This document shows, piece after piece, positions 1 through 64,000 of a stretch of DNA of 64,000 nucleotides. The notes under the pieces are model-generated. The model worked only from the letters and a program-made list of their open reading frames with translations, searched no databases and was not told the origin of the DNA. This stretch comes from Pseudomonas benzenivorans. Its GTDB lineage: Bacteria > Pseudomonadota > Gammaproteobacteria > Pseudomonadales > Pseudomonadaceae. The translations under genes and the position numbers were made by a program. The number at the start of each line of letters is the position of its first letter. Within the stretch, counting starts at the first letter, position 1. Location of the stretch: positions 158,808 through 222,807 of the forward strand of contig NZ_FNCT01000005.1 in the NCBI RefSeq assembly GCF_900100495.1. Direction: 5' to 3'.

Positions 1-954
1 TCGCCGGCGACCGTGGCCGCGGTCGGCTCGATCGCCATCGCCGGCATGGTGCGCTCCGGCTACCCGCAGGCGTTCGGCGCCGGCATCGTCTGCAACGCCG
101 GCACCCTGGGCATCCTGATCCCGCCGTCGATCGTCATGGTGGTGTACGCCGCGGCGACCGAGACCTCGGTCGGCAAGCTGTTCATGGCCGGGGTGGTGCC
201 CGGCATCCTGCTCGGCGTGGTACTGATGACCGCGATCTACATAATCGCCCGCAAGATGAACCTGCCGGCCCTGCCGCGCGCCAGCCTGCGCGAGTTGCTG
301 AGCACCGCGCGCGAGGCGATCTGGGGCCTGCTGCTGATGGTGATCATCCTCGGCGGCATCTACTCGGGGATGTTCACCCCGACCGAGGCGGCGGCGGTGG
401 CGGCGGTCTACGCCGGCTTCGTGGCGCTGTTCGTGTACAAGGACATGCGCATCCGCGAGTGCCCCAAGGTGCTGCTGGAGTCGGGCAAGCTGTCGATCAT
501 GTTGATGTTCATCATCGCCAACGCCATGCTCTTCGCCCACGTGCTGACCACCGAACAGATCCCCCAGACCATCACCGCCTGGGTCATCGAGATGGGCCTG
601 CAACCCTGGCAGTTCCTGCTGGTGGTGAACCTGGTGCTGCTGGTCGCCGGGGCCTTCATGGAGCCCTCGGCGATCATCCTGATCCTCGCGCCGATCCTCT
701 TCCCGATCGCCGTGCAACTGGGCATCGACCCGATCCACCTGGGCATCATCATGGTGGTGAACATGGAGATCGGCCTGATCACCCCGCCGGTGGGGCTGAA
801 CCTGTTCGTCACCTCGGCGGTGACCGGCATGCCGCTGACCGCGGTGATCAAGGCCGCCTGGCCGTGGCTGATGCTGCTGCTGAGCTTCCTGGTGGTGATC
901 ACCTACATCCCGGCCATCTCCCTGGCCCTGCCGAACTGGCTGGGGATGAGCTAA
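1..954 (+). CDS. dctM: TRAP transporter large permease DctM, 3' part
   Basis: This is the C-terminal ~317 residues of the 12-TM large permease of a C4-dicarboxylate TRAP transporter. The reading frame is open from base 1, so the start lies outside the window; the family is about 425 residues, so roughly a quarter is missing. The visible part opens with SPATVAAVGSIAIAGM, the conserved TRAP-large-permease loop, followed by alternating hydrophobic helices and the late GLITPPVGLNLFV motif. In P. aeruginosa dctPQM sits directly upstream of arcD, and the same adjacency is seen here. The transporter imports succinate, fumarate or malate using the sodium or proton gradient with a periplasmic DctP binding protein. 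A strong terminator follows 34 bp after the stop. Confidence 0.9.
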   Translation, partial: SPATVAAVGSIAIAGMVRSGYPQAFGAGIVCNAGTLGILIPPSIVMVVYAAATETSVGKLFMAGVVPGILLGVVLMTAIYIIARKMNLPALPRASLRELLSTAREAIWGLLLMVIILGGIYSGMFTPTEAAAVAAVYAGFVALFVYKDMRIRECPKVLLESGKLSIMLMFIIANAMLFAHVLTTEQIPQTITAWVIEMGLQPWQFLLVVNLVLLVAGAFMEPSAIILILAPILFPIAVQLGIDPIHLGIIMVVNMEIGLITPPVGLNLFVTSAVTGMPLTAVIKAAWPWLMLLLSFLVVITYIPAISLALPNWLGMS

Positions 955-987
955 CCGCTGCTACTTCGGTACATGTGTAGCCACTCC

Positions 988-1015
988 GCCCGGCCCTAGC
1001 GCCGGGCTTTTTTTT
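988..1015 (+). terminator. Rho-independent terminator after dctM
   Basis: A perfect 7-bp GC stem (GCCCGGC at 988-994 with GCCGGGC at 1001-1007), a 6-nt loop and eight consecutive T residues (1008-1015). It separates the TRAP operon from the arc operon. Confidence 0.92.
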
Positions 1016-1129
1016 GCCTGCCGCACCCGCCAGCCGAGAAGGGTGCGCGGCGCCCCCTAGCAAGAGGCTTCGGCAACGAACGGCTGCCGCGCAAAGTCGA
1101 CCGCCTGTGCCCGCCAATCCCCAGCGGGG

Positions 1130-1143
1130 TTGATCCAGATCAG
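1130..1143 (+). promoter_or_regulatory. ANR/FNR box upstream of arcD
   Basis: TTGATccagATCAG matches the FNR/ANR consensus TTGAT-N4-ATCAA at 9 of 10 fixed positions. Its centre is about 70 bp upstream of the arcD start codon, so a class-II promoter (site near -41) would begin transcription around 1178, leaving a short leader before the Shine-Dalgarno. Oxygen-limited activation of arcDABC by ANR is established in P. aeruginosa. No convincing -10 hexamer is obvious; the best candidate overlaps 1165-1171. Confidence 0.75.
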
Positions 1144-1206
1144 CCCGGCCCGGGCGCCGCCGTGGATGAATGGCAGCAGCCCTGCCGACGCCCATGGAGA
1201 AACAGC

Positions 1207-2634
1207 ATGTCCCAGGCCCCCGCAAAACTTCGCCTGCCTGCGCTGGTGGCCCTGGTGGTGGGTTCGATGGTCGGCGGCGGGATCTTCTCCCTGCCGCAGA
1301 ACATGGCGGCCAGTGCCGGCGCCGGGGCCATCCTGATCGGCTGGGCGATCACCGCGGTGGGCATGCTGAGCCTGGCCTTCGTCTTCCAGAACCTGGCCAC
1401 GCGCAAGCCGGAGCTGGATGCCGGGGTCTATGCCTACGCCAAGGCCGGGTTCGGTGACTACATGGGCTTTTCCTCGGCCTGGGGCTACTGGATCAGCGCC
1501 TGGATCGGCAACGTCAGCTACTTCGTGTTGCTGTTCAGCACCCTCGGCTACTTCTTCCCGCTGTTCGGCGAGGGCAATACCCCGGCCGCCATCGCCGGCG
1601 CCTCGGCGCTGCTGTGGGCGGTGCATTTCCTGGTGCTGCGCGGCATCCAGGAAGCGGCCTTCATCAACCTGCTGACCACCATCGCCAAGATCGTCCCGCT
1701 GCTGCTGTTCATCGCCCTCGGCGCCGTCGCCTTCAAGCTGGAGCTGTTCACCACCGACTTCTGGGGCGCCGGCAACCCGCAGCTGGGCAGCGTGCTGGAC
1801 CAGGTGCGCAACATGATGCTGGTCACCGTCTGGGTGTTCATCGGCATCGAGGGCGCCAGCGTCTACTCGGCCCGCGCCGAGAAGCGCCGCGACGTCGGTG
1901 CGGCCACCGTGCTCGGCTTCTTCGGCGTGCTGCTGCTACTGGTGCTGGTCAACGTGCTGTCCATGGGCATCCTCAGCCAGGCCGAGCTGGCCGGGCTGCA
2001 GAACCCCTCGATGGCCGGCGTGCTGGAACGGGTGGTCGGCCACTGGGGCGCGGTGCTGATCAGCGTCGGCCTGGTGGTCTCGCTGAGCGGCGCCCTGCTG
2101 GCCTGGACCCTGCTGTGCGCGGAGATCCTCTTCGCCGGCGCGCGTGACCAGAGCATGCCGGCCTTCCTCAAGCAGGAGAACGCCCGGCAGGTCCCGGCCA
2201 ACGCGCTGTGGCTGTCCAACGGGCTGATCCAGCTGTTCCTGATCATCACCCTGTTCAACCAGGCCACCTACCTGAGCCTGCTGTACCTGGCCACCTCGAT
2301 GATCCTGCTGCCGTATTTCTGGTCGGCCGCCTACGCCGTGCTGCTGGCCGTGCGCGGCGAGACCTACGCAGGCGCGCGGAGCGAGCGCCGCAAGGATCTG
2401 CTGATCGGCCTGCTGGCGCTGATCTACGCCGTCTGGCTGGTGTATGCCGGCGGCCTGCAGTACCTGCTGCTGTCGGCGCTGCTCTATGCCCCCGGCGTCA
2501 TCCTGTTCGCCCAGGCCAAGCGCGAGCTGCGCCAGCCGCTGTTCAGCGCGCTCGAGCGGCTGATCTTCGCCGCCGTGGCGCTCGGCGCGCTGATCGCCGC
2601 CTACGGCCTGTATGACGGCTTCCTCCACCTGTGA
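1207..2634 (+). CDS. arcD: Arginine/ornithine antiporter ArcD
   Basis: A 475-residue APC-superfamily permease that exchanges external arginine for ornithine to feed the arginine deiminase pathway. The start is the ATG at 1207, preceded by GGAGA at 1196-1200; an in-frame GTG further upstream lies near the probable transcription start and lacks a ribosome site. The N-terminus has the substrate-binding-helix signature [18 protein letters not shown], followed by about 12 hydrophobic segments. Length agrees with P. aeruginosa ArcD (about 480). It is the first gene of the arcDABC operon, 25 bp ahead of arcA. Confidence 0.95.
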
Positions 2635-2659
2635 AGCGCCCCGCGCAAGGAGATCCCGC

Positions 2660-3916
2660 ATGGCCATCGAGCCCCCGCCACTCGGCGTCCACTCCGAAGT
2701 CGGCAAGCTGCGCCGGGTAATGGTCTGCGCTCCGGGGCTGGCGCACCGGCGCCTGACGCCGAGCAACTGCGACGAACTGCTGTTCGACGACGTGATCTGG
2801 GTGAACCAGGCCAAGCGCGATCATTTCGACTTCGTCAGCAAGATGCACGAGCGCGGCGTGGAGGTGCTGGAGATGCACAACCTGCTGAGCGAGACGCTGC
2901 GCAACCCCGTCGCGCTGAAATGGCTGCTGGACCGCAGGATCACCACCGACCAGGTGGGCATCGGCCTGGCCGACGAAGTGCGCGCCTGGCTGGAGAGCCT
3001 CGAGCCACGGCTGCAGGCCGAGTTCCTCATCGGCGGCGTGGCCGGCTCGGACCTGCCGGACAGTTTCGGCGGCCAGGCCATCGCGATGTTCCGCAGCTAC
3101 CTGGGCAGCGCCAGCTTCATCCTGCCGCCGCTGCCGAACACCCTGTTTACCCGCGACAACAGCTGCTGGATCTACGGCGGCGTCACCCTCAACCCCATGC
3201 GCTGGCCGGCGCGGCGCCAGGAAACCCTGCTGGTCAGCGCCATCTACAGGTTCCACCCGGACTTCGCCAACGCCGCCCTCAAGGTCTGGTACGGCGATCC
3301 GGATCGGGAGCACGGCGCCGCCTCGCTGGAAGGCGGCGACGTGATGCCCATCGGCAATGGCGTGGTGCTGGTCGGCATGGGCGAACGGACCTCGCACCAG
3401 GCGATCGGCCAGCTGGCGCAGGCGCTGTTCGCCAACCAGGCGGCCGAGCGGCTGATAGTCGCTGGCCTGCCGAGATCCCGTGCGGCGATGCACCTGGACA
3501 CCGTGTTCAGCTTCTGCGACCGCGACCTGGTGACGGTGTTCGCCGACGCGGTCCAGGCGATCACCCCGTTCAGCATCCGCCCGGATGCCAGCCAACCCCA
3601 CGGCCTGGACCTGCGCCGGGAGAAGAAACCCTTCCTCGAGGTGGTCGCCGCGTCCCTCAACCTGAAGAAGCTGCGGGTGGTGCCGACCGGCGGCGACAGC
3701 TACGAAGCCGAACGCGAGCAGTGGGACGACGGCAACAACGTGGTCGCCCTGGAGCCTGGCGTGGTGATCGGCTACGACCGCAACACCTACACCAACACCC
3801 AGTTGCGCAAGGCCGGGGTGGAAGTCATCACCATCGACGCCAGCGAACTGGGGCGCGGCCGCGGCGGCGGCCACTGCATGACCTGCCCGATCATCCGCGA
3901 GCCGATCGATTACTGA
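2660..3916 (+). CDS. arcA: Arginine deiminase ArcA
   Basis: Hydrolyses L-arginine to citrulline and ammonia, the first step of the arginine deiminase pathway, in the cytoplasm. Starting at the ATG at 2660 behind AAGGAGA (2647-2653) gives 418 residues, exactly the P. aeruginosa length. The nucleophilic cysteine is Cys406 in [10 protein letters not shown] near the C-terminus. FTRDNSCWI and the [11 protein letters not shown] segment carry other active-site residues of the guanidino-group-modifying superfamily. All key residues look intact. It is the second gene of the operon. Confidence 0.97.
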
Positions 3917-3952
3917 GCGCCGCCCGCCGGCGGGCGCAACGAGGAGCCCCCG

Positions 3953-4963
3953 ATGGCCTTCAACATGCACAACCGCAGCCTGCTCAGCCTGCTGCACCAC
4001 AGCCCCCAGGAGTTGCACTACCTGCTCGACCTGGCCCGCGACCTGAAACGCGCCAAGTACAGCGGCACCGAGCAGCAGCACCTGCTGCGCAAGAACATCG
4101 CGCTGATCTTCGAGAAGACCTCGACCCGCACCCGCTGCGCCTTCGAGGTGGCCGCCTACGACCAGGGCGCCCACGTCACCTACATCGACCCGAGTTCCTC
4201 GCAGATCGGCCACAAGGAAAGCCTGAAGGACACCGCCCGCGTGCTCGGCCGCCTGTACGACGCCATCGAGTACCGCGGCTACGGGCAGGAGCTCGTCGAG
4301 GAACTGGCGCGGTTCGCCGGGGTGCCGGTGTTCAACGGCCTGACCGACGAGTACCACCCGACGCAGATGCTCGCCGACGTCATGACCATGCGCGAGCACA
4401 GCGACAAGCCGCTGCACGACATCGGCTACGCCTACCTCGGCGATGCGCGCAACAACATGGGCAACTCGCTGCTGCTGGTCGGCGCCAAGCTCGGCATGGA
4501 GGTGCGCATCGCCGCGCCCAAGGCGCTTTGGCCGCACGCCGAACTGGTCGAGCAGTGCCGGGCCTTTGCCGCGGCCAGCGGCGCACGCATCAGTCTGGGC
4601 GAAGACCCGCAGGAAGCGGTCAAGGGCATCGACTTCATCCACACCGACGTCTGGGTCTCCATGGGCGAGCCCACCGCGACCTGGGACCAGCGCATCGCCC
4701 AGTTGCTGCCCTACCAGGTGAATGCGCAGCTGCTGCAAGCCTCCGGCAATCCGCGAGTGAAGTTCATGCATTGCCTGCCGGCCCTGCACAACAGCGAGAC
4801 CCGGGTCGGCCACGACATCGCCGCGCGCTATCCACAGCTGGCGGGCGGCGTCGAAGTCACCGACGAGGTGTTCGAGTCGCCGGCCAATATTGCCTTCGAG
4901 CAGGCGGAAAACCGCATGCACACGATCAAGGCGGTGTTGGTCGCCACCCTCGGCGACCTGTAA
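3953..4963 (+). CDS. arcB: Catabolic ornithine carbamoyltransferase ArcB
   Basis: Phosphorolyses citrulline to ornithine and carbamoyl phosphate. It has 336 residues, the same as the P. aeruginosa catabolic enzyme, and starts at the ATG at 3953 after GAGGAG. The carbamoyl-phosphate site STRTR is at residues 57-61, HPTQ at 135-138, and the ornithine-binding HCLPA at 273-277. Glu106 (Glu105 without the Met), which is tied to the allosteric, catabolic behaviour of the P. aeruginosa enzyme, is present in [10 protein letters not shown]. This supports a catabolic rather than an ArgF-type anabolic role. Confidence 0.96.
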
Positions 4964-4999
4964 CGGCGAATTCAACCTGGCTCATCGAGGAGATTCAGC

Positions 5000-5929
5000 A
5001 TGCGTATCGTCGTCGCCCTGGGCGGCAACGCCCTGCTCCGTCGCGGCGAACCGCTGAGCGCGGAGAACCAGCGCGCCAACGTGCGCATCGCCTGCGCGCA
5101 GATCGCCGGGATCGCCGCCGACAACCAACTGGTGATCGCCCACGGCAACGGCCCGCAAGTCGGCTTGCTGGCCCTGCAGGGCGCCGCCTACGGCGCCGTC
5201 GGCAGCTATCCGCTAGACGTGCTGGGCGCCGAGACCGAAGGCATGATCGGCTACATGATCGAACAGGAGCTGGGCAACCTGCTGCCGTTCGAGGTGCCCT
5301 TCGCCACCCTGCTGACCCAGGTCGAAGTGGACCCTGCCGACCCGGCCTTCCAGCACCCGAGCAAGCCGATCGGCCCGGTCTACAGCCGCGCGGAAGCCGA
5401 GCGCCTGGCGCGGGAAAGAGGCTGGAGCATCGCGGCGGACGGCGAGCTGTTCCGCCGCGTGGTGGCCAGTCCGCGGCCCAAGCGGATCTTCGAGATCCGC
5501 CCGATCCAGTGGTTGCTGGAGCACGGCACGGTGGTGATCTGCGCCGGGGGCGGCGGCATCCCCACCGTCTACGACGAGAAGCGCCAGCTCAAGGGCATCG
5601 AGGCGGTGATCGACAAGGACCTCTGCGCGGCGCTGCTCGCCGAACAGCTGGCGGCCGAGTTGCTGCTGATCGCCACCGACGTCCCTGCGGTCTATCTCGA
5701 CTGGGGCCTGCCGACGCAGAAGGTCATCGCCCGCGCCCACCCGGACGCGCTGGAGCAGCTCGCCTTCGCCGCCGGCTCCATGGGCCCGAAGGTCCAGGCC
5801 GCCTGCGCGTTTGCCCGCCACACCGGCAAGCCCGCGGTGATCGGCGCGCTGGACGCGATCCAGGGGATCGTCCAGGGCACTGCCGGCACGCGGATCAGCA
5901 GCGCCCAGGCCGGAATCGAGTACCGCTAG
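5000..5929 (+). CDS. arcC: Carbamate kinase ArcC
   Basis: Transfers phosphate from carbamoyl phosphate to ADP, the ATP-yielding last step of the arginine deiminase pathway. It is a 309-residue protein of the amino-acid-kinase fold. The N-terminal [14 protein letters not shown] phosphate-binding loop, the [11 protein letters not shown] segment and the [16 protein letters not shown] motif are all present. The start ATG follows GAGGAGA. It is the last gene of arcDABC and lies 36 bp after arcB. A GC-rich hairpin follows the stop. Confidence 0.96.
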
Positions 5930-5942
5930 CGGCAAGCGACGC

Positions 5943-5965
5943 TAGCCCGGATGCACTCCGGGCTA
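5943..5965. terminator. Hairpin between convergent arcC and acyl-CoA synthetase
   Basis: An 8-bp perfect stem TAGCCCGG/CCGGGCTA with a 7-nt loop lies between two converging genes. There is no T tract on either side, so it may be a weak bidirectional terminator or an RNA-stabilising hairpin. Confidence 0.5.
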
Positions 5966-5980
5966 AGGCAGGCAGAGCGC

Positions 5981-7633
5981 CTAGGCCGCGGTCTGGTCGC
6001 CGGCCGCCAGGGCCCGCGCCTGTTCGCGCAGGACGAACTTCTGCACCTTGCCGGTGGAGGTCTTCGGCAACGCGGTGAACACCACGCAGCCCGGCACCTT
6101 GAAGCGCGCCATGCGCTGTTGGCAGAAGGCGATCACCTCCGCGGCGCTCAGCTCCACGCCCGGCTTGGGCGTGACGAAGGCGCACGGCGTCTCGCCCCAC
6201 TTGTCGCTGGGCATCGCCACCACCGCGGCCTCGAGGATCTGCGGGTGGCGGTAGAGCACGTCCTCCACCTCGATCGAGGAGATGTTCTCACCGCCGGAGA
6301 TGATGATGTCCTTGGAGCGGTCCTTGATCTCCACGTAACCGTCGGCGTGCCACACCGCCAGGTCGCCGGAGTGGAACCAGCCGCCGGCGAAGCACTCGGC
6401 GGTGGCCGTGGGGTTCTTCAGGTAGCCCTTCATCACCACGTTGCCGCGCATCATGATCTCGCCGATGGTCTGGCCGTCCTTGGGCACCGGCTGCAGGGTG
6501 TCCGGGTCGGCCACCATCAGGCCGTCGAGCAGCGGCGCGCGCACGCCCTGGCGGGATTTCAGGCGCGCTCGTTGTTCCGGGGTCTCGCTGTCCCACTCGG
6601 CCTTCCACTCGCAGGCCACGCTGGGGCCGTAGGTCTCGGTCAGGCCGTAGACGTGGGTGACGCGGAAGTCCAGGGCCTCCATGGCCTCGATCACCGCCGC
6701 CGGTGGCGCGGCGCCGGCGGTCAGCACCTTGACCGGCTGGGTCTTCAGCGCCTTCAGCTCATCGCTGGCATTGGCCAGCATGTTCAGCACGATCGGCGCG
6801 CCGCAGAAATGGTCGACGCCATGCTCGGCGATCAGCGGGTAGATCGCCTCGGCGCGCACCTGACGCAGGCACACGCTGGTGCCGACATAGGCGGCCAGCG
6901 CCCAGGGGAAGCACCAGCCGTTGCAGTGGAACATCGGCAGGGTCCAGAGGTACACCGGGAAACGGCTCATGTCCCAGCACAGGGCGTTGGACAGCGCATT
7001 GAGGTGCGCGCCACGGTGGTGGTAGACCACGCCCTTGGGGTTGCCGGTGGTGCCGGAGGTGTAGTTGAGGGCGATCGCCTGCCACTCGTCGGCCGGCAGG
7101 CTCCAGGCGTAGTCCGGGTCGCCCTCGGCGAGCAGCGCCTCGTAGTCGAACTGGCCGATCGGCTGGCCGCCCTGGTACTCGGGGTCGTCGATGCCGATGA
7201 TCAGCGGGCAGTTGGGCAGGTGGCTGGTGGCGCGCTGCACCAGCTCGCCGAACTCCTTGTCGACCAGCAGCACCTTGGCCTCGCCGTGCTGCAGGATGAA
7301 GGCGATGGCCTCGGCATCCAGGCGGGTGTTGATGGCATTCAGCACCGCACCGCTCATCGGCACGCCGAAGTGCGCCTCGAACATCGCCGGGCCGTTCGGC
7401 GCGATCACCGCCACCGTGTCGCCCAGGCCGATGCCGCGCCTGGCCAGGGCCGAAGCCAGGCGGATGCAGCGGCTGTAGGTCGTGCCCCAGGTCTGCCGCA
7501 GGGCGCCGTTGATCAGCGCCAGGCGCTGCGGGTAGACACTCGCCGCGCGCTCGAGAAAACTCAAGGGGCTGAGCGCCTGGAAATTCGCCGCATCGCGCGG
7601 CATGCCGTATTCGTAGGGGTTGACGCTGTTCAT
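5981..7633 (-). CDS. AMP-dependent acyl-CoA synthetase
   Basis: A 550-residue ANL-superfamily ligase that activates a carboxylic acid with ATP and CoA. The AMP-binding motif YTSGTTGNPKGV, the motif GLTETYGP and the C-terminal SGGENISS / PKTSTGKVQK segments carrying the catalytic lysine are all present. The FHCNGWCFPW block is typical of the medium-chain / short-branched acyl-CoA synthetase group, so the substrate is probably a short or medium fatty acid; it cannot be fixed from sequence. The start ATG at 7633 follows GGAGA. It sits between arcC and fabY, which I remember as neighbours in P. aeruginosa, so it looks like a local insertion relative to that genome. Confidence 0.88.
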   Translation of the reverse strand: MNSVNPYEYGMPRDAANFQALSPLSFLERAASVYPQRLALINGALRQTWGTTYSRCIRLASALARRGIGLGDTVAVIAPNGPAMFEAHFGVPMSGAVLNAINTRLDAEAIAFILQHGEAKVLLVDKEFGELVQRATSHLPNCPLIIGIDDPEYQGGQPIGQFDYEALLAEGDPDYAWSLPADEWQAIALNYTSGTTGNPKGVVYHHRGAHLNALSNALCWDMSRFPVYLWTLPMFHCNGWCFPWALAAYVGTSVCLRQVRAEAIYPLIAEHGVDHFCGAPIVLNMLANASDELKALKTQPVKVLTAGAAPPAAVIEAMEALDFRVTHVYGLTETYGPSVACEWKAEWDSETPEQRARLKSRQGVRAPLLDGLMVADPDTLQPVPKDGQTIGEIMMRGNVVMKGYLKNPTATAECFAGGWFHSGDLAVWHADGYVEIKDRSKDIIISGGENISSIEVEDVLYRHPQILEAAVVAMPSDKWGETPCAFVTPKPGVELSAAEVIAFCQQRMARFKVPGCVVFTALPKTSTGKVQKFVLREQARALAAGDQTAA

Positions 7634-7877
7634 TGTTGTTCTCCAGCTCGATCTTGACGTGCATAAACCCTAGCAGCAGTGGGGTCTTGGCGAAGCGCTA
7701 CCTTGGTCGAAGCAGTGACTCACAGGTCACGGTTCGCGTCAGCATAGGCATCCGAACTGTCGTGCCGGAGCTCGCCCCGCGGTCATTTCCCGCGCTAGAG
7801 CGGCGTAGCATGAGTGACAAGCCTGGCTGGCCCGACCAGCGCTTGCCCTGGCGTACTTATCTGAAGGAGTTTTCCGC

Positions 7878-9803
7878 GTGAAGTCTCGCTTACCCGTGAT
7901 CGTTGGTTTTGGTGGTTATAACGCAGCCGGACGCAGCTCCTTTCACCACGGTTTCCGTCGCACCGTGATCGAGTCGATGGACCGCCGCGCGCGCCAGGAA
8001 ACCCTCGCCGGCCTGGCGGTGATGATGAAGCTGGTGCGTCCGCTCGACGGCGCCTACCTGGGCGAAGACGGCAGCCCGCTGAGCCTGGCCGAGATCGACA
8101 GCCGCTTCGCCGAGCAGATCCTCGCCTCGACCCTGGTGCGGCGCATCGAAAAGCAGCACCTGGATGTCGACGCCGCCCACTGGCAGAAGAGCATCAGCGT
8201 CAGCGGCGCGGCGGGCAGCGCGCTGAGCTTCGTCAGCAACCGCAAGCAGTTGCCCGAACCGCTGCCGGGCAACTGGTCGGTCGAGGAACTCAACGCCACC
8301 GAGGTGCGCGTCACCCTGCACGACAGCTGCGAATTCAAGGTCGACAGCTACCGCGCCCTGCCGGTGAAGTCCGCCGGCCAGCTGCCCACCGGCTTCGAGC
8401 CGAGCGAGCACTACAACTCGCGCTTCCACCCGCGCGGCCTGAGCATGGCCATCGTCGGGGTGACCGACGCCCTGCGCTCGACCGGCCTGCCCTGGCAGTC
8501 GATCGTCGACCGCGTGGCACCGGACGAAATCGCGGTGTACGCCAGCTGCATCATGAGCCAGCTCGACGAGAACGGTTTCGGCGGCCTGATGCAGTCGCGC
8601 CTCAAGGGCGGCCGGGTCACCGCCAAGCAGCTGGCCCTGGGCCTCAACAGCATGCCGGCGGACTTCATCAACGCCTACGTGCTCGGCAGCGTCGGCTCCA
8701 CCGGCGCCATCACCGGCGCCTGCGCGACCTTCCTCTACAACCTGCAGAAGGGCATCGAGCAGATCGCCGCGGGCAAGGCGCGGGTGGTCATCGTCGGCAG
8801 CAGCGAGGCGCCGATCAACCAGGAGTGCATCGAGGGCTACGGCGCCATGGGCGCACTGGCCACCGAGGACGGCCTGCGCCAGATCGAGGGCAAGACCGAG
8901 ATGGCCCAGGACGAGGTGGACTTCCGCCGCGCCAGCCGTCCGTTCGGCGAGAACTGCGGCTTCACCCTGGCCGAAGCCTGCCAGTTCGTGGTGCTGATGG
9001 ACGACCAACTGGCCCTGGAGCTGGGCGCCGACATCCATGGCGCGGTGCCGGACGTGTTCGTCAACGCCGACGGCTTCAAGAAATCCATCTCCGCGCCCGG
9101 CCCGGGCAACTACCTGACCATGGCCAAGGCGGTGGCTAGCGCCGTGCAACTGCTCGGCATCGATGCCGTGCGCCAGCACAGCTTCATCCAGGCCCACGGC
9201 TCCAGCACCCCGGCCAACCGGGTCACCGAATCCGAGCTGCTGGACCGCATCGCCGCCGCCTTCGCCATCGAGCAGTGGCCGGTCACCGCGGTCAAGGCCT
9301 TCGTCGGCCACTCCCTGGCCACCGCCAGCGGCGACCAACTGATCTCCGCCCTGGGCTGTTTCAAGTACGGCATCATCCCGGGGATCAAGACCATCGACAG
9401 CCCCGCCGACGATGTCTACCAGCAGCACCTGAGCTTCGCCACCCACGACCGCCGGGTCGACCCGCAGGCGCTGGAGGTGTGCTTCATCAACTCCAAGGGC
9501 TTCGGCGGCAACAACGCCAGCGCCCTGGTGCTGGCGCCCCAGGTGGTCGAGCGCATGCTGCGCAAGCGCTATGGCGAGGCCGCCTTCGCCGCCTATTGCG
9601 CGCGCCGCGAAGAGACCCGCGCCGCCGCCCAGGAATACGACCAGCAGGCGCTGCAGGGGCAGTTGCAGATCATCTACAACTTCGGCCACGACCTGATCGA
9701 CGACCAGAAGATCGAACTGGGCAGCGAGGGGCTCAAGGTGCCGGGCTTCGCCCAGCCGCTGCTATTCAAGCAGGACGACCGCTACAGCGACATGCTCGAC
9801 TGA
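7878..9803 (+). CDS. fabY: Beta-ketoacyl synthase FabY
   Basis: A 641-residue ketosynthase closely resembling P. aeruginosa FabY (PA5174), which starts fatty-acid synthesis by condensing acetyl-CoA with malonyl-ACP, replacing FabH. The thiolase-fold catalytic triad is visible: Cys282 in TGACATF, His440 in QAHGSSTP and His478 in FVGHSLATASG. The protein is about 200 residues longer than FabB/FabF, with extra N-terminal sequence, as expected for this family. The start is a GTG at 7878 preceded by AAGGAG at 7864-7869. The 244-bp gap to the divergent acyl-CoA synthetase should hold both promoters. A small palindrome (GTGAC-N6-GTCAC, 7715-7730) lies in it, function unknown. Confidence 0.93.
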   Translation: MKSRLPVIVGFGGYNAAGRSSFHHGFRRTVIESMDRRARQETLAGLAVMMKLVRPLDGAYLGEDGSPLSLAEIDSRFAEQILASTLVRRIEKQHLDVDAAHWQKSISVSGAAGSALSFVSNRKQLPEPLPGNWSVEELNATEVRVTLHDSCEFKVDSYRALPVKSAGQLPTGFEPSEHYNSRFHPRGLSMAIVGVTDALRSTGLPWQSIVDRVAPDEIAVYASCIMSQLDENGFGGLMQSRLKGGRVTAKQLALGLNSMPADFINAYVLGSVGSTGAITGACATFLYNLQKGIEQIAAGKARVVIVGSSEAPINQECIEGYGAMGALATEDGLRQIEGKTEMAQDEVDFRRASRPFGENCGFTLAEACQFVVLMDDQLALELGADIHGAVPDVFVNADGFKKSISAPGPGNYLTMAKAVASAVQLLGIDAVRQHSFIQAHGSSTPANRVTESELLDRIAAAFAIEQWPVTAVKAFVGHSLATASGDQLISALGCFKYGIIPGIKTIDSPADDVYQQHLSFATHDRRVDPQALEVCFINSKGFGGNNASALVLAPQVVERMLRKRYGEAAFAAYCARREETRAAAQEYDQQALQGQLQIIYNFGHDLIDDQKIELGSEGLKVPGFAQPLLFKQDDRYSDMLD

Positions 9804-9819
9804 GCGCGGCGCTATCCCG

Positions 9820-9883
9820 GTAGGGTGCGCCATGCGCACCGGCTGTTGTGCTGTGGGCCTTGGTGCGCGCGGCGCACCCTACG
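9820..9883. repeat. Inverted pair of GTAGGGTGCGC palindromes
   Basis: Two palindromic units of the GTAGGGTGCGCC-x-TGCGCACC type (9820-9840 and, inverted, 9861-9883) sit head to head between the convergent fabY and cysQ genes. Relatives recur in at least ten gaps of this window. The arrangement could fold into a long hairpin and may help end both transcripts. Confidence 0.8.
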
Positions 9884-9909
9884 GACCCGGGCTACCCAAA
9901 AATCGCACG

Positions 9910-10731
9910 TCAATCCAGCGCGCGGGCCAGCTGGAGCAGTTCGGCGCGCCATTCGGCGGCGACCGGCAGGGCCAGGAAATGCGGGTTGAGCAGGGATTCG
10001 CGCGCCTCGTAGCTCAACGCCTCGCCCTTGAGGGTCAGCACCTCGCCGCCGGCGCCTTCCAGCACACCCTGGGCCGCGGCGGTGTCCCACTGCGAGGTCG
10101 GCGCCAGGCGCGGGTAGCAGTCGGCATTGCCCTCGGCCAGCAGGCAGAATTTCAGCGAGCTGCCGATGCTGGCCAGCTGCAGGTCGCCGAAGCGCTCGCT
10201 CAGGCCTTCCAGCAGGCGCTCCTGGGCCGGGCTGGAATGCCGCCGGCTGGCCACCACGGTGAAGGCTTCCGGCGGCGCCAGGCGCACGCCGATCGGCTCG
10301 TCCGCCCCGTCCGCCTCGGCGCGCCAGGCGCCCAGGCCGGCGCCACCGTAATAACAGCGGCCATTGGCCGGAATGCCGACCACGCCGAAAACCACCCGAC
10401 CGCGCTCGATCAGCGCGACGTTGACGGTGAACTCTTCGCTGCCGGCGATAAATTCCTTGGTGCCGTCCAGCGGGTCGACCAGCCACCAGCGGGTCCACTG
10501 CGCGCGCTCGGCGAGGGCGATGTCGGCGTCCTCCTCGGACAGCACCGGAATGCGCGGATCGAGCGCGACCAGGCCGGCGACGAGCAGGTCATGGGCGGCC
10601 AGGTCGGCAGCGGTCACCGGCGAGGCGTCGGCCTTCTCCGTGACCGCCACCCCGGCGCGCCAGTGCGGCAGGATCGCCGCGCCGGCCGCGCGCACCAGCT
10701 GCACCACCGGCGCAATCAGGGGATGGCTCAT
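9910..10731 (-). CDS. cysQ: 3'(2'),5'-bisphosphate nucleotidase CysQ
   Basis: A 273-residue inositol-monophosphatase-fold enzyme that removes the 3' phosphate from PAP(S), a by-product of sulfate assimilation. The metal and substrate motifs are intact: SEED (65-68), WLVDPLDGTKEF (starting near residue 83) and the C-terminal QWDTAAAQGVLEGAGG. Its ATG overlaps the nudE stop codon (ATGA), so the two are translationally coupled. The cysQ-nudE pairing near fabY matches P. aeruginosa. Confidence 0.94.
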   Translation of the reverse strand: MSHPLIAPVVQLVRAAGAAILPHWRAGVAVTEKADASPVTAADLAAHDLLVAGLVALDPRIPVLSEEDADIALAERAQWTRWWLVDPLDGTKEFIAGSEEFTVNVALIERGRVVFGVVGIPANGRCYYGGAGLGAWRAEADGADEPIGVRLAPPEAFTVVASRRHSSPAQERLLEGLSERFGDLQLASIGSSLKFCLLAEGNADCYPRLAPTSQWDTAAAQGVLEGAGGEVLTLKGEALSYEARESLLNPHFLALPVAAEWRAELLQLARALD

Positions 10732-11294
10732 AGGGCGAAGTCTCCGCGTTGGGTCAGCAGGTCACGCGCCAGGTACAGCGCGGCCAGGGCACGGCCTTCG
10801 CTGAATTGCGGGTGCTGGGCCAGGCTCGACAGCTCGCGCAGGTTGACCCTGTCCACCCGCAGCGGCTCCGGCTCGTCGCCTGGCAGGCTCTCCGGATACA
10901 GGTCGCGGGCCAGCACCACCTGGATCTTCTGGCTCATGTAGCCGGGCGACAGGCTCAACTCGGCCAGGTGCTCCAGCTGCCGCGCGCCGAAACCGGCCTC
11001 CTCCTTGAGCTCGCGCTCGGCCGCCGCCAGCACGTCCTCGCCCGGTTCGATCAGGCCCTTGGGCAGCGACAGCTGGTAGTCGTCGGTGCCGGCGCAGTAC
11101 TCCTCGACCAGCAGCACATGCTCGGCATCGGCCAGCGCCACGATCATCACCGCGCCGTAGCCGACGCCCTTGCCGACCAGCCGCTCATAGGTCCGTTCCA
11201 CCCCATTGGCGAAGCGCAGCTGCAGTTCCTCGACGCGGAACAGGCGGCTGCTGGCGACGATCTCGCGGGCGAGTACGGTGGGCTTCTGGCGCAT
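10728..11294 (-). CDS. nudE: ADP compounds hydrolase NudE (Nudix)
   Basis: A 188-residue Nudix hydrolase that cleaves ADP-ribose, Ap3A and NADH. The Nudix box GX5EX7REUXEEXGU is complete, from GLIEPGEDVL to RELKEEAGFG. The start at 11294 (MRQKPTVLAREIV) is chosen because AAGGAG lies 7 nt ahead of it and it gives the usual ~186-residue length; a longer in-frame start 12 codons upstream would place that ribosome site inside the gene. It is the first gene of the nudE-cysQ pair and divergent from yrfG. Confidence 0.93.
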   Translation of the reverse strand: MRQKPTVLAREIVASSRLFRVEELQLRFANGVERTYERLVGKGVGYGAVMIVALADAEHVLLVEEYCAGTDDYQLSLPKGLIEPGEDVLAAAERELKEEAGFGARQLEHLAELSLSPGYMSQKIQVVLARDLYPESLPGDEPEPLRVDRVNLRELSSLAQHPQFSEGRALAALYLARDLLTQRGDFAL

Positions 11295-11431
11295 GGAACG
11301 GCTCCTTGGCATGACCTGGCGAGTTATCATACCTTGCCTTTCCCGATTATCCCCGCCGGAGATTGCGTGATGACGACGGTAGCTGGTCGAATCGCGACAG
11401 TCTGCGCAATACCAGCCGAAGACTCCGCCCT

Positions 11432-12094
11432 ATGCCGCCATTACCCTGGAACCAGATCGACACCGTGCTGCTGGATATGGACGGCACCCTGCTCGACCTG
11501 CATTTCGACAACCACTTCTGGCTGGAACACCTGCCGCAACGCTACGCCGAGCACCATGGCATCAGCCGCGCCCAGGCCGACGCCGAATTGCTGCCGCTGT
11601 TCCGCGAGCATGCCGGCCAGCTCAACTGGTACTGCACGGATTTCTGGAGCCGCGAGCTGAACCTGTCGATCCGCGAACTCAAGCGCGAGGTCGCCCACCT
11701 GATCGCCCTGCGCCCGGACGCCGACACCTTCCTCGCCGCGGTGCGCGACGCCGGCAAGCGCGTCGCGCTGATCACCAACGCGCACCGCGACTCGCTGTCG
11801 CTGAAGCTGGAACGCATCGAACTGGCGCCCTATTTCGAGCGCCTGATCAGTTCCCACGACTACGGCTTCGCCAAGGAGGACCCGCAGTTCTGGTTCGCCC
11901 TGCAGCAGGACTTCGGCTTCGTGCCGGCGCGCAGCCTGTTCATCGACGACAGCCTGGCGATCCTGCGCAGCGCCCGCGACTTCGGCATCGGCCAGCTGCT
12001 GGCGGTGCGCCAGCCGGACAGCCGCGCCGCGCCGAAGGACACCGAGGAATTCGCCGCGGTCGAGGATTACCGGGCGCTGCTGCAGGGGCTGTAA
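11432..12094 (+). CDS. yrfG: HAD-family GMP/IMP nucleotidase (YrfG-like)
   Basis: A 220-residue haloacid-dehalogenase phosphatase. HAD motif I is DMDGTLLDL near the N-terminus, motif II is LITNAHR, and motifs III/IV are the lysine and DD in FAKEDPQFW / LFIDDSLAIL. E. coli YrfG (222 residues) dephosphorylates GMP and IMP; the same role is inferred here from length and neighbourhood (nudE-yrfG divergent pair). The start at 11432 (MPPLPWNQIDTVLLD) is chosen by family length; the ribosome site is weak. A longer TTG start at 11363 is less likely. Confidence 0.87.
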   Translation: MPPLPWNQIDTVLLDMDGTLLDLHFDNHFWLEHLPQRYAEHHGISRAQADAELLPLFREHAGQLNWYCTDFWSRELNLSIRELKREVAHLIALRPDADTFLAAVRDAGKRVALITNAHRDSLSLKLERIELAPYFERLISSHDYGFAKEDPQFWFALQQDFGFVPARSLFIDDSLAILRSARDFGIGQLLAVRQPDSRAAPKDTEEFAAVEDYRALLQGL

Positions 12095-12177
12095 CCGCGG
12101 CGCGGTGCAAGGGCTTCGCGGTCAGGACCGCTAGGGTCTCGCAATAATCCATTGCTCAACCTGCCGGGGCTGGCCTG

Positions 12178-12239
12178 GTAGGGTGCGCCGTGCGCACCAC
12201 TGGCGACTCCGGGTGCCTGGTGCGCACAGCGCACCCTAC
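12178..12239. repeat. Inverted pair of GTAGGGTGCGC palindromes
   Basis: The same architecture as the fabY/cysQ gap: one unit at 12178-12198 and an inverted unit at 12219-12239, about 20 bp apart. It lies between the convergent yrfG and fdhD genes and could act as a bidirectional hairpin. Confidence 0.8.
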
Positions 12240-12296
12240 AAGCCCGAGTCGTCGAAACAATAATTCTGCGACAGCACACCTGCTGCGCGCCGGCTC

Positions 12297-13121
12297 CTAT
12301 TGCCCAGGGCTGTACACCCGTGGCGCGGCGTGGTGCGGCAGGTGGATCAGGTTGAGCCGGTGTTGGCGCGCCCACTGCACGCTGAGGCTGGTCGGCGCCG
12401 AGAGGCTGACCAGGCTGGCGAACTGGCCGCGCACCGCCTTGTGGATCAGCTCCAGGCTGCAGCGGCTGGTGACCACGGCGAAGCCCTGGCGGCTGTCGCG
12501 GCCCTGCCGGCGCAGGGCACCGATCAGCTTGTCCAGCGCGTTGTGCCGGCCGATGTCCTCGCGGCACAGGACGATCTCGCCGCTGGTGTCGACGAACAGC
12601 GCAGCATGCAGGGCGCCGCTGTGGCGCGCCAGGCTCTGCACGCCGGCGATGCGCGCGCGCAGGTCGCGCAGGTGCCCGGCCGGCGGCAGCGGACTGGGCG
12701 CCAGCGGCCTGAGTTGCGGCAGCGCCTGCTCCAGCGCCGCCACCCCGCACAGGCCGCAACCGCTGGTGCCGGCCAGCTGGCGGCGCTGCTGCTTGAGCGC
12801 CCAGAAGGCGCGGTTGCCGATCTGTACCTCGGCGTTGAGCGCCTCGCCGCGACGCGTGAGGCGGATGTCGTAGATCTCCTCGAGGCGCTCGACCACTCCG
12901 CTGCTCAGGCTGAAGCCGACGACGAAATCCTCCACGGCCGTGGGCGAGACCATCATCACCGCATGATTGATGCCGTTGTAGGCGATGGCCAGGGCGCACT
13001 CCTCGGCCAGCACGGCGCTGCCCGGACGCGCCGCGCCATCCAGCTCGACGTAGGCGTAGCCGTCCTGCGCCGGGCAAGTGGCGCAGTCGTCGCGGAGGGG
13101 GTTGGGAGCGTGACGTGGCAT
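12297..13121 (-). CDS. fdhD: Formate dehydrogenase accessory sulfurtransferase FdhD
   Basis: A 274-residue FdhD-family protein that passes sulfur to the bis-MGD molybdenum cofactor of formate dehydrogenase, which is essential for activity. The catalytic cysteine pair lies in GTSGCGLCG, matching the CxxC loop of E. coli FdhD, and the cofactor-side motif REDIGRHNALDKL is present. The start at 13121 (MPRHAPNPLRDDC) has a modest AGGAA upstream; in-frame sequence further upstream belongs to the region before fdsD's end and is not FdhD-like. It is the last gene of the fdsGBAD-fdhD cluster, 17 nt after fdsD. In Cupriavidus the equivalent gene is fdsC. Confidence 0.93.
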   Translation of the reverse strand: MPRHAPNPLRDDCATCPAQDGYAYVELDGAARPGSAVLAEECALAIAYNGINHAVMMVSPTAVEDFVVGFSLSSGVVERLEEIYDIRLTRRGEALNAEVQIGNRAFWALKQQRRQLAGTSGCGLCGVAALEQALPQLRPLAPSPLPPAGHLRDLRARIAGVQSLARHSGALHAALFVDTSGEIVLCREDIGRHNALDKLIGALRRQGRDSRQGFAVVTSRCSLELIHKAVRGQFASLVSLSAPTSLSVQWARQHRLNLIHLPHHAAPRVYSPGQ

Positions 13122-13138
13122 GGTCGCGGATTCCTGGT

Positions 13139-13387
13139 TCAGGCCCGAGCGGCCTGCGGCTCGACCTGCTCGCGCAGCCCTTGCAGCGCCTCCAGGGCGA
13201 AGGCGCTCAGGCCTTCGCCGCCACTGGCATCCAGCTGGGCGTAGAGCGCGCGGCGCATCTGCGGGTCCCACTGGCGCCTGAGGTGCAGGGCGAAGTCCGT
13301 CCGCGCCTGGGCGGGGTCGGGCTGGGAAGCGAAGAAGGCGCCGATCTGGTTGGCCATCTTGATCAGGTGTTCGGCATTCATGCCCAT
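13139..13387 (-). CDS. fdsD: Formate dehydrogenase delta subunit FdsD
   Basis: A small 82-residue protein matching the FDH delta subunit family: MNAEHLIKMANQIGAFF at the start and the FALHLRRQWDPQMRRALY core. It is a minor, non-redox subunit of soluble NAD-dependent formate dehydrogenase. The start at 13387 (MGMNAEHL) is preferred because GGAG sits 7 nt upstream; a second ATG two codons later is possible. It is separated from fdsA by 112 bp containing a GTAGGGTGCGC palindrome, unlike the tight packing of the rest of the operon. Confidence 0.88.
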   Translation of the reverse strand: MGMNAEHLIKMANQIGAFFASQPDPAQARTDFALHLRRQWDPQMRRALYAQLDASGGEGLSAFALEALQGLREQVEPQAARA

Positions 13388-13452
13388 GCTCGTGCTCCGC
13401 TGATTAACCTGGATGCCGCGTAGGTTGAGCTTAGCCGGGCAACCGAACGGCT

Positions 13453-13473
13453 GGTGCGCACGGCGCACCCTAC
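13453..13473. repeat. Single GTAGGGTGCGC palindrome inside the fds operon
   Basis: GGTGCGCACGGCGCACC followed by CTAC between fdsA and fdsD. It is one unit of the family dispersed through this window. Its hairpin could lower fdsD-fdhD expression relative to fdsGBA, which is inference. Confidence 0.75.
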
Positions 13474-13499
13474 GCGCCGGAGAATGATTGCGAGCGGCC

Positions 13500-16343
13500 T
13501 CATAGCTGCACCACCTTGATCCGCGGCAGCAGCTCGAGCTGCTCGTGGGTGAAGGCCTGGAATTCCTCCTGCCACTGCGATGGCGCCGCGACCTTGCTGA
13601 CCTGCACCGCGGTGACCTTGTACTCCGGGCAGTTGGTCGCCCAGTCCGAGTTGTCGGTGGTGATCACGTTGGCGCCGGATTCCGGGTGGTGGAAGGTGGT
13701 GTAGACCACCCCCGGTTGCACCCGCTCGCTGATGGTCGCGCGCATCGCCGTCTCGCCGGCGCGGCTGTTGATCGCCACCCAGTCGCCGTCGTTGATCCCG
13801 CGGTCCTCGGCATCCACCGGGTGGATCTCCAGGCGGTCCTCGGCGTGCCAGGCACCGTTGGCGGTGCGCCGGGTCTGCGCGCCGACGTTGTACTGCGAGA
13901 GGATGCGCCCGGTGGTGAGGATCAGCGGGCGCTTGCGCGAGGTGCGCTCCTCGCTCGGGATGTACTCGGTGACCATGAAGCGGCCCTTGCCGCGCACGAA
14001 GGCGTCCTCGTGCATGATCGGCGTGCCCTCCGGCGCGGCCTCGTTGCACGGCCACTGGATGCTGCCCAGGCGCTCGAGCTTGGCGTAGCTGACGCCGGTG
14101 AAGGTCGGCGTCAGGCGGGCGATCTCGTCCATGATCTGCGACGGATGGCTGTAGCTCATCGGGTAGCCGAGGGCGTTGGACAGCGCCACGGTCACCTCCC
14201 AGTCTTCCTTGCCGGCCAACGCCGGCATCACCTTGCGCACCGGCGAGATGCGCCGCTCGGCGTTGGTGAAGGTGCCGTTCTTCTCCAGGAAGGAGGCGCC
14301 GGGCAGGAACACGTGGGCGTACTTGGCGGTTTCGTTGAGGAACAGGTCCTGCACCACCACGCACTCCATGGCCTTGAGCGCATCGGTGACGTGCTGGGTG
14401 TCGGGGTCGGACTGCGCCGGGTCCTCGCCCTGGATATACATGCCCTTGAAGGTGCCGGCATGGGCGGCGGCGAGCATGTTGGGGATGCGCAGCCCCGGCT
14501 CGTCGAGCAGGCTGACGCCCCAGGCGGCCTCGAACTGCGCCCGCGCCAGCGGGTCGGAGACATGCCGGTAGCCCGGCAGTTCGTGGGGGAAGGAGCCCAT
14601 GTCGCAGGAACCCTGCACGTTGTTCTGCCCGCGCAGCGGGTTCACGCCGACACCCGGACGGCCGATGTTGCCGGTGGCCATGGCCAGGTTGGCGATGGCG
14701 ATCACGGTCGAGGAGCCCTGGCTGTGCTCGGTGACGCCCAGGCCGTAGTAGATCGCGGCGTTGCCGCCGGTGGCGTACAGCCGCGCGGCGGCGCGTACCT
14801 CGGCGGCCGGCACGCCGGTCAGCGCTTCCAGCGCCTCGGGGCTGTTGCGCGGCTCGCCGACGAAGGCGCGCCACTGGGCGAAGGCTTCGTCCTCGCAGCG
14901 CTCGGCGACGAAGGCCTCGTTGACCAGGCCCTCGCCGACGATTACATGGGCGAGGCTGTTGAGCAGGGCGACGTTGCTGCCTGGGCGCAGTTGCAGGTGG
15001 TGCTCGGCCTTGACGTGCGGGCCGCGCACCAGGTCGATGCCGCGCGGGTCGGCGACGATCAGCTTGGCGCCCTGGCGCAGGCGGCGCTTGAGCTGCGAGC
15101 CGAACACCGGATGGCCGTCGGTGGGGTTGGCGCCGATCACCAGCACCACGTCGGCGGCCAGCACCGAGTCGAAGTCCTGGGTGCCGGCCGATTCGCCGAG
15201 GGTGACCTTGAGGCCGTAGCCGGTCGGCGAGTGGCAGACCCGCGCGCAGGTGTCGACGTTGTTGTTGCCGAAGGCGGCGCGCACCAGCTTCTGCACCAGG
15301 TAGGTTTCCTCGTTGGTGCAGCGCGAGGAGGTCAGCCCGCCGACCGCGTTGCGGCCGTACTGCGCCTGGATCTCGCGGAAACGCCTGGCGGCATGGCCGA
15401 TCGCCTCGTCCCAGCTGACCGGGCGCCAGGGTTCGTGGATGCTGTCGCGAATCATCGGCGTCTTGATCCGGTCCGGGTGGGTGGCGTAGCCCCAGGCGAA
15501 GCGGCCCTTGACGCAGGAGTGGCCGTGGTTGGCGTGGCCGTTCTTGTCCGGAACCATACGCACCACGGTGTTGCCCTTGACCTCGGCCTTGAACGAGCAG
15601 CCGACCCCGCAGTAGGCGCAGGTGGTGGTCACGCTGCGCTCGGCCTGGCCCAGCTCGATCAGCGACTTTTCCGTCAGCGTGGCGGTCGGGCAGGCCTGCA
15701 CGCAGGCGCCGCAGGACACGCACTCGGAGTCGAGGAAGTCTTCGGCCTGGCCGGCGGCGACCCGCGAGTCGAAGCCGCGGCCGTCGATGGTCAGGGCGAA
15801 GGTCCCCTGCACTTCCTCGCAGGCGCGCACGCAGCGGTTGCAGACGATGCACTTGGCCGGGTCGTAGCTGAAATAGGGGTTGGACTCGTCCTTGGCCTCG
15901 GCCAGGTGGGTCTGCACCGGGTCGTAGCGCACCTCGCGCAGGCCGACCACGCCGGCCATGTCCTGCAGCTCGCAGTTGCCGTTGGCCGAGCAGGTCAGGC
16001 AGTCCAGCGGGTGATCGGAGATGTACAGCTCCATGGTGCCGCGGCGCAGTTCGGCGAGTTTGGGGCTCTGCGTGCGCACCTGCATGCCGGCTTCCACCGG
16101 GGTCGTGCAGGAGGCGGGAAAACCGCGGCGGCCCTCGATCTCCACCATGCACAGGCGGCACGAGCCGAACGGCTCCAGGCTGTCGCTGGCGCACAGCTTG
16201 GGCACGGCGATGCCGGCTTCCTGGGCCGCGCGCATCAGCGAGGTGCCGGCCGGCACCGTGATGGTGGTGCCGTCGATTTCCAGCGTCACCGGGGCGCCGG
16301 TGCGGGCGGGGGTTCCGTAGTCGAGTTCACGAAACAGGGCCAT
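13500..16343 (-). CDS. fdsA: NAD-dependent formate dehydrogenase alpha subunit FdsA
   Basis: The 947-residue catalytic subunit that oxidises formate to CO2 at a Mo-bis-MGD centre. Domain order: an N-terminal [2Fe-2S] ferredoxin-like domain (Cys51, 62, 65, 79); the His-CxxCxxxxxC cluster segment HPLDCLTCSANGNC; two [4Fe-4S] ferredoxin motifs (CIVCNRC.. and CVSCGAC..); then the molybdopterin core with CAYCGVGC. The Mo ligand is a cysteine in DTCARVCHSPTG; no in-frame TGA occurs there, so this is a Cys rather than a selenocysteine enzyme. The start ATG follows GGAG. It sits 15 bp after fdsB. Confidence 0.95.
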   Translation of the reverse strand: MALFRELDYGTPARTGAPVTLEIDGTTITVPAGTSLMRAAQEAGIAVPKLCASDSLEPFGSCRLCMVEIEGRRGFPASCTTPVEAGMQVRTQSPKLAELRRGTMELYISDHPLDCLTCSANGNCELQDMAGVVGLREVRYDPVQTHLAEAKDESNPYFSYDPAKCIVCNRCVRACEEVQGTFALTIDGRGFDSRVAAGQAEDFLDSECVSCGACVQACPTATLTEKSLIELGQAERSVTTTCAYCGVGCSFKAEVKGNTVVRMVPDKNGHANHGHSCVKGRFAWGYATHPDRIKTPMIRDSIHEPWRPVSWDEAIGHAARRFREIQAQYGRNAVGGLTSSRCTNEETYLVQKLVRAAFGNNNVDTCARVCHSPTGYGLKVTLGESAGTQDFDSVLAADVVLVIGANPTDGHPVFGSQLKRRLRQGAKLIVADPRGIDLVRGPHVKAEHHLQLRPGSNVALLNSLAHVIVGEGLVNEAFVAERCEDEAFAQWRAFVGEPRNSPEALEALTGVPAAEVRAAARLYATGGNAAIYYGLGVTEHSQGSSTVIAIANLAMATGNIGRPGVGVNPLRGQNNVQGSCDMGSFPHELPGYRHVSDPLARAQFEAAWGVSLLDEPGLRIPNMLAAAHAGTFKGMYIQGEDPAQSDPDTQHVTDALKAMECVVVQDLFLNETAKYAHVFLPGASFLEKNGTFTNAERRISPVRKVMPALAGKEDWEVTVALSNALGYPMSYSHPSQIMDEIARLTPTFTGVSYAKLERLGSIQWPCNEAAPEGTPIMHEDAFVRGKGRFMVTEYIPSEERTSRKRPLILTTGRILSQYNVGAQTRRTANGAWHAEDRLEIHPVDAEDRGINDGDWVAINSRAGETAMRATISERVQPGVVYTTFHHPESGANVITTDNSDWATNCPEYKVTAVQVSKVAAPSQWQEEFQAFTHEQLELLPRIKVVQL

Positions 16344-16358
16344 GGGGGCGTCTCCGGA

Positions 16359-17930
16359 TCAGCGGGCTGCGGCGGTGTCTTTCGACACGCCGAAGTCCTC
16401 GGGAAAGTGGTTGAGCGCGCTCAGCACCGGGTAGGGGGTCATCCCGCCGAGGGCACAGAGCGAGGCGCCGAGCATGGTGTCGCAGAGGCTCTTGAGCAGT
16501 TCGATACGGCCCGGCTGCGGGCCTTCCGAACGGGCCACGATGATCTGTTCGAGCAGCTCCTCGCCGCGGGTCGAGCCGATCCGGCAGGGCGTGCACTTGC
16601 CGCAGGATTCGATGGCGCAGAACTGCATGGCGTAGCGGGCCATCTCAGCCAGGTCGACCCTGTCGTCGAACACCACTATGCCGCCGTGGCCGAGCACCGC
16701 GCCGAGGGCGGCGAAGGCCTCGTAGTCCAGCGGCGTATCGAACTGCGACTCCGGCAGGTAGGCGCCCAGCGGGCCACCGACCTGCACCGCGCGGATCGGC
16801 CGGCCACTGGCCGAGCCGCCGCCGTAGTCGTACAGCAGCTCGCGCAGGGTGACGCCGAAGGCCAGCTCGATCAGGCCGCCGCGGGCGATGTTGCCGGTCA
16901 GCTGGATCGGCAGGGTGCCGAGCGAGCGGCCCATGCCGAAGTCGCGGTAATGGGCGCCGCCCTTGTCCAGGATCACTGGCACCGAAGCCAGCGAGATCAC
17001 GTTGTTGATCACCGTGGGCATGCCGAACAGGCCCTCGATCGCCGGCAGCGGCGGCTTAGGCCGCACCGTGCCGCGCTTGCCTTCGAGGCTCTCGAGCAGC
17101 GCGGTTTCCTCGCCGCAGACATAGGCGCCGGCGCCGCGGCGCAGGTGCAGGTGGAAGGCCTTGCCGCTGCCGCGGATGTCGTCGCCCAGGTAGCCCTCGG
17201 CATAGGCCGTGGCGATGGCCGCCTTGAGCGCGGCCTCGGCGTGCGGGTATTCCGAGCGCAGGTAGATGTAGCCCTCGGTGGCGCCGACGGCCAGGGCGGC
17301 GATGGTCATGCCCTCGATCAGCACGAAGGGGTCGTCTTCCATCACCATGCGGTCGGAGAAGGTGCCGGAGTCGCCCTCGTCGGCGTTGCACACGATGTAC
17401 TTCTGCGCCGCCTGGCAGCCGGCCACGGTGCGCCACTTGATGCCGGTGGGAAAGGCCGCGCCGCCGCGCCCGCGCAGGCCGGACTCGAGCACCTCGGCGA
17501 TGATCGCCTCGGCGCCGATTGCCAGCGCACGCTTGAGCCCGCGGTAGCCGTCGTGGGCGATATAGTCGGCCAGCGACAGCGGATCGGTGATCCCGGCGCG
17601 GGCGAAGGTCAGGCGCTGCTGGCGCTTGAGGTAGTCGATCTGCTCGGTCAGGCCGAGCCCCAGCGGGTGCTCGCCAGCGTCGAGGAAACCGGCGTCGAAC
17701 AGCCCGGCCACATCCTTGGCCTTGACCGGGCCATAGGCCACGCGCCCGGCCGGAGTGGCGACCTCGACCAATGGCTCGAGCCAGAACAGCCCGCGCGAGC
17801 CGTTGCGCACCAGCTTGATCTCCAGGTTGCGCGCCTTGGCCTCGGCGGCGATGGCCCGGGCCACCTTGTCGGCGCCCAGGCTCAGGGCGCTGGCGTCGCG
17901 CGGCACGTAGACGGTAATTGGCTCGCTCAT
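16359..17930 (-). CDS. fdsB: Formate dehydrogenase beta subunit FdsB (NuoF-like)
   Basis: A 523-residue diaphorase subunit that reduces NAD+ with electrons from FdsA. It has an N-terminal ~120-residue thioredoxin-like region, then the NuoF core: the NADH-binding GRGGAAFPTGIKW, the FMN-binding GAGAYVCGEETALLESLEG, and the C-terminal [4Fe-4S] ligands ESCGKCTPCRIG plus a distal Cys in LGASLCALGG. Its start overlaps the fdsG stop by 4 bp. Confidence 0.95.
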   Translation of the reverse strand: MSEPITVYVPRDASALSLGADKVARAIAAEAKARNLEIKLVRNGSRGLFWLEPLVEVATPAGRVAYGPVKAKDVAGLFDAGFLDAGEHPLGLGLTEQIDYLKRQQRLTFARAGITDPLSLADYIAHDGYRGLKRALAIGAEAIIAEVLESGLRGRGGAAFPTGIKWRTVAGCQAAQKYIVCNADEGDSGTFSDRMVMEDDPFVLIEGMTIAALAVGATEGYIYLRSEYPHAEAALKAAIATAYAEGYLGDDIRGSGKAFHLHLRRGAGAYVCGEETALLESLEGKRGTVRPKPPLPAIEGLFGMPTVINNVISLASVPVILDKGGAHYRDFGMGRSLGTLPIQLTGNIARGGLIELAFGVTLRELLYDYGGGSASGRPIRAVQVGGPLGAYLPESQFDTPLDYEAFAALGAVLGHGGIVVFDDRVDLAEMARYAMQFCAIESCGKCTPCRIGSTRGEELLEQIIVARSEGPQPGRIELLKSLCDTMLGASLCALGGMTPYPVLSALNHFPEDFGVSKDTAAAR

Positions 17931-18421
17931 GGGTGTGCCTCCTGTTCGCTCAGCAGTTCCAGCAGGCCCTCGAGATCGACGCGGCCGTGCAGTTCACCGC
18001 CCAGCATGGCGTTCGGCGCGCAGGCGCAGTTGCCCAGGCAATACACCGCCTCCAGGGTCAGGCTGCCGTCGGCGCGGGTCTCGCCCAGTTGCAGGCCGAG
18101 TTTCTCCTGCAGCGCGGCGGTCAGCGCCTTGGCGCCCATCGACTGGCAGGCCTCGGCCTGGCACAGCTTGAGATGCTGGCGCCCCGGCGGGCTGGCGCGG
18201 AAATCGTGGTAGAAGCTGACCACCCCGTGCACCTCGGCGCGCGACAGGCAGAGGTCCTCGGCGATCAGCGGCAACAGCTCCGGCGGCACCGCGCCGAGGC
18301 GGTCCTGAATGTCGTGGAGGATGGGCAGCAGCGCGCCCGGCTCGCCGCGGTGCGCCGCCAGCACCTCGCGGGTGACGGCCTGGCACTGCTCGGGGTCGAA
18401 GCGCTGGGGAAGAGTGGCCAT
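17927..18421 (-). CDS. fdsG: Formate dehydrogenase gamma subunit FdsG (NuoE-like)
   Basis: A 164-residue thioredoxin-like [2Fe-2S] protein homologous to NuoE. The cluster cysteines are Cys87, 92, 128 and 132 (LCQAEAC and YCLGNCAC). The start at 18421 (MATLPQRFDPEQCQ) has GGAG 8 nt upstream; an in-frame start 36 codons earlier adds non-family sequence. It is the first gene of the operon, divergent from the fdsR-like regulator. Confidence 0.94.
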   Translation of the reverse strand: MATLPQRFDPEQCQAVTREVLAAHRGEPGALLPILHDIQDRLGAVPPELLPLIAEDLCLSRAEVHGVVSFYHDFRASPPGRQHLKLCQAEACQSMGAKALTAALQEKLGLQLGETRADGSLTLEAVYCLGNCACAPNAMLGGELHGRVDLEGLLELLSEQEAHP

Positions 18422-18529
18422 GTTCGATACTCCAGCCGGCGCAGAGAGCCGGTGCTGTCGGGGAGCTAGACCGAGCCACTCACGGCGGGTGCTCGGGCTA
18501 TCTCGGGCGCTCCGCTGAAGGGTCGCCAT

Positions 18530-18629
18530 ATATGAAGTAAAGTTCTTATACTCAGGCGTAGAACCGCCAGATGCCGCACGTTAGCATGGACCATTCCACG
18601 ATCAAATATGAAGCAATGAGCATATGATC
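18530..18629. promoter_or_regulatory. Candidate FdsR operators in the fdsG/fdsR gap
   Basis: The 202-bp divergent gap is AT-rich around two identical ATATGAAG octamers (18530-18537 and 18606-18613). The second lies within a broken inverted repeat GATCA...TGATC (18600-18629) that covers the regulator's start codon. LysR/ModE-type regulators usually bind and autoregulate in such gaps; the assignment is inferred from position and symmetry only. Confidence 0.45.
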
Positions 18630-19712
18630 CGTATCGAGATCCAACCACGCTGGCGCTTCCACCAGAGCGACGGCAGCACCCTCGACCCCCAGGGCCTGGA
18701 GCTGCTGCAGGCGGTGCACGAAACCGGCAAGCTGACCGAGGCCGCCGCCCGAGTCGGCTATTCCTATCGCCACGCCTGGAACCTGCTGGGCAAGTGGCAG
18801 GAATTCTTCGGCAGTCCGCTGATCGAGCTGCAGCGCGGCAAGGGCGCCCGCCTCACCGCGCTGGGGGAGAAACTGCTGCGCGCCGACCAGCGCATCAGCG
18901 CGCGGCTGACCCCGCAACTGGACAACCTCGCCGGCGAGCTGGAGGTCGAACTGAACCGCGCGCTGCAGGCCACCCGCCCCGGCCTGCGCATCCACGCCAG
19001 CCACGGCTTCGCCGTGGCGGCGCTGCGCGAATGGCTGGAACAGGACAGCCGCTGGCAATGGGAGCTGCAGTTTCGCAGCGGGGTCGAGGCGATGCTCTCG
19101 CTGCAGCGCCAGGACTGCGACCTGGCCGGCCTGCACGTGCCGGCCGGGCCGCTCGGCGCGCTGGCCATGGCGCGCATCCAGCCCTGGCTGCGCGCCGAGC
19201 ACCGGGTGATCACCTTCGTCGTGCGCACCCAGGGGCTGATCCTCGCGCCGGGCAATCCGTTGGGTATCGTCGGGCTGGCCGACCTGCAGCGCCCCGGCCT
19301 GCGCCTGGTCAACCGCGAACAGGGCTCGGGCACGCGCATGCTGCTGGAAAGCCTGCTACAGCAAGCGCAGATCGACAGCGCCAGCATCGGCGGCTTCCAT
19401 AACGAGGAATACACCCATGCCGCGGTGGCCGCCTATGTCGCCAGCGGCATGGCCGACGCCGGCTTCGGCGTGGAGGCGGCGGCGCGGATGTTCGGCCTGG
19501 CCTTCATCCCCCTGGCCCGCGAGCACTACTGCCTGCTCTGCCACCAGGACAGCCTGGCGCTGCCGGCCATGGGCGCGCTGCTCGAAGTGCTGCAGCACCC
19601 GCAGTTCCAGGCGCGCATCGGCCAGCTGCCGGGCTATGCCCTGAGCCGCCCCGGCGAGGTGCTGCCGCTGGCCCAGGCGCTGGAGCTGTGGGGCAAGGAG
19701 AGTCTGTTGTAG
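18624..19712 (+). CDS. fdsR: FdsR-like transcriptional regulator (ModE-type HTH plus molybdate-binding-like domain)
   Basis: A 362-residue regulator. The N-terminal winged helix (residues ~20-100) has the LysR/ModE signature KLTEAAARVGYSYRHAWNLL. The C-terminal ~230 residues form a periplasmic-binding-protein-like domain of the molybdate-binding COG1910 type, including NREQGSGTRMLLESLL. FdsR of Cupriavidus necator is a LysR-type regulator of the fds operon; the divergent position supports the same job here, with formate or molybdate as possible signals. The ribosome site is poor, and the start codon lies inside a candidate operator. Confidence 0.82.
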   Translation: MIRIEIQPRWRFHQSDGSTLDPQGLELLQAVHETGKLTEAAARVGYSYRHAWNLLGKWQEFFGSPLIELQRGKGARLTALGEKLLRADQRISARLTPQLDNLAGELEVELNRALQATRPGLRIHASHGFAVAALREWLEQDSRWQWELQFRSGVEAMLSLQRQDCDLAGLHVPAGPLGALAMARIQPWLRAEHRVITFVVRTQGLILAPGNPLGIVGLADLQRPGLRLVNREQGSGTRMLLESLLQQAQIDSASIGGFHNEEYTHAAVAAYVASGMADAGFGVEAAARMFGLAFIPLAREHYCLLCHQDSLALPAMGALLEVLQHPQFQARIGQLPGYALSRPGEVLPLAQALELWGKESLL

Positions 19713-19738
19713 ACCGGGGGAGGACACGGGTAACGCTT

Positions 19739-20100
19739 GGTGCGCACGGCCTAGGCGGCCCCGCACACCCTACGGCCTGTGACATCGAATTCGGAGGCCG
19801 GGACGACGCCTATTCGTAGGGTGCGCCGCGCGCACCGGCTTTCGCGGCTGAGGCAGCCCCGCGCACCCTCCAGGTCATAGCCGCTGCCGACTGCGCCATG
19901 GCCGAGGACTCGACCAGGAAATCGCCCGCAAACAGGACACACCAAGAAGCCTCAGACCGCCACTGCCCTGCCAAGTTCTCCCCTTAAAACAAATAGTTGC
20001 CAACCGTGAACAAAGTCGCGCAACTCGTCGGCAGGCACTTGCGCGCAAGGCGGCCGGAGCCGAGGATCGCGACCATTTCCACACAGAGACGCTCCTTGCC
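19739..20100. other. Gap with two GTAGGGTGCGC-type repeats before the glycine-zipper gene
   Basis: This 388-bp gene-free stretch (from 19713) contains composite palindromes at 19739-19775 and 19817-19870, each with an inserted GGCC-type arm. The last ~120 bp before 20101 is less GC-rich, so it probably carries the promoter of the next gene. No clear -35/-10 pair is assigned. Confidence 0.6.
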
Positions 20101-20577
20101 ATGAAGTATTCCTCGATCCTCCTGTTGTCCCTGGGCCTGGCCAGCGGCGCCGCACTCGCCGGCAATACCGAGGCCGGTGTCGGCGGTGCGCTCGGCGGCG
20201 TGCTCGGCACCATGGTCGGCCAGCAGGTCGGCGGCAGTACCGGTGCCACCATCGGCGCCGGCGTCGGCGGCGCGGCCGGTGGCGCGGTCGGCGCGGATCG
20301 CGGCAGCCGCACCGAGGCGGCGATCGGCGGCGGCCTCGGCGCCGCCGGCGGCCAGGTGATCGGCAGCCAGGTGGGCGGCTCGACCGGCGGCCTGATCGGC
20401 GCCGGTATCGGCGGCGCGGTCGGCGGCGCCCTGGGCAATGAGTACGGCGACGGCGACCGTCGCGACGGTGGCGGTCGCCATTACGATGGCGGCCGCTACT
20501 ACGATGGCGGCCACTACCACGACGGCCACCCCGGCCTCGCCCTCGGTCACAAGAAGCACAAGCACAAGCACCACTGA
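20101..20577 (+). CDS. Secreted glycine-zipper protein with His-rich tail
   Basis: A 158-residue protein with a clear Sec signal peptide (MKYSSILLLSLGLASGAALA, cleavage after ALA). Residues ~25-120 are a run of glycine-zipper repeats of the GGxxGxxxGxxxGG kind, alternating with Gln/Ser/Thr and predicted to form a 2TM-type hairpin in the envelope. The last ~35 residues are rich in His, Asp, Tyr and Lys (HYDGGRYYDGGHYHDGHP, then KKHKHKHH) and look metal-binding. Related small Pseudomonas proteins are annotated glycine zipper family; the function is unknown. It stands alone, convergent with the next gene. Confidence 0.8.
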   Translation: MKYSSILLLSLGLASGAALAGNTEAGVGGALGGVLGTMVGQQVGGSTGATIGAGVGGAAGGAVGADRGSRTEAAIGGGLGAAGGQVIGSQVGGSTGGLIGAGIGGAVGGALGNEYGDGDRRDGGGRHYDGGRYYDGGHYHDGHPGLALGHKKHKHKHH

Positions 20578-20614
20578 GTGGCCGGGACTTCCCTCGGCTG
20601 GGCCAGCGCGTAGG

Positions 20615-20640
20615 CGGTCATCCCAGCCTGGGGATGACCG
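20615..20640. terminator. Hairpin between convergent genes
   Basis: A perfect 10-bp stem CGGTCATCCC/GGGATGACCG with a 6-nt loop, located 38 bp after the glycine-zipper stop and before the 3' end of the opposing gene. It lacks a T tract. Confidence 0.5.
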
Positions 20641-20713
20641 GCGATTCGCGGCCAGGGGCGCAGCGTCCGCACGCCCCGGCGCCCATGCACCCGGCCAGCC
20701 GCGCGTCCCCTCC

Positions 20714-23557
20714 TCACTGCGCCGGTAGCAGCCGCTCCGCCTCGTCCAGTTGCTCCAGCAGCAGCGTGCGCGCCCGATCGCGCAGCGCGATGGCATCCCG
20801 CCAGTCGCAGCCCTCCGCCAATTGCGGCGCGCAGACATTCACCCGCAGTTCGCTGCGGTGCGGGAACCATTGGCCGTCCCGCAGCGCCATGCGCGTGCCG
20901 CCGATCGCCACCGGCAGCAGCGGCACCGCGGCGCGCGCGGCGAGGACGAAGGCACCCAGGCGGAACGGCAACAGGCCCGTCTCGCGGGTCAGCGTCCCCT
21001 CGGGGAAGAACACCAGCGACTGCCCGCCCTGCAGCACCGCAGCCAGCCGTTCGGCATCCTCGGTGCTGCGTTGCGGGTCGAAGCGCTCGACGAAGCAGGC
21101 ACCGAGCTTGCGCAGGAAGCGCCCGGCGATGCGCTGGGCGGCCAGCTCGCGCTTGGCGACGAAGCTGAACTCGGCCGGCAGCACCGCGCACAGGGCCACC
21201 CCGTCCAGGTAGCTGGCGTGGTTGGCGACCAGCACGCACACCTCCTGGCCGCGCAACTGCTCCAGGCCCGCAGCCTGCACCGGCATGCCGACCAGGCGCA
21301 GGAACAGCCGCGCCGCGCCGCGGGTCAGCCGCCGGCACCAGTCGCGGCGCGGCAATAGCGCCACCGCCAACCAGGTCAGGCTGGCGATCGGCAGCAGCAC
21401 GGCCCAGAAATAACCGGCATAGGCCAGCGCCCACAGGCTGCGCGCGGAGCGTCCGAGCTGGCCACGGGCGGCCGCCAGCAGCAGGCGCAGCAGCTGGCGC
21501 CAGACCGCGCGGCCCGGCTGGCCGAGCTCGCCGCGCTCGTACAGCTCGCGGCTGGCGGCGCGGCGGATCTTGCCGCTGGAGGTCTTCAGCACGCTGTGCG
21601 GTGGCGCCAGGACAATCTCGTCCGGCGGTACGCCGCCGACCTCGAGGGCGACCCGGTTGATCGCCGCGCGCAGCCGTTGCCGGGCGGCCGGGTCCTCTTC
21701 GTAGGTCTCCGCCAGCACCACCAGCCGCTCGCTGCCGCTGGCCGGATCGCTGCTGCCGAATGCCGCCACACAACCCTTGCGCAGCCCCGGCAGGTTGCCG
21801 ACGGCCACCTCCAGATCGTAGGGGTAGATGTTGCGGCCGCCGCGGATGATCAGGTCCTTGACCCGTCCGCTGATATACACCTCGCCGGCGGCCTTGTAGG
21901 CCAGGTCGAGCGAGTCGAACCACTCACCGTGCTGCACCCGCCGGCCTTCCTGCGGGTTGCGGAAGTAGCCGCGGGTGGTCGACGGCCCCTTGAACTGCAG
22001 ATGGCCCTCGGTGCGCTCGGGCAACTCGACGCCGCTGCCATCGACGATGCGGATCTGGTGCCCCGGCAGCGGCCGCCCGCTGGCGACGAAACGCAGCACG
22101 TCGGTGGCCTCAGGGTCGGCCGGCAACGCCCTGCCGCTGGCCTGGAACGGCTCGCGCTGCACCCGGTCGACCAGCGGGCCGCGGCCCAGCGGCGGGAAGG
22201 CGGTGCCCAGGGTCGACTCGGCCAGCCCGTACACCGGCATCTGCGTGTTCGCCGCCAGGCCATAGGCGGCGAAGCGCTCGGCGAAACGCTGCAGGGTGTC
22301 CGGGTTGACCGGCTCGGCGCCATTGAGCACCAGGCGCCAGCAACTCAGGTCCAGCCCCTCGAGGGCAGCCGCGTCGATCTTGCTCAGGCACAGTTCGTAG
22401 GCGAAGTTCGGCGCCGCCGAGAGGGTGCCGCGGTAGCGGTGGATGACCCACAGCCAGCGCGCCGGCCGCGCCAGGAACGCCAGCGGCGACATCAGCACCA
22501 GCGGGAATCCGACGTACAGGCTGCCGAACCAGGCGCCGATCAGCCCCATGTCGTGGTACATCGGCAGCCAGCTGACGAACACGTCGTCGGCGCTGACCTG
22601 CAGCACCTGGCGCATCGCCCGCAGGTTGACCAGCAGGTTGGCGTGACTGACGATCACCCCTTTCGGCTGGCCGGTGCTGCCCGAGGTGTACTGCAGGAAC
22701 GCGATGTCCTGCGCCTGGCACGGCGCGGCGACCAGGCCGCCGGGTTCGGCGCTGAGCTCGGCGACTTCGACGATCGCCTTCAGGCTCGGCACCAGCGGCT
22801 TGAGCAGCCGGGCGAACAGCTTGGCTTGCGCCAGGGTGATCAGCATCGAGGCCTCGGCATTGCCGAGAATGCCGGCCTGGCGGCGCAGGTGGTCCTCGAT
22901 CTGCGACAGGCGCACGGGCGGGTAGATCGGCACCGGCACCCCGCCGGCGAGGAGGATGCCGAAGAAGCCATAGAGAAAATCCCGCCCGGTCGGCAGCATC
23001 AGCGCCACCCGCTGGCCGACCCGCAGGCCGCGCCGCTGCAGGCCCACGGCCACCGCCGTGGCGCCGGCCTGGAGGGCCGCGTAGCTGATGTCCTGGCTGT
23101 CGTCGCTGTCACCCAGCAGGCGCACATGGATGCGCTGCGGATGCTGGCGCACGTGCCAGTCGAGCACCTCGACCAGGGTCTGCGCCTGCTCCGGCGCCAG
23201 CCGGTCGCTCGGGCTGGTCTGCCAGTGCTCATCGACCGCCGGCACGGCGGGCGCCCCACCGTCGGCCAGGCGCGGCAGGTGCTGCAGCAGCGCCCGGAGG
23301 ATGTCGTCGGGGGTTTCCGCCTCGGCGAACAGTTGCTGCGGCAGGCGCACGCCGAACTCGCGCTCGATGCGCGACCAGAGTTCTACCCGGGTCAGGCTGT
23401 CCAGCCCCAGGTCGCGGTCGAGTGCGCTGTGCAGGCCGACCTGAAGCGTGGCCTGCGGCCTGACTTCGGCCAAGGTTTGCCGGACCAGGCCCAAGAGTGT
23501 CCGCGCCACCCTCTCGGGGTCCGGCTTGATGCGGGATGCTTCCGGCAGACGGGCCAT
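20714..23557 (-). CDS. ACP / acyl-AMP ligase / PlsC-acyltransferase fusion
   Basis: A 947-residue trifunctional protein. Residues ~15-95 form a phosphopantetheine carrier domain with attachment Ser54 in LGLDSLTRVEL. Residues ~120-650 are a fatty-acyl-AMP-ligase-type adenylation domain (YTSGSTGQPKGV at 290-301, YGLAESTLG, SGRVKDLIIRGGRNIYPYD, and a KTSSGKIRR lysine motif). A hydrophobic linker is followed by a PlsC/LPLAT domain with NHASYLD (from 779, His780 catalytic) and FPEGT (from 851). The layout suggests that a free fatty acid is activated, loaded on the built-in carrier and transferred to an acceptor at the membrane. The acceptor is unknown. The start has GAGGAG 6 nt upstream. Confidence 0.85.
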   Translation of the reverse strand: MARLPEASRIKPDPERVARTLLGLVRQTLAEVRPQATLQVGLHSALDRDLGLDSLTRVELWSRIEREFGVRLPQQLFAEAETPDDILRALLQHLPRLADGGAPAVPAVDEHWQTSPSDRLAPEQAQTLVEVLDWHVRQHPQRIHVRLLGDSDDSQDISYAALQAGATAVAVGLQRRGLRVGQRVALMLPTGRDFLYGFFGILLAGGVPVPIYPPVRLSQIEDHLRRQAGILGNAEASMLITLAQAKLFARLLKPLVPSLKAIVEVAELSAEPGGLVAAPCQAQDIAFLQYTSGSTGQPKGVIVSHANLLVNLRAMRQVLQVSADDVFVSWLPMYHDMGLIGAWFGSLYVGFPLVLMSPLAFLARPARWLWVIHRYRGTLSAAPNFAYELCLSKIDAAALEGLDLSCWRLVLNGAEPVNPDTLQRFAERFAAYGLAANTQMPVYGLAESTLGTAFPPLGRGPLVDRVQREPFQASGRALPADPEATDVLRFVASGRPLPGHQIRIVDGSGVELPERTEGHLQFKGPSTTRGYFRNPQEGRRVQHGEWFDSLDLAYKAAGEVYISGRVKDLIIRGGRNIYPYDLEVAVGNLPGLRKGCVAAFGSSDPASGSERLVVLAETYEEDPAARQRLRAAINRVALEVGGVPPDEIVLAPPHSVLKTSSGKIRRAASRELYERGELGQPGRAVWRQLLRLLLAAARGQLGRSARSLWALAYAGYFWAVLLPIASLTWLAVALLPRRDWCRRLTRGAARLFLRLVGMPVQAAGLEQLRGQEVCVLVANHASYLDGVALCAVLPAEFSFVAKRELAAQRIAGRFLRKLGACFVERFDPQRSTEDAERLAAVLQGGQSLVFFPEGTLTRETGLLPFRLGAFVLAARAAVPLLPVAIGGTRMALRDGQWFPHRSELRVNVCAPQLAEGCDWRDAIALRDRARTLLLEQLDEAERLLPAQ

Positions 23558-23715
23558 CGACAGCTCCTCGCGGGACAGAACAGCGGGTCGGGACTTCGCG
23601 TGCTTCCATTATACGCCGCCGTGCGTCCGCCCCCGCCGAGCCGGAACCCGCCGCGCCGGCTTACCGAGCTAAGCTGTGCTGAGCCACCTGCCGGAGTGCG
23701 CCCCGGAGAGCCGAG

Positions 23716-25005
23716 ATGTCAGCCAGCCTTGCCCCTGGAGTCAGCCGCCGCGAAGCCTGGGCCTGGGCGATGTACGACTTCGCCAACTCCGGCTACACCA
23801 CGGTGGTGATCACTGCGGTGTTCAACGCCTACTTCGTCAGCGTGGTGGCCGGTGGCGCCAGCTGGGCCACCCTGGCCTGGACCAGCGCGATCGGCCTGTC
23901 CTACGCCCTGATCATCCTGACCGCACCGCTGCTCGGCGCCTACGCCGACGCCTACGCCTGCAAGAAGCGCCTGCTGCTGTTCTGCACCCTCGGCTGCGTC
24001 GCCGGCACCGCCGCCCTGGCGCTGGCCGGGCCGGGCGCGCTGGGCGTGGCCGTGCTGTTCATCGTGCTGTCCAACCTGTGCTTCGGCAGCGGCGAGAACC
24101 TGATCGCCGCCTTCCTCCCGGAAATCGCCCGCGAAGAGGCCATCGGCCGGGTTTCCGGCTGGGGCTGGAGCCTGGGCTATCTCGGCGGCCTGCTCAGCCT
24201 CGGCGCCAGCCTGGCCTATGTCAGCTGGGCGCAGGCCCGCGGCCAGACGGCGGCGCAATTCGTGCCGGTGTGCATGCTGCTCACCGCTGCGCTGTTCGCC
24301 CTGGCCAGCCTGCCGACCTTCCTGTTGCTGCGCGAGCGCAGCCGCCCGCAGCTGCAAGCCGGCGCCAGCCACAGCGTGCGGGTGGCCTTCGCCCGCTTCG
24401 CCCAGACGGTCCGCGAAGCCAGGCGCTATCGCGACCTGCTGCGCTTTCTCGCCTGCACCCTGTGTTACCAGGCCGGGATCGCCGCGGTGGTCACCCTGGC
24501 CGCCATCTATGCCGACCAGGCCATGGGCTTCAGCACCAAGGACACCCTCAAGCTGATCCTGCTGGTGAACGTCACCGCCGCGCTCGGCGCCCTGCTGTTC
24601 GGCTACGTGCAGGACCGCCTCGGCCACCTCGCCACCCTGACCCTGACCCTGCTCGGCTGGCTGCTGATGGTCGGCCTGGCCTGGGCCGCCGAAGGGCCGC
24701 CGCTGTTCTGGCTGGCGGCGAATATCGCCGGCCTGTGCATGGGCGCCAGCCAGTCGGCCGGGCGCGCCATCGTCGGCCTGCTGGCTCCGCCGACGCGGCG
24801 CGCGGAGTTCTATGGCCTGTGGGGCCAGGCGGTGAAGCTGTCGTCGATCATCGGTCCGATGACCTACGGTTTGACCAGTTGGCTGAGCGCCGGCGACCAC
24901 CGCCTGGCGATGCTGATAACCGGCAGCTACTTCGCGCTCGGCCTGCTGATCCTCGCCAGCGTCAACCTCAAGCGCGGCCGCCGCGCGGCGCTGGCCGAGC
25001 TGTAG
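23716..25005 (+). CDS. MFS transporter, UMF1 / Atg22-like family
   Basis: A 429-residue, 12-TM major facilitator. The N-terminus has the family signature AWAMYDFANSGYTTVV and an early acidic loop (AYADAYACKKR), characteristic of the UMF1 group. Substrates of bacterial members are not established; amino-acid efflux by yeast Atg22 is the nearest known role. The start ATG at 23716 has GGAGAG upstream. It is divergent from the ACP/ligase/PlsC fusion and convergent, with a gap of only 6 bp, with the next gene. Confidence 0.87.
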   Translation: MSASLAPGVSRREAWAWAMYDFANSGYTTVVITAVFNAYFVSVVAGGASWATLAWTSAIGLSYALIILTAPLLGAYADAYACKKRLLLFCTLGCVAGTAALALAGPGALGVAVLFIVLSNLCFGSGENLIAAFLPEIAREEAIGRVSGWGWSLGYLGGLLSLGASLAYVSWAQARGQTAAQFVPVCMLLTAALFALASLPTFLLLRERSRPQLQAGASHSVRVAFARFAQTVREARRYRDLLRFLACTLCYQAGIAAVVTLAAIYADQAMGFSTKDTLKLILLVNVTAALGALLFGYVQDRLGHLATLTLTLLGWLLMVGLAWAAEGPPLFWLAANIAGLCMGASQSAGRAIVGLLAPPTRRAEFYGLWGQAVKLSSIIGPMTYGLTSWLSAGDHRLAMLITGSYFALGLLILASVNLKRGRRAALAEL

Positions 25006-25011
25006 GCGCGG

Positions 25012-25827
25012 TCAGCGCCTGGCGTCGACCATCCACGGCTCGTGGCGGCGACCGAACGCCACCTGCACCCGCACCCTCGGCCCCTCCTCGCGATAGCCGC
25101 CACCCGGCTGCCAGCCGGCGAACACCCCGCGCAGGGCATGCGGCACGCCGATGCGCGGGCTCTCCGGGTAGACCGCCGCGCTAAAGCGCCGCTGCCCGGG
25201 CTGGCCGGCGCTTTCATAGGGTTTCAGCCGCCCGGCCAGCAACAGGTAGCGCTGGCGGTCAGGGTAAGCCTGGCGCAACGCCTGGGCATCGAGCCCGGCA
25301 TCGACCAGGAACAGGCGGCTGGCATGGCGTTCTTCCTGGGTCAGCTGCTCCTGGCGGCCGTCGCGCTGGCGCTGCAACTCCCGGTCCTGCGGACGTGCCT
25401 GCACACGCTCCTGCGCCTCGGCCAGCGCCTGGCGCGCCCGATCCAGCTGGCGCCGGTAGGCCGGGCCGTCGAGTTCCAGCACCAGCAGGACCGGGCGCGC
25501 CAGCTGCCGGCTGAGACGCCGCGGCCAGTCGTCCGCGGCGGACTCCGGCAAGCGAAAGCCCAACGCGCGCAGCTTGTCCTCGCTCAGCCAGTCGAGCTGC
25601 CAGCTCTCGTCGGCGCGCCGCCACACCAGCTCCAGGCGCAGGCCGCTGTTTTCCTCGTGCCCCAGCCAGTCGCCGTAGGGCAGGCGCAGCTCGCGCTCGC
25701 TCAGGGTCAGGCGGCTCTCGGGTTCGCCGCTGCGGTTGTAGTAGACCCCGGCGAGGGCCACGGCGTTGCTCAGCAGAATCAGGCCGAGGCCCAGCCACAG
25801 GCGCCGGCGCGTGCTCTGCGCGTTCAT
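25012..25827 (-). CDS. DUF4824-type membrane-anchored protein
   Basis: A 271-residue protein with one N-terminal membrane segment (LWLGLGLILLSNAVALAGVY) and a large extracytoplasmic domain containing a charged, Gln/Arg-rich coiled-coil-like stretch around residues 130-170. It resembles the DUF4824 proteins that follow DUF2157 genes in Pseudomonas; function unknown. The start at 25827 overlaps the upstream stop by 4 bp (ATGA). An in-frame extension through the upstream gene's region is a shadow frame. Confidence 0.75.
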   Translation of the reverse strand: MNAQSTRRRLWLGLGLILLSNAVALAGVYYNRSGEPESRLTLSERELRLPYGDWLGHEENSGLRLELVWRRADESWQLDWLSEDKLRALGFRLPESAADDWPRRLSRQLARPVLLVLELDGPAYRRQLDRARQALAEAQERVQARPQDRELQRQRDGRQEQLTQEERHASRLFLVDAGLDAQALRQAYPDRQRYLLLAGRLKPYESAGQPGQRRFSAAVYPESPRIGVPHALRGVFAGWQPGGGYREEGPRVRVQVAFGRRHEPWMVDARR

Positions 25828-26891
25828 TGCGCACCGCCCTGGGCGCTTCTGCGCCAGCGTTGCAGCAGCACCAGGAGCAGCAGCGAGAGCAGCCCCAGCA
25901 GCAGGAAGAACAGGTACTTGGGCAGCAGCTGCCACCACCAGTCGAACAGCTTGGCGTAGAGGAAGATCACCGCGAACAGCAGGCCGATGTTCACCAGCTC
26001 CGCCCAGCCACGGCGAATGCCCTGCCAGATGACCAGTCCGGCGAGGGGAAAGCTGAGCAGTTGGTAGAGGGCCTCGATAGTCCCGCTCGACCAGGGCAGG
26101 TAGCTGCTGGCCCCCCAGTAGGACAACAGCAGCAGCGGGACGAACAGGAACAGCAGCGCCATGCCGCGGTACAGGCTGGCGAAGCCGCTGTAGCGCGACT
26201 GCTCGAACAGCTGCGGCACGGCCAACAGCAGCAGCGCCACCGGCAGGAAGTTCTCCGGCCGCTGCCCCACCGAGAGCCAGTAGAAGCCGCCCCAGGCGTT
26301 GCAGCGAATCGCGACGAACAGCCCCAGGCAGAGCAGGCCGGCGGCCAGCAGCAGGCGCTGCCGGCACTGGTAGGCGAGCAGCACGGCCAGCGCGCCCCAG
26401 GGCAGCAGGGCCTTGTCCGAGGGGGTGATGTTGAAGATCTGCCCGAGCATGCTCAGGTTCAGCACGAAGCAGACGAAGCACAGCAGCGCCGCCAGCTTGG
26501 CGTAGTAGCCGGAACCGTCGTGCGCCTGGATCCCGAAGGTCAGCAGCAGGCTGCCGAGCGCGCTGCCGAGCAGGATCGCCACCTGCGCCACCTCGTTGAA
26601 CAGCCCCCAGAACTGGTAGAACAGAAAGAACAGCCCGGCCGCCAGGGCCAGGGCGCCGAACAGCGAGGCGATGCGCATGCCCAGCGACAACTGGCGTGCG
26701 CGCTGGTCGGCATCGATATCCAGGGTCGCGGCGTAATGGCCGAGCAGATGCTGGTGATAGGCACCGATCGCCAGCTGTTGCGACGGCTCCAGGCTGAGCA
26801 CCTGCTCGGCCTGCAACTGCGCCAGCTCCTGCTGGAAGGCGTGAATCCGCTCGACGCGCTGCTGCGCCTGCTCACGGGTGGGGTCGGACAT
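25824..26891 (-). CDS. DUF2157 integral membrane protein
   Basis: A 355-residue protein: a soluble helical N-terminus (~90 residues, Gln/Glu-rich, typical of DUF2157), then about 10 closely spaced hydrophobic helices ending in LFFLLLGLLSLLLLVLL and a basic tail. Its role is not known. The start at 26891 has AAGGAG 5 nt upstream. It forms a two-gene unit with the DUF4824 gene, which suggests that the two work together in the inner membrane. Confidence 0.78.
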   Translation of the reverse strand: MSDPTREQAQQRVERIHAFQQELAQLQAEQVLSLEPSQQLAIGAYHQHLLGHYAATLDIDADQRARQLSLGMRIASLFGALALAAGLFFLFYQFWGLFNEVAQVAILLGSALGSLLLTFGIQAHDGSGYYAKLAALLCFVCFVLNLSMLGQIFNITPSDKALLPWGALAVLLAYQCRQRLLLAAGLLCLGLFVAIRCNAWGGFYWLSVGQRPENFLPVALLLLAVPQLFEQSRYSGFASLYRGMALLFLFVPLLLLSYWGASSYLPWSSGTIEALYQLLSFPLAGLVIWQGIRRGWAELVNIGLLFAVIFLYAKLFDWWWQLLPKYLFFLLLGLLSLLLLVLLQRWRRSAQGGAQ

Positions 26892-26961
26892 GGGCACTCC
26901 TTGGCATGACGACTGCCGACAGCCTAGTGTGACGTTGGCAAATTCACCATGTTTCTGCCGC

Positions 26962-27185
26962 AGGGTGCGCCGTGCGCACCATGACCGCGTGAGTGGTGCA
27001 CGCGGCCTAGGCGCCCCCCGCACTCTACGGGATGGGGCCAGCGCATCGTAGGAGCGGGGGCGACGCCTAGTCCCATGCCCGCGAACCCTGGCCAAGGCAA
27101 CATCCATTCGCGGAACAGCCACCCTCCCTCCAGAGCACTGCAGAGCCGTAGGAGCGGGGGCGACGCCCAGTCCCATGCCCGCGAA
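26962..27185. repeat. Palindrome plus two 100-bp-spaced direct repeats
   Basis: A GTAGGGTGCGC-type composite lies at 26962-27030. Two ~37-bp direct repeats, nearly identical and starting GTAGGAGCGGGGGCGACGCC, sit at 27048-27084 and 27148-27184, exactly 100 bp apart, both carrying the CCATGCCCGCGAA half of the REP family. The rest of the 297-bp gap holds nothing else recognisable. Confidence 0.8.
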
Positions 27186-27188
27186 CAG

Positions 27189-27623
27189 CTATTCCACCCG
27201 CAAGGCCGCCAGCGCCGCGCGCAGCCGCTCGGGGATCGGCACCGGCCGGTTGCTCTGCCGGTCGACGAACACATGGACGAAACGCCCGGCGGCGCAGGCC
27301 TCGTCCTCGCCCTGCTTGAACACCGCCAGCTCGTACTGCACCGAGCTGTTGCCCAGTTTGCCGACCCGCAGGCCGACCTCGATGCGCTCGGGGAAGGCGA
27401 TGGAGGCGAAGTAGTCGCAGCTGGAACTGACGACGAAGCCGACCACCGCGCCCTGGTGGATATCCAGGCCGCCGACCTCGATCAGGTAGGCGTTCACCGC
27501 ACTGTCGAAGTAGCTGTAGTAGGTGACGTTGTTGACGTGGCCGTAGATATCGTTGTCCTGCCAGCGGGTGCCGATCGGCTGGAAGTGCGGGTAGTCGCGG
27601 CGCACATACTGGGGTGGATTCAT
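27189..27623 (-). CDS. Hotdog-fold acyl-CoA thioesterase
   Basis: A 144-residue 4-hydroxybenzoyl-CoA-thioesterase-like protein. The family motif RWQDNDIYGHVNNVTYYSYFD contains the catalytic Asp, and the size fits a single hotdog domain that works as a tetramer. It likely hydrolyses short or medium acyl-CoA. The start at 27623 has AAGGA upstream. It is followed in the cluster by Fe-alcohol dehydrogenase and 3-hydroxyacyl-CoA dehydrogenase, the order remembered from P. aeruginosa PA5185-PA5188. Confidence 0.88.
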   Translation of the reverse strand: MNPPQYVRRDYPHFQPIGTRWQDNDIYGHVNNVTYYSYFDSAVNAYLIEVGGLDIHQGAVVGFVVSSSCDYFASIAFPERIEVGLRVGKLGNSSVQYELAVFKQGEDEACAAGRFVHVFVDRQSNRPVPIPERLRAALAALRVE

Positions 27624-27647
27624 TTGGCGTCCTTGGGTTAGGCAGTG

Positions 27648-27705
27648 GTGCGCGCAGCGCACCCTACGGGTAGGGTGCGCGGGGCCGCCCAGGCCGTGCG
27701 CACCA
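27648..27705. repeat. Back-to-back GTAGGGTGCGC palindromes
   Basis: One unit in inverted orientation (27648-27668) is directly followed by a composite unit with a GGGGCCGCCCAGGCC arm (27670-27705), filling the gap between the thioesterase and the alcohol dehydrogenase genes. Confidence 0.75.
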
Positions 27706-27719
27706 TCGGGAGGCTGGCC

Positions 27720-28883
27720 TCAATAGGCCGACTGGTAGATCGCCAGGGCGTGCGCCTCGGTCATCTCGCGCGGATTGTTCACCAGCAGGCGCTGCTGCAG
27801 CATGGCCTCGGCCGCCAGTTGCGCGAGCATCTGCTGCGGCACCCCGGCGTCGCGCAGGCGGGTGGGCAGGCCGCTGCGCTCGCTGAAGTCGGCCAGTTCG
27901 AGGATGAACTGCTCGGTCTGCGCCATGGCACTGCCGGGACGCAGCTTGGCGCCCAGCACCAGCGGCGCCAGCTCGGCATACAGCGGCGCGGCCACCGCGG
28001 CATTGAAGCCGAGCACATGGGGCAGCACCAGGGCGTTGCTCAGGCCGTGGGGAATGTGGAAGTGCCCGCCGAGCGGATAGGCCAGCGCATGCACCGCCGC
28101 TACCGGCGCGTTGGCGAAGGCCTGGCCGGCCAGGCAGGCGCCGAGCAACATGGCCTGGCGCGCCTGGCGGTTGCCGCCGTTGTGCACCGCCTCATCGAGG
28201 TTGGCGGCGAGCAGGCGCAGCGCCTCGCGGGCCAGCAGGTCGGACAGTGGGTTCTTCTGCAGCGCGCTGGTGTAGGCCTCGATCGCATGGACCATGGCGT
28301 CGATGCCGGTGGCGGCGGTCACCGCCGGCGGCAGGCCGAGGGTCAGGTCGGCATCCAGCAGCGCCAGGTCCGGCAGCAGCAGCGGCGAAACCACGCCCAG
28401 CTTGGTCGTGGCGCCGGTGGTGACGATCGCCACCGGGGTGACTTCCGAGCCGGTGCCGGCGGTGGTCGGCACCTGGATCAGCGGCAGGCGCCGGCCCTTG
28501 GCATTGCCGACGCCGTAGAGATCCTTCAGCTCCTGCTGGCAACTTGGATGGGCGAGCAAGGCGACCAGCTTGGCCACGTCCATCGAACTGCCGCCGCCGA
28601 AGCCGATCACCAGCTCGGCCTTGAGCGCCCGGGCCTGCTCCACCGCGCTAAGCACCGTGGTTTCCGGCGGGTCGGCCAGCACCTGGTCGAACACCTGGGC
28701 GGTCACCCCTTCCAGCAGGAAGCCGGGCAACACCTCGGCAAGCAGACCGAGTTGGGTGATACCCGGGTCGGTGACGATGAATACCGTCCTCGCACCGCGC
28801 TCGGCGCAGAGCGCCGCCAGGCGCCGGGCGGAACCGCTTTCGCAGATGAGCTGCGCGGTGGTGGCGAAGCTGAATGGCAGCAT
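27720..28883 (-). CDS. Iron-containing alcohol dehydrogenase
   Basis: A 387-residue group-III (iron-dependent) alcohol dehydrogenase. The NAD-binding GFGGGSSMDVAKLVA, the TTAGTGSEVTPVAI motif and the metal-binding histidines in DAMVHAIEAYTS and HALAYPLGGHFHIPHG are all present. The substrate is unknown. The start at 28883 (MLPFSFATTAQLICE) has AGAGGA 8 nt upstream; the in-frame upstream sequence is repeat-containing and not conserved. Compared with P. aeruginosa, the acyl-CoA dehydrogenase gene I expect between this and the next gene (PA5187) is missing, replaced by 285 bp without a gene that contains another GGTGCGC repeat. Confidence 0.9.
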   Translation of the reverse strand: MLPFSFATTAQLICESGSARRLAALCAERGARTVFIVTDPGITQLGLLAEVLPGFLLEGVTAQVFDQVLADPPETTVLSAVEQARALKAELVIGFGGGSSMDVAKLVALLAHPSCQQELKDLYGVGNAKGRRLPLIQVPTTAGTGSEVTPVAIVTTGATTKLGVVSPLLLPDLALLDADLTLGLPPAVTAATGIDAMVHAIEAYTSALQKNPLSDLLAREALRLLAANLDEAVHNGGNRQARQAMLLGACLAGQAFANAPVAAVHALAYPLGGHFHIPHGLSNALVLPHVLGFNAAVAAPLYAELAPLVLGAKLRPGSAMAQTEQFILELADFSERSGLPTRLRDAGVPQQMLAQLAAEAMLQQRLLVNNPREMTEAHALAIYQSAY

Positions 28884-29168
28884 TGTTCTGGTCCTCTGGT
28901 ATTGGCCCGGTGCGCGCAGCCTAGGCGGCCCCGCGCACCGGGTAATCGGTAAACCGCGGCATCCCGCCCTGGACTGCATCCGGGCGCGATCAGAATCCTT
29001 CGCGGTCAAGACCGCGCCCACGAATTTGCGCTCTATACGTGAGAGTAGCTGCAGCCGCGCACCTGGATTCAACACGCGAAACGCGCCGCCGGCATCAGCC
29101 CGCACCGCCCGGCAGCGTCGCGCGGCGGGCGCACGGCTCGTGCAGGGCGCGCCGCGGCGCCTGGCAAC

Positions 29169-30410
29169 TCATGCCTGGCCCTCCCGCACTTCGGCGAAAC
29201 ACTTGCCGCTCGCCGCCAGCTTCTCGATCAAGCGGGCCGGTTGCCAGTGGTCGCCGAACAACGGCTGCAAGGCCTTCAGCCGCGCATGGATCGCCGCCAG
29301 CCCCTGGCTGTCGGCCCAGGCCATCGGCCCGCCCTTGTCCGCCGGGAAGCCGTAGCCGTTCAGATACACCAGATCGATGTCGTGGCTGTTGGCGGCGATC
29401 TGCTCCTCGAGGATCTTCGCGCCCTCGTTGACCAGCGCCAGCAGGCAGCGCTCGAGGATCTCCTCGGCGGCGACCTCGCGGCGGGCGAAGCCCAGCTGTT
29501 CGGAGACCTGCAGCACCAGCGCATCCACCAGCGGATCGTGCAGGGCCTCTCGGCTGCCCTCGGCGTAGCGATAATAGCCCATGCCGACCTTCTGGCCGAA
29601 ACGACCGAGGCCGCAGAGGCGGTTGTCCACCTGCACCGTCGGCTCGTCCTGGCCGAAGCCTGCCAGCTCGCGGGCGCGCCATTCCAGGTCGATACCGACC
29701 ACGTCGTACATGCGGAACGGCCCCATGGCGAAGCCGAAGCCCTGCAGCGCGGCGTCCACCTGCTGCGGCAAGGCGCCTTCGAGCAGCAGCATCCGCGCCT
29801 CGCGCACATAGCTGGCAAGCATGCGGTTGCCGATGAAGCCGTGGCAGTTGCCGGCCACCACCGCCACCTTGCCGATGCGCCGGCCCAGTTCCAGGGCGGC
29901 CTCCAGCACCGCCGGCGCGGTCTTGGCGCCGCGCACTATCTCCAGCAGCTTCATGATGTGCGCCGGGCTGAAGAAGTGCAGGCCCAGCACCTGCTCGGGG
30001 CGCGCGGTGACCGCGGCGATGGCGTCGATATCCAGCGCCGAGGTGTTGCTGGCGAGGATCGCCGCGGGCTTGAGGATGCCGTCCAGGCTGCGGAAGATCT
30101 GCTGCTTGAGTTCGAGGTTCTCGTACACCGCCTCGATCACCAGATCGACACCCTTGAGCGCCGCGTAGTCGTGCACCGGGGTCACGCAGGCCAGCCGCGC
30201 GGCGGACTGCTCGGCGCTGATGCGGCCGAGCTTGACGTTGTGCGCATTGGTCTCGGCGACCACGCTCAGCGCCTGTTCGAGCATCTGCGGGTTGTTGTCC
30301 AGCCACAGCACCGGGATGCCGGCATTGGCCAGGCTCATGACGATGCCGCGGCCCATGGTGCCGGCGCCGATCACCGCGGCTTGCTGGAGGGTTAAGGCGG
30401 AGTGGCTCAT
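29169..30410 (-). CDS. 3-hydroxyacyl-CoA dehydrogenase
   Basis: A 413-residue NAD-dependent dehydrogenase of beta-oxidation type. The Rossmann motif VIGAGTMGRGIVMSLANAG opens the protein. HFFSPAHIMKLLEIVRG (with the catalytic His) and the GNCHGFIGNRM motif follow, then two C-terminal helical dimerisation domains, as in the second half of FadB without the hydratase. A separate hydratase must therefore supply its substrate. The start ATG is preceded by AGAGG. It is divergent from a LysR regulator that may control it. Confidence 0.91.
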   Translation of the reverse strand: MSHSALTLQQAAVIGAGTMGRGIVMSLANAGIPVLWLDNNPQMLEQALSVVAETNAHNVKLGRISAEQSAARLACVTPVHDYAALKGVDLVIEAVYENLELKQQIFRSLDGILKPAAILASNTSALDIDAIAAVTARPEQVLGLHFFSPAHIMKLLEIVRGAKTAPAVLEAALELGRRIGKVAVVAGNCHGFIGNRMLASYVREARMLLLEGALPQQVDAALQGFGFAMGPFRMYDVVGIDLEWRARELAGFGQDEPTVQVDNRLCGLGRFGQKVGMGYYRYAEGSREALHDPLVDALVLQVSEQLGFARREVAAEEILERCLLALVNEGAKILEEQIAANSHDIDLVYLNGYGFPADKGGPMAWADSQGLAAIHARLKALQPLFGDHWQPARLIEKLAASGKCFAEVREGQA

Positions 30411-30450
30411 CGAGGGACCTCTGGCTGACAGATAGAACGGGATTGCTCTT

Positions 30451-30528
30451 GTAGGAGCGGGCCATGCCCGCGAAGTTTCTGCGTGGGCCCCATCGCGGGC
30501 ATGGGACTAGGCGTCCTCCCGGTCCTAC
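30451..30528. repeat. REPIN-like inverted element
   Basis: GTAGGAGCGGGCCATGCCCGCGA at the left and a matching CGCGGGCATGG...TCCTAC at the right form a ~78-bp imperfect inverted repeat, closely related to the element at 33863-33939. This is the classic Pseudomonas REP-doublet layout. Confidence 0.85.
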
Positions 30529-30638
30529 AAAGGCAGCGCCTGCACCGACGCCGCTCGGCGCGGGCACATTCAGGCGCAGAAAAATCGCCACCCACCATAA
30601 GCAAGGCGCTACTATTTTTGAAATTTAGTCTTGTGATA

Positions 30639-30659
30639 ATTCATATTCAGTAGATGAAT
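30639..30659. promoter_or_regulatory. Candidate LysR operator overlapping the start codon
   Basis: A perfect 6-bp inverted repeat ATTCAT-N9-ATGAAT, with the right arm containing the LysR gene's own ATG, sits in an AT-rich patch. Size and spacing fit the LysR-type box; it implies autorepression and perhaps control of the divergent dehydrogenase. Confidence 0.5.
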
Positions 30660-31553
30660 ATATCCACCTTCGACCTCAACCTGCTGCGCGTGCTCGACGC
30701 CTTGCTGCGCGAGCAGAACGTCTCGCGCGCGGCCGAGCGCCTGGCCCTCAGCCAGCCGGCGGTGAGCAACGCGCTGAACCGCCTGCGCGAACTGCTCGAC
30801 GACCCGCTGCTGGTGCGCGTCGGCCGCAGCATGCAACCTACGCCACGCGCGCAGGCATTGGCAGCGCCGATCCGCGCCGCCCTGCAGCAGATCGAGCAGA
30901 GCCTGACGGCCGGCGAGGCCTTCGACCCGGCGAGCAGCCGCCAGCGCTTTCGCATCGCCGTCACCGATTACGTCGAGCTGATCTGCATGCCGCGCCTGGT
31001 CGAACTGCTCAGCCGGCAGGCGCCGGGCATCCGTCTGGAGATCCAGCACCTCAGCCCCAGCCTGCCCGCCGAGGCACTCGACAAGGGCGAGCTGGACCTG
31101 GTGCTGGGGCGCTTCGAGAAGGTTCCGGCGCGCTTCTCCCGCCGCCACTGGATGAGCGAGACCCTGCAACTGGCGCTACGCCAGGGCCACCCGCTGGTGC
31201 ATGACGGGCTGGACCTGGCGACCTTCCTCGGCCTGCGCCACCTCTGGGTGCACGGCGGCCAGACCCGCGGCATGGTCGACCAGTGGCTCGGCGAACAGGG
31301 CCTCAGCCGGCAGATCCTCTACACCACGCCCAACTACCTGCAGGCCGCGCACATAGTCGCCGGCAGCGAACTGGCCGCGGTGCTGCCGACCCAGTTGGCC
31401 CGCCACTTCGCCGCGCTATTGCCGCTGCAACTGTTCGACCTGCCCTTCCACCTCGGGCCCTTCCACCTGGAAATAGTCAGCCCGGCCCAGCGTCAACGCG
31501 ACGCGGCCCTGCAGTGGTTGATCGCTGAGATAGTCGCCATCGGGCAGGGCTGA
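30654..31553 (+). CDS. LysR-family transcriptional regulator
   Basis: A 299-residue LysR protein. The HTH NVSRAAERLALSQPAVSNALNRLRELL is NodD/PA5189-like, followed by a periplasmic-binding-type effector domain. There is no Shine-Dalgarno ahead of the ATG. It is divergent from 3-hydroxyacyl-CoA dehydrogenase, the same arrangement as PA5188/PA5189, and probably regulates it. Confidence 0.9.
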   Translation: MNISTFDLNLLRVLDALLREQNVSRAAERLALSQPAVSNALNRLRELLDDPLLVRVGRSMQPTPRAQALAAPIRAALQQIEQSLTAGEAFDPASSRQRFRIAVTDYVELICMPRLVELLSRQAPGIRLEIQHLSPSLPAEALDKGELDLVLGRFEKVPARFSRRHWMSETLQLALRQGHPLVHDGLDLATFLGLRHLWVHGGQTRGMVDQWLGEQGLSRQILYTTPNYLQAAHIVAGSELAAVLPTQLARHFAALLPLQLFDLPFHLGPFHLEIVSPAQRQRDAALQWLIAEIVAIGQG

Positions 31554-31569
31554 TGCCTGCCCGGCGCTG

Positions 31570-31803
31570 TCAGCCGGCGGTGGCGGCCAGAGGCGGTTCG
31601 AGGGCAGCGGCGCTGCCCCGCGGGAGGAGTTCGCCAGGCTGGTTCCACAGCGCGCCTTCGCTGATCAACATGCCGTGCATCACCAGGCAGGTCCTGCGCC
31701 CGTGCCGCAAGGTGAGCGGGTCGCGCCGGGCGATGACCCAGCCGTTGCCGAGCAGTTTGTCGATGTGCGCACGCAGCGCGGGGAGGTAGCGTTGTTCCTG
31801 CAT
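31570..31803 (-). CDS. Small conserved protein, paralogue of the one at 43.0 kb
   Basis: A 77-residue soluble protein beginning MQEQRYLPALRAHIDKLLGN, continuing with GW and a RDPLTLRHGRRTCLVMHGML segment, then a Pro/Ala-rich tail. Its first ~55 residues are about 70% identical by eye to the product of 43019-43189. AAGGGA lies 8 nt upstream of the ATG. No known domain is recognised; conservation between two paralogues argues that it is a real gene. Confidence 0.7.
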   Translation of the reverse strand: MQEQRYLPALRAHIDKLLGNGWVIARRDPLTLRHGRRTCLVMHGMLISEGALWNQPGELLPRGSAAALEPPLAATAG

Positions 31804-32024
31804 GGAGAATCCCTTCTTGCTTAGACGACAACTTTGACGCGGGCACAAGGCCGGCGCGCTCATCCGTGAAACACGCCGCACAGCATAGTGGCCTTATGCC
31901 TTATTGGAAAGCATCGTTGGTCTTCTCGCCAGGATCGCATGCCGGCAAAAGCCTTTGGTGTTTGGGCAACAGCGGTTTGGCCCAGGGCAACGGGCCCAGG
32001 TCGTACCCTTTGGCACCAGCTCGG

Positions 32025-32969
32025 TCAGGCTTGCGAGAGCGGCCGCCGGGCGCTTCTGATCGCGGCCTGGACGCCGTGTTGCTTGAACATCGGGTCTTCC
32101 TTGAACTTGTCGATGATGAATTCCTTGAACACCCGGACCCAGCGGTTGTCGCGCAGGTCCGGGTGGGTGAGCACCCAGATGTCGCTGTGCCGCGCGGCGG
32201 CCAGGCTGAACAGGCGCCGCAGTTCGGGCTTGGCCTGGTCGTCGGGCAGCAGGGCGATGCCGAGGCCGGCAACGGCCAGGGCCGACATGCCGATCAGGTC
32301 GCTGCAGCGGGCGACTATCCGCTGCGGCGGGATATGCCGCTCCGCCCAGTCGAAGGCCGGCAAGCGCAGCAGGTCGTGATGCGCGGAGATGATCGCGTGC
32401 TCCTTCAGGGCATCCTCATCGGCCGGGGTGCCATGCTCGGCCAGGTAGGCCTCGCAGGCATAGGCGCCCCAGGCCAGGGAGAACAGCTTGGTGCCGATCA
32501 GGTGTTCCGGCGGCGCCGGGGTGGCGCGGATGGCCAGGTCCGCCTCGCGGCGCGACAGATTGAGATCGTCGTTGCCGACCAGCAGGTTGACGTGGATATC
32601 CGGGTAGAGGCGGTGGAACTCGACCAGATAGCCCGGCAGATAACGGTAGGCCAGGTTATGCGGTGCGGTCACGTTGATCACGCCGCGCAGGTGGTCGTTG
32701 CGGTTATCCAGCAGCCGCTGCAGCTCGTCGATGCGGTCGGAAATCCGCTCCACATACGCCAGCACCTCGTCGCCGGCGCCGGTGAGCCGATAGCCCTCGG
32801 GATGACGGGCGAACAGCTTGATGCCGGCGGCCGCTTCCAGGCTGTTGATGCGCCGGAACACGGTGGAGTGGGTGACCTTGAGCCTATTGGCCGCCTTGGC
32901 CAAGGAGCCGCAACGCGCCACCGTCAGAAAGAATTTGAGGTCACTCCAGTTCAGCTCGGTCAGATCCAT
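32025..32969 (-). CDS. LysR-family transcriptional regulator
   Basis: A 314-residue LysR protein of the DNA-binding GcvA/CrgA-like subgroup. The HTH GSLAKAANRLKVTHSTVFRRI is at residues ~20-41, followed by an effector domain with LRGVINVTAPHNLAYRYLP. It is divergent from the glutathione S-transferase gene across a 146-bp gap and is its likely regulator. Confidence 0.88.
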   Translation of the reverse strand: MDLTELNWSDLKFFLTVARCGSLAKAANRLKVTHSTVFRRINSLEAAAGIKLFARHPEGYRLTGAGDEVLAYVERISDRIDELQRLLDNRNDHLRGVINVTAPHNLAYRYLPGYLVEFHRLYPDIHVNLLVGNDDLNLSRREADLAIRATPAPPEHLIGTKLFSLAWGAYACEAYLAEHGTPADEDALKEHAIISAHHDLLRLPAFDWAERHIPPQRIVARCSDLIGMSALAVAGLGIALLPDDQAKPELRRLFSLAAARHSDIWVLTHPDLRDNRWVRVFKEFIIDKFKEDPMFKQHGVQAAIRSARRPLSQA

Positions 32970-33115
32970 CGGCTTGGCTCACTCTCCATTGGCGGAAACG
33001 CGGTTTGCAGTTTTGTCCGTTCTCGCGGCTCAAGGGCAAGGCATACCCTGATCGCGACTGCGCAGAGGCTACCGCCAGTAGCCGCGCAACGCGACAGCCA
33101 ATGGAGAAGTTCGCC

Positions 33116-33808
33116 ATGCATTACGCCAAGTTAGTTCTCGTCAGCCACACCCTCTGCCCCTATGTACAACGCTCGGTCATCACCCTGAACGAGAAGCAGA
33201 TTGCCCATGAGCGCATCTATGTCGACCTGGGCAACAAACCCGATTGGTTCCTGGCCATGTCGCCGCTGGGCAAGGTGCCGCTGCTGCAGGTCGACGACGG
33301 CCCGGTGCTCTTCGAGTCGGCGGTGATCTGCGAATTCCTCGATGAGATCACGCCGGATTCGCTGCATCCGGTCGATCCGCTGGTCAAGGCCCGGCACCGG
33401 GCCTGGATCGAGTTCGGCTCGCAACTGCTCAACGATATCGCCAAGCTCTACAACGCACCGCTGGATGCCGCCTTCCTCGACAGCCTGAAGGTGATCCGCG
33501 ACAAGATGCGCCGCCTGGAGAACGAAGTGCGCGGGCCGTTCTTCGCCGGGGCAAGGTTCAGCATCGTCGATGCGACCTACGGCCCGGTGTTCCGTTACTT
33601 CGACACCCTGGACCGCTACCTGCCACTGGACGTGTTCGAGCACTGCCCGCACCTGCAACGCTGGCGTGCCCAGCTGGCCGAGCGGCCCTCGGTCAAGGCG
33701 GCGGTCAGCCCGGACTACCCGCAGTTGCTGAAGGATTTCCTGCTGCACCGCGGCAGCATCCTCAGCCGGCGGATGGCCTTGACCGATATGACGGCGGCGA
33801 CGGCCTGA
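33116..33808 (+). CDS. Glutathione S-transferase family protein
   Basis: A 230-residue protein with an N-terminal thioredoxin-fold GST domain (SHTLCPYVQRSVITLNEK, with Cys and Pro at the glutathione site; cis-Pro in GKVPLLQVDDGPVLFES) and a helical C-terminal domain. The CPY motif resembles omega/SspA-type GSTs with a catalytic Cys. The start at 33116 (MHYAKLVLV) is chosen because GGAGAA lies just upstream; an ATG five codons earlier has no ribosome site. It may be functionally linked to the DoxX/methyltransferase pair facing it. Confidence 0.85.
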   Translation: MHYAKLVLVSHTLCPYVQRSVITLNEKQIAHERIYVDLGNKPDWFLAMSPLGKVPLLQVDDGPVLFESAVICEFLDEITPDSLHPVDPLVKARHRAWIEFGSQLLNDIAKLYNAPLDAAFLDSLKVIRDKMRRLENEVRGPFFAGARFSIVDATYGPVFRYFDTLDRYLPLDVFEHCPHLQRWRAQLAERPSVKAAVSPDYPQLLKDFLLHRGSILSRRMALTDMTAATA

Positions 33809-33862
33809 GCCATTGCCCGCTCAGTCCAAGCCGGGCTTGTGCGCAAGCGCTAGTGTGCCGTT

Positions 33863-33939
33863 GTAGGAGCGGGCCATGCCCGCGAAGCTTTTGCGTTGCC
33901 GTTCGCGGGCATGGAACTAGGCGTCCCCCCCGCTCCTAC
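33863..33939. repeat. REPIN-like inverted element
   Basis: GTAGGAGCGGGCCATGCCCGCGA and its inverted partner ending CGCTCCTAC form a ~77-bp imperfect inverted repeat. It is the close sibling of the element at 30451-30528 and lies between the convergent GST and methyltransferase genes. Confidence 0.85.
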
Positions 33940-33949
33940 GAACAGCAGA

Positions 33950-34993
33950 CTAATTGCGCAACGCCGCTTCCTCCATGCACTGGTCGAAGCGCCCGACCAC
34001 CTCGCCCGCGCGCTCCACCTGCCCCTGCCAGCGATAGACCTGGCGGAAGCTCGCCCCTTCGCGCGGATAGCGACGCGAGAAGCGCAGCATCAAGCGATCG
34101 CCGCGCCGCACTTCGATGGGCTGCTCGATCGGCAAGTAGGCATGCTTCCAGCTATCCGAGGTTTCGCCGTTGGCGATGTCGTCGCCGGAGATATCCAGCG
34201 TGACCGAGCCGGTCAGCTCGGCGATGAAATAGGCCTTGAAGCCGGTCAGCACCTCCTCGCGCTCGAGGCTGTAGCAGAGCTCCAGTTCGTAGCTGGCCGG
34301 TTGGTCCCAGGCCCCCTCGTAGCGCTGCACCAGCTGCGGAGCACTCAAGTAGAGACTGCGCGGCAGGATGCAGTCGTAGTACAGGTTGAACGGCGAATCG
34401 ATGCCCTTGTGCCGGTACAACTCGGCAATCCGATAATGCGGCGTCAGGCTGGCGATATGGCCGGCGCGCAGGTTCCGGTGGGCGGTGGGTGCCGCTACCG
34501 GCACCAAGTAGGCACTGGTCGAGCGCGGCAGGGCAATACCGCCTGGCTTCAGGAAGCGCTGGATGGCGTCCTCCAGGATGGGCTGGAAGTCCTCATTGTC
34601 GGCCATGTTGCCGATGATCTCGGAGATCAGCACATCCACCCGCTGCGGCAGCTCCACCTGGTAGGAGAGGCGGTTGATCGGCTCGAAGCGCTCGGCGAAA
34701 CCCGCGCGCTGCATGCGGACCACCGCCTGCTGCAGAATCGGCGCGCTGAGGTCGATGCCGTACACCCGCGCGGCCCCGGCCTGCAGCGCCCAGAGGCTGA
34801 GAATGCCGGTGCCGGTGCCCAGGTCCAGCACCAGGTCGCCGGGTTTGACGGCTTCGAAAATCGCCTGGCGATAGGCCGTCATCCGCAGCCGGTCGTTGAG
34901 CATCAGGTCATGGAAAGCCTCGTCCCAATCCAGCAGGGATTCGGAGAAAGGCGGCCACACTTGTTCGGCGCTATAAGTGGTCATGCTCGACAT
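33950..34993 (-). CDS. PRMT-like SAM-dependent methyltransferase
   Basis: A 347-residue class-I methyltransferase with the build of a protein arginine methyltransferase. SAM motif I is VLDLGTGTGILSLWAL (residues 55-70), with the acidic post-I residue Asp81. The PRMT double-E loop is present in exact spacing: SEIIGNMADNE at 124-134 (Glu125 and Glu134). The C-terminal half is a beta-barrel-like region with SDSWKHAYLPIEQPIEV in place of the PRMT THW loop. Bacterial PRMT-like proteins are uncommon and their targets unknown. The start is uncertain: 34993 or 34984. It follows the DoxX gene but is separated from it by a terminator. Confidence 0.78.
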   Translation of the reverse strand: MSSMTTYSAEQVWPPFSESLLDWDEAFHDLMLNDRLRMTAYRQAIFEAVKPGDLVLDLGTGTGILSLWALQAGAARVYGIDLSAPILQQAVVRMQRAGFAERFEPINRLSYQVELPQRVDVLISEIIGNMADNEDFQPILEDAIQRFLKPGGIALPRSTSAYLVPVAAPTAHRNLRAGHIASLTPHYRIAELYRHKGIDSPFNLYYDCILPRSLYLSAPQLVQRYEGAWDQPASYELELCYSLEREEVLTGFKAYFIAELTGSVTLDISGDDIANGETSDSWKHAYLPIEQPIEVRRGDRLMLRFSRRYPREGASFRQVYRWQGQVERAGEVVGRFDQCMEEAALRN

Positions 34994-34999
34994 ACACCT

Positions 35000-35032
35000 A
35001 AAAAAATCCCGGGAGCCAGGGGCCGCCGGGAT
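35000..35032 (-). terminator. Rho-independent terminator of the DoxX gene
   Basis: On the minus strand an ATCCCGG/CCGGGAT stem with a GC-rich loop is followed by seven T residues, 19 bp after the doxX stop. It overlaps the leader of the downstream methyltransferase gene, so that gene needs read-through or its own promoter. Confidence 0.85.
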
Positions 35033-35050
35033 CAAGGGGGGATGAAAGAG

Positions 35051-35497
35051 TCAGCGGGCGTTGGCGGAGTAAGCGCCCGCACTGTGCTTCTGCCCCGGCA
35101 CGACGACGTAGGCGCCGGCGCCGATCAGGGCCACCACGGCGGACATCGCCGCGAGGAACAGCGGGTATTCCCAGCCACCGTTGGTGGAGGTGAACAGCCA
35201 GCCATTGCCCCAGTGCGCCCAGGTGGCGCCGAGCAGGATGGGCAGCAGGGCCAGGGCCACGATGCGGGTCTGATACCCCAGAATCAGCAGCGCGCCGCCG
35301 ACGACTTCCATGCCGAACACCAGATAGGCGAGCCAACCCGGCAGGCCGATGGAGGCGAAGAACTGGGCAGTGCCGGCCAGGGTGAACACCATCAGTTTCA
35401 GATAGAGGCTGTGGGCGATCAGCACTACGCCCAGGGATACGCGCAGCAGCAGCGCGCCATAGTCGTGGTAGCTGTCGGTGTTGGTCTTCGGGTCCAT
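35051..35497 (-). CDS. DoxX family membrane protein
   Basis: A 148-residue, four-TM DoxX protein: an LLLRVSLGVVLIAHSLYLKL first helix and FGMEVVGGALLILGYQTR in the second half. Family members are linked to thiol/redox homeostasis and often neighbour GSTs, as here. The ATG at 35497 has a strong AAGGAG. Confidence 0.87.
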   Translation of the reverse strand: MDPKTNTDSYHDYGALLLRVSLGVVLIAHSLYLKLMVFTLAGTAQFFASIGLPGWLAYLVFGMEVVGGALLILGYQTRIVALALLPILLGATWAHWGNGWLFTSTNGGWEYPLFLAAMSAVVALIGAGAYVVVPGQKHSAGAYSANAR

Positions 35498-35576
35498 GTC
35501 GAATCTCCTTGTTGGCTGATAGGGTGTTTACAAATGGCTATGTCTCAATAACGGTTTGCAGGGACAGGCGCGCTCT

Positions 35577-35646
35577 TGTGGGAGCGGGCTTGCCCGCGAT
35601 GAGGCGCGCCGGCAACGCGGCAGTCGCGGCTAAAGCCCCTCCCACC
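35577..35646. repeat. REPIN-like inverted element
   Basis: GTGGGAGCGGGCTTGCCCGCGA at the left and a CGCGGCTAAAGCCCCTCCCAC arm at the right, ~70 bp, of the common Pseudomonas REP type. The 580-bp gap 35498-36078 otherwise holds only this and the long inverted repeat described next. Confidence 0.85.
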
Positions 35647-35831
35647 AGTGCTCTACGACCCCGCCCCTTGGGTAAATGCCCTCTGCGTTGACCGTCAGTC
35701 TATGGCCGGGCTCCGAGCCCGGGGATTGGCAAAACCTGCAAGCGAACCTTGCAAGAAAGTCGCGGCTTGCTGGGCCGGCGGATAAGCCGTCCTGGTGGGT
35801 CGATCGGTTGACTCCATGACTCAATGACTCG

Positions 35832-36043
35832 AGCCTGTCGGCAACCTTGGAGGCCAGGCCCGCTCCCGAAAACGCCCCCGGCGATTTTCCTAGCTTCCCC
35901 GTCCCTGGGGTCGCCGGCGGGCTTGCGGATTTCCCAGATCCTTGTGGGAAGCGCGCCCCGCGGCGAATGCAGCCCGCAGGGCTGCCCGGTCGTAGTGTCG
36001 CAGTGCAGGACGAAGGCTTCGCCCCGAGGTCGGGCCTCCTACA
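35832..36043 (-). repeat. Long inverted repeat, copy A (right-hand partner at 42.1 kb)
   Basis: This ~212-bp sequence is the reverse complement, with small indels, of 42062-42295. The best block is 36 identical bases (35951-35986 against 42138-42173). It lies 35 bp beyond the stop of the Rieske gene. Together the two copies bracket a 6-kb segment holding the multicopper oxidase and the arginine-derived biosynthetic operon. Confidence 0.85.
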
Positions 36044-36078
36044 AGGCTGCGGAGCGGCGGAGACCATCGCGTAAGGCA

Positions 36079-36321
36079 TTAATCGATCGCCGCGCACTTC
36101 GCCACCGCCAGGCGCCCGCAGGGTGGGCCGCTCAGCTGCTCTCCGGTTTCCAGGCTGAACACCGAGTGATGCAGCGGGCAGGCGATGGTCCGGCGTTGCC
36201 GATTGATCTCGCCATGGTCCAGTCGCCCGGCCCGATGCGGGCAGTACTGCGGCACCCGGTATTCCTCACCGTCGATGCTCAGGTGGAACACCCCTTGTTC
36301 CCGCTGCTCGTCCAGGCTCAT
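36079..36321 (-). CDS. Rieske-type [2Fe-2S] ferredoxin of the roh-like operon
   Basis: An 80-residue single-domain Rieske protein. Cluster ligands are Cys27-x-His29 (YCPHRAG) and Cys48-x2-His51 (ACPLHHSVFSLETG). It has no membrane segment, so it is a soluble electron carrier. Its ATG overlaps the stop of the diiron oxidase gene by 4 bp, which points to a direct partnership: it is the obvious electron donor for the diiron centre. It is the last gene of the operon. A Rieske gene may also occur in the Streptomyces azomycin cluster, but I am not certain of its name there. Confidence 0.88.
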   Translation of the reverse strand: MSLDEQREQGVFHLSIDGEEYRVPQYCPHRAGRLDHGEINRQRRTIACPLHHSVFSLETGEQLSGPPCGRLAVAKCAAID

Positions 36322-37238
36322 CGGCAGGCCGCTCCGTGGTTGTCAGCGGGTAGCTGCCCTGCTGGTCGCAGATGGCCGCCGGGCGTTCCTGTTGCGCGCG
36401 GGTTCGCGGCCTCGCCTTGCCTGGAGAGCCGCCGGGCCTTGCCGACCGCGCCCTCGAAGGCCGCTGCGGTGATGGCGCTGGCCAGCCTGGCGCCGAGCCA
36501 GGCCTTGCGCGGACAGAGGCTGTCCGTGGCCTGCATCGCCCGCAGCAGACGCTGGCCCTCGATGGCATGGAAGGCGTCGATATGCTGATGCTCGCTGTAG
36601 TAGGCGTGGGCCTCGATGCCCAGGCGCCGGCAGGCCTGCACATAGCACTCGAAGAAGACCGGGATGGCCGTCTCCAGGTAGGTGATGGCGCCGGCGAAAT
36701 AGGACGGATCGTCCGCGCGCAGGGTCAGCCAGAAGAACAGATTGACGAAGGCGAAGCTCTCCGGCTCCAGGCGCTCGCTGTAGAAGGCCAGCTCGGTCGG
36801 CATCTCCAGCTCGCGCAACAGCTCGAGGTACAGGCTGGTATGGGCGCGCTTGAGATTACCGGAGCCGAACTCGTCGATCATGATGCGCAGCATGGGCATC
36901 TGCGCCTCCAGGGTCAGGCGCGGGAGGATGTAGTAGAAGACCTGCGCTTCGGTCAGGCCATCCACCGCGAACTCCTGCACCAGGATGCGGAACTCGTCCA
37001 GCGTCATGCGTTCGCCAACATAGCCGGCGCTCTCTGGCAGCTCGCGCTGTTCCTCCGCGATCAGCCGGGCGAGGCGTTGCTGCAGGCCGGCCAGGTCGCC
37101 GGGGCAATCGGCGGGCGGGATCTCGGCCAGCTGCCCGGCGATCCATTGCCGCTCGAACGCCAGCAGGGCGGGGTCGCCGCCCCCCGGCTCATGTAGCTGC
37201 GCGCGGTTGTAGAGATACAGCTGCTTTTGCTCGGGCAT
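36318..37238 (-). CDS. rohS: Heme-oxygenase-like diiron oxidase (RohS/SznF-type N-oxygenase candidate)
   Basis: A 306-residue all-helical HDO-fold protein. Metal ligands fall in family spacing: Glu123 and His133 (DEFGSGNLKRAH), Glu189 (TYLETAIP), and His217-x3-Asp221-x2-His224 (HQHIDAFH). Glu97 lies exactly 26 residues before Glu123, the spacing of the extra glutamate ligand (Glu189/Glu215) in the N-oxygenase SznF, and this favours N-oxygenation over C-C cleavage. In azomycin synthesis RohS turns 2-aminoimidazole into 2-nitroimidazole. The start at 37238 has GGGAGG upstream, 16 nt after the aldolase stop. The last ~40 residues are basic and poorly conserved-looking. Confidence 0.8.
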   Translation of the reverse strand: MPEQKQLYLYNRAQLHEPGGGDPALLAFERQWIAGQLAEIPPADCPGDLAGLQQRLARLIAEEQRELPESAGYVGERMTLDEFRILVQEFAVDGLTEAQVFYYILPRLTLEAQMPMLRIMIDEFGSGNLKRAHTSLYLELLRELEMPTELAFYSERLEPESFAFVNLFFWLTLRADDPSYFAGAITYLETAIPVFFECYVQACRRLGIEAHAYYSEHQHIDAFHAIEGQRLLRAMQATDSLCPRKAWLGARLASAITAAAFEGAVGKARRLSRQGEAANPRATGTPGGHLRPAGQLPADNHGAACR

Positions 37239-37254
37239 CTCCTGCGCCTCCCGC

Positions 37255-38043
37255 TCAGGCGGCCACGGTGCGATCGGAGCCGATCACGCCGCGCGCCTTG
37301 AGTGCTTGCTTGACGTAGCGATACCAGTCCTCGCTGAACAGCTGGTAGGCCTCGCTGAGACGCCGGATTTCCGCCTGCAGGGCCGGCGTCGCGACGTCCA
37401 TGGCGACCCGGCACAGCATCGGTTCCAGGTTGGCCAGGGCGACCACGTTGCCATCGGCCGGCATCCCGCCCGCCAGGCGATGCTCCCAACCGATGTAGTA
37501 GGCCAGGCCCCGGGCTTGCAGGGCGTCGATCTGCGCCGGGCTGAGCTCGTGCTCGGACGAGTCCTTGATGCCCACCACCCGTGGCAGTTCGGCGATCTGC
37601 AGGAGGGTTGCGAAGGCCGTCTCGTTGCCCGACAGCGCCGACTCGTTGTAGATGTAGATGGCCAGCTCGGTGCTGTCGTGCAGACGGCGGTAATGCTCGA
37701 GGATGGCCGCCTGGCCGACCTCGGCGCCGAACGGCGAGGTCAGCATGATGGCGCTGGCGCCCAGCTGCTCGGCCTGCCTGGCGTAGTCCAGCACCTCGGC
37801 GGTGGTCGGCCGCTCGATGCCGACGATCACGCTGCGCTCGCCGGCCTCCGCCAGGGTGAAGCGCAGCATGTCCTGCCATTGCTCGGCGCTCAGGCGCCAG
37901 CCCTCCCCCGAGGTCAGGCAGGGGATGTAGCCGCTGGCGGTATGCCGCGAATGGGCGAGCAGCTGGGCCACGCTCTGCCGGCAAACCGCGCCGTGCTGGT
38001 CAAGCGGTGTGATCAAGGGAACAAAGGTGCCGTGTCTCGACAT
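37255..38043 (-). CDS. rohQ: DapA-family aldolase (RohQ-like)
   Basis: A 262-residue class-I aldolase of the dihydrodipicolinate synthase / N-acetylneuraminate lyase family, shorter than DapA itself (~292). Schiff-base Lys160 is in VVGIKDSSEHE, the catalytic Tyr132 in YIYNESAL, and Thr44-Ser45 in PCLTSGEG replace the usual TT pair. In the azomycin pathway RohQ splits 4-hydroxy-2-oxoarginine into pyruvate and guanidinoacetaldehyde, and the neighbours here fit that role better than lysine synthesis. The start at 38043 has AAGGA upstream and lies 44 nt inside the preceding gene. Confidence 0.8.
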   Translation of the reverse strand: MSRHGTFVPLITPLDQHGAVCRQSVAQLLAHSRHTASGYIPCLTSGEGWRLSAEQWQDMLRFTLAEAGERSVIVGIERPTTAEVLDYARQAEQLGASAIMLTSPFGAEVGQAAILEHYRRLHDSTELAIYIYNESALSGNETAFATLLQIAELPRVVGIKDSSEHELSPAQIDALQARGLAYYIGWEHRLAGGMPADGNVVALANLEPMLCRVAMDVATPALQAEIRRLSEAYQLFSEDWYRYVKQALKARGVIGSDRTVAA

Positions 38044-38551
38044 GCTGCCAATCCTTATCGGTGAGAATGAATGCCCGCGAAGCCTGGTAGAGGTCCTGCA
38101 GTTCGCCGGGGAACGCCCCCTGCGCGGCCAGGCTGTCGAAGTCGCCCAGGCACGAGGCCAGGCAGGGCAACGCCAGCAGCGCCGGGTCGTGGGTGAACAG
38201 CGTGCCGGCGGCGCTCAGCAGCACCTGGGCCGCCAGCAACGCCTGCTCCGGACGCAGTTCCTGGAGCTGGCGATGGTTGCGCGCCAGCTCCAGTTCGGCG
38301 AACGCATAGCCTTCGCGGAGGATCTGCATGTCGCTGTGCAGCAGGTCCATGAACGGGTAATAGACGTCCTGCACCCGCCGCGGCTGGCGCCAGATGATCG
38401 CGTCGCAGATGCCGACCTGTTCGAAGTTCATCCGCGCGCGCCGCTCGAAATGGCTGCGAAAGAACGCCAGCGAGCGCCGCCGGATCAAGTCGTTCGCGTG
38501 GTGCATGCCGAGGAACACGCTGGCATCGATGAAGGGCACGACCTCAGCCAT
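38000..38551 (-). CDS. DUF6190-like protein of the roh-like operon
   Basis: A 183-residue soluble protein beginning MAEVVPFIDASVFLGMHHAN, with a PIN-like acidic start, then a mostly helical body including the conserved-looking CDAIIWRQ and VYYPFMDLLHSD. I place it in a DUF6190-type family with modest confidence. It overlaps the upstream hydroxylase gene by 8 nt and the downstream aldolase by 44 nt, so it is firmly part of the pathway. By elimination it could be the ring-closing (cyclodehydratase) step to 2-aminoimidazole, but nothing in the sequence proves it. GGAG lies 7 nt before the ATG. Confidence 0.72.
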   Translation of the reverse strand: MAEVVPFIDASVFLGMHHANDLIRRRSLAFFRSHFERRARMNFEQVGICDAIIWRQPRRVQDVYYPFMDLLHSDMQILREGYAFAELELARNHRQLQELRPEQALLAAQVLLSAAGTLFTHDPALLALPCLASCLGDFDSLAAQGAFPGELQDLYQASRAFILTDKDWQHVETRHLCSLDHTA

Positions 38552-39746
38552 GGAAGTTCTCCAGGGCCGCGCGCATGGCCTGCATGGCCTCGGCGAACAT
38601 CTCCGGGTTGCGCGCCAGGGCGATGCGGATGTAGTGCTGGCCTTGTTGCGGGTGGTGCCAGTAGAAGTATTTGCCGGGCAGCACGTAGATGTTGCGTTGC
38701 AGCAGGTAGTCCTGCAGCGCATCGGCAGTCAGGGCCGGGTCCTTGATCTGGAACCAGGCCACGCTGGTTTCCACCATGGGCTCGCAGTAGCCGAGCAACG
38801 GCACATCCAGGTACTGCCGGGCGCAGCGGCGATTGGTTTCCAGCACCTGGCGGACCGAGGCGAAATCGTCGGCGCCGCTGTCTTCCACGTAGCGGGTGAT
38901 CAGGTTGAGGATGAACGGCGAGACATTCAGCAGCACGCTGGTGACGATGTTGTAGATGTCCTCGTTGAGGTCGCGGCTGGCCATGATGGTGGCGCACTTG
39001 GCATCCTGCAGCGGCCAGGTCTTGCCGGTGTCCTCCATGGCGATGTAGCGCACCCCGGCGTCTTCCAGGATGGCATAGACATCGCAGCGCGGCTGGCCCG
39101 AGGTGAGGATGAAGGCGGCGAAGCAGAGGTCCAGGACCAGCAGCTTGTCGTAGTCGACGCAGAAGCGCACGACCTCCAGGAAGGCTTCCGGGCCCGGGGA
39201 GAACAGGCTGAAACCGGTAGGGTTGTTGGGGTCCACCAGCACCAGCGCATCCAGGTCGATGGCGTGCTCCACCAGGTTGCCGTAGATCGCCGAGTGGTCG
39301 CGAAACAGCAACTCGCCGAGCGGCGACATGGGCACCTGCATGTGTTTCATCAGGTCGTGCAGGTTGTCGAAGCAGGGCTCGATCAGCCCGACCCGCATGT
39401 TGTGTTTCTTCAGGTAGGTGGCGGTGATGTGCATGCCGATCGAGGCCGCGTACACCAGATAGATCTCGTCCTTGCGCTTCAGGGCCCGATGCTGGCCGTG
39501 GAAGCGGTAGAAGGTTTCGATGAACTCCTGCTCGCTCTGGTGCTGGGTCTGGTTTTCGGCGCGGTACCAGAGGCTCGGCAGGCTCTCGACGATGCGCCGC
39601 TGGCTGCGGCTCTGGCTCTGGTGGGTGTGGGCATCGGCCAGGTTGAAGCGGGTCTTCAGCGCGGCGATTTCATGCTGGGTGATGTCTTCCTTGCAGAGCA
39701 TCGCCAAGTCTTTGGCTTGGGGGGCAACGGCGAGATCCATGGACAT
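38544..39746 (-). CDS. rohP: PLP- and O2-dependent L-arginine hydroxylase/oxidase (RohP/MppP-like)
   Basis: A 400-residue fold-type-I aminotransferase-like enzyme. NPTG is at 175-178, Asp206 (LVLDLCFAAF) would pair with the PLP nitrogen, and Lys242 (EDTGKTWPLQ) is the Schiff-base lysine. The N-terminus carries Thr23, Glu26, Asp38 and His40 (FNLADAHTHQ). Their spacing matches the Thr12/Glu15/His29 set that, as I recall, makes MppP and RohP hydroxylases rather than transaminases. The expected product from L-arginine is 4-hydroxy-2-oxoarginine. A strong AAGGAGG lies 5 nt before the ATG. It is the first gene of the five-gene operon, 79 bp after a multicopper oxidase gene on the same strand. Confidence 0.82.
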   Translation of the reverse strand: MSMDLAVAPQAKDLAMLCKEDITQHEIAALKTRFNLADAHTHQSQSRSQRRIVESLPSLWYRAENQTQHQSEQEFIETFYRFHGQHRALKRKDEIYLVYAASIGMHITATYLKKHNMRVGLIEPCFDNLHDLMKHMQVPMSPLGELLFRDHSAIYGNLVEHAIDLDALVLVDPNNPTGFSLFSPGPEAFLEVVRFCVDYDKLLVLDLCFAAFILTSGQPRCDVYAILEDAGVRYIAMEDTGKTWPLQDAKCATIMASRDLNEDIYNIVTSVLLNVSPFILNLITRYVEDSGADDFASVRQVLETNRRCARQYLDVPLLGYCEPMVETSVAWFQIKDPALTADALQDYLLQRNIYVLPGKYFYWHHPQQGQHYIRIALARNPEMFAEAMQAMRAALENFHG

Positions 39747-39770
39747 GAGTCCTCCTTGAGGGTGAACAGG

Positions 39771-39796
39771 GCCTGAGCCGCCGGGGCGGCCCAGGC
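39771..39796 (-). promoter_or_regulatory. Hairpin between multicopper oxidase and roh-like operon
   Basis: A 10-bp stem with one mismatch (GCCTGAGCCG with CGGCCCAGGC) and a 6-nt loop, without a T tract. It could moderate read-through from the upstream oxidase gene into the operon or mark an mRNA end; no separate promoter is visible in this 79-bp gap. Confidence 0.4.
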
Positions 39797-39825
39797 TGTG
39801 GCACGGTTGGTGGGGGGGGCGGGAA

Positions 39826-41562
39826 TCAGGGCTGGATGACGACCTTCTCCATCATTCCGTGATCCTCGTGATCGAGGATGTGGCAATGGCTGACGAAGGC
39901 CCCGGCGAAGTCGCTGTAGCGCATGCGCGCCTCGATGGTGCTGGCGGCTTCGTCGTTCGGGTCGATCTGCGGCGTGTTGATCGTGTCCTTCCAGTAGCGA
40001 TCGACGATGTTGCCGCTGGCGTCGCGCTCGATCACCTCGAACGGATTGACGTGGATATGGAAGGGGTGGTGCGAGAACACCGAGGAGATGTACCAGGTCT
40101 GCGCCTCACCCAGCTTGAGCAGGCGCGGCTGCTCGGGGTCGTAGGGCTTGCCGTTGATCAGGCCGACCCAGGGATCGCGACTGATGTCGATATCGAAGCT
40201 CAGGTACTGCGGTTGCGCCGCCAGCTCGCTATCGGCGATCGGTTGCGGCCGGTTGAGCCGGGCCAGTTGGGCGTTGCGCGGATAGCCCATCAGCCGCGGC
40301 GCGCCGCCGACCACCACCCGCGCCAGAATGTTCTGGGCCTGCTCATCGAGCAGCAGCGGCGCGTTGCCGCGCTGCCGGTCGCAGTAGCTGGCCGGCAGCG
40401 TGGCGGCAGCCGTCGGGCTCTCGGTGTCGAGCAGGTAATACAGCCCAGGCCGAACCGCCCGCACGGCGACGTCGCTGCGGTAGCCGGGGGCGAGAAACAC
40501 CCCGCGGTCGGCGGCCAGGCGCTTGCTGGCGAAGGGGATGCCATCGGCCGCCAACTGGATCAGCGGCACCGCCGGCCCGTCGGCGCAGGCCGGCACCAGG
40601 CGCAGGTTGAGCAGTTTGCGCACGCCGGCATGCACCATCCGCCAGAGTTCGACCTCGCCCGGTTGCAGGCGGATTTCCGGCATCACCTTGCCGTTGAGCG
40701 CGATGTGCCAGCCGCGCGCGGCGGCCTGATCGGTCCAGGCGGTGGGGGCGTAGGTGTCGTTGTTTTCGATGCGCCCGTCCCGATCGAAGGCGATCTCCTG
40801 CAGCAGCACGATGCGGCGGTCCGCGTTGCGCAGGCGCGGCGTGCGGTCGTAGTCGCCCTCGACGATCAGGGCGCCGGCCATGCCGCTGCCCACCTGTACC
40901 GAACTGGCGCCGTGCAGATGGGCGTGATACCAGAAGGTCCCGGCAGGATGATCGGCGGGAATCTTGATCTGGTAATCGAACGCCTCGCCATGCGCGAGAC
41001 GCACGAAGACGTTGTCGCTGTTGCCGTTCGGATCCACATGCAGCCCGTGGGTGTGCAGGTTGGTGAGGTTGAAGTGGTGCGGGAAGTTGTGATTGCACTC
41101 GCCCTGCTCGTCGCAGTGGGGCACATGGGCATCCGGCGGCAGATCGTTGACCAGACGGACCCTCAGCGTATCGCCGGGACGGGCCACCAGGGTCGGCCCG
41201 ACCAGTGCGCCGTTGTAGCTGCGCAGATAGAGTTGTTCGGTGACGGACTGGCCGTCGCGCAAGGTGGTAAAGCTGTGCTGGGCATAGGCGGCGGTCAGCT
41301 CGACCCGCAGTTCGCGGGTCTGCGGGTTCGAGCGGATGACCGGCGCCTGGGGCAGCGGCTCGTGCAGGTAGTTGAGCGGCGCGGCAGGAGCGAAGTTGGG
41401 CGCCGCGCCGGTGCGCAGATCGCTCATCGTCAGACTGTCCGCCGCGTTGTCCGAAATCGGCGTGCCGACTTGGCCAGCGGGAGCGTGCAGCGACAGCAAT
41501 AGCGCCAACCAGCCGGTGATCCAGAGTGCGCGCGACGAAATACTGGGGTGATGAGACACCAC
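39826..41562 (-). CDS. Secreted multicopper oxidase (Sec-type)
   Basis: A 578-residue laccase-like enzyme. An N-terminal hydrophobic signal (ALWITGWLALLLSLHAPAG) directs Sec export. The copper motifs are complete: HTHG and FWYHAHLHG in the first cupredoxin domain, HPFHIHVNPF and HCHILDHEDHGMM in the last, with the type-1 axial Met. Substrates of such enzymes range from phenols to metals and cannot be called. The start is GTG; AGGAGG sits 4 nt before 41562 or 7 nt before the next GTG at 41559. It is inside the segment bracketed by the long inverted repeats and upstream of rohP on the same strand. Confidence 0.9.
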   Translation of the reverse strand: MVSHHPSISSRALWITGWLALLLSLHAPAGQVGTPISDNAADSLTMSDLRTGAAPNFAPAAPLNYLHEPLPQAPVIRSNPQTRELRVELTAAYAQHSFTTLRDGQSVTEQLYLRSYNGALVGPTLVARPGDTLRVRLVNDLPPDAHVPHCDEQGECNHNFPHHFNLTNLHTHGLHVDPNGNSDNVFVRLAHGEAFDYQIKIPADHPAGTFWYHAHLHGASSVQVGSGMAGALIVEGDYDRTPRLRNADRRIVLLQEIAFDRDGRIENNDTYAPTAWTDQAAARGWHIALNGKVMPEIRLQPGEVELWRMVHAGVRKLLNLRLVPACADGPAVPLIQLAADGIPFASKRLAADRGVFLAPGYRSDVAVRAVRPGLYYLLDTESPTAAATLPASYCDRQRGNAPLLLDEQAQNILARVVVGGAPRLMGYPRNAQLARLNRPQPIADSELAAQPQYLSFDIDISRDPWVGLINGKPYDPEQPRLLKLGEAQTWYISSVFSHHPFHIHVNPFEVIERDASGNIVDRYWKDTINTPQIDPNDEAASTIEARMRYSDFAGAFVSHCHILDHEDHGMMEKVVIQP

Positions 41563-41887
41563 TGTTCCTCCTGAACATATTATTGGTTTCGGCGCCTCGG
41601 CCGCCTCCTAGGCAGCCTGGGTCGGGCGCTAATATGGCGAAAAGCGCTTGAAGAAAACATGACAGCCGCCCCACCACCGCTGCAAACACCGGTTGCATAA
41701 AACGGCACGGCGCACCACTTGACTGGCGAGGCATGGCGATACCGGGCCCGGGGTGAAAGCGGGCATTGCGCCTCGGTCTGCGGTCCGCTCGCGGCGGCCC
41801 GGCAGCCCTTCGCCGCCAGCCGTGACGCCCCCCCGGCCTACAACTAACGTCCTAGTGTCGCGATACGAGTCATTTTTCGCAGTCCGT

Positions 41888-41947
41888 GAGAGGGGCTTCA
41901 GCCGCGATGCTTCCAGCGCCTTCAAGGTCAATCGCGGCTAAAGCGGA
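41888..41947. repeat. REPIN-like inverted element
   Basis: GGGGCTTCAGCCGCGATG and its partner CAATCGCGGCTAAAGC form a ~60-bp stem-loop. It is part of the 830-bp gene-free stretch 41563-42392, which also holds the long inverted repeat; the AT-richer 41581-41640 just upstream of the oxidase gene is the best place for its promoter. Confidence 0.75.
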
Positions 41948-42010
41948 GCGCCGCCCGGCCCCCCCCACACAAGCCTGGTGTTGAACCGACATTTCCTGGT
42001 TGTCGCCACA

Positions 42011-42295
42011 CTAGTGCGCTGTACGGTTAGTTGGTTGACTCGAATTCGCCGGCTTGAGCCTTATCTGTGGGAGGGTCCGGGCGGCGTTCCGCGACCTCGG
42101 GGCGAAGCCTTTGTCCTGCATAGTGACGCAGCAACCTGGCAGCCCTGCGGGCTGCATTCGCCGCGGGGCGCGCCTCCCACATGGATACGGGAAATGCCGC
42201 AAGCCCGCCGGCAACCCCATGGACGGGGGAGGTAGGAAGAACGCCGGGAGCGTTTTCGCGAGCGGGCGCTGCCCGCCCACAAGGTTGCAGGCAGT
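42011..42295 (+). repeat. Long inverted repeat, copy B, with terminal motif
   Basis: Positions 42062-42295 mirror copy A at 35832-36043. The left end starts CTAGTGCGCTGTACGGTTA (42011-42029), which is 18/19 identical to the inverted right end of the element at 46.5 kb. Positions 42051-42113 match 46376-46438 at 62 of 63 bases. It is therefore a member of a dispersed non-coding element family. Confidence 0.85.
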
Positions 42296-42392
42296 GGTTT
42301 AACGAATTGACCGGTCAGACTCCTGGCCCACGAACATTTCGGCGGCAGGCTCGGCGCTGTTGCAATTTCATCGGACGATAGAGAGCACGACC

Positions 42393-43064
42393 ATGGATAG
42401 ACGTCGACTGCTGCGGGTGGCTTGCTGGGCGCTGCTCATTGCGTTGCTGATGCTGGCACTGCACGCCGCCGCCACGCGGATCAACCCGAACGATGAGCAT
42501 GAGGTCGGCGATCAGCTCGATGAGCTGAACGGCGTCGCCATCTACTTCAATGGCGGGGTCGATAGCACCCAGGGGCGCAACCTGTCGGCGGACGGTTACA
42601 ACCTGGGCCTGCGCTACCAGTGCGTGGAGTTCGTCAAACGCTACTATTTCCAGCGCTTCGCTCACCGCGTGCCGGACAGCTACGGGCATGCCAAGGACTT
42701 CTTCGATCCGGCGCTGGTGGACGGCGCCTGGAACGCCAGGCGGGGGTTGCTGCAGTTCGGCAACGGTAGTGCCACCCAGCCGCAGGCGGACGATCTGCTG
42801 GTGTTCGAGCCCTGGCTGTTCAACCGCTATGGACACGTGGCGATCATCGCCGCGGTCGACGCCGCCTCGTTGCAGATCGCCCAGCAGAATCCGGGGCCCT
42901 ACGCCAGTTCCAGGGAGGTGTTGCCGATTGCCTATCGAGGGGGCAAGTGGTTCATCGAACACCCGCGGCTGCTCGGCTGCTCAGGCTGCCGCCCTTCGCG
43001 GAGCAGGGCGCGAGCGGATCAGTGCAGGCCTTCGCCGATCAGCATGCCGTGCATCACCAGGTAG
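42393..43064 (+). CDS. CHAP-domain amidohydrolase, membrane-anchored or secreted
   Basis: A 223-residue protein with an N-terminal basic-hydrophobic signal or anchor (MDRRRLLRVACWALLIALLM). The CHAP nucleophile Cys77 is in LRYQCVEFVKRYY and the His in NRYGHVAIIAAV. CHAP enzymes cut peptidoglycan or glutathionylspermidine. The start at 42393 has GAGAG upstream. The last ~30 residues are Arg/Cys-rich, atypical, and lie antisense to the small gene that follows, so the true domain ends near residue 190 and the tail may be read-through into foreign sequence. Confidence 0.78.
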   Translation: MDRRRLLRVACWALLIALLMLALHAAATRINPNDEHEVGDQLDELNGVAIYFNGGVDSTQGRNLSADGYNLGLRYQCVEFVKRYYFQRFAHRVPDSYGHAKDFFDPALVDGAWNARRGLLQFGNGSATQPQADDLLVFEPWLFNRYGHVAIIAAVDAASLQIAQQNPGPYASSREVLPIAYRGGKWFIEHPRLLGCSGCRPSRSRARADQCRPSPISMPCITR

Positions 43065-43189
43065 GTCCGAGTTCCGTTGCGCAACTGCAGCGGATTGCGG
43101 CCGATGATTTTCCAGCCTTTGCCGAGTAAGTGGTCGATGTGCGCACGAAGCGCCGGAAGGTAGCGCTGCTCTTGCTTTTGCTCTTGCAT
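43019..43189 (-). CDS. Small conserved protein, paralogue of the one at 31.6 kb
   Basis: A 56-residue protein, MQEQKQEQRYLPALRAHIDH then LLGKGWKIIGRNPLQLRNG and RTYLVMHGMLIGEGLH. It matches the N-terminal 55 residues of the 31570-31803 product closely and has AAGGA before its ATG. Its 3' end overlaps the CHAP gene's 3' end by 46 bp in antisense. Function unknown. Confidence 0.68.
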   Translation of the reverse strand: MQEQKQEQRYLPALRAHIDHLLGKGWKIIGRNPLQLRNGTRTYLVMHGMLIGEGLH

Positions 43190-43340
43190 GGTCGAGTCCT
43201 TTCTTCCATTGGCTGATGCACCGGGCGGCAGGGGCCACGCTCGCATCCTTGCGTGAAATGCATCACAGAGCATAGCCAGGCACGCGCCGCCGGGAAAGGC
43301 GGCGATCGCCGAAAAAACCGCCGATCGTCGCGTGCCCCGG

Positions 43341-45407
43341 TCAATCCGGTTGCCCCGGCTGCAGCGGGCCGATGCGGTAGGGGCGCATCATCTCGTTGTC
43401 CTCGTGTTCGACGATGTGGCAGTGCCAGACGAACTGGCCCGGCGTGTTGAACTGTGCCCGCAGGCGGGTGACCTGGCCGGGATAGGCGATGACGGTGTCC
43501 TTGAAGCCGGTCTCCCAGGGCTCGGCCGGGGTCGGCAGCGAGCCGGGGGCGAGCTGGACCGTCTCGGCCTGCTCGTCGACGAGGATGTCCTGCCGATCGA
43601 TGACTTCGAACGCGACCTCGTGGATGTGCATCGGGTGGGCGTCGCCGGTGGCGTTGTACAGCTCCCAGACCTCGGTCGCGCCGAGGGCCGGGTTCTCGCT
43701 GACCGGCTCCATCCACAGGCGCTTGTTCCAGGCGGCCGGGGCCTCGGCCGGATCGCCCGCCAGGGTGCCGAGCAACGCCTCGGCCGGCGCGTCGTCGAAG
43801 AACGCCGACATCTCCTCGAGCAGCACCAGTGGGCGGGTGACGCTTGCCTCTGGCAGCGGCGTGATCGCCGGCAACTGCAGGAACTGCGGTGGCGTGCTCG
43901 GATCGGCCGCCAGCGCCGGCACCACGCGCAACTGCATGACCTGGCCGGTGCTGTCCGGGTCGGCGATATCGAAGTCGCCATCCGGCTCGCCGCCGCTGAA
44001 TGGCTCGTCCGGGCCGACATTGGCCAGCACATAGTTGCCCGGCGGCACCTGGCTGAAATCGACGATCAGGTCGGCCCGCTCGGCCAGGCCCATCAGCAGG
44101 CGGTTGCCGTGGTCGGCCGTGAGGTTCACCGGCGCGGCGAGGAAGCCGCCCTCGTTGCCGATCTGCCAGACCTCCACCCCGGGGATGGCGTTGAAGTCGA
44201 GGATCAGGAAGCGCGACTGGCAGCCGTTGAGCAGGCGCAGGCGGTAGCGCACCTGCTCGACGCTGTGGAAGGGCCAGGTATTGCCGTTGACCATCAGCAT
44301 GTTGCCGAAGAACTCGGGGTTCCACAGCGGCGAGAGGTCGCTATCCGGAATGAAGGGCCCGGCGATCTCGTCGAAGAAGGCGCGGGAATCCGGGTAGAAC
44401 AGTGAGCCGTCGGCGTTGAAGGAACGATCCTGGATCGCCAGGGGGATCTCGTAGTAGGTCTTGTTCGGCGGGAACTTGTCGTTCGCCTTGGGCGCCGGTC
44501 CCGGCAGCAGCGCCAGCCCGCCGGAGCGCGTGTCGAGCAGCGTGGCGTCGCCGGCCGGGCCGCCACGCACGAGGTAGAACCCGGCCGGCCCGGCATACAC
44601 GTTCAGCCGGGTCATGCCCAGGGTGTGGTCGTGGTACCAGAGGGTCGAGGCGCGGTTGAGGTTCGGGTACTGGAAGGTGGCGAAGCCCGGCCCCCAGGTC
44701 TCGCCGAACTTCGCCGCCGCCTTGCCGGCGAAGAATTCGTACCAGCTGCCTTCGCGGGCGAACTCCGCCGGGATGTCGCTGGCGTCGGGCAGGTACCAAG
44801 CCTCGGCGTAGCCGTCGCTCTCGTCGCCGACGCCAACCGCGCCGTGCACGTGGGTGACCATGGGCACCGGCCCGCTATAGGGCGCGGGCGTGCTGCTGAA
44901 GGTCGGCCGCTCGTCGCGCCCGTCGCTGCCGCCGGGCGGGTTGGCCCAGTGCAGGGTCGGGTCGACGGGCAGCAGGTGGGGCAGGAAGTTGCCGGCGTCG
45001 TCCTTGAGCTCATTGATCCACTTCACCCGCACCGGGGTGTTCCAAGTGGCCTCGATGGTCAGCGAAGGCGCGTTGTGCAGCAGCAGGCCGCGCCTGCTGC
45101 CGTTCGACACGGCGCCATAACCCCAGACGGTGGTGGCGGGCAGGCCCGCGGGGAGTATCTGCTGGCTGAGCTGCCTGAGGGCGATCTCGTAATAGTCGAC
45201 CCGCTTGCCGCCCAACTGGGTGAACCGCGCCGCCTTGGGCATCACCGGCGGAATCAGCAGAGGCGTCTGGAACTTGGGCACCAGGCCGGGATCGAGGGAA
45301 CCGCCGGGAATCTGCGCGATCGCCACCGGCACGCCGAAGCGGTTGATAGCGAACAGCGTGAGGACAGTGCCGCCGGTGTATTTCAGGAATGTACGCCGTG
45401 TGAACAT
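43341..45407 (-). CDS. Tat-exported multicopper oxidase (CotA / bilirubin-oxidase-like)
   Basis: A 688-residue three-cupredoxin-domain oxidase. The N-terminus MFTRRTFLKYTGGTVLTLFA is a twin-arginine signal, implying that it folds and loads copper in the cytoplasm. Copper motifs: HVHG, WYHDHTLGMTRLNVYAG, HPMHIHEVAFEV and HCHIVEHEDNEMMRPY with the axial Met. Length and motifs fit the CotA/bilirubin-oxidase branch. It is unrelated in sequence to the Sec-type oxidase 1.8 kb away apart from the copper motifs. Confidence 0.9.
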   Translation of the reverse strand: MFTRRTFLKYTGGTVLTLFAINRFGVPVAIAQIPGGSLDPGLVPKFQTPLLIPPVMPKAARFTQLGGKRVDYYEIALRQLSQQILPAGLPATTVWGYGAVSNGSRRGLLLHNAPSLTIEATWNTPVRVKWINELKDDAGNFLPHLLPVDPTLHWANPPGGSDGRDERPTFSSTPAPYSGPVPMVTHVHGAVGVGDESDGYAEAWYLPDASDIPAEFAREGSWYEFFAGKAAAKFGETWGPGFATFQYPNLNRASTLWYHDHTLGMTRLNVYAGPAGFYLVRGGPAGDATLLDTRSGGLALLPGPAPKANDKFPPNKTYYEIPLAIQDRSFNADGSLFYPDSRAFFDEIAGPFIPDSDLSPLWNPEFFGNMLMVNGNTWPFHSVEQVRYRLRLLNGCQSRFLILDFNAIPGVEVWQIGNEGGFLAAPVNLTADHGNRLLMGLAERADLIVDFSQVPPGNYVLANVGPDEPFSGGEPDGDFDIADPDSTGQVMQLRVVPALAADPSTPPQFLQLPAITPLPEASVTRPLVLLEEMSAFFDDAPAEALLGTLAGDPAEAPAAWNKRLWMEPVSENPALGATEVWELYNATGDAHPMHIHEVAFEVIDRQDILVDEQAETVQLAPGSLPTPAEPWETGFKDTVIAYPGQVTRLRAQFNTPGQFVWHCHIVEHEDNEMMRPYRIGPLQPGQPD

Positions 45408-45871
45408 GATGCGAACCTCTACCCGTCAAATTGCCTGAACTGCCGCTTGGGCCGTCCATCAATTCGTCGAAGGCATCCACTTTCAGGTTGCACACGACAC
45501 GCTGCTGCACAACGTTCCTTGTCCCCCTTGAGCCACCGCTTTACCTGAAGACCACCCGCATGAACGCGATGCTGTTCGAGAAGTACTGCTGCATGGACGA
45601 CAAATCAACGCTGTGCGATCAATTCGCCAGCAATTGAAGCTTAGTTATTCATTTCGCCGCTGGTTTTCCACTGGTCGCTTATAACCAAGCGGCGCTTGCC
45701 GAGGCTTCGTGGCGCGGACGGCTCGCGTCTTTGCGGCGGCGCTTCGCGCCGCCGAACAGCCGATGCGCCCTTCAGTGGGGCGCCCGCGGGATGCATCGAG
45801 GCGCGGCCCTTGGACGCTATGCCGCCCCTGGTCTTTGCTTGCTCTTATGGCCTTTGTGCGGTGGGAACGCT
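45408..45871. other. Gene-free stretch upstream of the Tat oxidase
   Basis: 464 bp between divergent genes. The part at 45540-45700 is clearly less GC-rich than its surroundings and is the likely promoter area. A 68-codon frame (45431-45637) has no ribosome site or recognisable protein character and is not annotated as a gene. Confidence 0.5.
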
Positions 45872-46363
45872 ATGACACTGGAAACCTGGGAACTGCTGTC
45901 CTACATCGTCACCGTGGTGGCCTTGCCGTTCGCGATCGGGGTGTTCCTCTTCGAGCAGCGCAAGGAGCGCGCCAATGAAGAAGAGGCCACCTGGCAGCAG
46001 ATCTCCGATGCCTATATCGACTTCCTCGAGGTGGTGCTGGCCAACCCGGACCTGAAACTCCGCAGCCAGCCCGCGACCCCCGGCTTGACCGACGAACAGC
46101 GCGAACGCATGTTGCTGATCTTCGACATGCTCATCTCGCTGTTCGAGCGCGCCTACCTGCTGGTCTACGAAACGGGGATGGACGAGAAGAAACAGCGCCG
46201 CTGGCACTCCTGGGAGGACTACATGCGCGAGTGGAGCCGGCGCGAGGACTTCCGCGAGCGGTTGCCGGAACTGCTGCGCGGCGAAGACCCGGATTTCGCC
46301 CTGTACCTGCAGCGCCTGGCGGATGAGGAAGCGTCTGCTGCGCCTGTGCGGTTAGCTGGTTAA
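45872..46363 (+). CDS. Hypothetical membrane-anchored protein, 3' end formed by a repeat element
   Basis: A 163-residue protein with one N-terminal TM helix (LLSYIVTVVALPFAIGVFLF) followed by a charged, helical cytoplasmic domain with DEKKQRRWHSWEDYMREWS. No family is recognised with certainty. The start at 45872 (MTLETWELL) has GGGAA upstream. The last seven residues (APVRLAG) and the stop codon come from the left end of the mobile-like element at 46341-46559, so the original C-terminus has been replaced or trimmed. Confidence 0.7.
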   Translation: MTLETWELLSYIVTVVALPFAIGVFLFEQRKERANEEEATWQQISDAYIDFLEVVLANPDLKLRSQPATPGLTDEQRERMLLIFDMLISLFERAYLLVYETGMDEKKQRRWHSWEDYMREWSRREDFRERLPELLRGEDPDFALYLQRLADEEASAAPVRLAG

Positions 46364-46559
46364 CGCCTGTTCGCAGGCTTGAGCCTTATCTGTGGGAGGG
46401 TCCGGGCGGCGTTCCGTGACCTCGGGGCGAAGCCTTTGCGCTTGTGCCCTGCCCATGAAGTGCAGCCCTGCGGTCTGCATTCGCCGCGGGGCGCGCCTCC
46501 TACAGAACGTCGGCCAACTCTGGGGCATGGATAAGCCGATTAACCGCACAGCGCACTAG
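46341..46559 (+). mobile_element. MITE-like element, copy C, with terminal inverted repeats
   Basis: A ~219-bp non-coding unit. The right end, read inverted, is CTAGTGCGCTGTGCGGTTA (46541-46559); the left end shares TGTGCGGTTA (46345-46354) in the direct sense. The interior matches copy B at 62/63 bases (46376-46438) and again at 46461-46500. No transposase is inside, so mobilisation would need one in trans. Confidence 0.72.
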
Positions 46560-46563
46560 GTTT

Positions 46564-46622
46564 GTAGGAGCCGGGGGGATGCCTAGTCCTTGCTGGCGAT
46601 CCACCAATGCTCGGCTCCTACA
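46564..46622. repeat. REPIN-like inverted element
   Basis: GTAGGAGCCGGGGGGATGCC on the left and GCTCGGCTCCTAC on the right, immediately beside the MITE-like copy C. Confidence 0.7.
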
Positions 46623-46678
46623 CCTGGGCCGCGATTAGTACGGCCCCGCTCGCCTGGCTTGCTACGGGGCCGACACTC

Positions 46679-47023
46679 TCAGGCAAACACGAAGTATTTG
46701 CGCACGGTCTCGACCACCTCCCAGGTGCCGCGCATGCCGGGCTCGACGATGAAGATGTCGCCGGCCTTCAGGTGGATCGGCTCCAGGCCATCCGGGGTGA
46801 TGATGCAGTAGCCTTCCTGGAAGTGGCAGTACTCCCATTTCTCGTAGGCGACCCGCCATTTGCCGGGGGTGCAGATCCAGGTGCCCATGATCTTCTTGCC
46901 GTCTTCCGAGGTGTAGGCGTTGAGGTTGACGGTATGCGGGTCGCCGGCGATGCGCTCCCACTTGCAGGCGTCGAGCATCGGCACGGGGGCGGTATCGCGT
47001 AGAACGGTGATCGGGTTAGACAT
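46679..47023 (-). CDS. Cupin-domain protein (cupin_3 / DUF861)
   Basis: A 114-residue single cupin. The barrel motifs are KWEYCHFQEGYCIITPDG and the second motif around AGDIFIVEPGMRGTWEV. EGYC lacks the usual three-histidine set, as in the (S)-ureidoglycine aminohydrolase-like DUF861 group, and its substrate is unknown. The ATG at 47023 has GGAG 5 nt upstream. Confidence 0.82.
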   Translation of the reverse strand: MSNPITVLRDTAPVPMLDACKWERIAGDPHTVNLNAYTSEDGKKIMGTWICTPGKWRVAYEKWEYCHFQEGYCIITPDGLEPIHLKAGDIFIVEPGMRGTWEVVETVRKYFVFA

Positions 47024-47722
47024 GTCTGCTCCAAGTTTTCCGGCTGAAAGAACACCGGCCTAACCTAGTGCCCTTGGGCCTCGCGCGGTTGTCTGTAGTC
47101 GACGCTCATGTGTCTGGAAGCGCGCGGCGTGGTGGCCTGGCGCAGCACAGCCTGCGCGACGCGACCTGCACGCCGAGCGTGGCGCAGGGCTTGCCAACCT
47201 TTATATGCGCTAGCTTCTGGCGACTGCGGCCTTATCGCCATTCGCACTAACTCCTCGCGGCAATTGGGGCTACCTTGAAAGTTAGGACAGCAACAGGGAG
47301 GGCCTGATCCGATGACGATCCGCAGTAGCATTTGTCGCCCACTCAGCACCCGCGTGACCCTGCACCTTGGCGCCGGCACCGAAGCCCAGGATGCACGTGT
47401 AACCATGGAGTCGCAGAGCCAGGCCGTGGCTGCCGGCCAACGAGGGGTAGAACTGCAACAGCGCGCATAGCGCGCAACGCCGAAGCCCGCGTATGGGCAG
47501 ATCGCACACCGCGAAAGCAGTCGAACAGCAGAGCCTGACCCTGGGTCAGGATAGCCAGTGCGCTAACGAAGATTCGTTCGAATTGCCCCGCGGGGCGACC
47601 CTACGCCGCACCCTGGCACTCGTCCAGGCGGCACGCAATACCGATCAGACGCTCCCACAGAGCGTACGCCGAGACGGCTGCTGACCCTCACCAGCGCCGC
47701 CTCGGCTCTTATCATCCAGCCC
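47024..47722. other. 699-bp stretch without a supported gene
   Basis: Short open frames exist on both strands (the longest about 75 codons), but none has a ribosome site, family motif or typical third-base bias. No repeat of the local families was seen. It may be remnant sequence at the right edge of the accessory region. Confidence 0.5.
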
Positions 47723-48166
47723 CTACTGATAAATGCGCCCGCCATGCTTCAGCCAGCCGGCGACATGGCGCCCGCCAGGGTCGTGGTGCGTCCAGTGGAT
47801 GACCCCGCCTTGCGCATTCCACTCATATTCGCCGTAGAAACCCAGGTCATCGCCCGCCTTCAGCTCATGGATGCGCGGCGCCAGGTCGATGTTATGGGCG
47901 ACCAGCAGGGTCTGCCCGTTGGCGAGCCTGAGGATGAAGCGCTGGTGCCGCGAGCCATCACGGTCGTCGGCCAGTACCTTGACTACGATCCCCACGCCCT
48001 CGACCTGGATATCGCTTTGCCGGTTGACATAGGCCTGCGCCAGCACCGCGCTCGAGTCGCTGGTAGCGGGCGGGCTGGCGCTGAAGCCGGGGATGGAGAG
48101 CCCTCGCGCCTGCACCAGCGCATAGGCCAAGGCGGCCAGCAGCAGTACGGCGATGATCTTTTTCAT
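47723..48166 (-). CDS. DUF3465 exported protein
   Basis: A 147-residue protein starting MKKIIAVLLLAALAYALVQA, a Sec signal or anchor. The mature part has VVKVLADDRDGSRHQRFILR and ends GGVIHWTHHDPGGRHVAGW, the DUF3465 signature of an OB-like small exported domain. Function unknown. It lies 52 bp after the recQ gene and may be co-transcribed with it. Confidence 0.82.
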   Translation of the reverse strand: MKKIIAVLLLAALAYALVQARGLSIPGFSASPPATSDSSAVLAQAYVNRQSDIQVEGVGIVVKVLADDRDGSRHQRFILRLANGQTLLVAHNIDLAPRIHELKAGDDLGFYGEYEWNAQGGVIHWTHHDPGGRHVAGWLKHGGRIYQ

Positions 48167-48218
48167 GGGGACCTGCCATTCGGCTTCGCTGCGGTTTTGC
48201 GCCGGGAGGCTGCCGGCT

Positions 48219-50150
<1,932 letters not shown>

Positions 50151-50281
50151 GAGTTGTCACTCCGTTGGCCGCTGACCATAACCCGCCGGAGGCGGATGAA
50201 GCCACCTGCAAGGCGCGCAGGGGTCGTAGGGGCTCGGGCATCGCCCCGCCGGCCAGACGGCTGCGCAGCGCGGCGCGGGCG

Positions 50282-50653
50282 CTAGGTCGTAGATAGACTG
50301 CGGGTTTTCACTAGCTGATGCTGGGTATGGATAAAGGCCAACAGCGGAATGTTCTTGGTCAGTGGCCCAAAGGGGTGCATCCAGAATTCCGGCGCAATGA
50401 GCGACAGCAACAGCGTATAGAGCACAACCACCACCGCTTGAGCGCGCAGGCAAGCCAGCTGGCCGACGCCCAGCAGCATCCAGGCGCCCAGCAGCAAATC
50501 CAAAGCGGCGCCGCCGTAGACACAAAGATGGGCCAAGGAGCCCGCGATCCCTGCACCCGCCAGAATGTCATAACCAATCTGCCGGCCGGACGTGACCGAG
50601 ACAAGCGCCGTTACGCCCCAGAGGAAAGCCAACGCACAGCGCCCGATAGCCAT
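50282..50653 (-). CDS. DoxX-like four-TM membrane protein
   Basis: A 123-residue protein with four hydrophobic segments and the DoxX-like motif AALDLLLGAWMLLG. It is the last gene of a three-gene unit, 3 bp after the DUF2269 gene. Its role in the unit is unknown. Confidence 0.75.
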   Translation of the reverse strand: MAIGRCALAFLWGVTALVSVTSGRQIGYDILAGAGIAGSLAHLCVYGGAALDLLLGAWMLLGVGQLACLRAQAVVVVLYTLLLSLIAPEFWMHPFGPLTKNIPLLAFIHTQHQLVKTRSLSTT

Positions 50654-50656
50654 GGC

Positions 50657-51127
50657 TCACAGCATCGCCAGCGGCTTGGCGATCATCAGCCAGAGCAAGG
50701 CCAGGATGGCCGCAAAGGCTGGAATGCCCAGGGCAATCCAGCCCCTCATCAGCCGCTGAAAGTCAGCCCCCAAGTCGTCACTCCCAGCCATGGCTGCCTG
50801 GGCCCTGAGCCGGTACTGGATCACCACCACCGGTAGCCAGCAACAGCCGATGAACAGGAACAGCGCCAGCGCCGCGACAAACCAGGGCGAGCCGTAGCTG
50901 TACCCGCTGACCTCCATCAACAGCATGCCGGTGGCGAACTGCAGCACCACCGCCGGCGCGGTGAATACCCAGTCGGCGATGACCACCAGCCTGGCGGTGC
51001 CGGCAATCAGCTGGCGGTTGCCGGAGCGCGCGGCCAGCAGCATGAAGAAGGCGATCCCGGCGCCCGTGCCGATCAAAGTCGCGGCGCCCAGGACATGCAG
51101 GTACTTGAGGATCAGGTAGGGGCTCAT
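50657..51127 (-). CDS. DUF2269 integral membrane protein
   Basis: A 156-residue protein with four TM helices and the family start YLILKYLHVLGAATLIGTGAG, where a conserved His sits in helix 1. DUF2269 proteins are predicted membrane proteins of unknown role. Its ATG overlaps the stop of the dehydrogenase-like gene by 4 bp. Confidence 0.82.
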   Translation of the reverse strand: MSPYLILKYLHVLGAATLIGTGAGIAFFMLLAARSGNRQLIAGTARLVVIADWVFTAPAVVLQFATGMLLMEVSGYSYGSPWFVAALALFLFIGCCWLPVVVIQYRLRAQAAMAGSDDLGADFQRLMRGWIALGIPAFAAILALLWLMIAKPLAML

Positions 51128-52248
51128 CGTGTCACCCGGTGATAGATACCCAGCCTGCCGGCCTCGGCATCGAACTCGGCCAGGCTATAGAGCCCGAGGC
51201 AGGGCAGCGCACCACGCTCGGCGAGTTCACCGCGCAGCAGCTTGTTGGCCAGGATGATCGCCGACAGCGTGGGGATGTAGGGACCTACGCCCTGCTCCGC
51301 ATACAGGGTCCAGTTCAGGCTACTTCGCTCGCCTTCGAGGCTACGGCCCGATAGCTCGATCCGCATGCCGCCGATATCCGAGCCGAATGCCATGAAGGGC
51401 TGGCGAGCGCGGAGGATCCGCCGGCTCCAGCCGGCCCAGTTATCCACCAGTCGCCACTTGGCCAAGGCCGCCATGGCCACCATGCAGTGATGCAGCACGG
51501 GGAGTTCCAGTCCGGCCTGGAAGTGCACCGTCTGGACCCCCGGATAGCGCAGGGGGAAGAGTTCCAGATCGGGGATATCGATATTGGCCAGCCATCGACG
51601 ACCGACGGGCGCACCGAAGTCCATGCGCCGGGGATCCATCCAGCCGTAGCGCTTAGTCCAGCGCCCCTCATACAGGACCGCGAAGGGGTGACCGGTGTAA
51701 GACAGGATGCCCTTCAGGGTGGCCTCGCCTACTTCCGCCTTGTTGCCTGGGGCTATGGCGAAAACGATGGATTCCCGCGCGGCGAACTGCCCACGGAAGT
51801 GGTCGATTACCGTCGAGGACAGGCCGGGCACCGAACTGGCCCCGCTCACCAGCAGGACGTCCCGTGCCGTCGCCTCCGCGTGCAGGGCGCGGATGTCGCA
51901 GACATAACGGCGGTCGTCGGCCAGGTCGATGCAGTGTGCACCGGCCTCGATGCAGGCCCTGGGCACCCGGTGATCCTGCCCTTGGAACGGCCCGCTGGTG
52001 TGGACCACGATGTCGGGGGCCAGCGCCGCGAGATCGCCGGCGAACGTCGCGGCGTCGATGTCCAACCGCGCGCCATGAAACGTGGTGCCGGCTGCCGCAA
52101 GCGGCTGCAGTTGCGCGCACAGGCGGGATGCCTGATCGAGGTTTCGTCCCGCGACAATCACCTGGAGGCCTGGATGGCTATTGCCCAGACGCGCGGCGAT
52201 CCTTTTGCCGAAATTGCCGTAACCGCCGAGAATCAGCACCCGCGCCAT
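51124..52248 (-). CDS. Saccharopine-dehydrogenase-like NAD(P)-binding protein
   Basis: A 374-residue protein with an N-terminal Rossmann motif VLILGGYGNFGKRIAARLG and the family segment DIVVHTSGPFQGQDH. The catalytic half does not look like true saccharopine dehydrogenase; the group is usually annotated saccharopine dehydrogenase NADP-binding domain-containing, with trans-acting enoyl-reductase-like members. The start at 52248 has a GAGGG/GGAG ribosome site. It heads the three-gene unit with DUF2269 and DoxX-like genes, so membrane-linked reduction is plausible but unproven. Confidence 0.82.
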   Translation of the reverse strand: MARVLILGGYGNFGKRIAARLGNSHPGLQVIVAGRNLDQASRLCAQLQPLAAAGTTFHGARLDIDAATFAGDLAALAPDIVVHTSGPFQGQDHRVPRACIEAGAHCIDLADDRRYVCDIRALHAEATARDVLLVSGASSVPGLSSTVIDHFRGQFAARESIVFAIAPGNKAEVGEATLKGILSYTGHPFAVLYEGRWTKRYGWMDPRRMDFGAPVGRRWLANIDIPDLELFPLRYPGVQTVHFQAGLELPVLHHCMVAMAALAKWRLVDNWAGWSRRILRARQPFMAFGSDIGGMRIELSGRSLEGERSSLNWTLYAEQGVGPYIPTLSAIILANKLLRGELAERGALPCLGLYSLAEFDAEAGRLGIYHRVTR

Positions 52249-52340
52249 GACTCCGCCCTCCCTGTGTGATGCGCCATGCTAAACGAAAGACTATGTATCC
52301 GTTATGTGTTGCGCATGCCTGCAGTCGAGCGACGCTCCTC

Positions 52341-52403
52341 TGTGGGAGGCGCTTCAGCGGCGAGCTGTCAACGGCTGTTGTCGCGGCTAAAGCCCCTCCC
52401 ACA
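52341..52403. repeat. REPIN-like inverted element
   Basis: TGTGGGAGGCGCTTCAGCGGCGA and the partner TCGCGGCTAAAGCCCCTCCC form a ~63-bp inverted repeat in the gap upstream of the dehydrogenase-like gene. Confidence 0.85.
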
Positions 52404-52533
52404 CAAACCTCCCGCATGCCGCCATAGGCGCCGGCCTTGAGTACGGTGTGCACCGCGCCCCGGGCCCACGCTGGTGCGCCCGGCGCCCCCCCCCAAACAC
52501 CTCATGCAACACCTAACTGCGCCATGCCAAACG

Positions 52534-52561
52534 AAAGCCCCGGCACATGGCCGGGGCTTTT
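52534..52561 (-). terminator. Terminator after the first acyl-CoA dehydrogenase gene
   Basis: An 11-bp perfect stem AAAGCCCCGGC/GCCGGGGCTTT with a 5-nt loop, 18 bp past the stop. The arms give short T runs on both strands, so it can work in both directions. Confidence 0.88.
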
Positions 52562-52578
52562 GCATTGCCGAGTCGAGC

Positions 52579-54357
52579 TTAGAACTGCGCGGCGTCGAGC
52601 AGGTACAGGCTCTCGCTGCCGGCCTTGACCGCGGCGGTCAACGAGTGGATGCGCGGCAGGATGCGGGCGAAATAGAAGCGCGCGGTGCCGAGCTTGCTGG
52701 CGTAGAAGTCATCCTGGTCTTGCTTGCCCAGGGCGGCGCGTGCCATCAAGGCCCACATATAGGCGTAGGCGGTGTAGCCGAACACCTGCAGGTATTCGAC
52801 CGAGGCCGCGCCGATTTCATTCGGGTTGGCCTTGGCCCGCTCCAGCAGCTCGGCGGTCATCTGCTCGAGGTTGGCGATGGCGGCTTTCAGCGGCCCGACG
52901 AACTCGGCCAGGGACGCATCGGCCGAGTCGGTGAAGGCCTTGATCTCCTCGGCGAAGTGCCGGTAGAAGGCGCCGCCGCTGCCGATCACCTTGCGCCCGA
53001 CCAGGTCGAGGGCCTGGATGCCGTTGGTGCCTTCGTAGATCTGGGTGATCCGGCAGTCGCGCACCAGCTGCTCCTGGCCCCACTCGCGGATGAAGCCGTG
53101 GCCGCCGAACACCTGCTGGCCGTGGATGGTGGTCTCCAGGCCCATGTCGGTGAGGAAGGCCTTGGCCACCGGGGTCAGCAGCGCCACCAGCTCCTCGGCG
53201 CGCTTGCGCGTGGCCGGGTCTTCGCTGAACTTGGCGGTGTCCAGCTGCATGGCCACGTAGCTGGAGAAGGCGCGGCCGCCTTCGTTGAGCGCCTTCATGG
53301 TCAGCAGCATGCGCCGTACGTCGGGATGCACGATGATCGGGTCGGCGGCCTTGTCCTTGGCCTGCGGGCCGGTCGGCGCGCGGCTCTGGATGCGCTCGCG
53401 GGCGTAGTCGACGGCACTCTGGTAGGAGCGCTCGCCGGTGGCCAGGCCCTGGATGCCGACGCCCAGGCGCTCGTAGTTCATCATGGTGAACATCGCCGCC
53501 AGGCCCTTGTTCGGCGCATCGACGATCCAGCCGGTGGCGCCGTCGAAGTTCATCACGCAGGTGGCCGAGGCCTTGATGCCCATCTTGTGCTCGATCGAGC
53601 CGCAGGACAGGGCGTTGCGCTCGCCGAGGCTGCCGTCGGCGTTGACCAGGAACTTCGGCACCAGGAACAGCGAGATGCCTTTCGGGCCCGCCGGGGCGTC
53701 CGGCAGCTTGGCCAGCACCAGGTGGATGATGTTCTCGGTGAGGTCGTGCTCGCCGCCGGTGATGAAGATCTTGGTGCCGCTGACCTTGTAGCTGCCGTCG
53801 GCCTGGGGTTCGGCCTTGGTGCGGATGATCCCCAGGTCGGTGCCGGCATGCGGCTCGGTCAGGCACATGGAACCGGCCCAGCGGCCTTCGTACATGTTCG
53901 GCAGATATTTCTCTTTCAGCTCCTCGCTGGCGTGGGCGTTGAGCGACAGGCAGGCGCCGGCGGTGAGCATCGGGTAGAGGCCGAACGACAGGTTGGCGGC
54001 GTTGACCATCTCCTCGACCTGGGCCGAGATCACCTTGGGCATGCCCATGCCGCCGAAGCGCGGGTCGCCGCCGACGCCGACCCAGCCGCCCTCGGCGTAG
54101 GCCCGGTAGGCCGCCGGGAAGCCGGCCGGGGTGCGTACCGCGCCGTCGTCCCAGCTGCAGCCTTCCTCGTCGCCGCTGCGGTTGAGCGGGGCGATGATCC
54201 CGGCAGTGACCTTGCCGGCTTCCTCGAGGATGGCGTTGGCGGTGTCTTCGTCCACCACCTCGGCCAGGGCCGGCAGTTCGGCCCACAGCTTGGATACTTC
54301 GAACACTTCGTTGAGCACGAAGCGCATGTCGCGCAGGGGGGCTTGGTAGTCAGCCAT
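52579..54357 (-). CDS. Large acyl-CoA dehydrogenase (FadE-type)
   Basis: A 592-residue acyl-CoA dehydrogenase with the extended C-terminal domain typical of Pseudomonas FadE1/FadE2. FAD/substrate motifs: MCLTEPHAGTDLG, KVSGTKIFITGGEHDL, and the C-terminal RDCRITQIYEGTNGIQALDL. It catalyses the first oxidation of beta-oxidation, passing electrons to ETF. The start at 54357 (MADYQAPLRDMRF) has GAGGA 7 nt upstream; an ATG six codons earlier is less likely. It is a tandem paralogue of the next gene, separated by a terminator. Confidence 0.92.
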   Translation of the reverse strand: MADYQAPLRDMRFVLNEVFEVSKLWAELPALAEVVDEDTANAILEEAGKVTAGIIAPLNRSGDEEGCSWDDGAVRTPAGFPAAYRAYAEGGWVGVGGDPRFGGMGMPKVISAQVEEMVNAANLSFGLYPMLTAGACLSLNAHASEELKEKYLPNMYEGRWAGSMCLTEPHAGTDLGIIRTKAEPQADGSYKVSGTKIFITGGEHDLTENIIHLVLAKLPDAPAGPKGISLFLVPKFLVNADGSLGERNALSCGSIEHKMGIKASATCVMNFDGATGWIVDAPNKGLAAMFTMMNYERLGVGIQGLATGERSYQSAVDYARERIQSRAPTGPQAKDKAADPIIVHPDVRRMLLTMKALNEGGRAFSSYVAMQLDTAKFSEDPATRKRAEELVALLTPVAKAFLTDMGLETTIHGQQVFGGHGFIREWGQEQLVRDCRITQIYEGTNGIQALDLVGRKVIGSGGAFYRHFAEEIKAFTDSADASLAEFVGPLKAAIANLEQMTAELLERAKANPNEIGAASVEYLQVFGYTAYAYMWALMARAALGKQDQDDFYASKLGTARFYFARILPRIHSLTAAVKAGSESLYLLDAAQF

Positions 54358-54484
54358 GGGAAAATCCTCGAACAAGCCAGCGGGGTTGCAGCAGGCCTGG
54401 GAGTTTACCCGAGCAACATTTCAGACACGTAGCGTCGTGTTGTGACCGATGATTCACGGAAAGTCTTAGTCCGCTTGATAGGCA

Positions 54485-54507
54485 AAGACCCGCCGGCGGC
54501 GGGTCTT
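54485..54507 (-). terminator. Terminator after the second acyl-CoA dehydrogenase gene
   Basis: A 10-bp stem AAGACCCGCC/GGCGGGTCTT with a 3-nt loop, 18 bp past the stop, followed on the minus strand by a short T run. It shows that the two dehydrogenase genes are separately terminated. Confidence 0.85.
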
Positions 54508-54525
54508 CTTCGGTGCAACCGCGGG

Positions 54526-56322
54526 TCAGAGCGCGAAGTGCTCGGCCGCCAGGCTCATCATGCACTCGCTGCCGGCCTCGGCCGCGGCCAGGTGGGCGGC
54601 GGTGCGCGGCAGCAGGCGCTTGAAGTAGAAGGCGCAGGTCGCCAGCTTGGCCTGGTAGAACGCCGCCTCGCCTTCGCCCGCGTCGAGCCTGCGCTGGGCG
54701 ACCACCGCCATGCGCAGCCAGAAGTAGGCCAGGGTGACGTAGCCGGAGAACATCAGGTAATCCACCGAAGCGGCGCCGACCTCGTCGGGGTTGCTCATCG
54801 CCGCCATGCCGATCTTCTGGGTCAGCTCGCCCCACTGCTGGTTCAGCGTCGCCAACTGCGCCACATAGCCCTTGAGCTGCAGATGCTCGGCCTGGGCCTG
54901 GCAGAACTTGTGGACGATCTTGGTGAAGCCGCGCAGCAGCTTGCCCTGGCTGCCGAGCACCTTGCGCCCGAGCAGGTCGAGGGCCTGGATGCCGTTGGTG
55001 CCCTCGTAGATCGGCGCGATGCGGCAGTCGCGCACCAGCTGCTCCATGCCCCATTCGCGGATGAAGCCGTGACCACCGAACACCTGCATGCCGAGGTTGG
55101 TCACCTCCAGGCCGGTCTCGGTCATGAACGCCTTGCAGATCGGCGTGAGGAAGGCCAGCAGGTCTTCCGCTTCTTCGCGCTGCTCGGCGCTGTCGGCACT
55201 GTGGGCCTGGTCGAGCAGCTGCGCGGTGAAGTAGGCCAGGGCGCGGTTGCCCTCGTTGAACGCCTTCATGGTCAGCAGCATGCGCCGCACGTCGGGGTGC
55301 ACGATGATCGGGTCGGCCGGCTTGTCCGGCGCCTTCGGCCCGGTCAGGGCACGCATCTGCAGGCGCTCGCCGGCGTATTTCACCGCGCCCTGGAAGCTCG
55401 CCTCGCCGAGGCACAGGCCCTGCATGCCGGTGCCCAGGCGGGCGTGGTTCATCATGGTGAACATGCAGTTGAGGCCCTTGTTGGCCTCGCCGATCAGGTA
55501 GCCGGTGGCGTTGTCGAAGTTGATCACGCAGGTGGCCGAGGCCTTGATGCCCATCTTGTGCTCGATCGAGCCGCAGGACACCGCGTTGCGCGCGCCGACG
55601 CCGCCCCCGGCGGCCGGCAGGAACTTGGGCACGATGAACAGCGAGATGCCCTTGGTCCCGGCCGGCGCATCCGGCAGCTTGGCCAGCACCAGGTGGACGA
55701 TGTTCTCGCTCATGTCGTGCTCGCCGGCGGAGATGAAGATCTTGCTGCCGCTGATCGCGTAGCTGCCGTCGGCCTGGGGCACTGCACGGGTCTTGATGAT
55801 GCCCAGGTCGGTGCCGCAATGGGCTTCGGTCAGGCACATGGTGCCGGTCCAGCGGCCCTCGGTCATGCGGGTCAGGTAGGTCTGCTTCTGTTCCTCGCTG
55901 CCGTGGGCGTGGATCGCCGACATGGCGCCGTGGGTCAGGCCCGGGTACATGGCCCAGGACTGGTTGGCCGCGGCGACCATCTCGCTGACGATCAGCCCGA
56001 GCGAATGCGGCAGGCCCTGGCCGCCATAACTGGCGTCGGCGGCCAGGCCCATCCAGCCGCCCTCGGCGTACTGGGCGAAGGCTTCCTTGAAGCCCTTGGG
56101 CGTGGTCACCACGCCATGCTCGAACTGGCACTCTTCCTCGTCGCCGGAGCGGTTGAGCGGCGCCAGCACCTGTTCGCAGAACTTGGCGCCCTCCTCGAGG
56201 ATGGCGCTAACCATGTCCGGGGTCGCCTCGCTGGCGCCGAGCGCGGCGTAGCTGGCGGGAAAGTCGAAGACTTCGTCGAGCAAGAAGCGCATGTCGCGCA
56301 GGGGAGCCTTGTAGTCGGGCAT
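54526..56322 (-). CDS. Large acyl-CoA dehydrogenase (FadE-type), paralogue
   Basis: A 598-residue tandem paralogue of the 592-residue enzyme. The same motifs appear: MCLTEAHCGTDLGI, AISGSKIFISAGEHDM, CRIAPIYEGTNGIQALDL. Near-identical blocks and equal length point to a local duplication followed by specialisation, probably for chain length (P. aeruginosa PA0506/PA0508 are a comparable pair). The start is MPDYKAPLRDMRFLLDEVF at 56322. Confidence 0.92.
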   Translation of the reverse strand: MPDYKAPLRDMRFLLDEVFDFPASYAALGASEATPDMVSAILEEGAKFCEQVLAPLNRSGDEEECQFEHGVVTTPKGFKEAFAQYAEGGWMGLAADASYGGQGLPHSLGLIVSEMVAAANQSWAMYPGLTHGAMSAIHAHGSEEQKQTYLTRMTEGRWTGTMCLTEAHCGTDLGIIKTRAVPQADGSYAISGSKIFISAGEHDMSENIVHLVLAKLPDAPAGTKGISLFIVPKFLPAAGGGVGARNAVSCGSIEHKMGIKASATCVINFDNATGYLIGEANKGLNCMFTMMNHARLGTGMQGLCLGEASFQGAVKYAGERLQMRALTGPKAPDKPADPIIVHPDVRRMLLTMKAFNEGNRALAYFTAQLLDQAHSADSAEQREEAEDLLAFLTPICKAFMTETGLEVTNLGMQVFGGHGFIREWGMEQLVRDCRIAPIYEGTNGIQALDLLGRKVLGSQGKLLRGFTKIVHKFCQAQAEHLQLKGYVAQLATLNQQWGELTQKIGMAAMSNPDEVGAASVDYLMFSGYVTLAYFWLRMAVVAQRRLDAGEGEAAFYQAKLATCAFYFKRLLPRTAAHLAAAEAGSECMMSLAAEHFAL

Positions 56323-56439
56323 GGTCGTTCTCCGTCAGCAGGCGCGCAGGGCGCGGATCGATCCCCCTAAGCTACTGCTGTCCGACGCCGTCCGACAACG
56401 ACTCTAGGCCCGCTGAATGCGCCGCCATAAGCGAGCGGA

Positions 56440-57771
56440 TCAACGCCGCGCGTTCGCCAGGCGCACCGCGCCGCGGCGCTGGCTATGGCTGCGGATGCAG
56501 TTGCGCCCGGCGCCCTTGGCGCTGTACAGCGCCTGGTCGGCGGCCTTGATCACCTCCTCCGCGCTGCGCTGCTCCAGGCCGCGCTCGGCCACGCCCATGC
56601 TGACCGTCACCGACACCTCGGCGGCCGTTGCGGCGCCGCGCCTTTGCCGGCCCTGCTGGTCGTCCTGCGGGCGGTTGTGCTTGTCGCGCAACTGCAGGTG
56701 ATAGGCCGCCACCGCCTCACGCACCGCCTCCAGGTGCGGCAGGCATTCGTCCAGGCTCTTGCCGGGAAACACCAGGGTGAACTCCTCGCCGCCGTAGCGG
56801 TAGGCCTTGCCGCCGCCGCCGATCTGCCGCAGCTGGCTGGCGACCAGGCGCAGCACCTGGTCGCCGACATCGTGGCCGTGGGTGTCGTTGAAGCGCTTGA
56901 AGTGATCGATATCGGCCATGACGATCACATAGCTGCGCCCCAGCCGCTGCAGGCGCTCGTTCAACGCCCGGCGCCCCGGCAGGCCGGTCAGCTCGTCGCG
57001 GAAGGCCATCTGGTAGGACTCGTGCACCACCGCCGCGACCAGCACCAGCATCACCTGGCTGCTCATCACGTGCAGGGCATGCGGCAGGATGAAGATCTTC
57101 GGCAGCATCCACAGCAGCCCCGACAAACCCAGCAATTGCGCCGCATGCAAGGGCCGCGGCGCCCGCAGGTACTGCACCAGCAGGAGGATGAAGGCCAGGC
57201 CGAACAGCGGATAGGCCAGCTGTACCAGGCTCATCCACTCGCCATGCAGGCTCGGCCAGCGAATCAGCGACAGCCACTGCAGCATGGCCTCGGGGTAGCG
57301 CCGCGCCACCCCCAGGGCCACCCCGCCCACCGCCAGCAGCACCGCGGCGCGGGCGACCAGGTCGCGGGCCAGGTGGGTGCGCTCCTGCCACGCCGCATAC
57401 AGGCCATAGAGCAGCGGCAGCAACAGGCTGCCGAGGTGGAAGACCAGGGCCGCATCGCTGCGCACCTGGCCTGCGGCGCGGTAATGATCGAGCTGGATAT
57501 CCAGGAGGAAATAGCCGAGGTAGAGCACCAGCAGCAGGAACAGTTCGCGCTGGCGGCCGTAGACCAGGCAGAAGGTGCCACCGAGCAGCAGCAACAGGGT
57601 CGGCAGGACATTGAACAGCGAGGCGAAGAACTCGCTCAGGCGCGCCAGGCTGGCGGCCAGCACCCCGCCGGCGAGCAGCAGCAGCGAAGGCAGAAAGTGG
57701 CTGAGGCGCACGGCGGCAAGGCGCGACACGACAAGCTCCACGAAGAATCGAGAGAGGCCCAGGGCTGGCAT
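56440..57771 (-). CDS. Membrane diguanylate cyclase (GGDEF)
   Basis: A 443-residue protein: ~240 residues of hydrophobic helices (about seven TM segments, a 7TM-type sensor) followed by a GGDEF domain (DELTGLPGRRALNERL, the GGEEF variant in RYGGEEFTLVF). It should make cyclic di-GMP from GTP. No RxxD inhibitory site precedes GGEEF, so product inhibition may be absent. A ~25-residue Gln/Arg-rich insertion (around HNRPQDDQQGRQRRG) interrupts the domain before VSVTVSMGVA. GGAGGG lies ~11 nt before the ATG. Confidence 0.88.
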   Translation of the reverse strand: MPALGLSRFFVELVVSRLAAVRLSHFLPSLLLLAGGVLAASLARLSEFFASLFNVLPTLLLLLGGTFCLVYGRQRELFLLLVLYLGYFLLDIQLDHYRAAGQVRSDAALVFHLGSLLLPLLYGLYAAWQERTHLARDLVARAAVLLAVGGVALGVARRYPEAMLQWLSLIRWPSLHGEWMSLVQLAYPLFGLAFILLLVQYLRAPRPLHAAQLLGLSGLLWMLPKIFILPHALHVMSSQVMLVLVAAVVHESYQMAFRDELTGLPGRRALNERLQRLGRSYVIVMADIDHFKRFNDTHGHDVGDQVLRLVASQLRQIGGGGKAYRYGGEEFTLVFPGKSLDECLPHLEAVREAVAAYHLQLRDKHNRPQDDQQGRQRRGAATAAEVSVTVSMGVAERGLEQRSAEEVIKAADQALYSAKGAGRNCIRSHSQRRGAVRLANARR

Positions 57772-57879
57772 TCTGCCTGCACCCTCCAGTTAAGCACAGG
57801 ACCGGCCCCGCCACCCGCGACCATAGGCGCTGTTCGTCGCCACACCGGCGCCCATATCTTGCTTCTTCGCGGGATCGGC

Positions 57880-58032
57880 CAGCGGTGCGCACGGCGCACC
57901 CTGGCGGCTATGCCCCGGTCAGGCCTTGCCAGCGCTCCCGTAGGCTGGGTTGAGCCGCGCAGCGGCGAAGCCCGGCAGTCCGCTGCCCGCCGACGCTTGC
58001 CGCCATGTTCGTCGGGCTTCGCCGGCTCACGT
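57880..58032. repeat. Two repeat types in the divergent gap
   Basis: A GTAGGGTGCGC-type unit lies at 57880-57902. A ~90-bp inverted repeat (TGAGCCGCGCAGCGGCGAAG against CTTCGCCGGCTCA) lies at 57941-58032. They occupy much of the 365-bp gap between the diguanylate cyclase and the DUF294 gene; the promoters must flank them. Confidence 0.75.
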
Positions 58033-58136
58033 CGTGCTGCCACCCCAGCGCCGCAGCCAGCTTCTAGACTTACGTCCAATGTGCATCCGGTCGTCCACGG
58101 CCGACCATAACCCCTCAGTGAATCGTCGAGACGCAT

Positions 58137-60068
58137 ATGAGCAAGTCGGACGCTTACGCCCAGGCGGGCAAGGCTGCGGTGCTGCAGAACATCCACGGCA
58201 CCATGGAGTTCCTGCAGAAGTTCCCGCCCTTCAATCAGATGGACATGGCCCACCTGGCCTACCTGGTGGAGCACTGCCAGCTGCGCTTCTATGGCGAAGG
58301 CGAAACCATCATCAAGCCGACCGACGGGCCGGTCGAGCACTTCTACATCGTCAAGCAGGGCCGCGTGCACGGCGAACGACCGCACACGGCCAAGCGCGGC
58401 AGCGAGACCACCTTCGAGATCACCAGCGGCGAGTGCTTCCCGCTGGCCGCGCTGATCGGCGAGCGCGCCACCCGCACCGAACACCTGGCCGCCGAAGACA
58501 CCTTCTGCCTGCTGCTGAGCAAGCCGGCGTTCATCAAGCTGTTCTCGCTCTCCAACCCGCTGCGCGACTTCGCCCTGCGCGGGGTCAGCAGCCTGCTCGA
58601 CCAGGTCAACCAGCAGGTGCAGTTGCGCGCGGTGGAGACCCTCGGCGCGCAGTATTCGCTGGACACCCGCCTCGGCGAACTGGCCATGCGCCAGCCGATC
58701 AGCTGCGCCCCCGAAACCGCGCTGCGCGAGGCGGTCAAGCTGATGCACGAGCAGCACGTCGGCAGCATCGTCATCGTCGATCCGGCGCACAAGCCGCTGG
58801 GCATCTTCACCCTGCGCGACCTGCGCCGGGCGATCGCCGACGGCGACGCGCTGGATCAGCCGATCGCCAACCTGATGACCCACGCGCCCTTCCACCTGCC
58901 GCCGGACGCCAGCGCCTTCGACGCGGCCATCGCCATGACCGAGCGGCATATCGCCCACGTCTGCCTGGTCGAGCACGAGCGCCTGTGCGGCGTGGTCTCC
59001 GAGCGCGACCTGTTCTCCCTGCAGCGGGTCGACCTGGTACACCTGGCGCGCACCATTCGCCATGCCGGCCGGGTCGAGACCCTGGCGACCCTGCGCGGCG
59101 ACATCCGCCAGCTGGTCGACCGCATGCTCGCCCACGGCGCCAGCTCGACGCAGATCACCCACATCATCACCCTGCTCAACGACCATACCGTGTGCCGGGT
59201 GATCGAACTGACCCTGGAGGACCTCGGCGACCCCGGCGTGCCCTTCACCTGGCTGTGCTTCGGCAGCGAGGGGCGGCGCGAACAGACCCTGCACACCGAC
59301 CAGGACAACGGCATCCTGTTCGAGGCCCGCGATGCCGCCGAGGCCGCGCAGATCCGCGGGCGCCTGCTGCCGCTGGCCGCCGAGATCAACCAGCGCCTGG
59401 CGCAGTGCGGCTTCACCCTGTGCAAGGGCAACATCATGGCCGGCAATCCCGAGCTGTGCCTGTCGCGCCAGGAGTGGACGCGGCGCTTCAGCGGCTTCAT
59501 CTACGAGGCGACCCCGGAAAACCTGCTGGCCTCGACCATCTACTTCGACCTACGGGTGGTCTGGGGCCCGCCGGAAGGCTGCGAGCACCTGCGTGAGGCG
59601 CTGCTGCGGCAGATCGACGGCAACAGCCTGTTCCAACGCATGATGGCCGAGAACGCCCTGCGCCAGCGCCCGCCGGTGGGCCGCTTCCGCGATTTCGTGG
59701 TGGCCCGCAAAGGCGCCGAGAAAGACACCCTGGACCTCAAGGTGCAGGGCCTCACGCCATTCGTCGACGGCGCCCGGCTGCTCGCCCTGGCCCACGGCAT
59801 CGAGGCCTGCAACACCCTGGAGCGCCTGCGCGAACTGATCGCCAAGGGCGTGATCGAGCCGCTCGACGGCGCCGCCTACGAAGAGGCCTATCACTTCATC
59901 CAACAGACCCGTATGCAACAACACCAACTGCAAGCCCGCCAGCACCTGGCCTACTCCAACCGCGTCGATCCCGACAGCCTCAACCATCTGGATCGGCGCA
60001 TCCTGCGTGAATCCTTCCGCCAGGCCCAGCGCCTGCAGAGCAGCCTGGCGCTGCGTTATCAGCTATGA
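58137..60068 (+). CDS. cNMP-binding / CBS / DUF294 nucleotidyltransferase-like protein
   Basis: A 643-residue regulatory protein. Order: a cyclic-nucleotide-binding domain (~20-140, with FYGEGETIIKPTDGP), two CBS repeats (~170-300, SIVIVDPAHKPLGIFTLRDL and HVCLVEHERLCGVVSERDLF), a nucleotidyltransferase-like DUF294 core (CFGSEGRREQTLHTDQDNGI), and the DUF294 C-terminal helical domain. The GSxxR...DxD pattern suggests GlnD-like nucleotide transfer to a partner protein. It overlaps the exonuclease gene by 4 bp; the pair neighbours a sodium:solute symporter, as in PA3232-PA3234, and may tune acetate or carbon uptake. Confidence 0.88.
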   Translation: MSKSDAYAQAGKAAVLQNIHGTMEFLQKFPPFNQMDMAHLAYLVEHCQLRFYGEGETIIKPTDGPVEHFYIVKQGRVHGERPHTAKRGSETTFEITSGECFPLAALIGERATRTEHLAAEDTFCLLLSKPAFIKLFSLSNPLRDFALRGVSSLLDQVNQQVQLRAVETLGAQYSLDTRLGELAMRQPISCAPETALREAVKLMHEQHVGSIVIVDPAHKPLGIFTLRDLRRAIADGDALDQPIANLMTHAPFHLPPDASAFDAAIAMTERHIAHVCLVEHERLCGVVSERDLFSLQRVDLVHLARTIRHAGRVETLATLRGDIRQLVDRMLAHGASSTQITHIITLLNDHTVCRVIELTLEDLGDPGVPFTWLCFGSEGRREQTLHTDQDNGILFEARDAAEAAQIRGRLLPLAAEINQRLAQCGFTLCKGNIMAGNPELCLSRQEWTRRFSGFIYEATPENLLASTIYFDLRVVWGPPEGCEHLREALLRQIDGNSLFQRMMAENALRQRPPVGRFRDFVVARKGAEKDTLDLKVQGLTPFVDGARLLALAHGIEACNTLERLRELIAKGVIEPLDGAAYEEAYHFIQQTRMQQHQLQARQHLAYSNRVDPDSLNHLDRRILRESFRQAQRLQSSLALRYQL

Positions 60069-60772
60069 GTCAGTTCACCTGGTTCAGCGGTCGCGGGCCG
60101 GCCTTGCTCGCGGCGCAACTAGACCGCCGCCTGCGGCTGCCGGCTCCCGCGCCCCTCGATGAGCGGCCGCTGGGCGAGCAGCGCCTGGTGGTGCTCGACC
60201 TGGAAACCAGCGGCCTGGACACTCGGCGCGACCAGCTGCTGTCGATCGGCGCGGTGGTGATCGAACACGGCGCCATCGACCTCGGCCAGCAGTTCGAGTG
60301 CACCCTGCAACGCCAGGATCACAAGGTCAGTGCCAGCGTGCTGATCCATGGCCTGGCGCCCAGCGTCATCGCCGCCGGGCGGGAACCGGCCGAGGCGCTG
60401 CTGGACTTCATGGAGTTCGTCGGCGACAGCCCGCTGCTGGCCTTCCACGCCGGCTTCGACCGGCGCATGCTCGGCCGCGCGCTGAAGCAGAGCCTGGGCC
60501 AGCGCCTGCGCCACGCCTTCTTCGACATCGCCGAACTGGCGCCGCTGCTCTGCCCGCAAGCGCACATCGCGCACGGCGGCCTGGATGACTGGACCCGCTA
60601 TTTCGGCCTGCGGGCCCAGCAGCGCCACCACGCCAGCGCCGATGCCCTGGTCACCGCCGAGCTGGCGCTGATCCTGTTCAGCAAGGCGCGCCGCCAGCAG
60701 CTGGACAGCCTACCGGCCCTGCAGCGGCGCCTGGCCGCTTGGCGGCGGCGGCAACACGCGCTGGCGCTGTAA
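60065..60772 (+). CDS. DnaQ-like 3'-5' exonuclease (DEDDh)
   Basis: A 235-residue exonuclease. ExoI is VVLDLETSGLD (D and E), ExoII is LAFHAGFDRRML (D), and ExoIII is HHASADALVTAEL, with the His and final Asp of DEDDh. Its ATG overlaps the stop of the DUF294 gene (ATGA). The partnership with that regulator is conserved in Pseudomonas, but its purpose is not known. Confidence 0.9.
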   Translation: MSQFTWFSGRGPALLAAQLDRRLRLPAPAPLDERPLGEQRLVVLDLETSGLDTRRDQLLSIGAVVIEHGAIDLGQQFECTLQRQDHKVSASVLIHGLAPSVIAAGREPAEALLDFMEFVGDSPLLAFHAGFDRRMLGRALKQSLGQRLRHAFFDIAELAPLLCPQAHIAHGGLDDWTRYFGLRAQQRHHASADALVTAELALILFSKARRQQLDSLPALQRRLAAWRRRQHALAL

Positions 60773-60794
60773 GGCCGAGCCGCCAGCCGACCCT

Positions 60795-60995
60795 TGGTGC
60801 GCATGGCGCACCCTACCCGGCCAGCATTCCGCGCATCAGGTAGGGTGTACGGGGCCGCCTAGGCCGCGCGCACCGCAGCGGCTACCGGATTGAAGCGTAG
60901 GGTGGGTGATGCTCTTTTCATCCACCGCCTCATCGGGCGCAGCCGCACAGGTGAATGGGTGAAGCGCCGGCTACGCGCCCCGATCCACCCTACAG
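60795..60995. repeat. Cluster of three palindromic repeats
   Basis: A GTAGGGTGCGC-type unit (60795-60817), a composite unit with a GGGGCCGCCTAGGCC arm (60841-60879), and a different ~95-bp inverted pair GTAGGGTGGGTGATG...GATCCACCCTAC (60898-60992). They fill the gap between the convergent exonuclease and trhP genes and run into the trhP 3' end. Confidence 0.8.
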
Positions 60996-62306
60996 GTCGC
61001 GCATCAGCAGGCCGTATTCCAGCTGCACCTCGGCCGGTAGCGGCAGGTAGAGCACATGGCCGTCGCCAGGGGCGACCGCCACGCCCTGGCCCTGACGGTT
61101 CTGCAGATGCTCCAGGGCGAAACGGATATTGCCCTGGGGCGTCATCAGCTCCAGGCCATCGCCCAGTTCGAAGCGGTTCTTCACCCGCACCTCGGCCAGC
61201 TCGCCGCGCCGCTCGCCGGTCAGCTCGCCGACGAACTGCTGGCGCTCGGAGAGCGAACTGCCGCGCTCATAGTTCTGGTACTCGTCGTGCACGTGGCGGC
61301 GCAGGAAACCCTCGGTGTAGCCGCGGTGGGCCAGCGACTCCAGGCTGCCCATCAGCGAGCGGTCGAACGGCCGGCCGGCCAGCGCGTCGTCGATCGCCTT
61401 GCGGTACACCTGGGCGGTGCGCGCGCAGTAGTAGTGCGACTTGGTGCGGCCCTCGATCTTCAGCGAGTGCACGCCCATGCGCACCAGCCGCTCGACATGC
61501 TGCACCGCACGCAGGTCCTTGGAGTTCATGATGTAGGTGCCGTGCTCGTCCTCGTAGGCGGCCATCTGCTCGCCGGGACGGCTGCCGTCTTCCAGCAGGA
61601 ACACCTGAGCGGTCGGCGTCCCCGCGCCCAGGGTCGGCTCGACCAGCCGGACGATCTCGCCGACTTCGTTCTCCTGCGCCGCCTCGGCCTTGTACTGCCA
61701 GCGGCAGGCGTTGGTGCAGCTGCCCTGGTTGGGATCGCGCTTGTTGATGTAGCCGGACAGCAGGCAGCGCCCGGAATAGGCCATGCACAGCGCGCCATGG
61801 ACGAACACCTCCAGCTGCATGCCCGGCACTTCGCTGCGGATCTCGGCGATCTCCTCCAGCGACAGCTCGCGCGAGAGGATCACCCGGGAGAGGCCCTGCT
61901 GCTGCCAGAACTTCACGCTGGCCCAGTTCACCGCATTGGCCTGCACCGAGAGGTGGATCGGCATCTGCGGGAAATGCTCGCGCACCAGCATGATCAGGCC
62001 CGGGTCGGACATGATCAGCGCATCCGGGCCCATCGCCAGCACCGGCTCGAGGTCCTTGAGGAAGGTCTTCAGCTTGGCGTTGTGCGGGGCGATGTTGACC
62101 ACCACGTAGAACTGCTTGCCCTGGGCGTGCGCCTCGGCGATGCCGAGGGCCAGGTTGGCGTGGTCGAACTCGTTGTTGCGCACCCGCAGGCTGTAGCGCG
62201 GCTGCCCGGCGTAGACCGCATCGGCGCCGTAGGCGAAGGCATAGCGCATGTTCTTCAGGCTGCCGGCCGGGGACAGCAGTTCGGGGTAAGCGGAGGACAG
62301 GTGCAT
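60990..62306 (-). CDS. trhP: tRNA uridine-34 hydroxylase TrhP (YegQ, peptidase U32 family)
   Basis: A 438-residue U32-family protein. The core motif LEVFVHGALCMAYSGRCLLS followed by RDPNQGSCTNACRW carries the [4Fe-4S]-type cysteines of TrhP/YegQ. E. coli TrhP makes 5-hydroxyuridine at the tRNA wobble base using prephenate. The start is MHLSSAYPELLSPAGSLKNM at 62306; the ribosome site is weak. Confidence 0.92.
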   Translation of the reverse strand: MHLSSAYPELLSPAGSLKNMRYAFAYGADAVYAGQPRYSLRVRNNEFDHANLALGIAEAHAQGKQFYVVVNIAPHNAKLKTFLKDLEPVLAMGPDALIMSDPGLIMLVREHFPQMPIHLSVQANAVNWASVKFWQQQGLSRVILSRELSLEEIAEIRSEVPGMQLEVFVHGALCMAYSGRCLLSGYINKRDPNQGSCTNACRWQYKAEAAQENEVGEIVRLVEPTLGAGTPTAQVFLLEDGSRPGEQMAAYEDEHGTYIMNSKDLRAVQHVERLVRMGVHSLKIEGRTKSHYYCARTAQVYRKAIDDALAGRPFDRSLMGSLESLAHRGYTEGFLRRHVHDEYQNYERGSSLSERQQFVGELTGERRGELAEVRVKNRFELGDGLELMTPQGNIRFALEHLQNRQGQGVAVAPGDGHVLYLPLPAEVQLEYGLLMRDL

Positions 62307-62405
62307 GGACGCAGGCTCGGAAAATCAAAACCGGCAATCCTAGGCCGGGCGCTCCCGGCGGACCTTGATCTGCATCTATAAAAGTGGGGATGGCGCAGAC
62401 AGCAG

Positions 62406-62429
62406 AACGCCCCGTTTCCGGGGCGTTTT
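62406..62429 (-). terminator. Terminator of the sodium:solute symporter gene
   Basis: A 9-bp stem AACGCCCCG/CGGGGCGTT with a 4-nt loop, 19 bp beyond the symporter stop; there is a TTTT run on the plus-strand side and a shorter TT on the minus side, so it may act both ways. Confidence 0.8.
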
Positions 62430-62447
62430 GCTTAGTGCTGTGCTGCT

Positions 62448-64000
<1,553 letters not shown>

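Follow-up and report, generated by a model that had tools for sequence, protein, structure and literature searches.

Nitroimidazoles are an important class of drugs, and azomycin is their natural-product ancestor. According to the available portion of PMC10724926, the enzymatic steps of the Roh pathway have been demonstrated for homologues of the proteins considered here, in the order RohP, RohR (retro-aldolase), RohQ (cyclodehydratase) and RohS; the original prediction for this DNA had instead placed them in the order P-Q-R-S, and had named Streptomyces cattleya as the source of the enzymes; the accessible part of PMC12713392 credits the five-gene cluster to S. eurocidicus. The azomycin core operon is already known in Pseudomonas: the same part of the latter paper reports rohPQRST from Pseudomonas sp. 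DF41, CMR5c and the P. syringae complex, always beside luxRI, and shows, from deletion and LC-MS, that DF41 makes azomycin and loses it on deletion.

The window, the whole stretch of 64,000 nucleotides of Pseudomonas benzenivorans that was analysed, shares the five genes and their order with those operons (PMC12713392, in the part available). Positions 36079-39746, on the minus strand, contain five intact and adjacent genes, rohP-rohQ-rohR-rohS-rohT (Table 1). The number of genes agrees with the original prediction of five overlapping genes, as do the overlaps of rohP/rohQ, rohQ/rohR and rohS/rohT, but rohR and rohS are separated by a gap of 16 bases. The start of rohQ is an ATG within a longer listed open frame, and the AlphaFold model of its product (pLDDT 92) shows, among other matches, weak fold similarity to PIN-domain proteins.

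Table 1. Features of the roh locus and its surroundings, with positions in the window.
Feature	Position	Strand	Description
LysR-family regulator	32025..32969	-	Partner gene
Omega-class glutathione S-transferase (GST)	33101..33808	+	Cys19 (CPYVQR)
PRMT-type methyltransferase	33950..35035	-	PRMT6 E 1.4e-21; PRMT fold in model; SAM motif
DoxX-family membrane protein	35051..35497	-	Pfam DoxX E 5e-18; in 13/13 PRMT-type loci
Dispersed genomic repeat, 175 bp	35858..36032		Between rohT and doxX
rohT	36079..36321	-	80 aa; Rieske ferredoxin; Pfam Rieske; CPH and CPLH motifs
rohS	36318..37238	-	306 aa; haem-oxygenase-like diiron N-oxygenase (HDO); Pfam Haem_oxygenas_2; phmmer 9pfx PbrRohS E 1.7e-104
rohR	37255..38043	-	262 aa; DapA-fold retro-aldolase, Lys160/Tyr132; Pfam DHDPS
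rohQ	38000..38548	-	182 aa; cyclodehydratase; Pfam DUF6190 E 9.5e-57; model compared with 9oq8/9c5w
rohP	38544..39746	-	400 aa; O2- and PLP-dependent L-arginine hydroxylase/oxidase; Pfam Aminotran_1_2; phmmer 6c3a E 4e-134
Multicopper oxidase	39826..41562	-	Upstream of rohP; in 5/13 PRMT-type loci, including the window
Dispersed genomic repeat, inverted copy	42092..42267		Upstream of the multicopper oxidase gene

Pfam, phmmer and model comparisons bear out the five families originally proposed, namely a RohP/MppP-like arginine hydroxylase, a DUF6190-like protein, a DapA-fold aldolase, a haem-oxygenase-like diiron oxidase and a Rieske ferredoxin. In phmmer searches of solved proteins, the best match of RohP (6c3a) is followed by MppP (E 6e-55), and a C-S lyase/aminotransferase-fold protein comes at E 3e-5, indicating that RohP is far closer to arginine hydroxylases than to ordinary aminotransferases. 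Likewise, RohS best matches the solved PbrRohS, with SznF following at E 8e-6; apart from these, the hits down to the E 10 limit consist of SznF-type proteins plus two ancestral PyrR proteins, and TenA, PqqC and UndA, the relatives that had been named as a check on this assignment, are absent among them. The model of RohQ fits the crystal structures 9oq8/9c5w of 'cyclodehydratase RohQ', with 42-43% identity and rmsd of 1.2-2.3. The core of the locus is therefore very likely an arginine-to-2-nitroimidazole (azomycin) pathway, as had been predicted, with RohT as the probable electron donor of RohS.

Catalytic residues, including all those that had been singled out from the letters, are fully conserved in alignments of PRMT-type, LuxR-type and actinobacterial loci (see below), which leave out three cyanobacterial loci and a Micromonospora locus. 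Invariant positions are the N-terminal set T23, E26, D38 and H40 and the PLP-lysine K242 of RohP (47/47 rows, after dropping the broken L069 and L070), and K160 and Y132 of RohR (46/46 rows, after dropping L024, L028 and L042, with lengths outside 240-300). So are E97, E123, H133, E189, H217, D221 and H224 of RohS (49/49 rows), aligned to the ligands of SznF, and the Rieske pairs C27/H29 and C48/H51 of RohT (48/48 rows, with none for L042 and with the RohT of L062 and L108 trimmed to 100 residues). By analogy with the characterised homologues, and judging from sequence, RohP would use O2 and PLP to convert L-arginine into 4-hydroxy-2-oxoarginine, from which RohR would produce guanidinoacetaldehyde; RohQ would cyclise this to 2-aminoimidazole, whose amino group would be converted to nitro by RohS, with electrons supplied via the Rieske protein RohT.

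The operon lies within a larger conserved locus, of about 32.0-41.6 kb of the window. Although the operon had been correctly assigned, its extent had not, because conserved DoxX, PRMT, GST and LysR partners beyond its edges were missed; with them, the end product may differ from plain azomycin. We recognised 13 PRMT-type loci, comprising the window, 10 of the 50 roh loci collected, L108 and L124; the 12 others come from Marinobacter, Halomonadaceae, Bordetella, Achromobacter, another Pseudomonas and others. It is very improbable that these neighbours are ordinary chromosomal genes without a role in the pathway. Proteobacteria commonly carry genes of the LysR, GST and DoxX kinds, the multicopper oxidase occurs in just five of the 13 loci, and the LysR protein, at least 50% identical to that of the window in 8 of the 12 other loci, falls below 30% identity in three. 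Nevertheless, DoxX, PRMT and GST accompany rohPQRST in 13/13 loci, which come from different bacterial families, and in four gene orders, and the PRMT gene was, at the ortholog level, found solely in RohP-bearing genomes. We also considered the inverted repeat pair as the ends of a mobile unit, and rejected this because the repeat matches 25 places in the genome (both copies included) and one copy sits inside the conserved locus; we therefore treat it as a dispersed repeat.

The PRMT gene has a TTG as its listed start, but translation may in fact begin at an ATG, either that of residue 15 or that of residue 18. Its product contains the SAM motif, a double-E loop (E139/E148) and SWKH at 295-298, the equivalent of the THW loop, with the catalytic-motif residues invariant in 11/11, and in its model the whole catalytic core (Rossmann plus beta-barrel) matches PRMTs with Z values reaching 29.9 across 304 residues, at 19-27% identity among the structural matches listed. 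Used as an independent bait at E 1e-30, the PRMT retrieved six of 390 genomes from the order of the source, the identical six that RohP retrieved at E 1e-100, and both genes are adjacent in 6/6. At the ortholog level, the PRMT was found solely in genomes with RohP, an exclusivity based on six genomes, four of them apparently identical with those of named loci. Nine more distant homologues (28-39% identity) occur in the class, and no Roh genes were found beside them at the six loci fetched (L109-L114). In addition, RohT and the PRMT occupy one shared open frame in L108, which, together with this tight partnership, suggests a biosynthetic role.

Because a PRMT relative is packed with azomycin genes, a methylated azomycin may be made. 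Our main reading, to which we give a probability of ca. 0.5, is that of a distinct, extended roh locus, in which an azomycin-type core is combined with a PRMT that N-methylates a guanidine-bearing intermediate. Its substrate would be arginine, guanidinoacetaldehyde or the cyclic guanidine 2-aminoimidazole and, most simply, the outcome would be 1-methyl-2-nitroimidazole. Dealing with the reactive product or with redox stress may fall to the GST and the DoxX protein. The variant would then predict a methylated member of the nitroimidazole class, with an expected m/z of 128.0455, that escapes an azomycin assay at m/z 114.0298.

In the 13 Pseudomonas loci that lack a PRMT gene, roh is accompanied by a LuxR gene in every case and by a LuxI gene in seven. 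In these LuxR-type loci, which do not include those of DF41 and CMR5c, RohP is 63-68% identical to that of the window (11 unbroken loci), and the catalytic residues are common to both. Neither LuxR nor LuxI genes were found beside roh in the window or in the other PRMT-type loci, and a protein search at E 0.001 gave no LuxI match in the genome of the window, with control genomes G212, G269 and G292 positive; two PRMT-type genomes have LuxI-like matches off the roh contig (G786, 30% identity, E 1.4e-13; G671, E 5e-4). The LysR protein may replace the LuxR-type control of other Pseudomonas operons. The 13 LuxR-linked loci contain no DoxX or PRMT gene, and a GST only as a weak match of 24-28% in 4/13. 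The roh loci of Streptomyces and other Actinomycetota (a cluster known through PMC10724926 and PMC12713392) are likewise homologous to the window, with identities of 53-57% for RohP, 35-43% for RohQ, 40-49% for RohR, 38-42% for RohS and 35-53% for RohT (the last in 22/23 loci), and none of the 23 showed DoxX, PRMT, GST or multicopper oxidase at E 1e-5, a few of them ending at contig ends.

These comparisons bear on a plausible but less likely alternative, that plain azomycin is made and that the producer is shielded by the PRMT, GST and DoxX proteins, for instance by the PRMT masking azomycin through N1-methylation or methylating a cellular target and by the GST conjugating or reducing reactive nitroimidazole species. 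Partners of the stress type are commonly GST and DoxX proteins; moreover, core catalytic residues are kept, and the core enzymes of the PRMT-type loci differ at few fixed positions from those of the LuxR-type and actinobacterial loci, so that they may well process ordinary unmethylated intermediates, and DF41 produces azomycin via rohPQRST (PMC12713392, part available). However, since the 13 LuxR-type and 23 actinobacterial loci lack DoxX and PRMT genes, these seem unneeded for self-protection as such, and the coupling of the PRMT to RohP and the RohT-PRMT frame of L108 suggest a part in biosynthesis.

One difference in the core lies at position 188 of RohS, beside E189, which is Leu in 13/13 PRMT-type loci and Phe in 13/13 LuxR-type and 23/23 actinobacterial rows. 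This pattern is compatible with a changed substrate; the trees do not show the PRMT-type loci to be a single clade, so it may also be ancestry. The PRMT-type label needs two changes on the trees (one change in 16% of bootstrap trees for RohP and 6% for RohS), and the RohP of the window groups with Marinobacter (86/92), outside the LuxR-type Pseudomonas clade. In plasmid records, RohP relatives are distant throughout (9 records, 21-31% identity), and two Pseudomonas loci with a distant homologue of RohP (L115, L116) contained no further roh gene within the 18 kb that was retrieved. We tentatively suggest, at somewhat less than even odds, that there is another type of azomycin pathway, under LysR control, with a small-molecule PRMT and leading to an N-methylated nitroimidazole, and that it has been passed on horizontally among Pseudomonas, Marinobacter, Halomonadaceae, Alcaligenaceae and uncultured Gammaproteobacteria.

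The PRMT fold is known mainly from eukaryotic proteins, and PRMTs methylate arginine in human cells. With PRMT1, 2, 4, 5, 6, 8 and 10, the enzyme of the window shares the catalytic core fold, the double-E loop and a loop that is SWKH here, but it is bacterial and tied to a small-molecule gene cluster. The fold leaves the substrate unfixed, and it could be a protein; the context favours a substrate other than protein arginine, which would give the PRMT fold a bacterial small-molecule setting. No methyltransferase in an azomycin cluster appeared among the matches listed from open-licence PubMed Central full text, which likewise yielded nothing helpful on bacterial PRMTs, although at least one paper there mentions 1-methyl-2-nitroimidazole; the available parts of PMC10849742 and PMC13108848 contain no discussion of RohS.

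The closest parallel comes from streptozotocin, where, in the available part of PMC11705231, SznE/StzE is an arginine-guanidino methyltransferase working beside the HDO SznF. This precedent, the distant relationship of RohS to SznF and the PRMT-type-specific residues 188 and 192, which flank E189, would fit a methyl group that blocks full oxidation, N-omega-methylarginine leading to 2-(methylamino)imidazole and RohS yielding an N-hydroxy or N-nitroso-type compound rather than a nitroimidazole, much as SznF acts on methylarginine. We consider this unlikely, because RohS is much nearer to azomycin-type RohS, is shorter than the SznF chains (471-491 aa) and has no cupin domain by Pfam. For our main reading, the likeness of a methyltransferase beside an HDO is an analogy of context only. 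In streptozotocin biosynthesis the HDO, SznF, acts on an arginine nitrogen (PMC11705231, part available), whereas in the window RohP, RohR and RohQ would supply the scaffold and the HDO, a RohS, has no cupin domain. If our reading is correct, the locus might join SznE/SznF as a second example in which a guanidino methyltransferase is combined with a haem-oxygenase-like diiron N-oxygenase.

The five open frames of the original prediction are present, and the catalytic residues it named are invariant across all rows compared. It had called the first product a RohP/MppP-like arginine hydroxylase; among solved structures, RohP matched 6c3a (E 4e-134), which we take to be RohP of Streptomyces cattleya (the record itself is titled 'uncharacterized protein'), and the arginine hydroxylase MppP (E 6e-55), followed by 7n79 (E 4e-41), all far ahead of a C-S lyase (E 3e-5). 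MppP was also its best NCBIfam match, below threshold (161.8 bits; cut-off 450). RohS matched 9pfx, named PbrRohS (E 1.7e-104), and SznF, a haem-oxygenase-like diiron N-oxygenase (E 8e-6). The DUF6190 protein, as modelled by AlphaFold (pLDDT 92), matched the 'cyclodehydratase RohQ' crystal structures 9oq8 and 9c5w (42-43% identity), the next structural matches, VapC-type toxins among them, being far weaker. Judged by homology, the core genes very probably carry the pathway from arginine to a 2-nitroimidazole scaffold. At 306 aa, the window RohS exceeds the other 48 RohS proteins (269-301 aa) in length, the extra residues lying at its C-terminus (36318-36400).

Features in and around the extended roh locus (window positions)
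Feature	Position	Strand	Remarks
PRMT-type methyltransferase	33950-35035	-	
175-bp repeat, first copy	35858-36032		inverted relative to second
Core genes rohP to rohT	36079-39746	-	Pfam, in order: Aminotran_1_2, DUF6190, DHDPS, Haem_oxygenas_2, Rieske
Multicopper oxidase (MCO)	39826-41562	-	
175-bp repeat, second copy	42092-42267		inverted relative to first
Second multicopper oxidase	43341-45407		1.8 kb upstream of the first

Scanning named genome contigs with RohP yielded 50 loci: 10 with an extension, 13 from Pseudomonas without it (LuxR-type, so called because a LuxR gene lies beside roh in all 13), 23 actinobacterial, 3 cyanobacterial (RohP and RohR only) and one from Micromonospora (RohP only). 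The extension consists of DoxX (47-74% identical), PRMT (53-64%) and GST (53-65%) genes alongside rohPQRST, and is also found in L108, from a genome of the window's genus, Pseudomonas (G171), and L124, from genome G671, giving 13 PRMT-type loci with the window. No match to DoxX, PRMT or MCO was found in the 13 LuxR-type loci searched, two of which (L028 and L037) are cut by contig ends; four gave a weak GST match (24-28%). A LysR regulator occurs at 50% identity or more in 8 of the 12 PRMT-type loci other than the window, and at just 25-28% in L038, L045 and L108; the contig of L023 ends before any LysR position. Besides the window, four loci have an MCO upstream of rohP; the contig of L025 starts just before rohP.

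Four gene orders occur among the 13 loci: MCO-PQRST-DoxX-PRMT-GST-LysR (in two loci that run into a contig end, MCO or LysR, respectively, is not visible), LysR-GST-PQRST-DoxX-PRMT, LysR-DoxX-GST-PQRST-PRMT and GST-LysR-DoxX-PRMT-PQRST. That these loci share their genes but not the arrangement speaks for a functional unit, and we put the probability that PRMT, DoxX and GST are functionally linked with the roh pathway at about 0.95. GST and DoxX plausibly act as protective or redox partners. The 175-bp repeat flanking MCO and rohPQRST matches 25 places in the genome, these two included, and thus looks like a dispersed repeat, here within a conserved locus.

Among 390 genomes of the order, PRMT (E 1e-30 or better) and RohP (E 1e-100 or better) were each found in six, the same six, including that of the window, and the genes were adjacent in all of them. 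Four of the other five genomes appear to be those of L026, L030, L035 and L060 and added no new loci; the test measures exclusivity. Among 369 genomes of the class, ten gave PRMT matches that reached E 1e-15, at ortholog level in the window's genome only, which was also the only one with RohP at E 1e-30. The other nine PRMT matches are 28-39% identical, and no Roh gene adjoined PRMT in the six that were fetched. In L108 (7180-8507, minus strand), RohT and PRMT share one continuous open frame with an internal ATG that could act as a separate start; the two genes are thus either fused or tightly coupled.

The PRMT-type enzyme (METHYLTRANSFERASE) resembles PRMT6 (E 1.4e-21) and PRMT5 (E 3e-15) by sequence, and its model (mean pLDDT 85, below 50 mainly at residues 1-17) spans the core of the PRMT fold, aligning over 304 residues at a Z score of up to 29.9. 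In PRMTs the double-E loop and the THW loop hold the guanidino group; here the double-E loop (E139 and E148) and SWKH (295-298), the equivalent of the THW loop, are invariant in all 11 rows aligned, those of the PRMT-type loci other than L108 and L124. We give an even chance, or slightly better, that this enzyme methylates a pathway molecule, and only tentatively propose 1-methyl-2-nitroimidazole as the end product.

Few core positions are fixed, or nearly so, differently between PRMT-type and LuxR-type loci: 133, 195, 223, 228 and 232 in RohP, 8, 119, 188 and 192 in RohS, and 33 in RohT. RohS 188, adjoining E189 (aligned to SznF E281), is Leu in 13/13 PRMT-type loci and Phe in 13/13 LuxR-type and 23/23 actinobacterial rows, a pattern compatible with Leu188 leaving room for a methyl group, and one that ancestry could also produce. 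LuxR-type Pseudomonas form one clade in both RohP and RohS trees (100/100 in each), and L108 falls beside Bordetella and Achromobacter in the two trees (100/100 for RohP, 100/98 for RohS). The window pairs with Marinobacter in the RohP tree (86/92); in the RohS tree, the two are neighbouring but unpaired, near the midpoint root. These separate placements suggest two or more gains of roh genes in Pseudomonas, three being the probable number.

Other loci contain partial gene sets. In the Pseudanabaenaceae MAGs (L063, L064 and L065), RohP (52-54%) is followed by a RohR-like aldolase (30-34%), with no match to RohQ, RohS or RohT; they perhaps make another product from 4-hydroxy-2-oxoarginine. Two Pseudomonas genomes (L115 and L116) encode RohP/MppP relatives of about 30% identity, other roh genes being absent nearby. 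P. parafulva NBRC 16636 and Pseudomonas sp. KNUC1026 (L069 and L070) retain rohQRST with a broken rohP, which suggests pathway loss.

Our scan of the loci found neither LuxR nor LuxI in the window or other PRMT-type loci; LuxI likewise had no match in the window's genome or G171, and three LuxR-type genomes searched alongside did match. A luxRI pair beside Pseudomonas roh operons is described as universal in PMC12713392 (J Bacteriol 2025); however, LuxI accompanies LuxR in 7 of the 13 LuxR-type loci, the stretches of L036, L037, L039, L040, L069 and L070 having LuxR with no LuxI match at E 1e-5. PMC10724926 gives the step order as RohP, RohR, RohQ, RohS and, in view of these two reports, the roh core belongs to an already known type of gene cluster.
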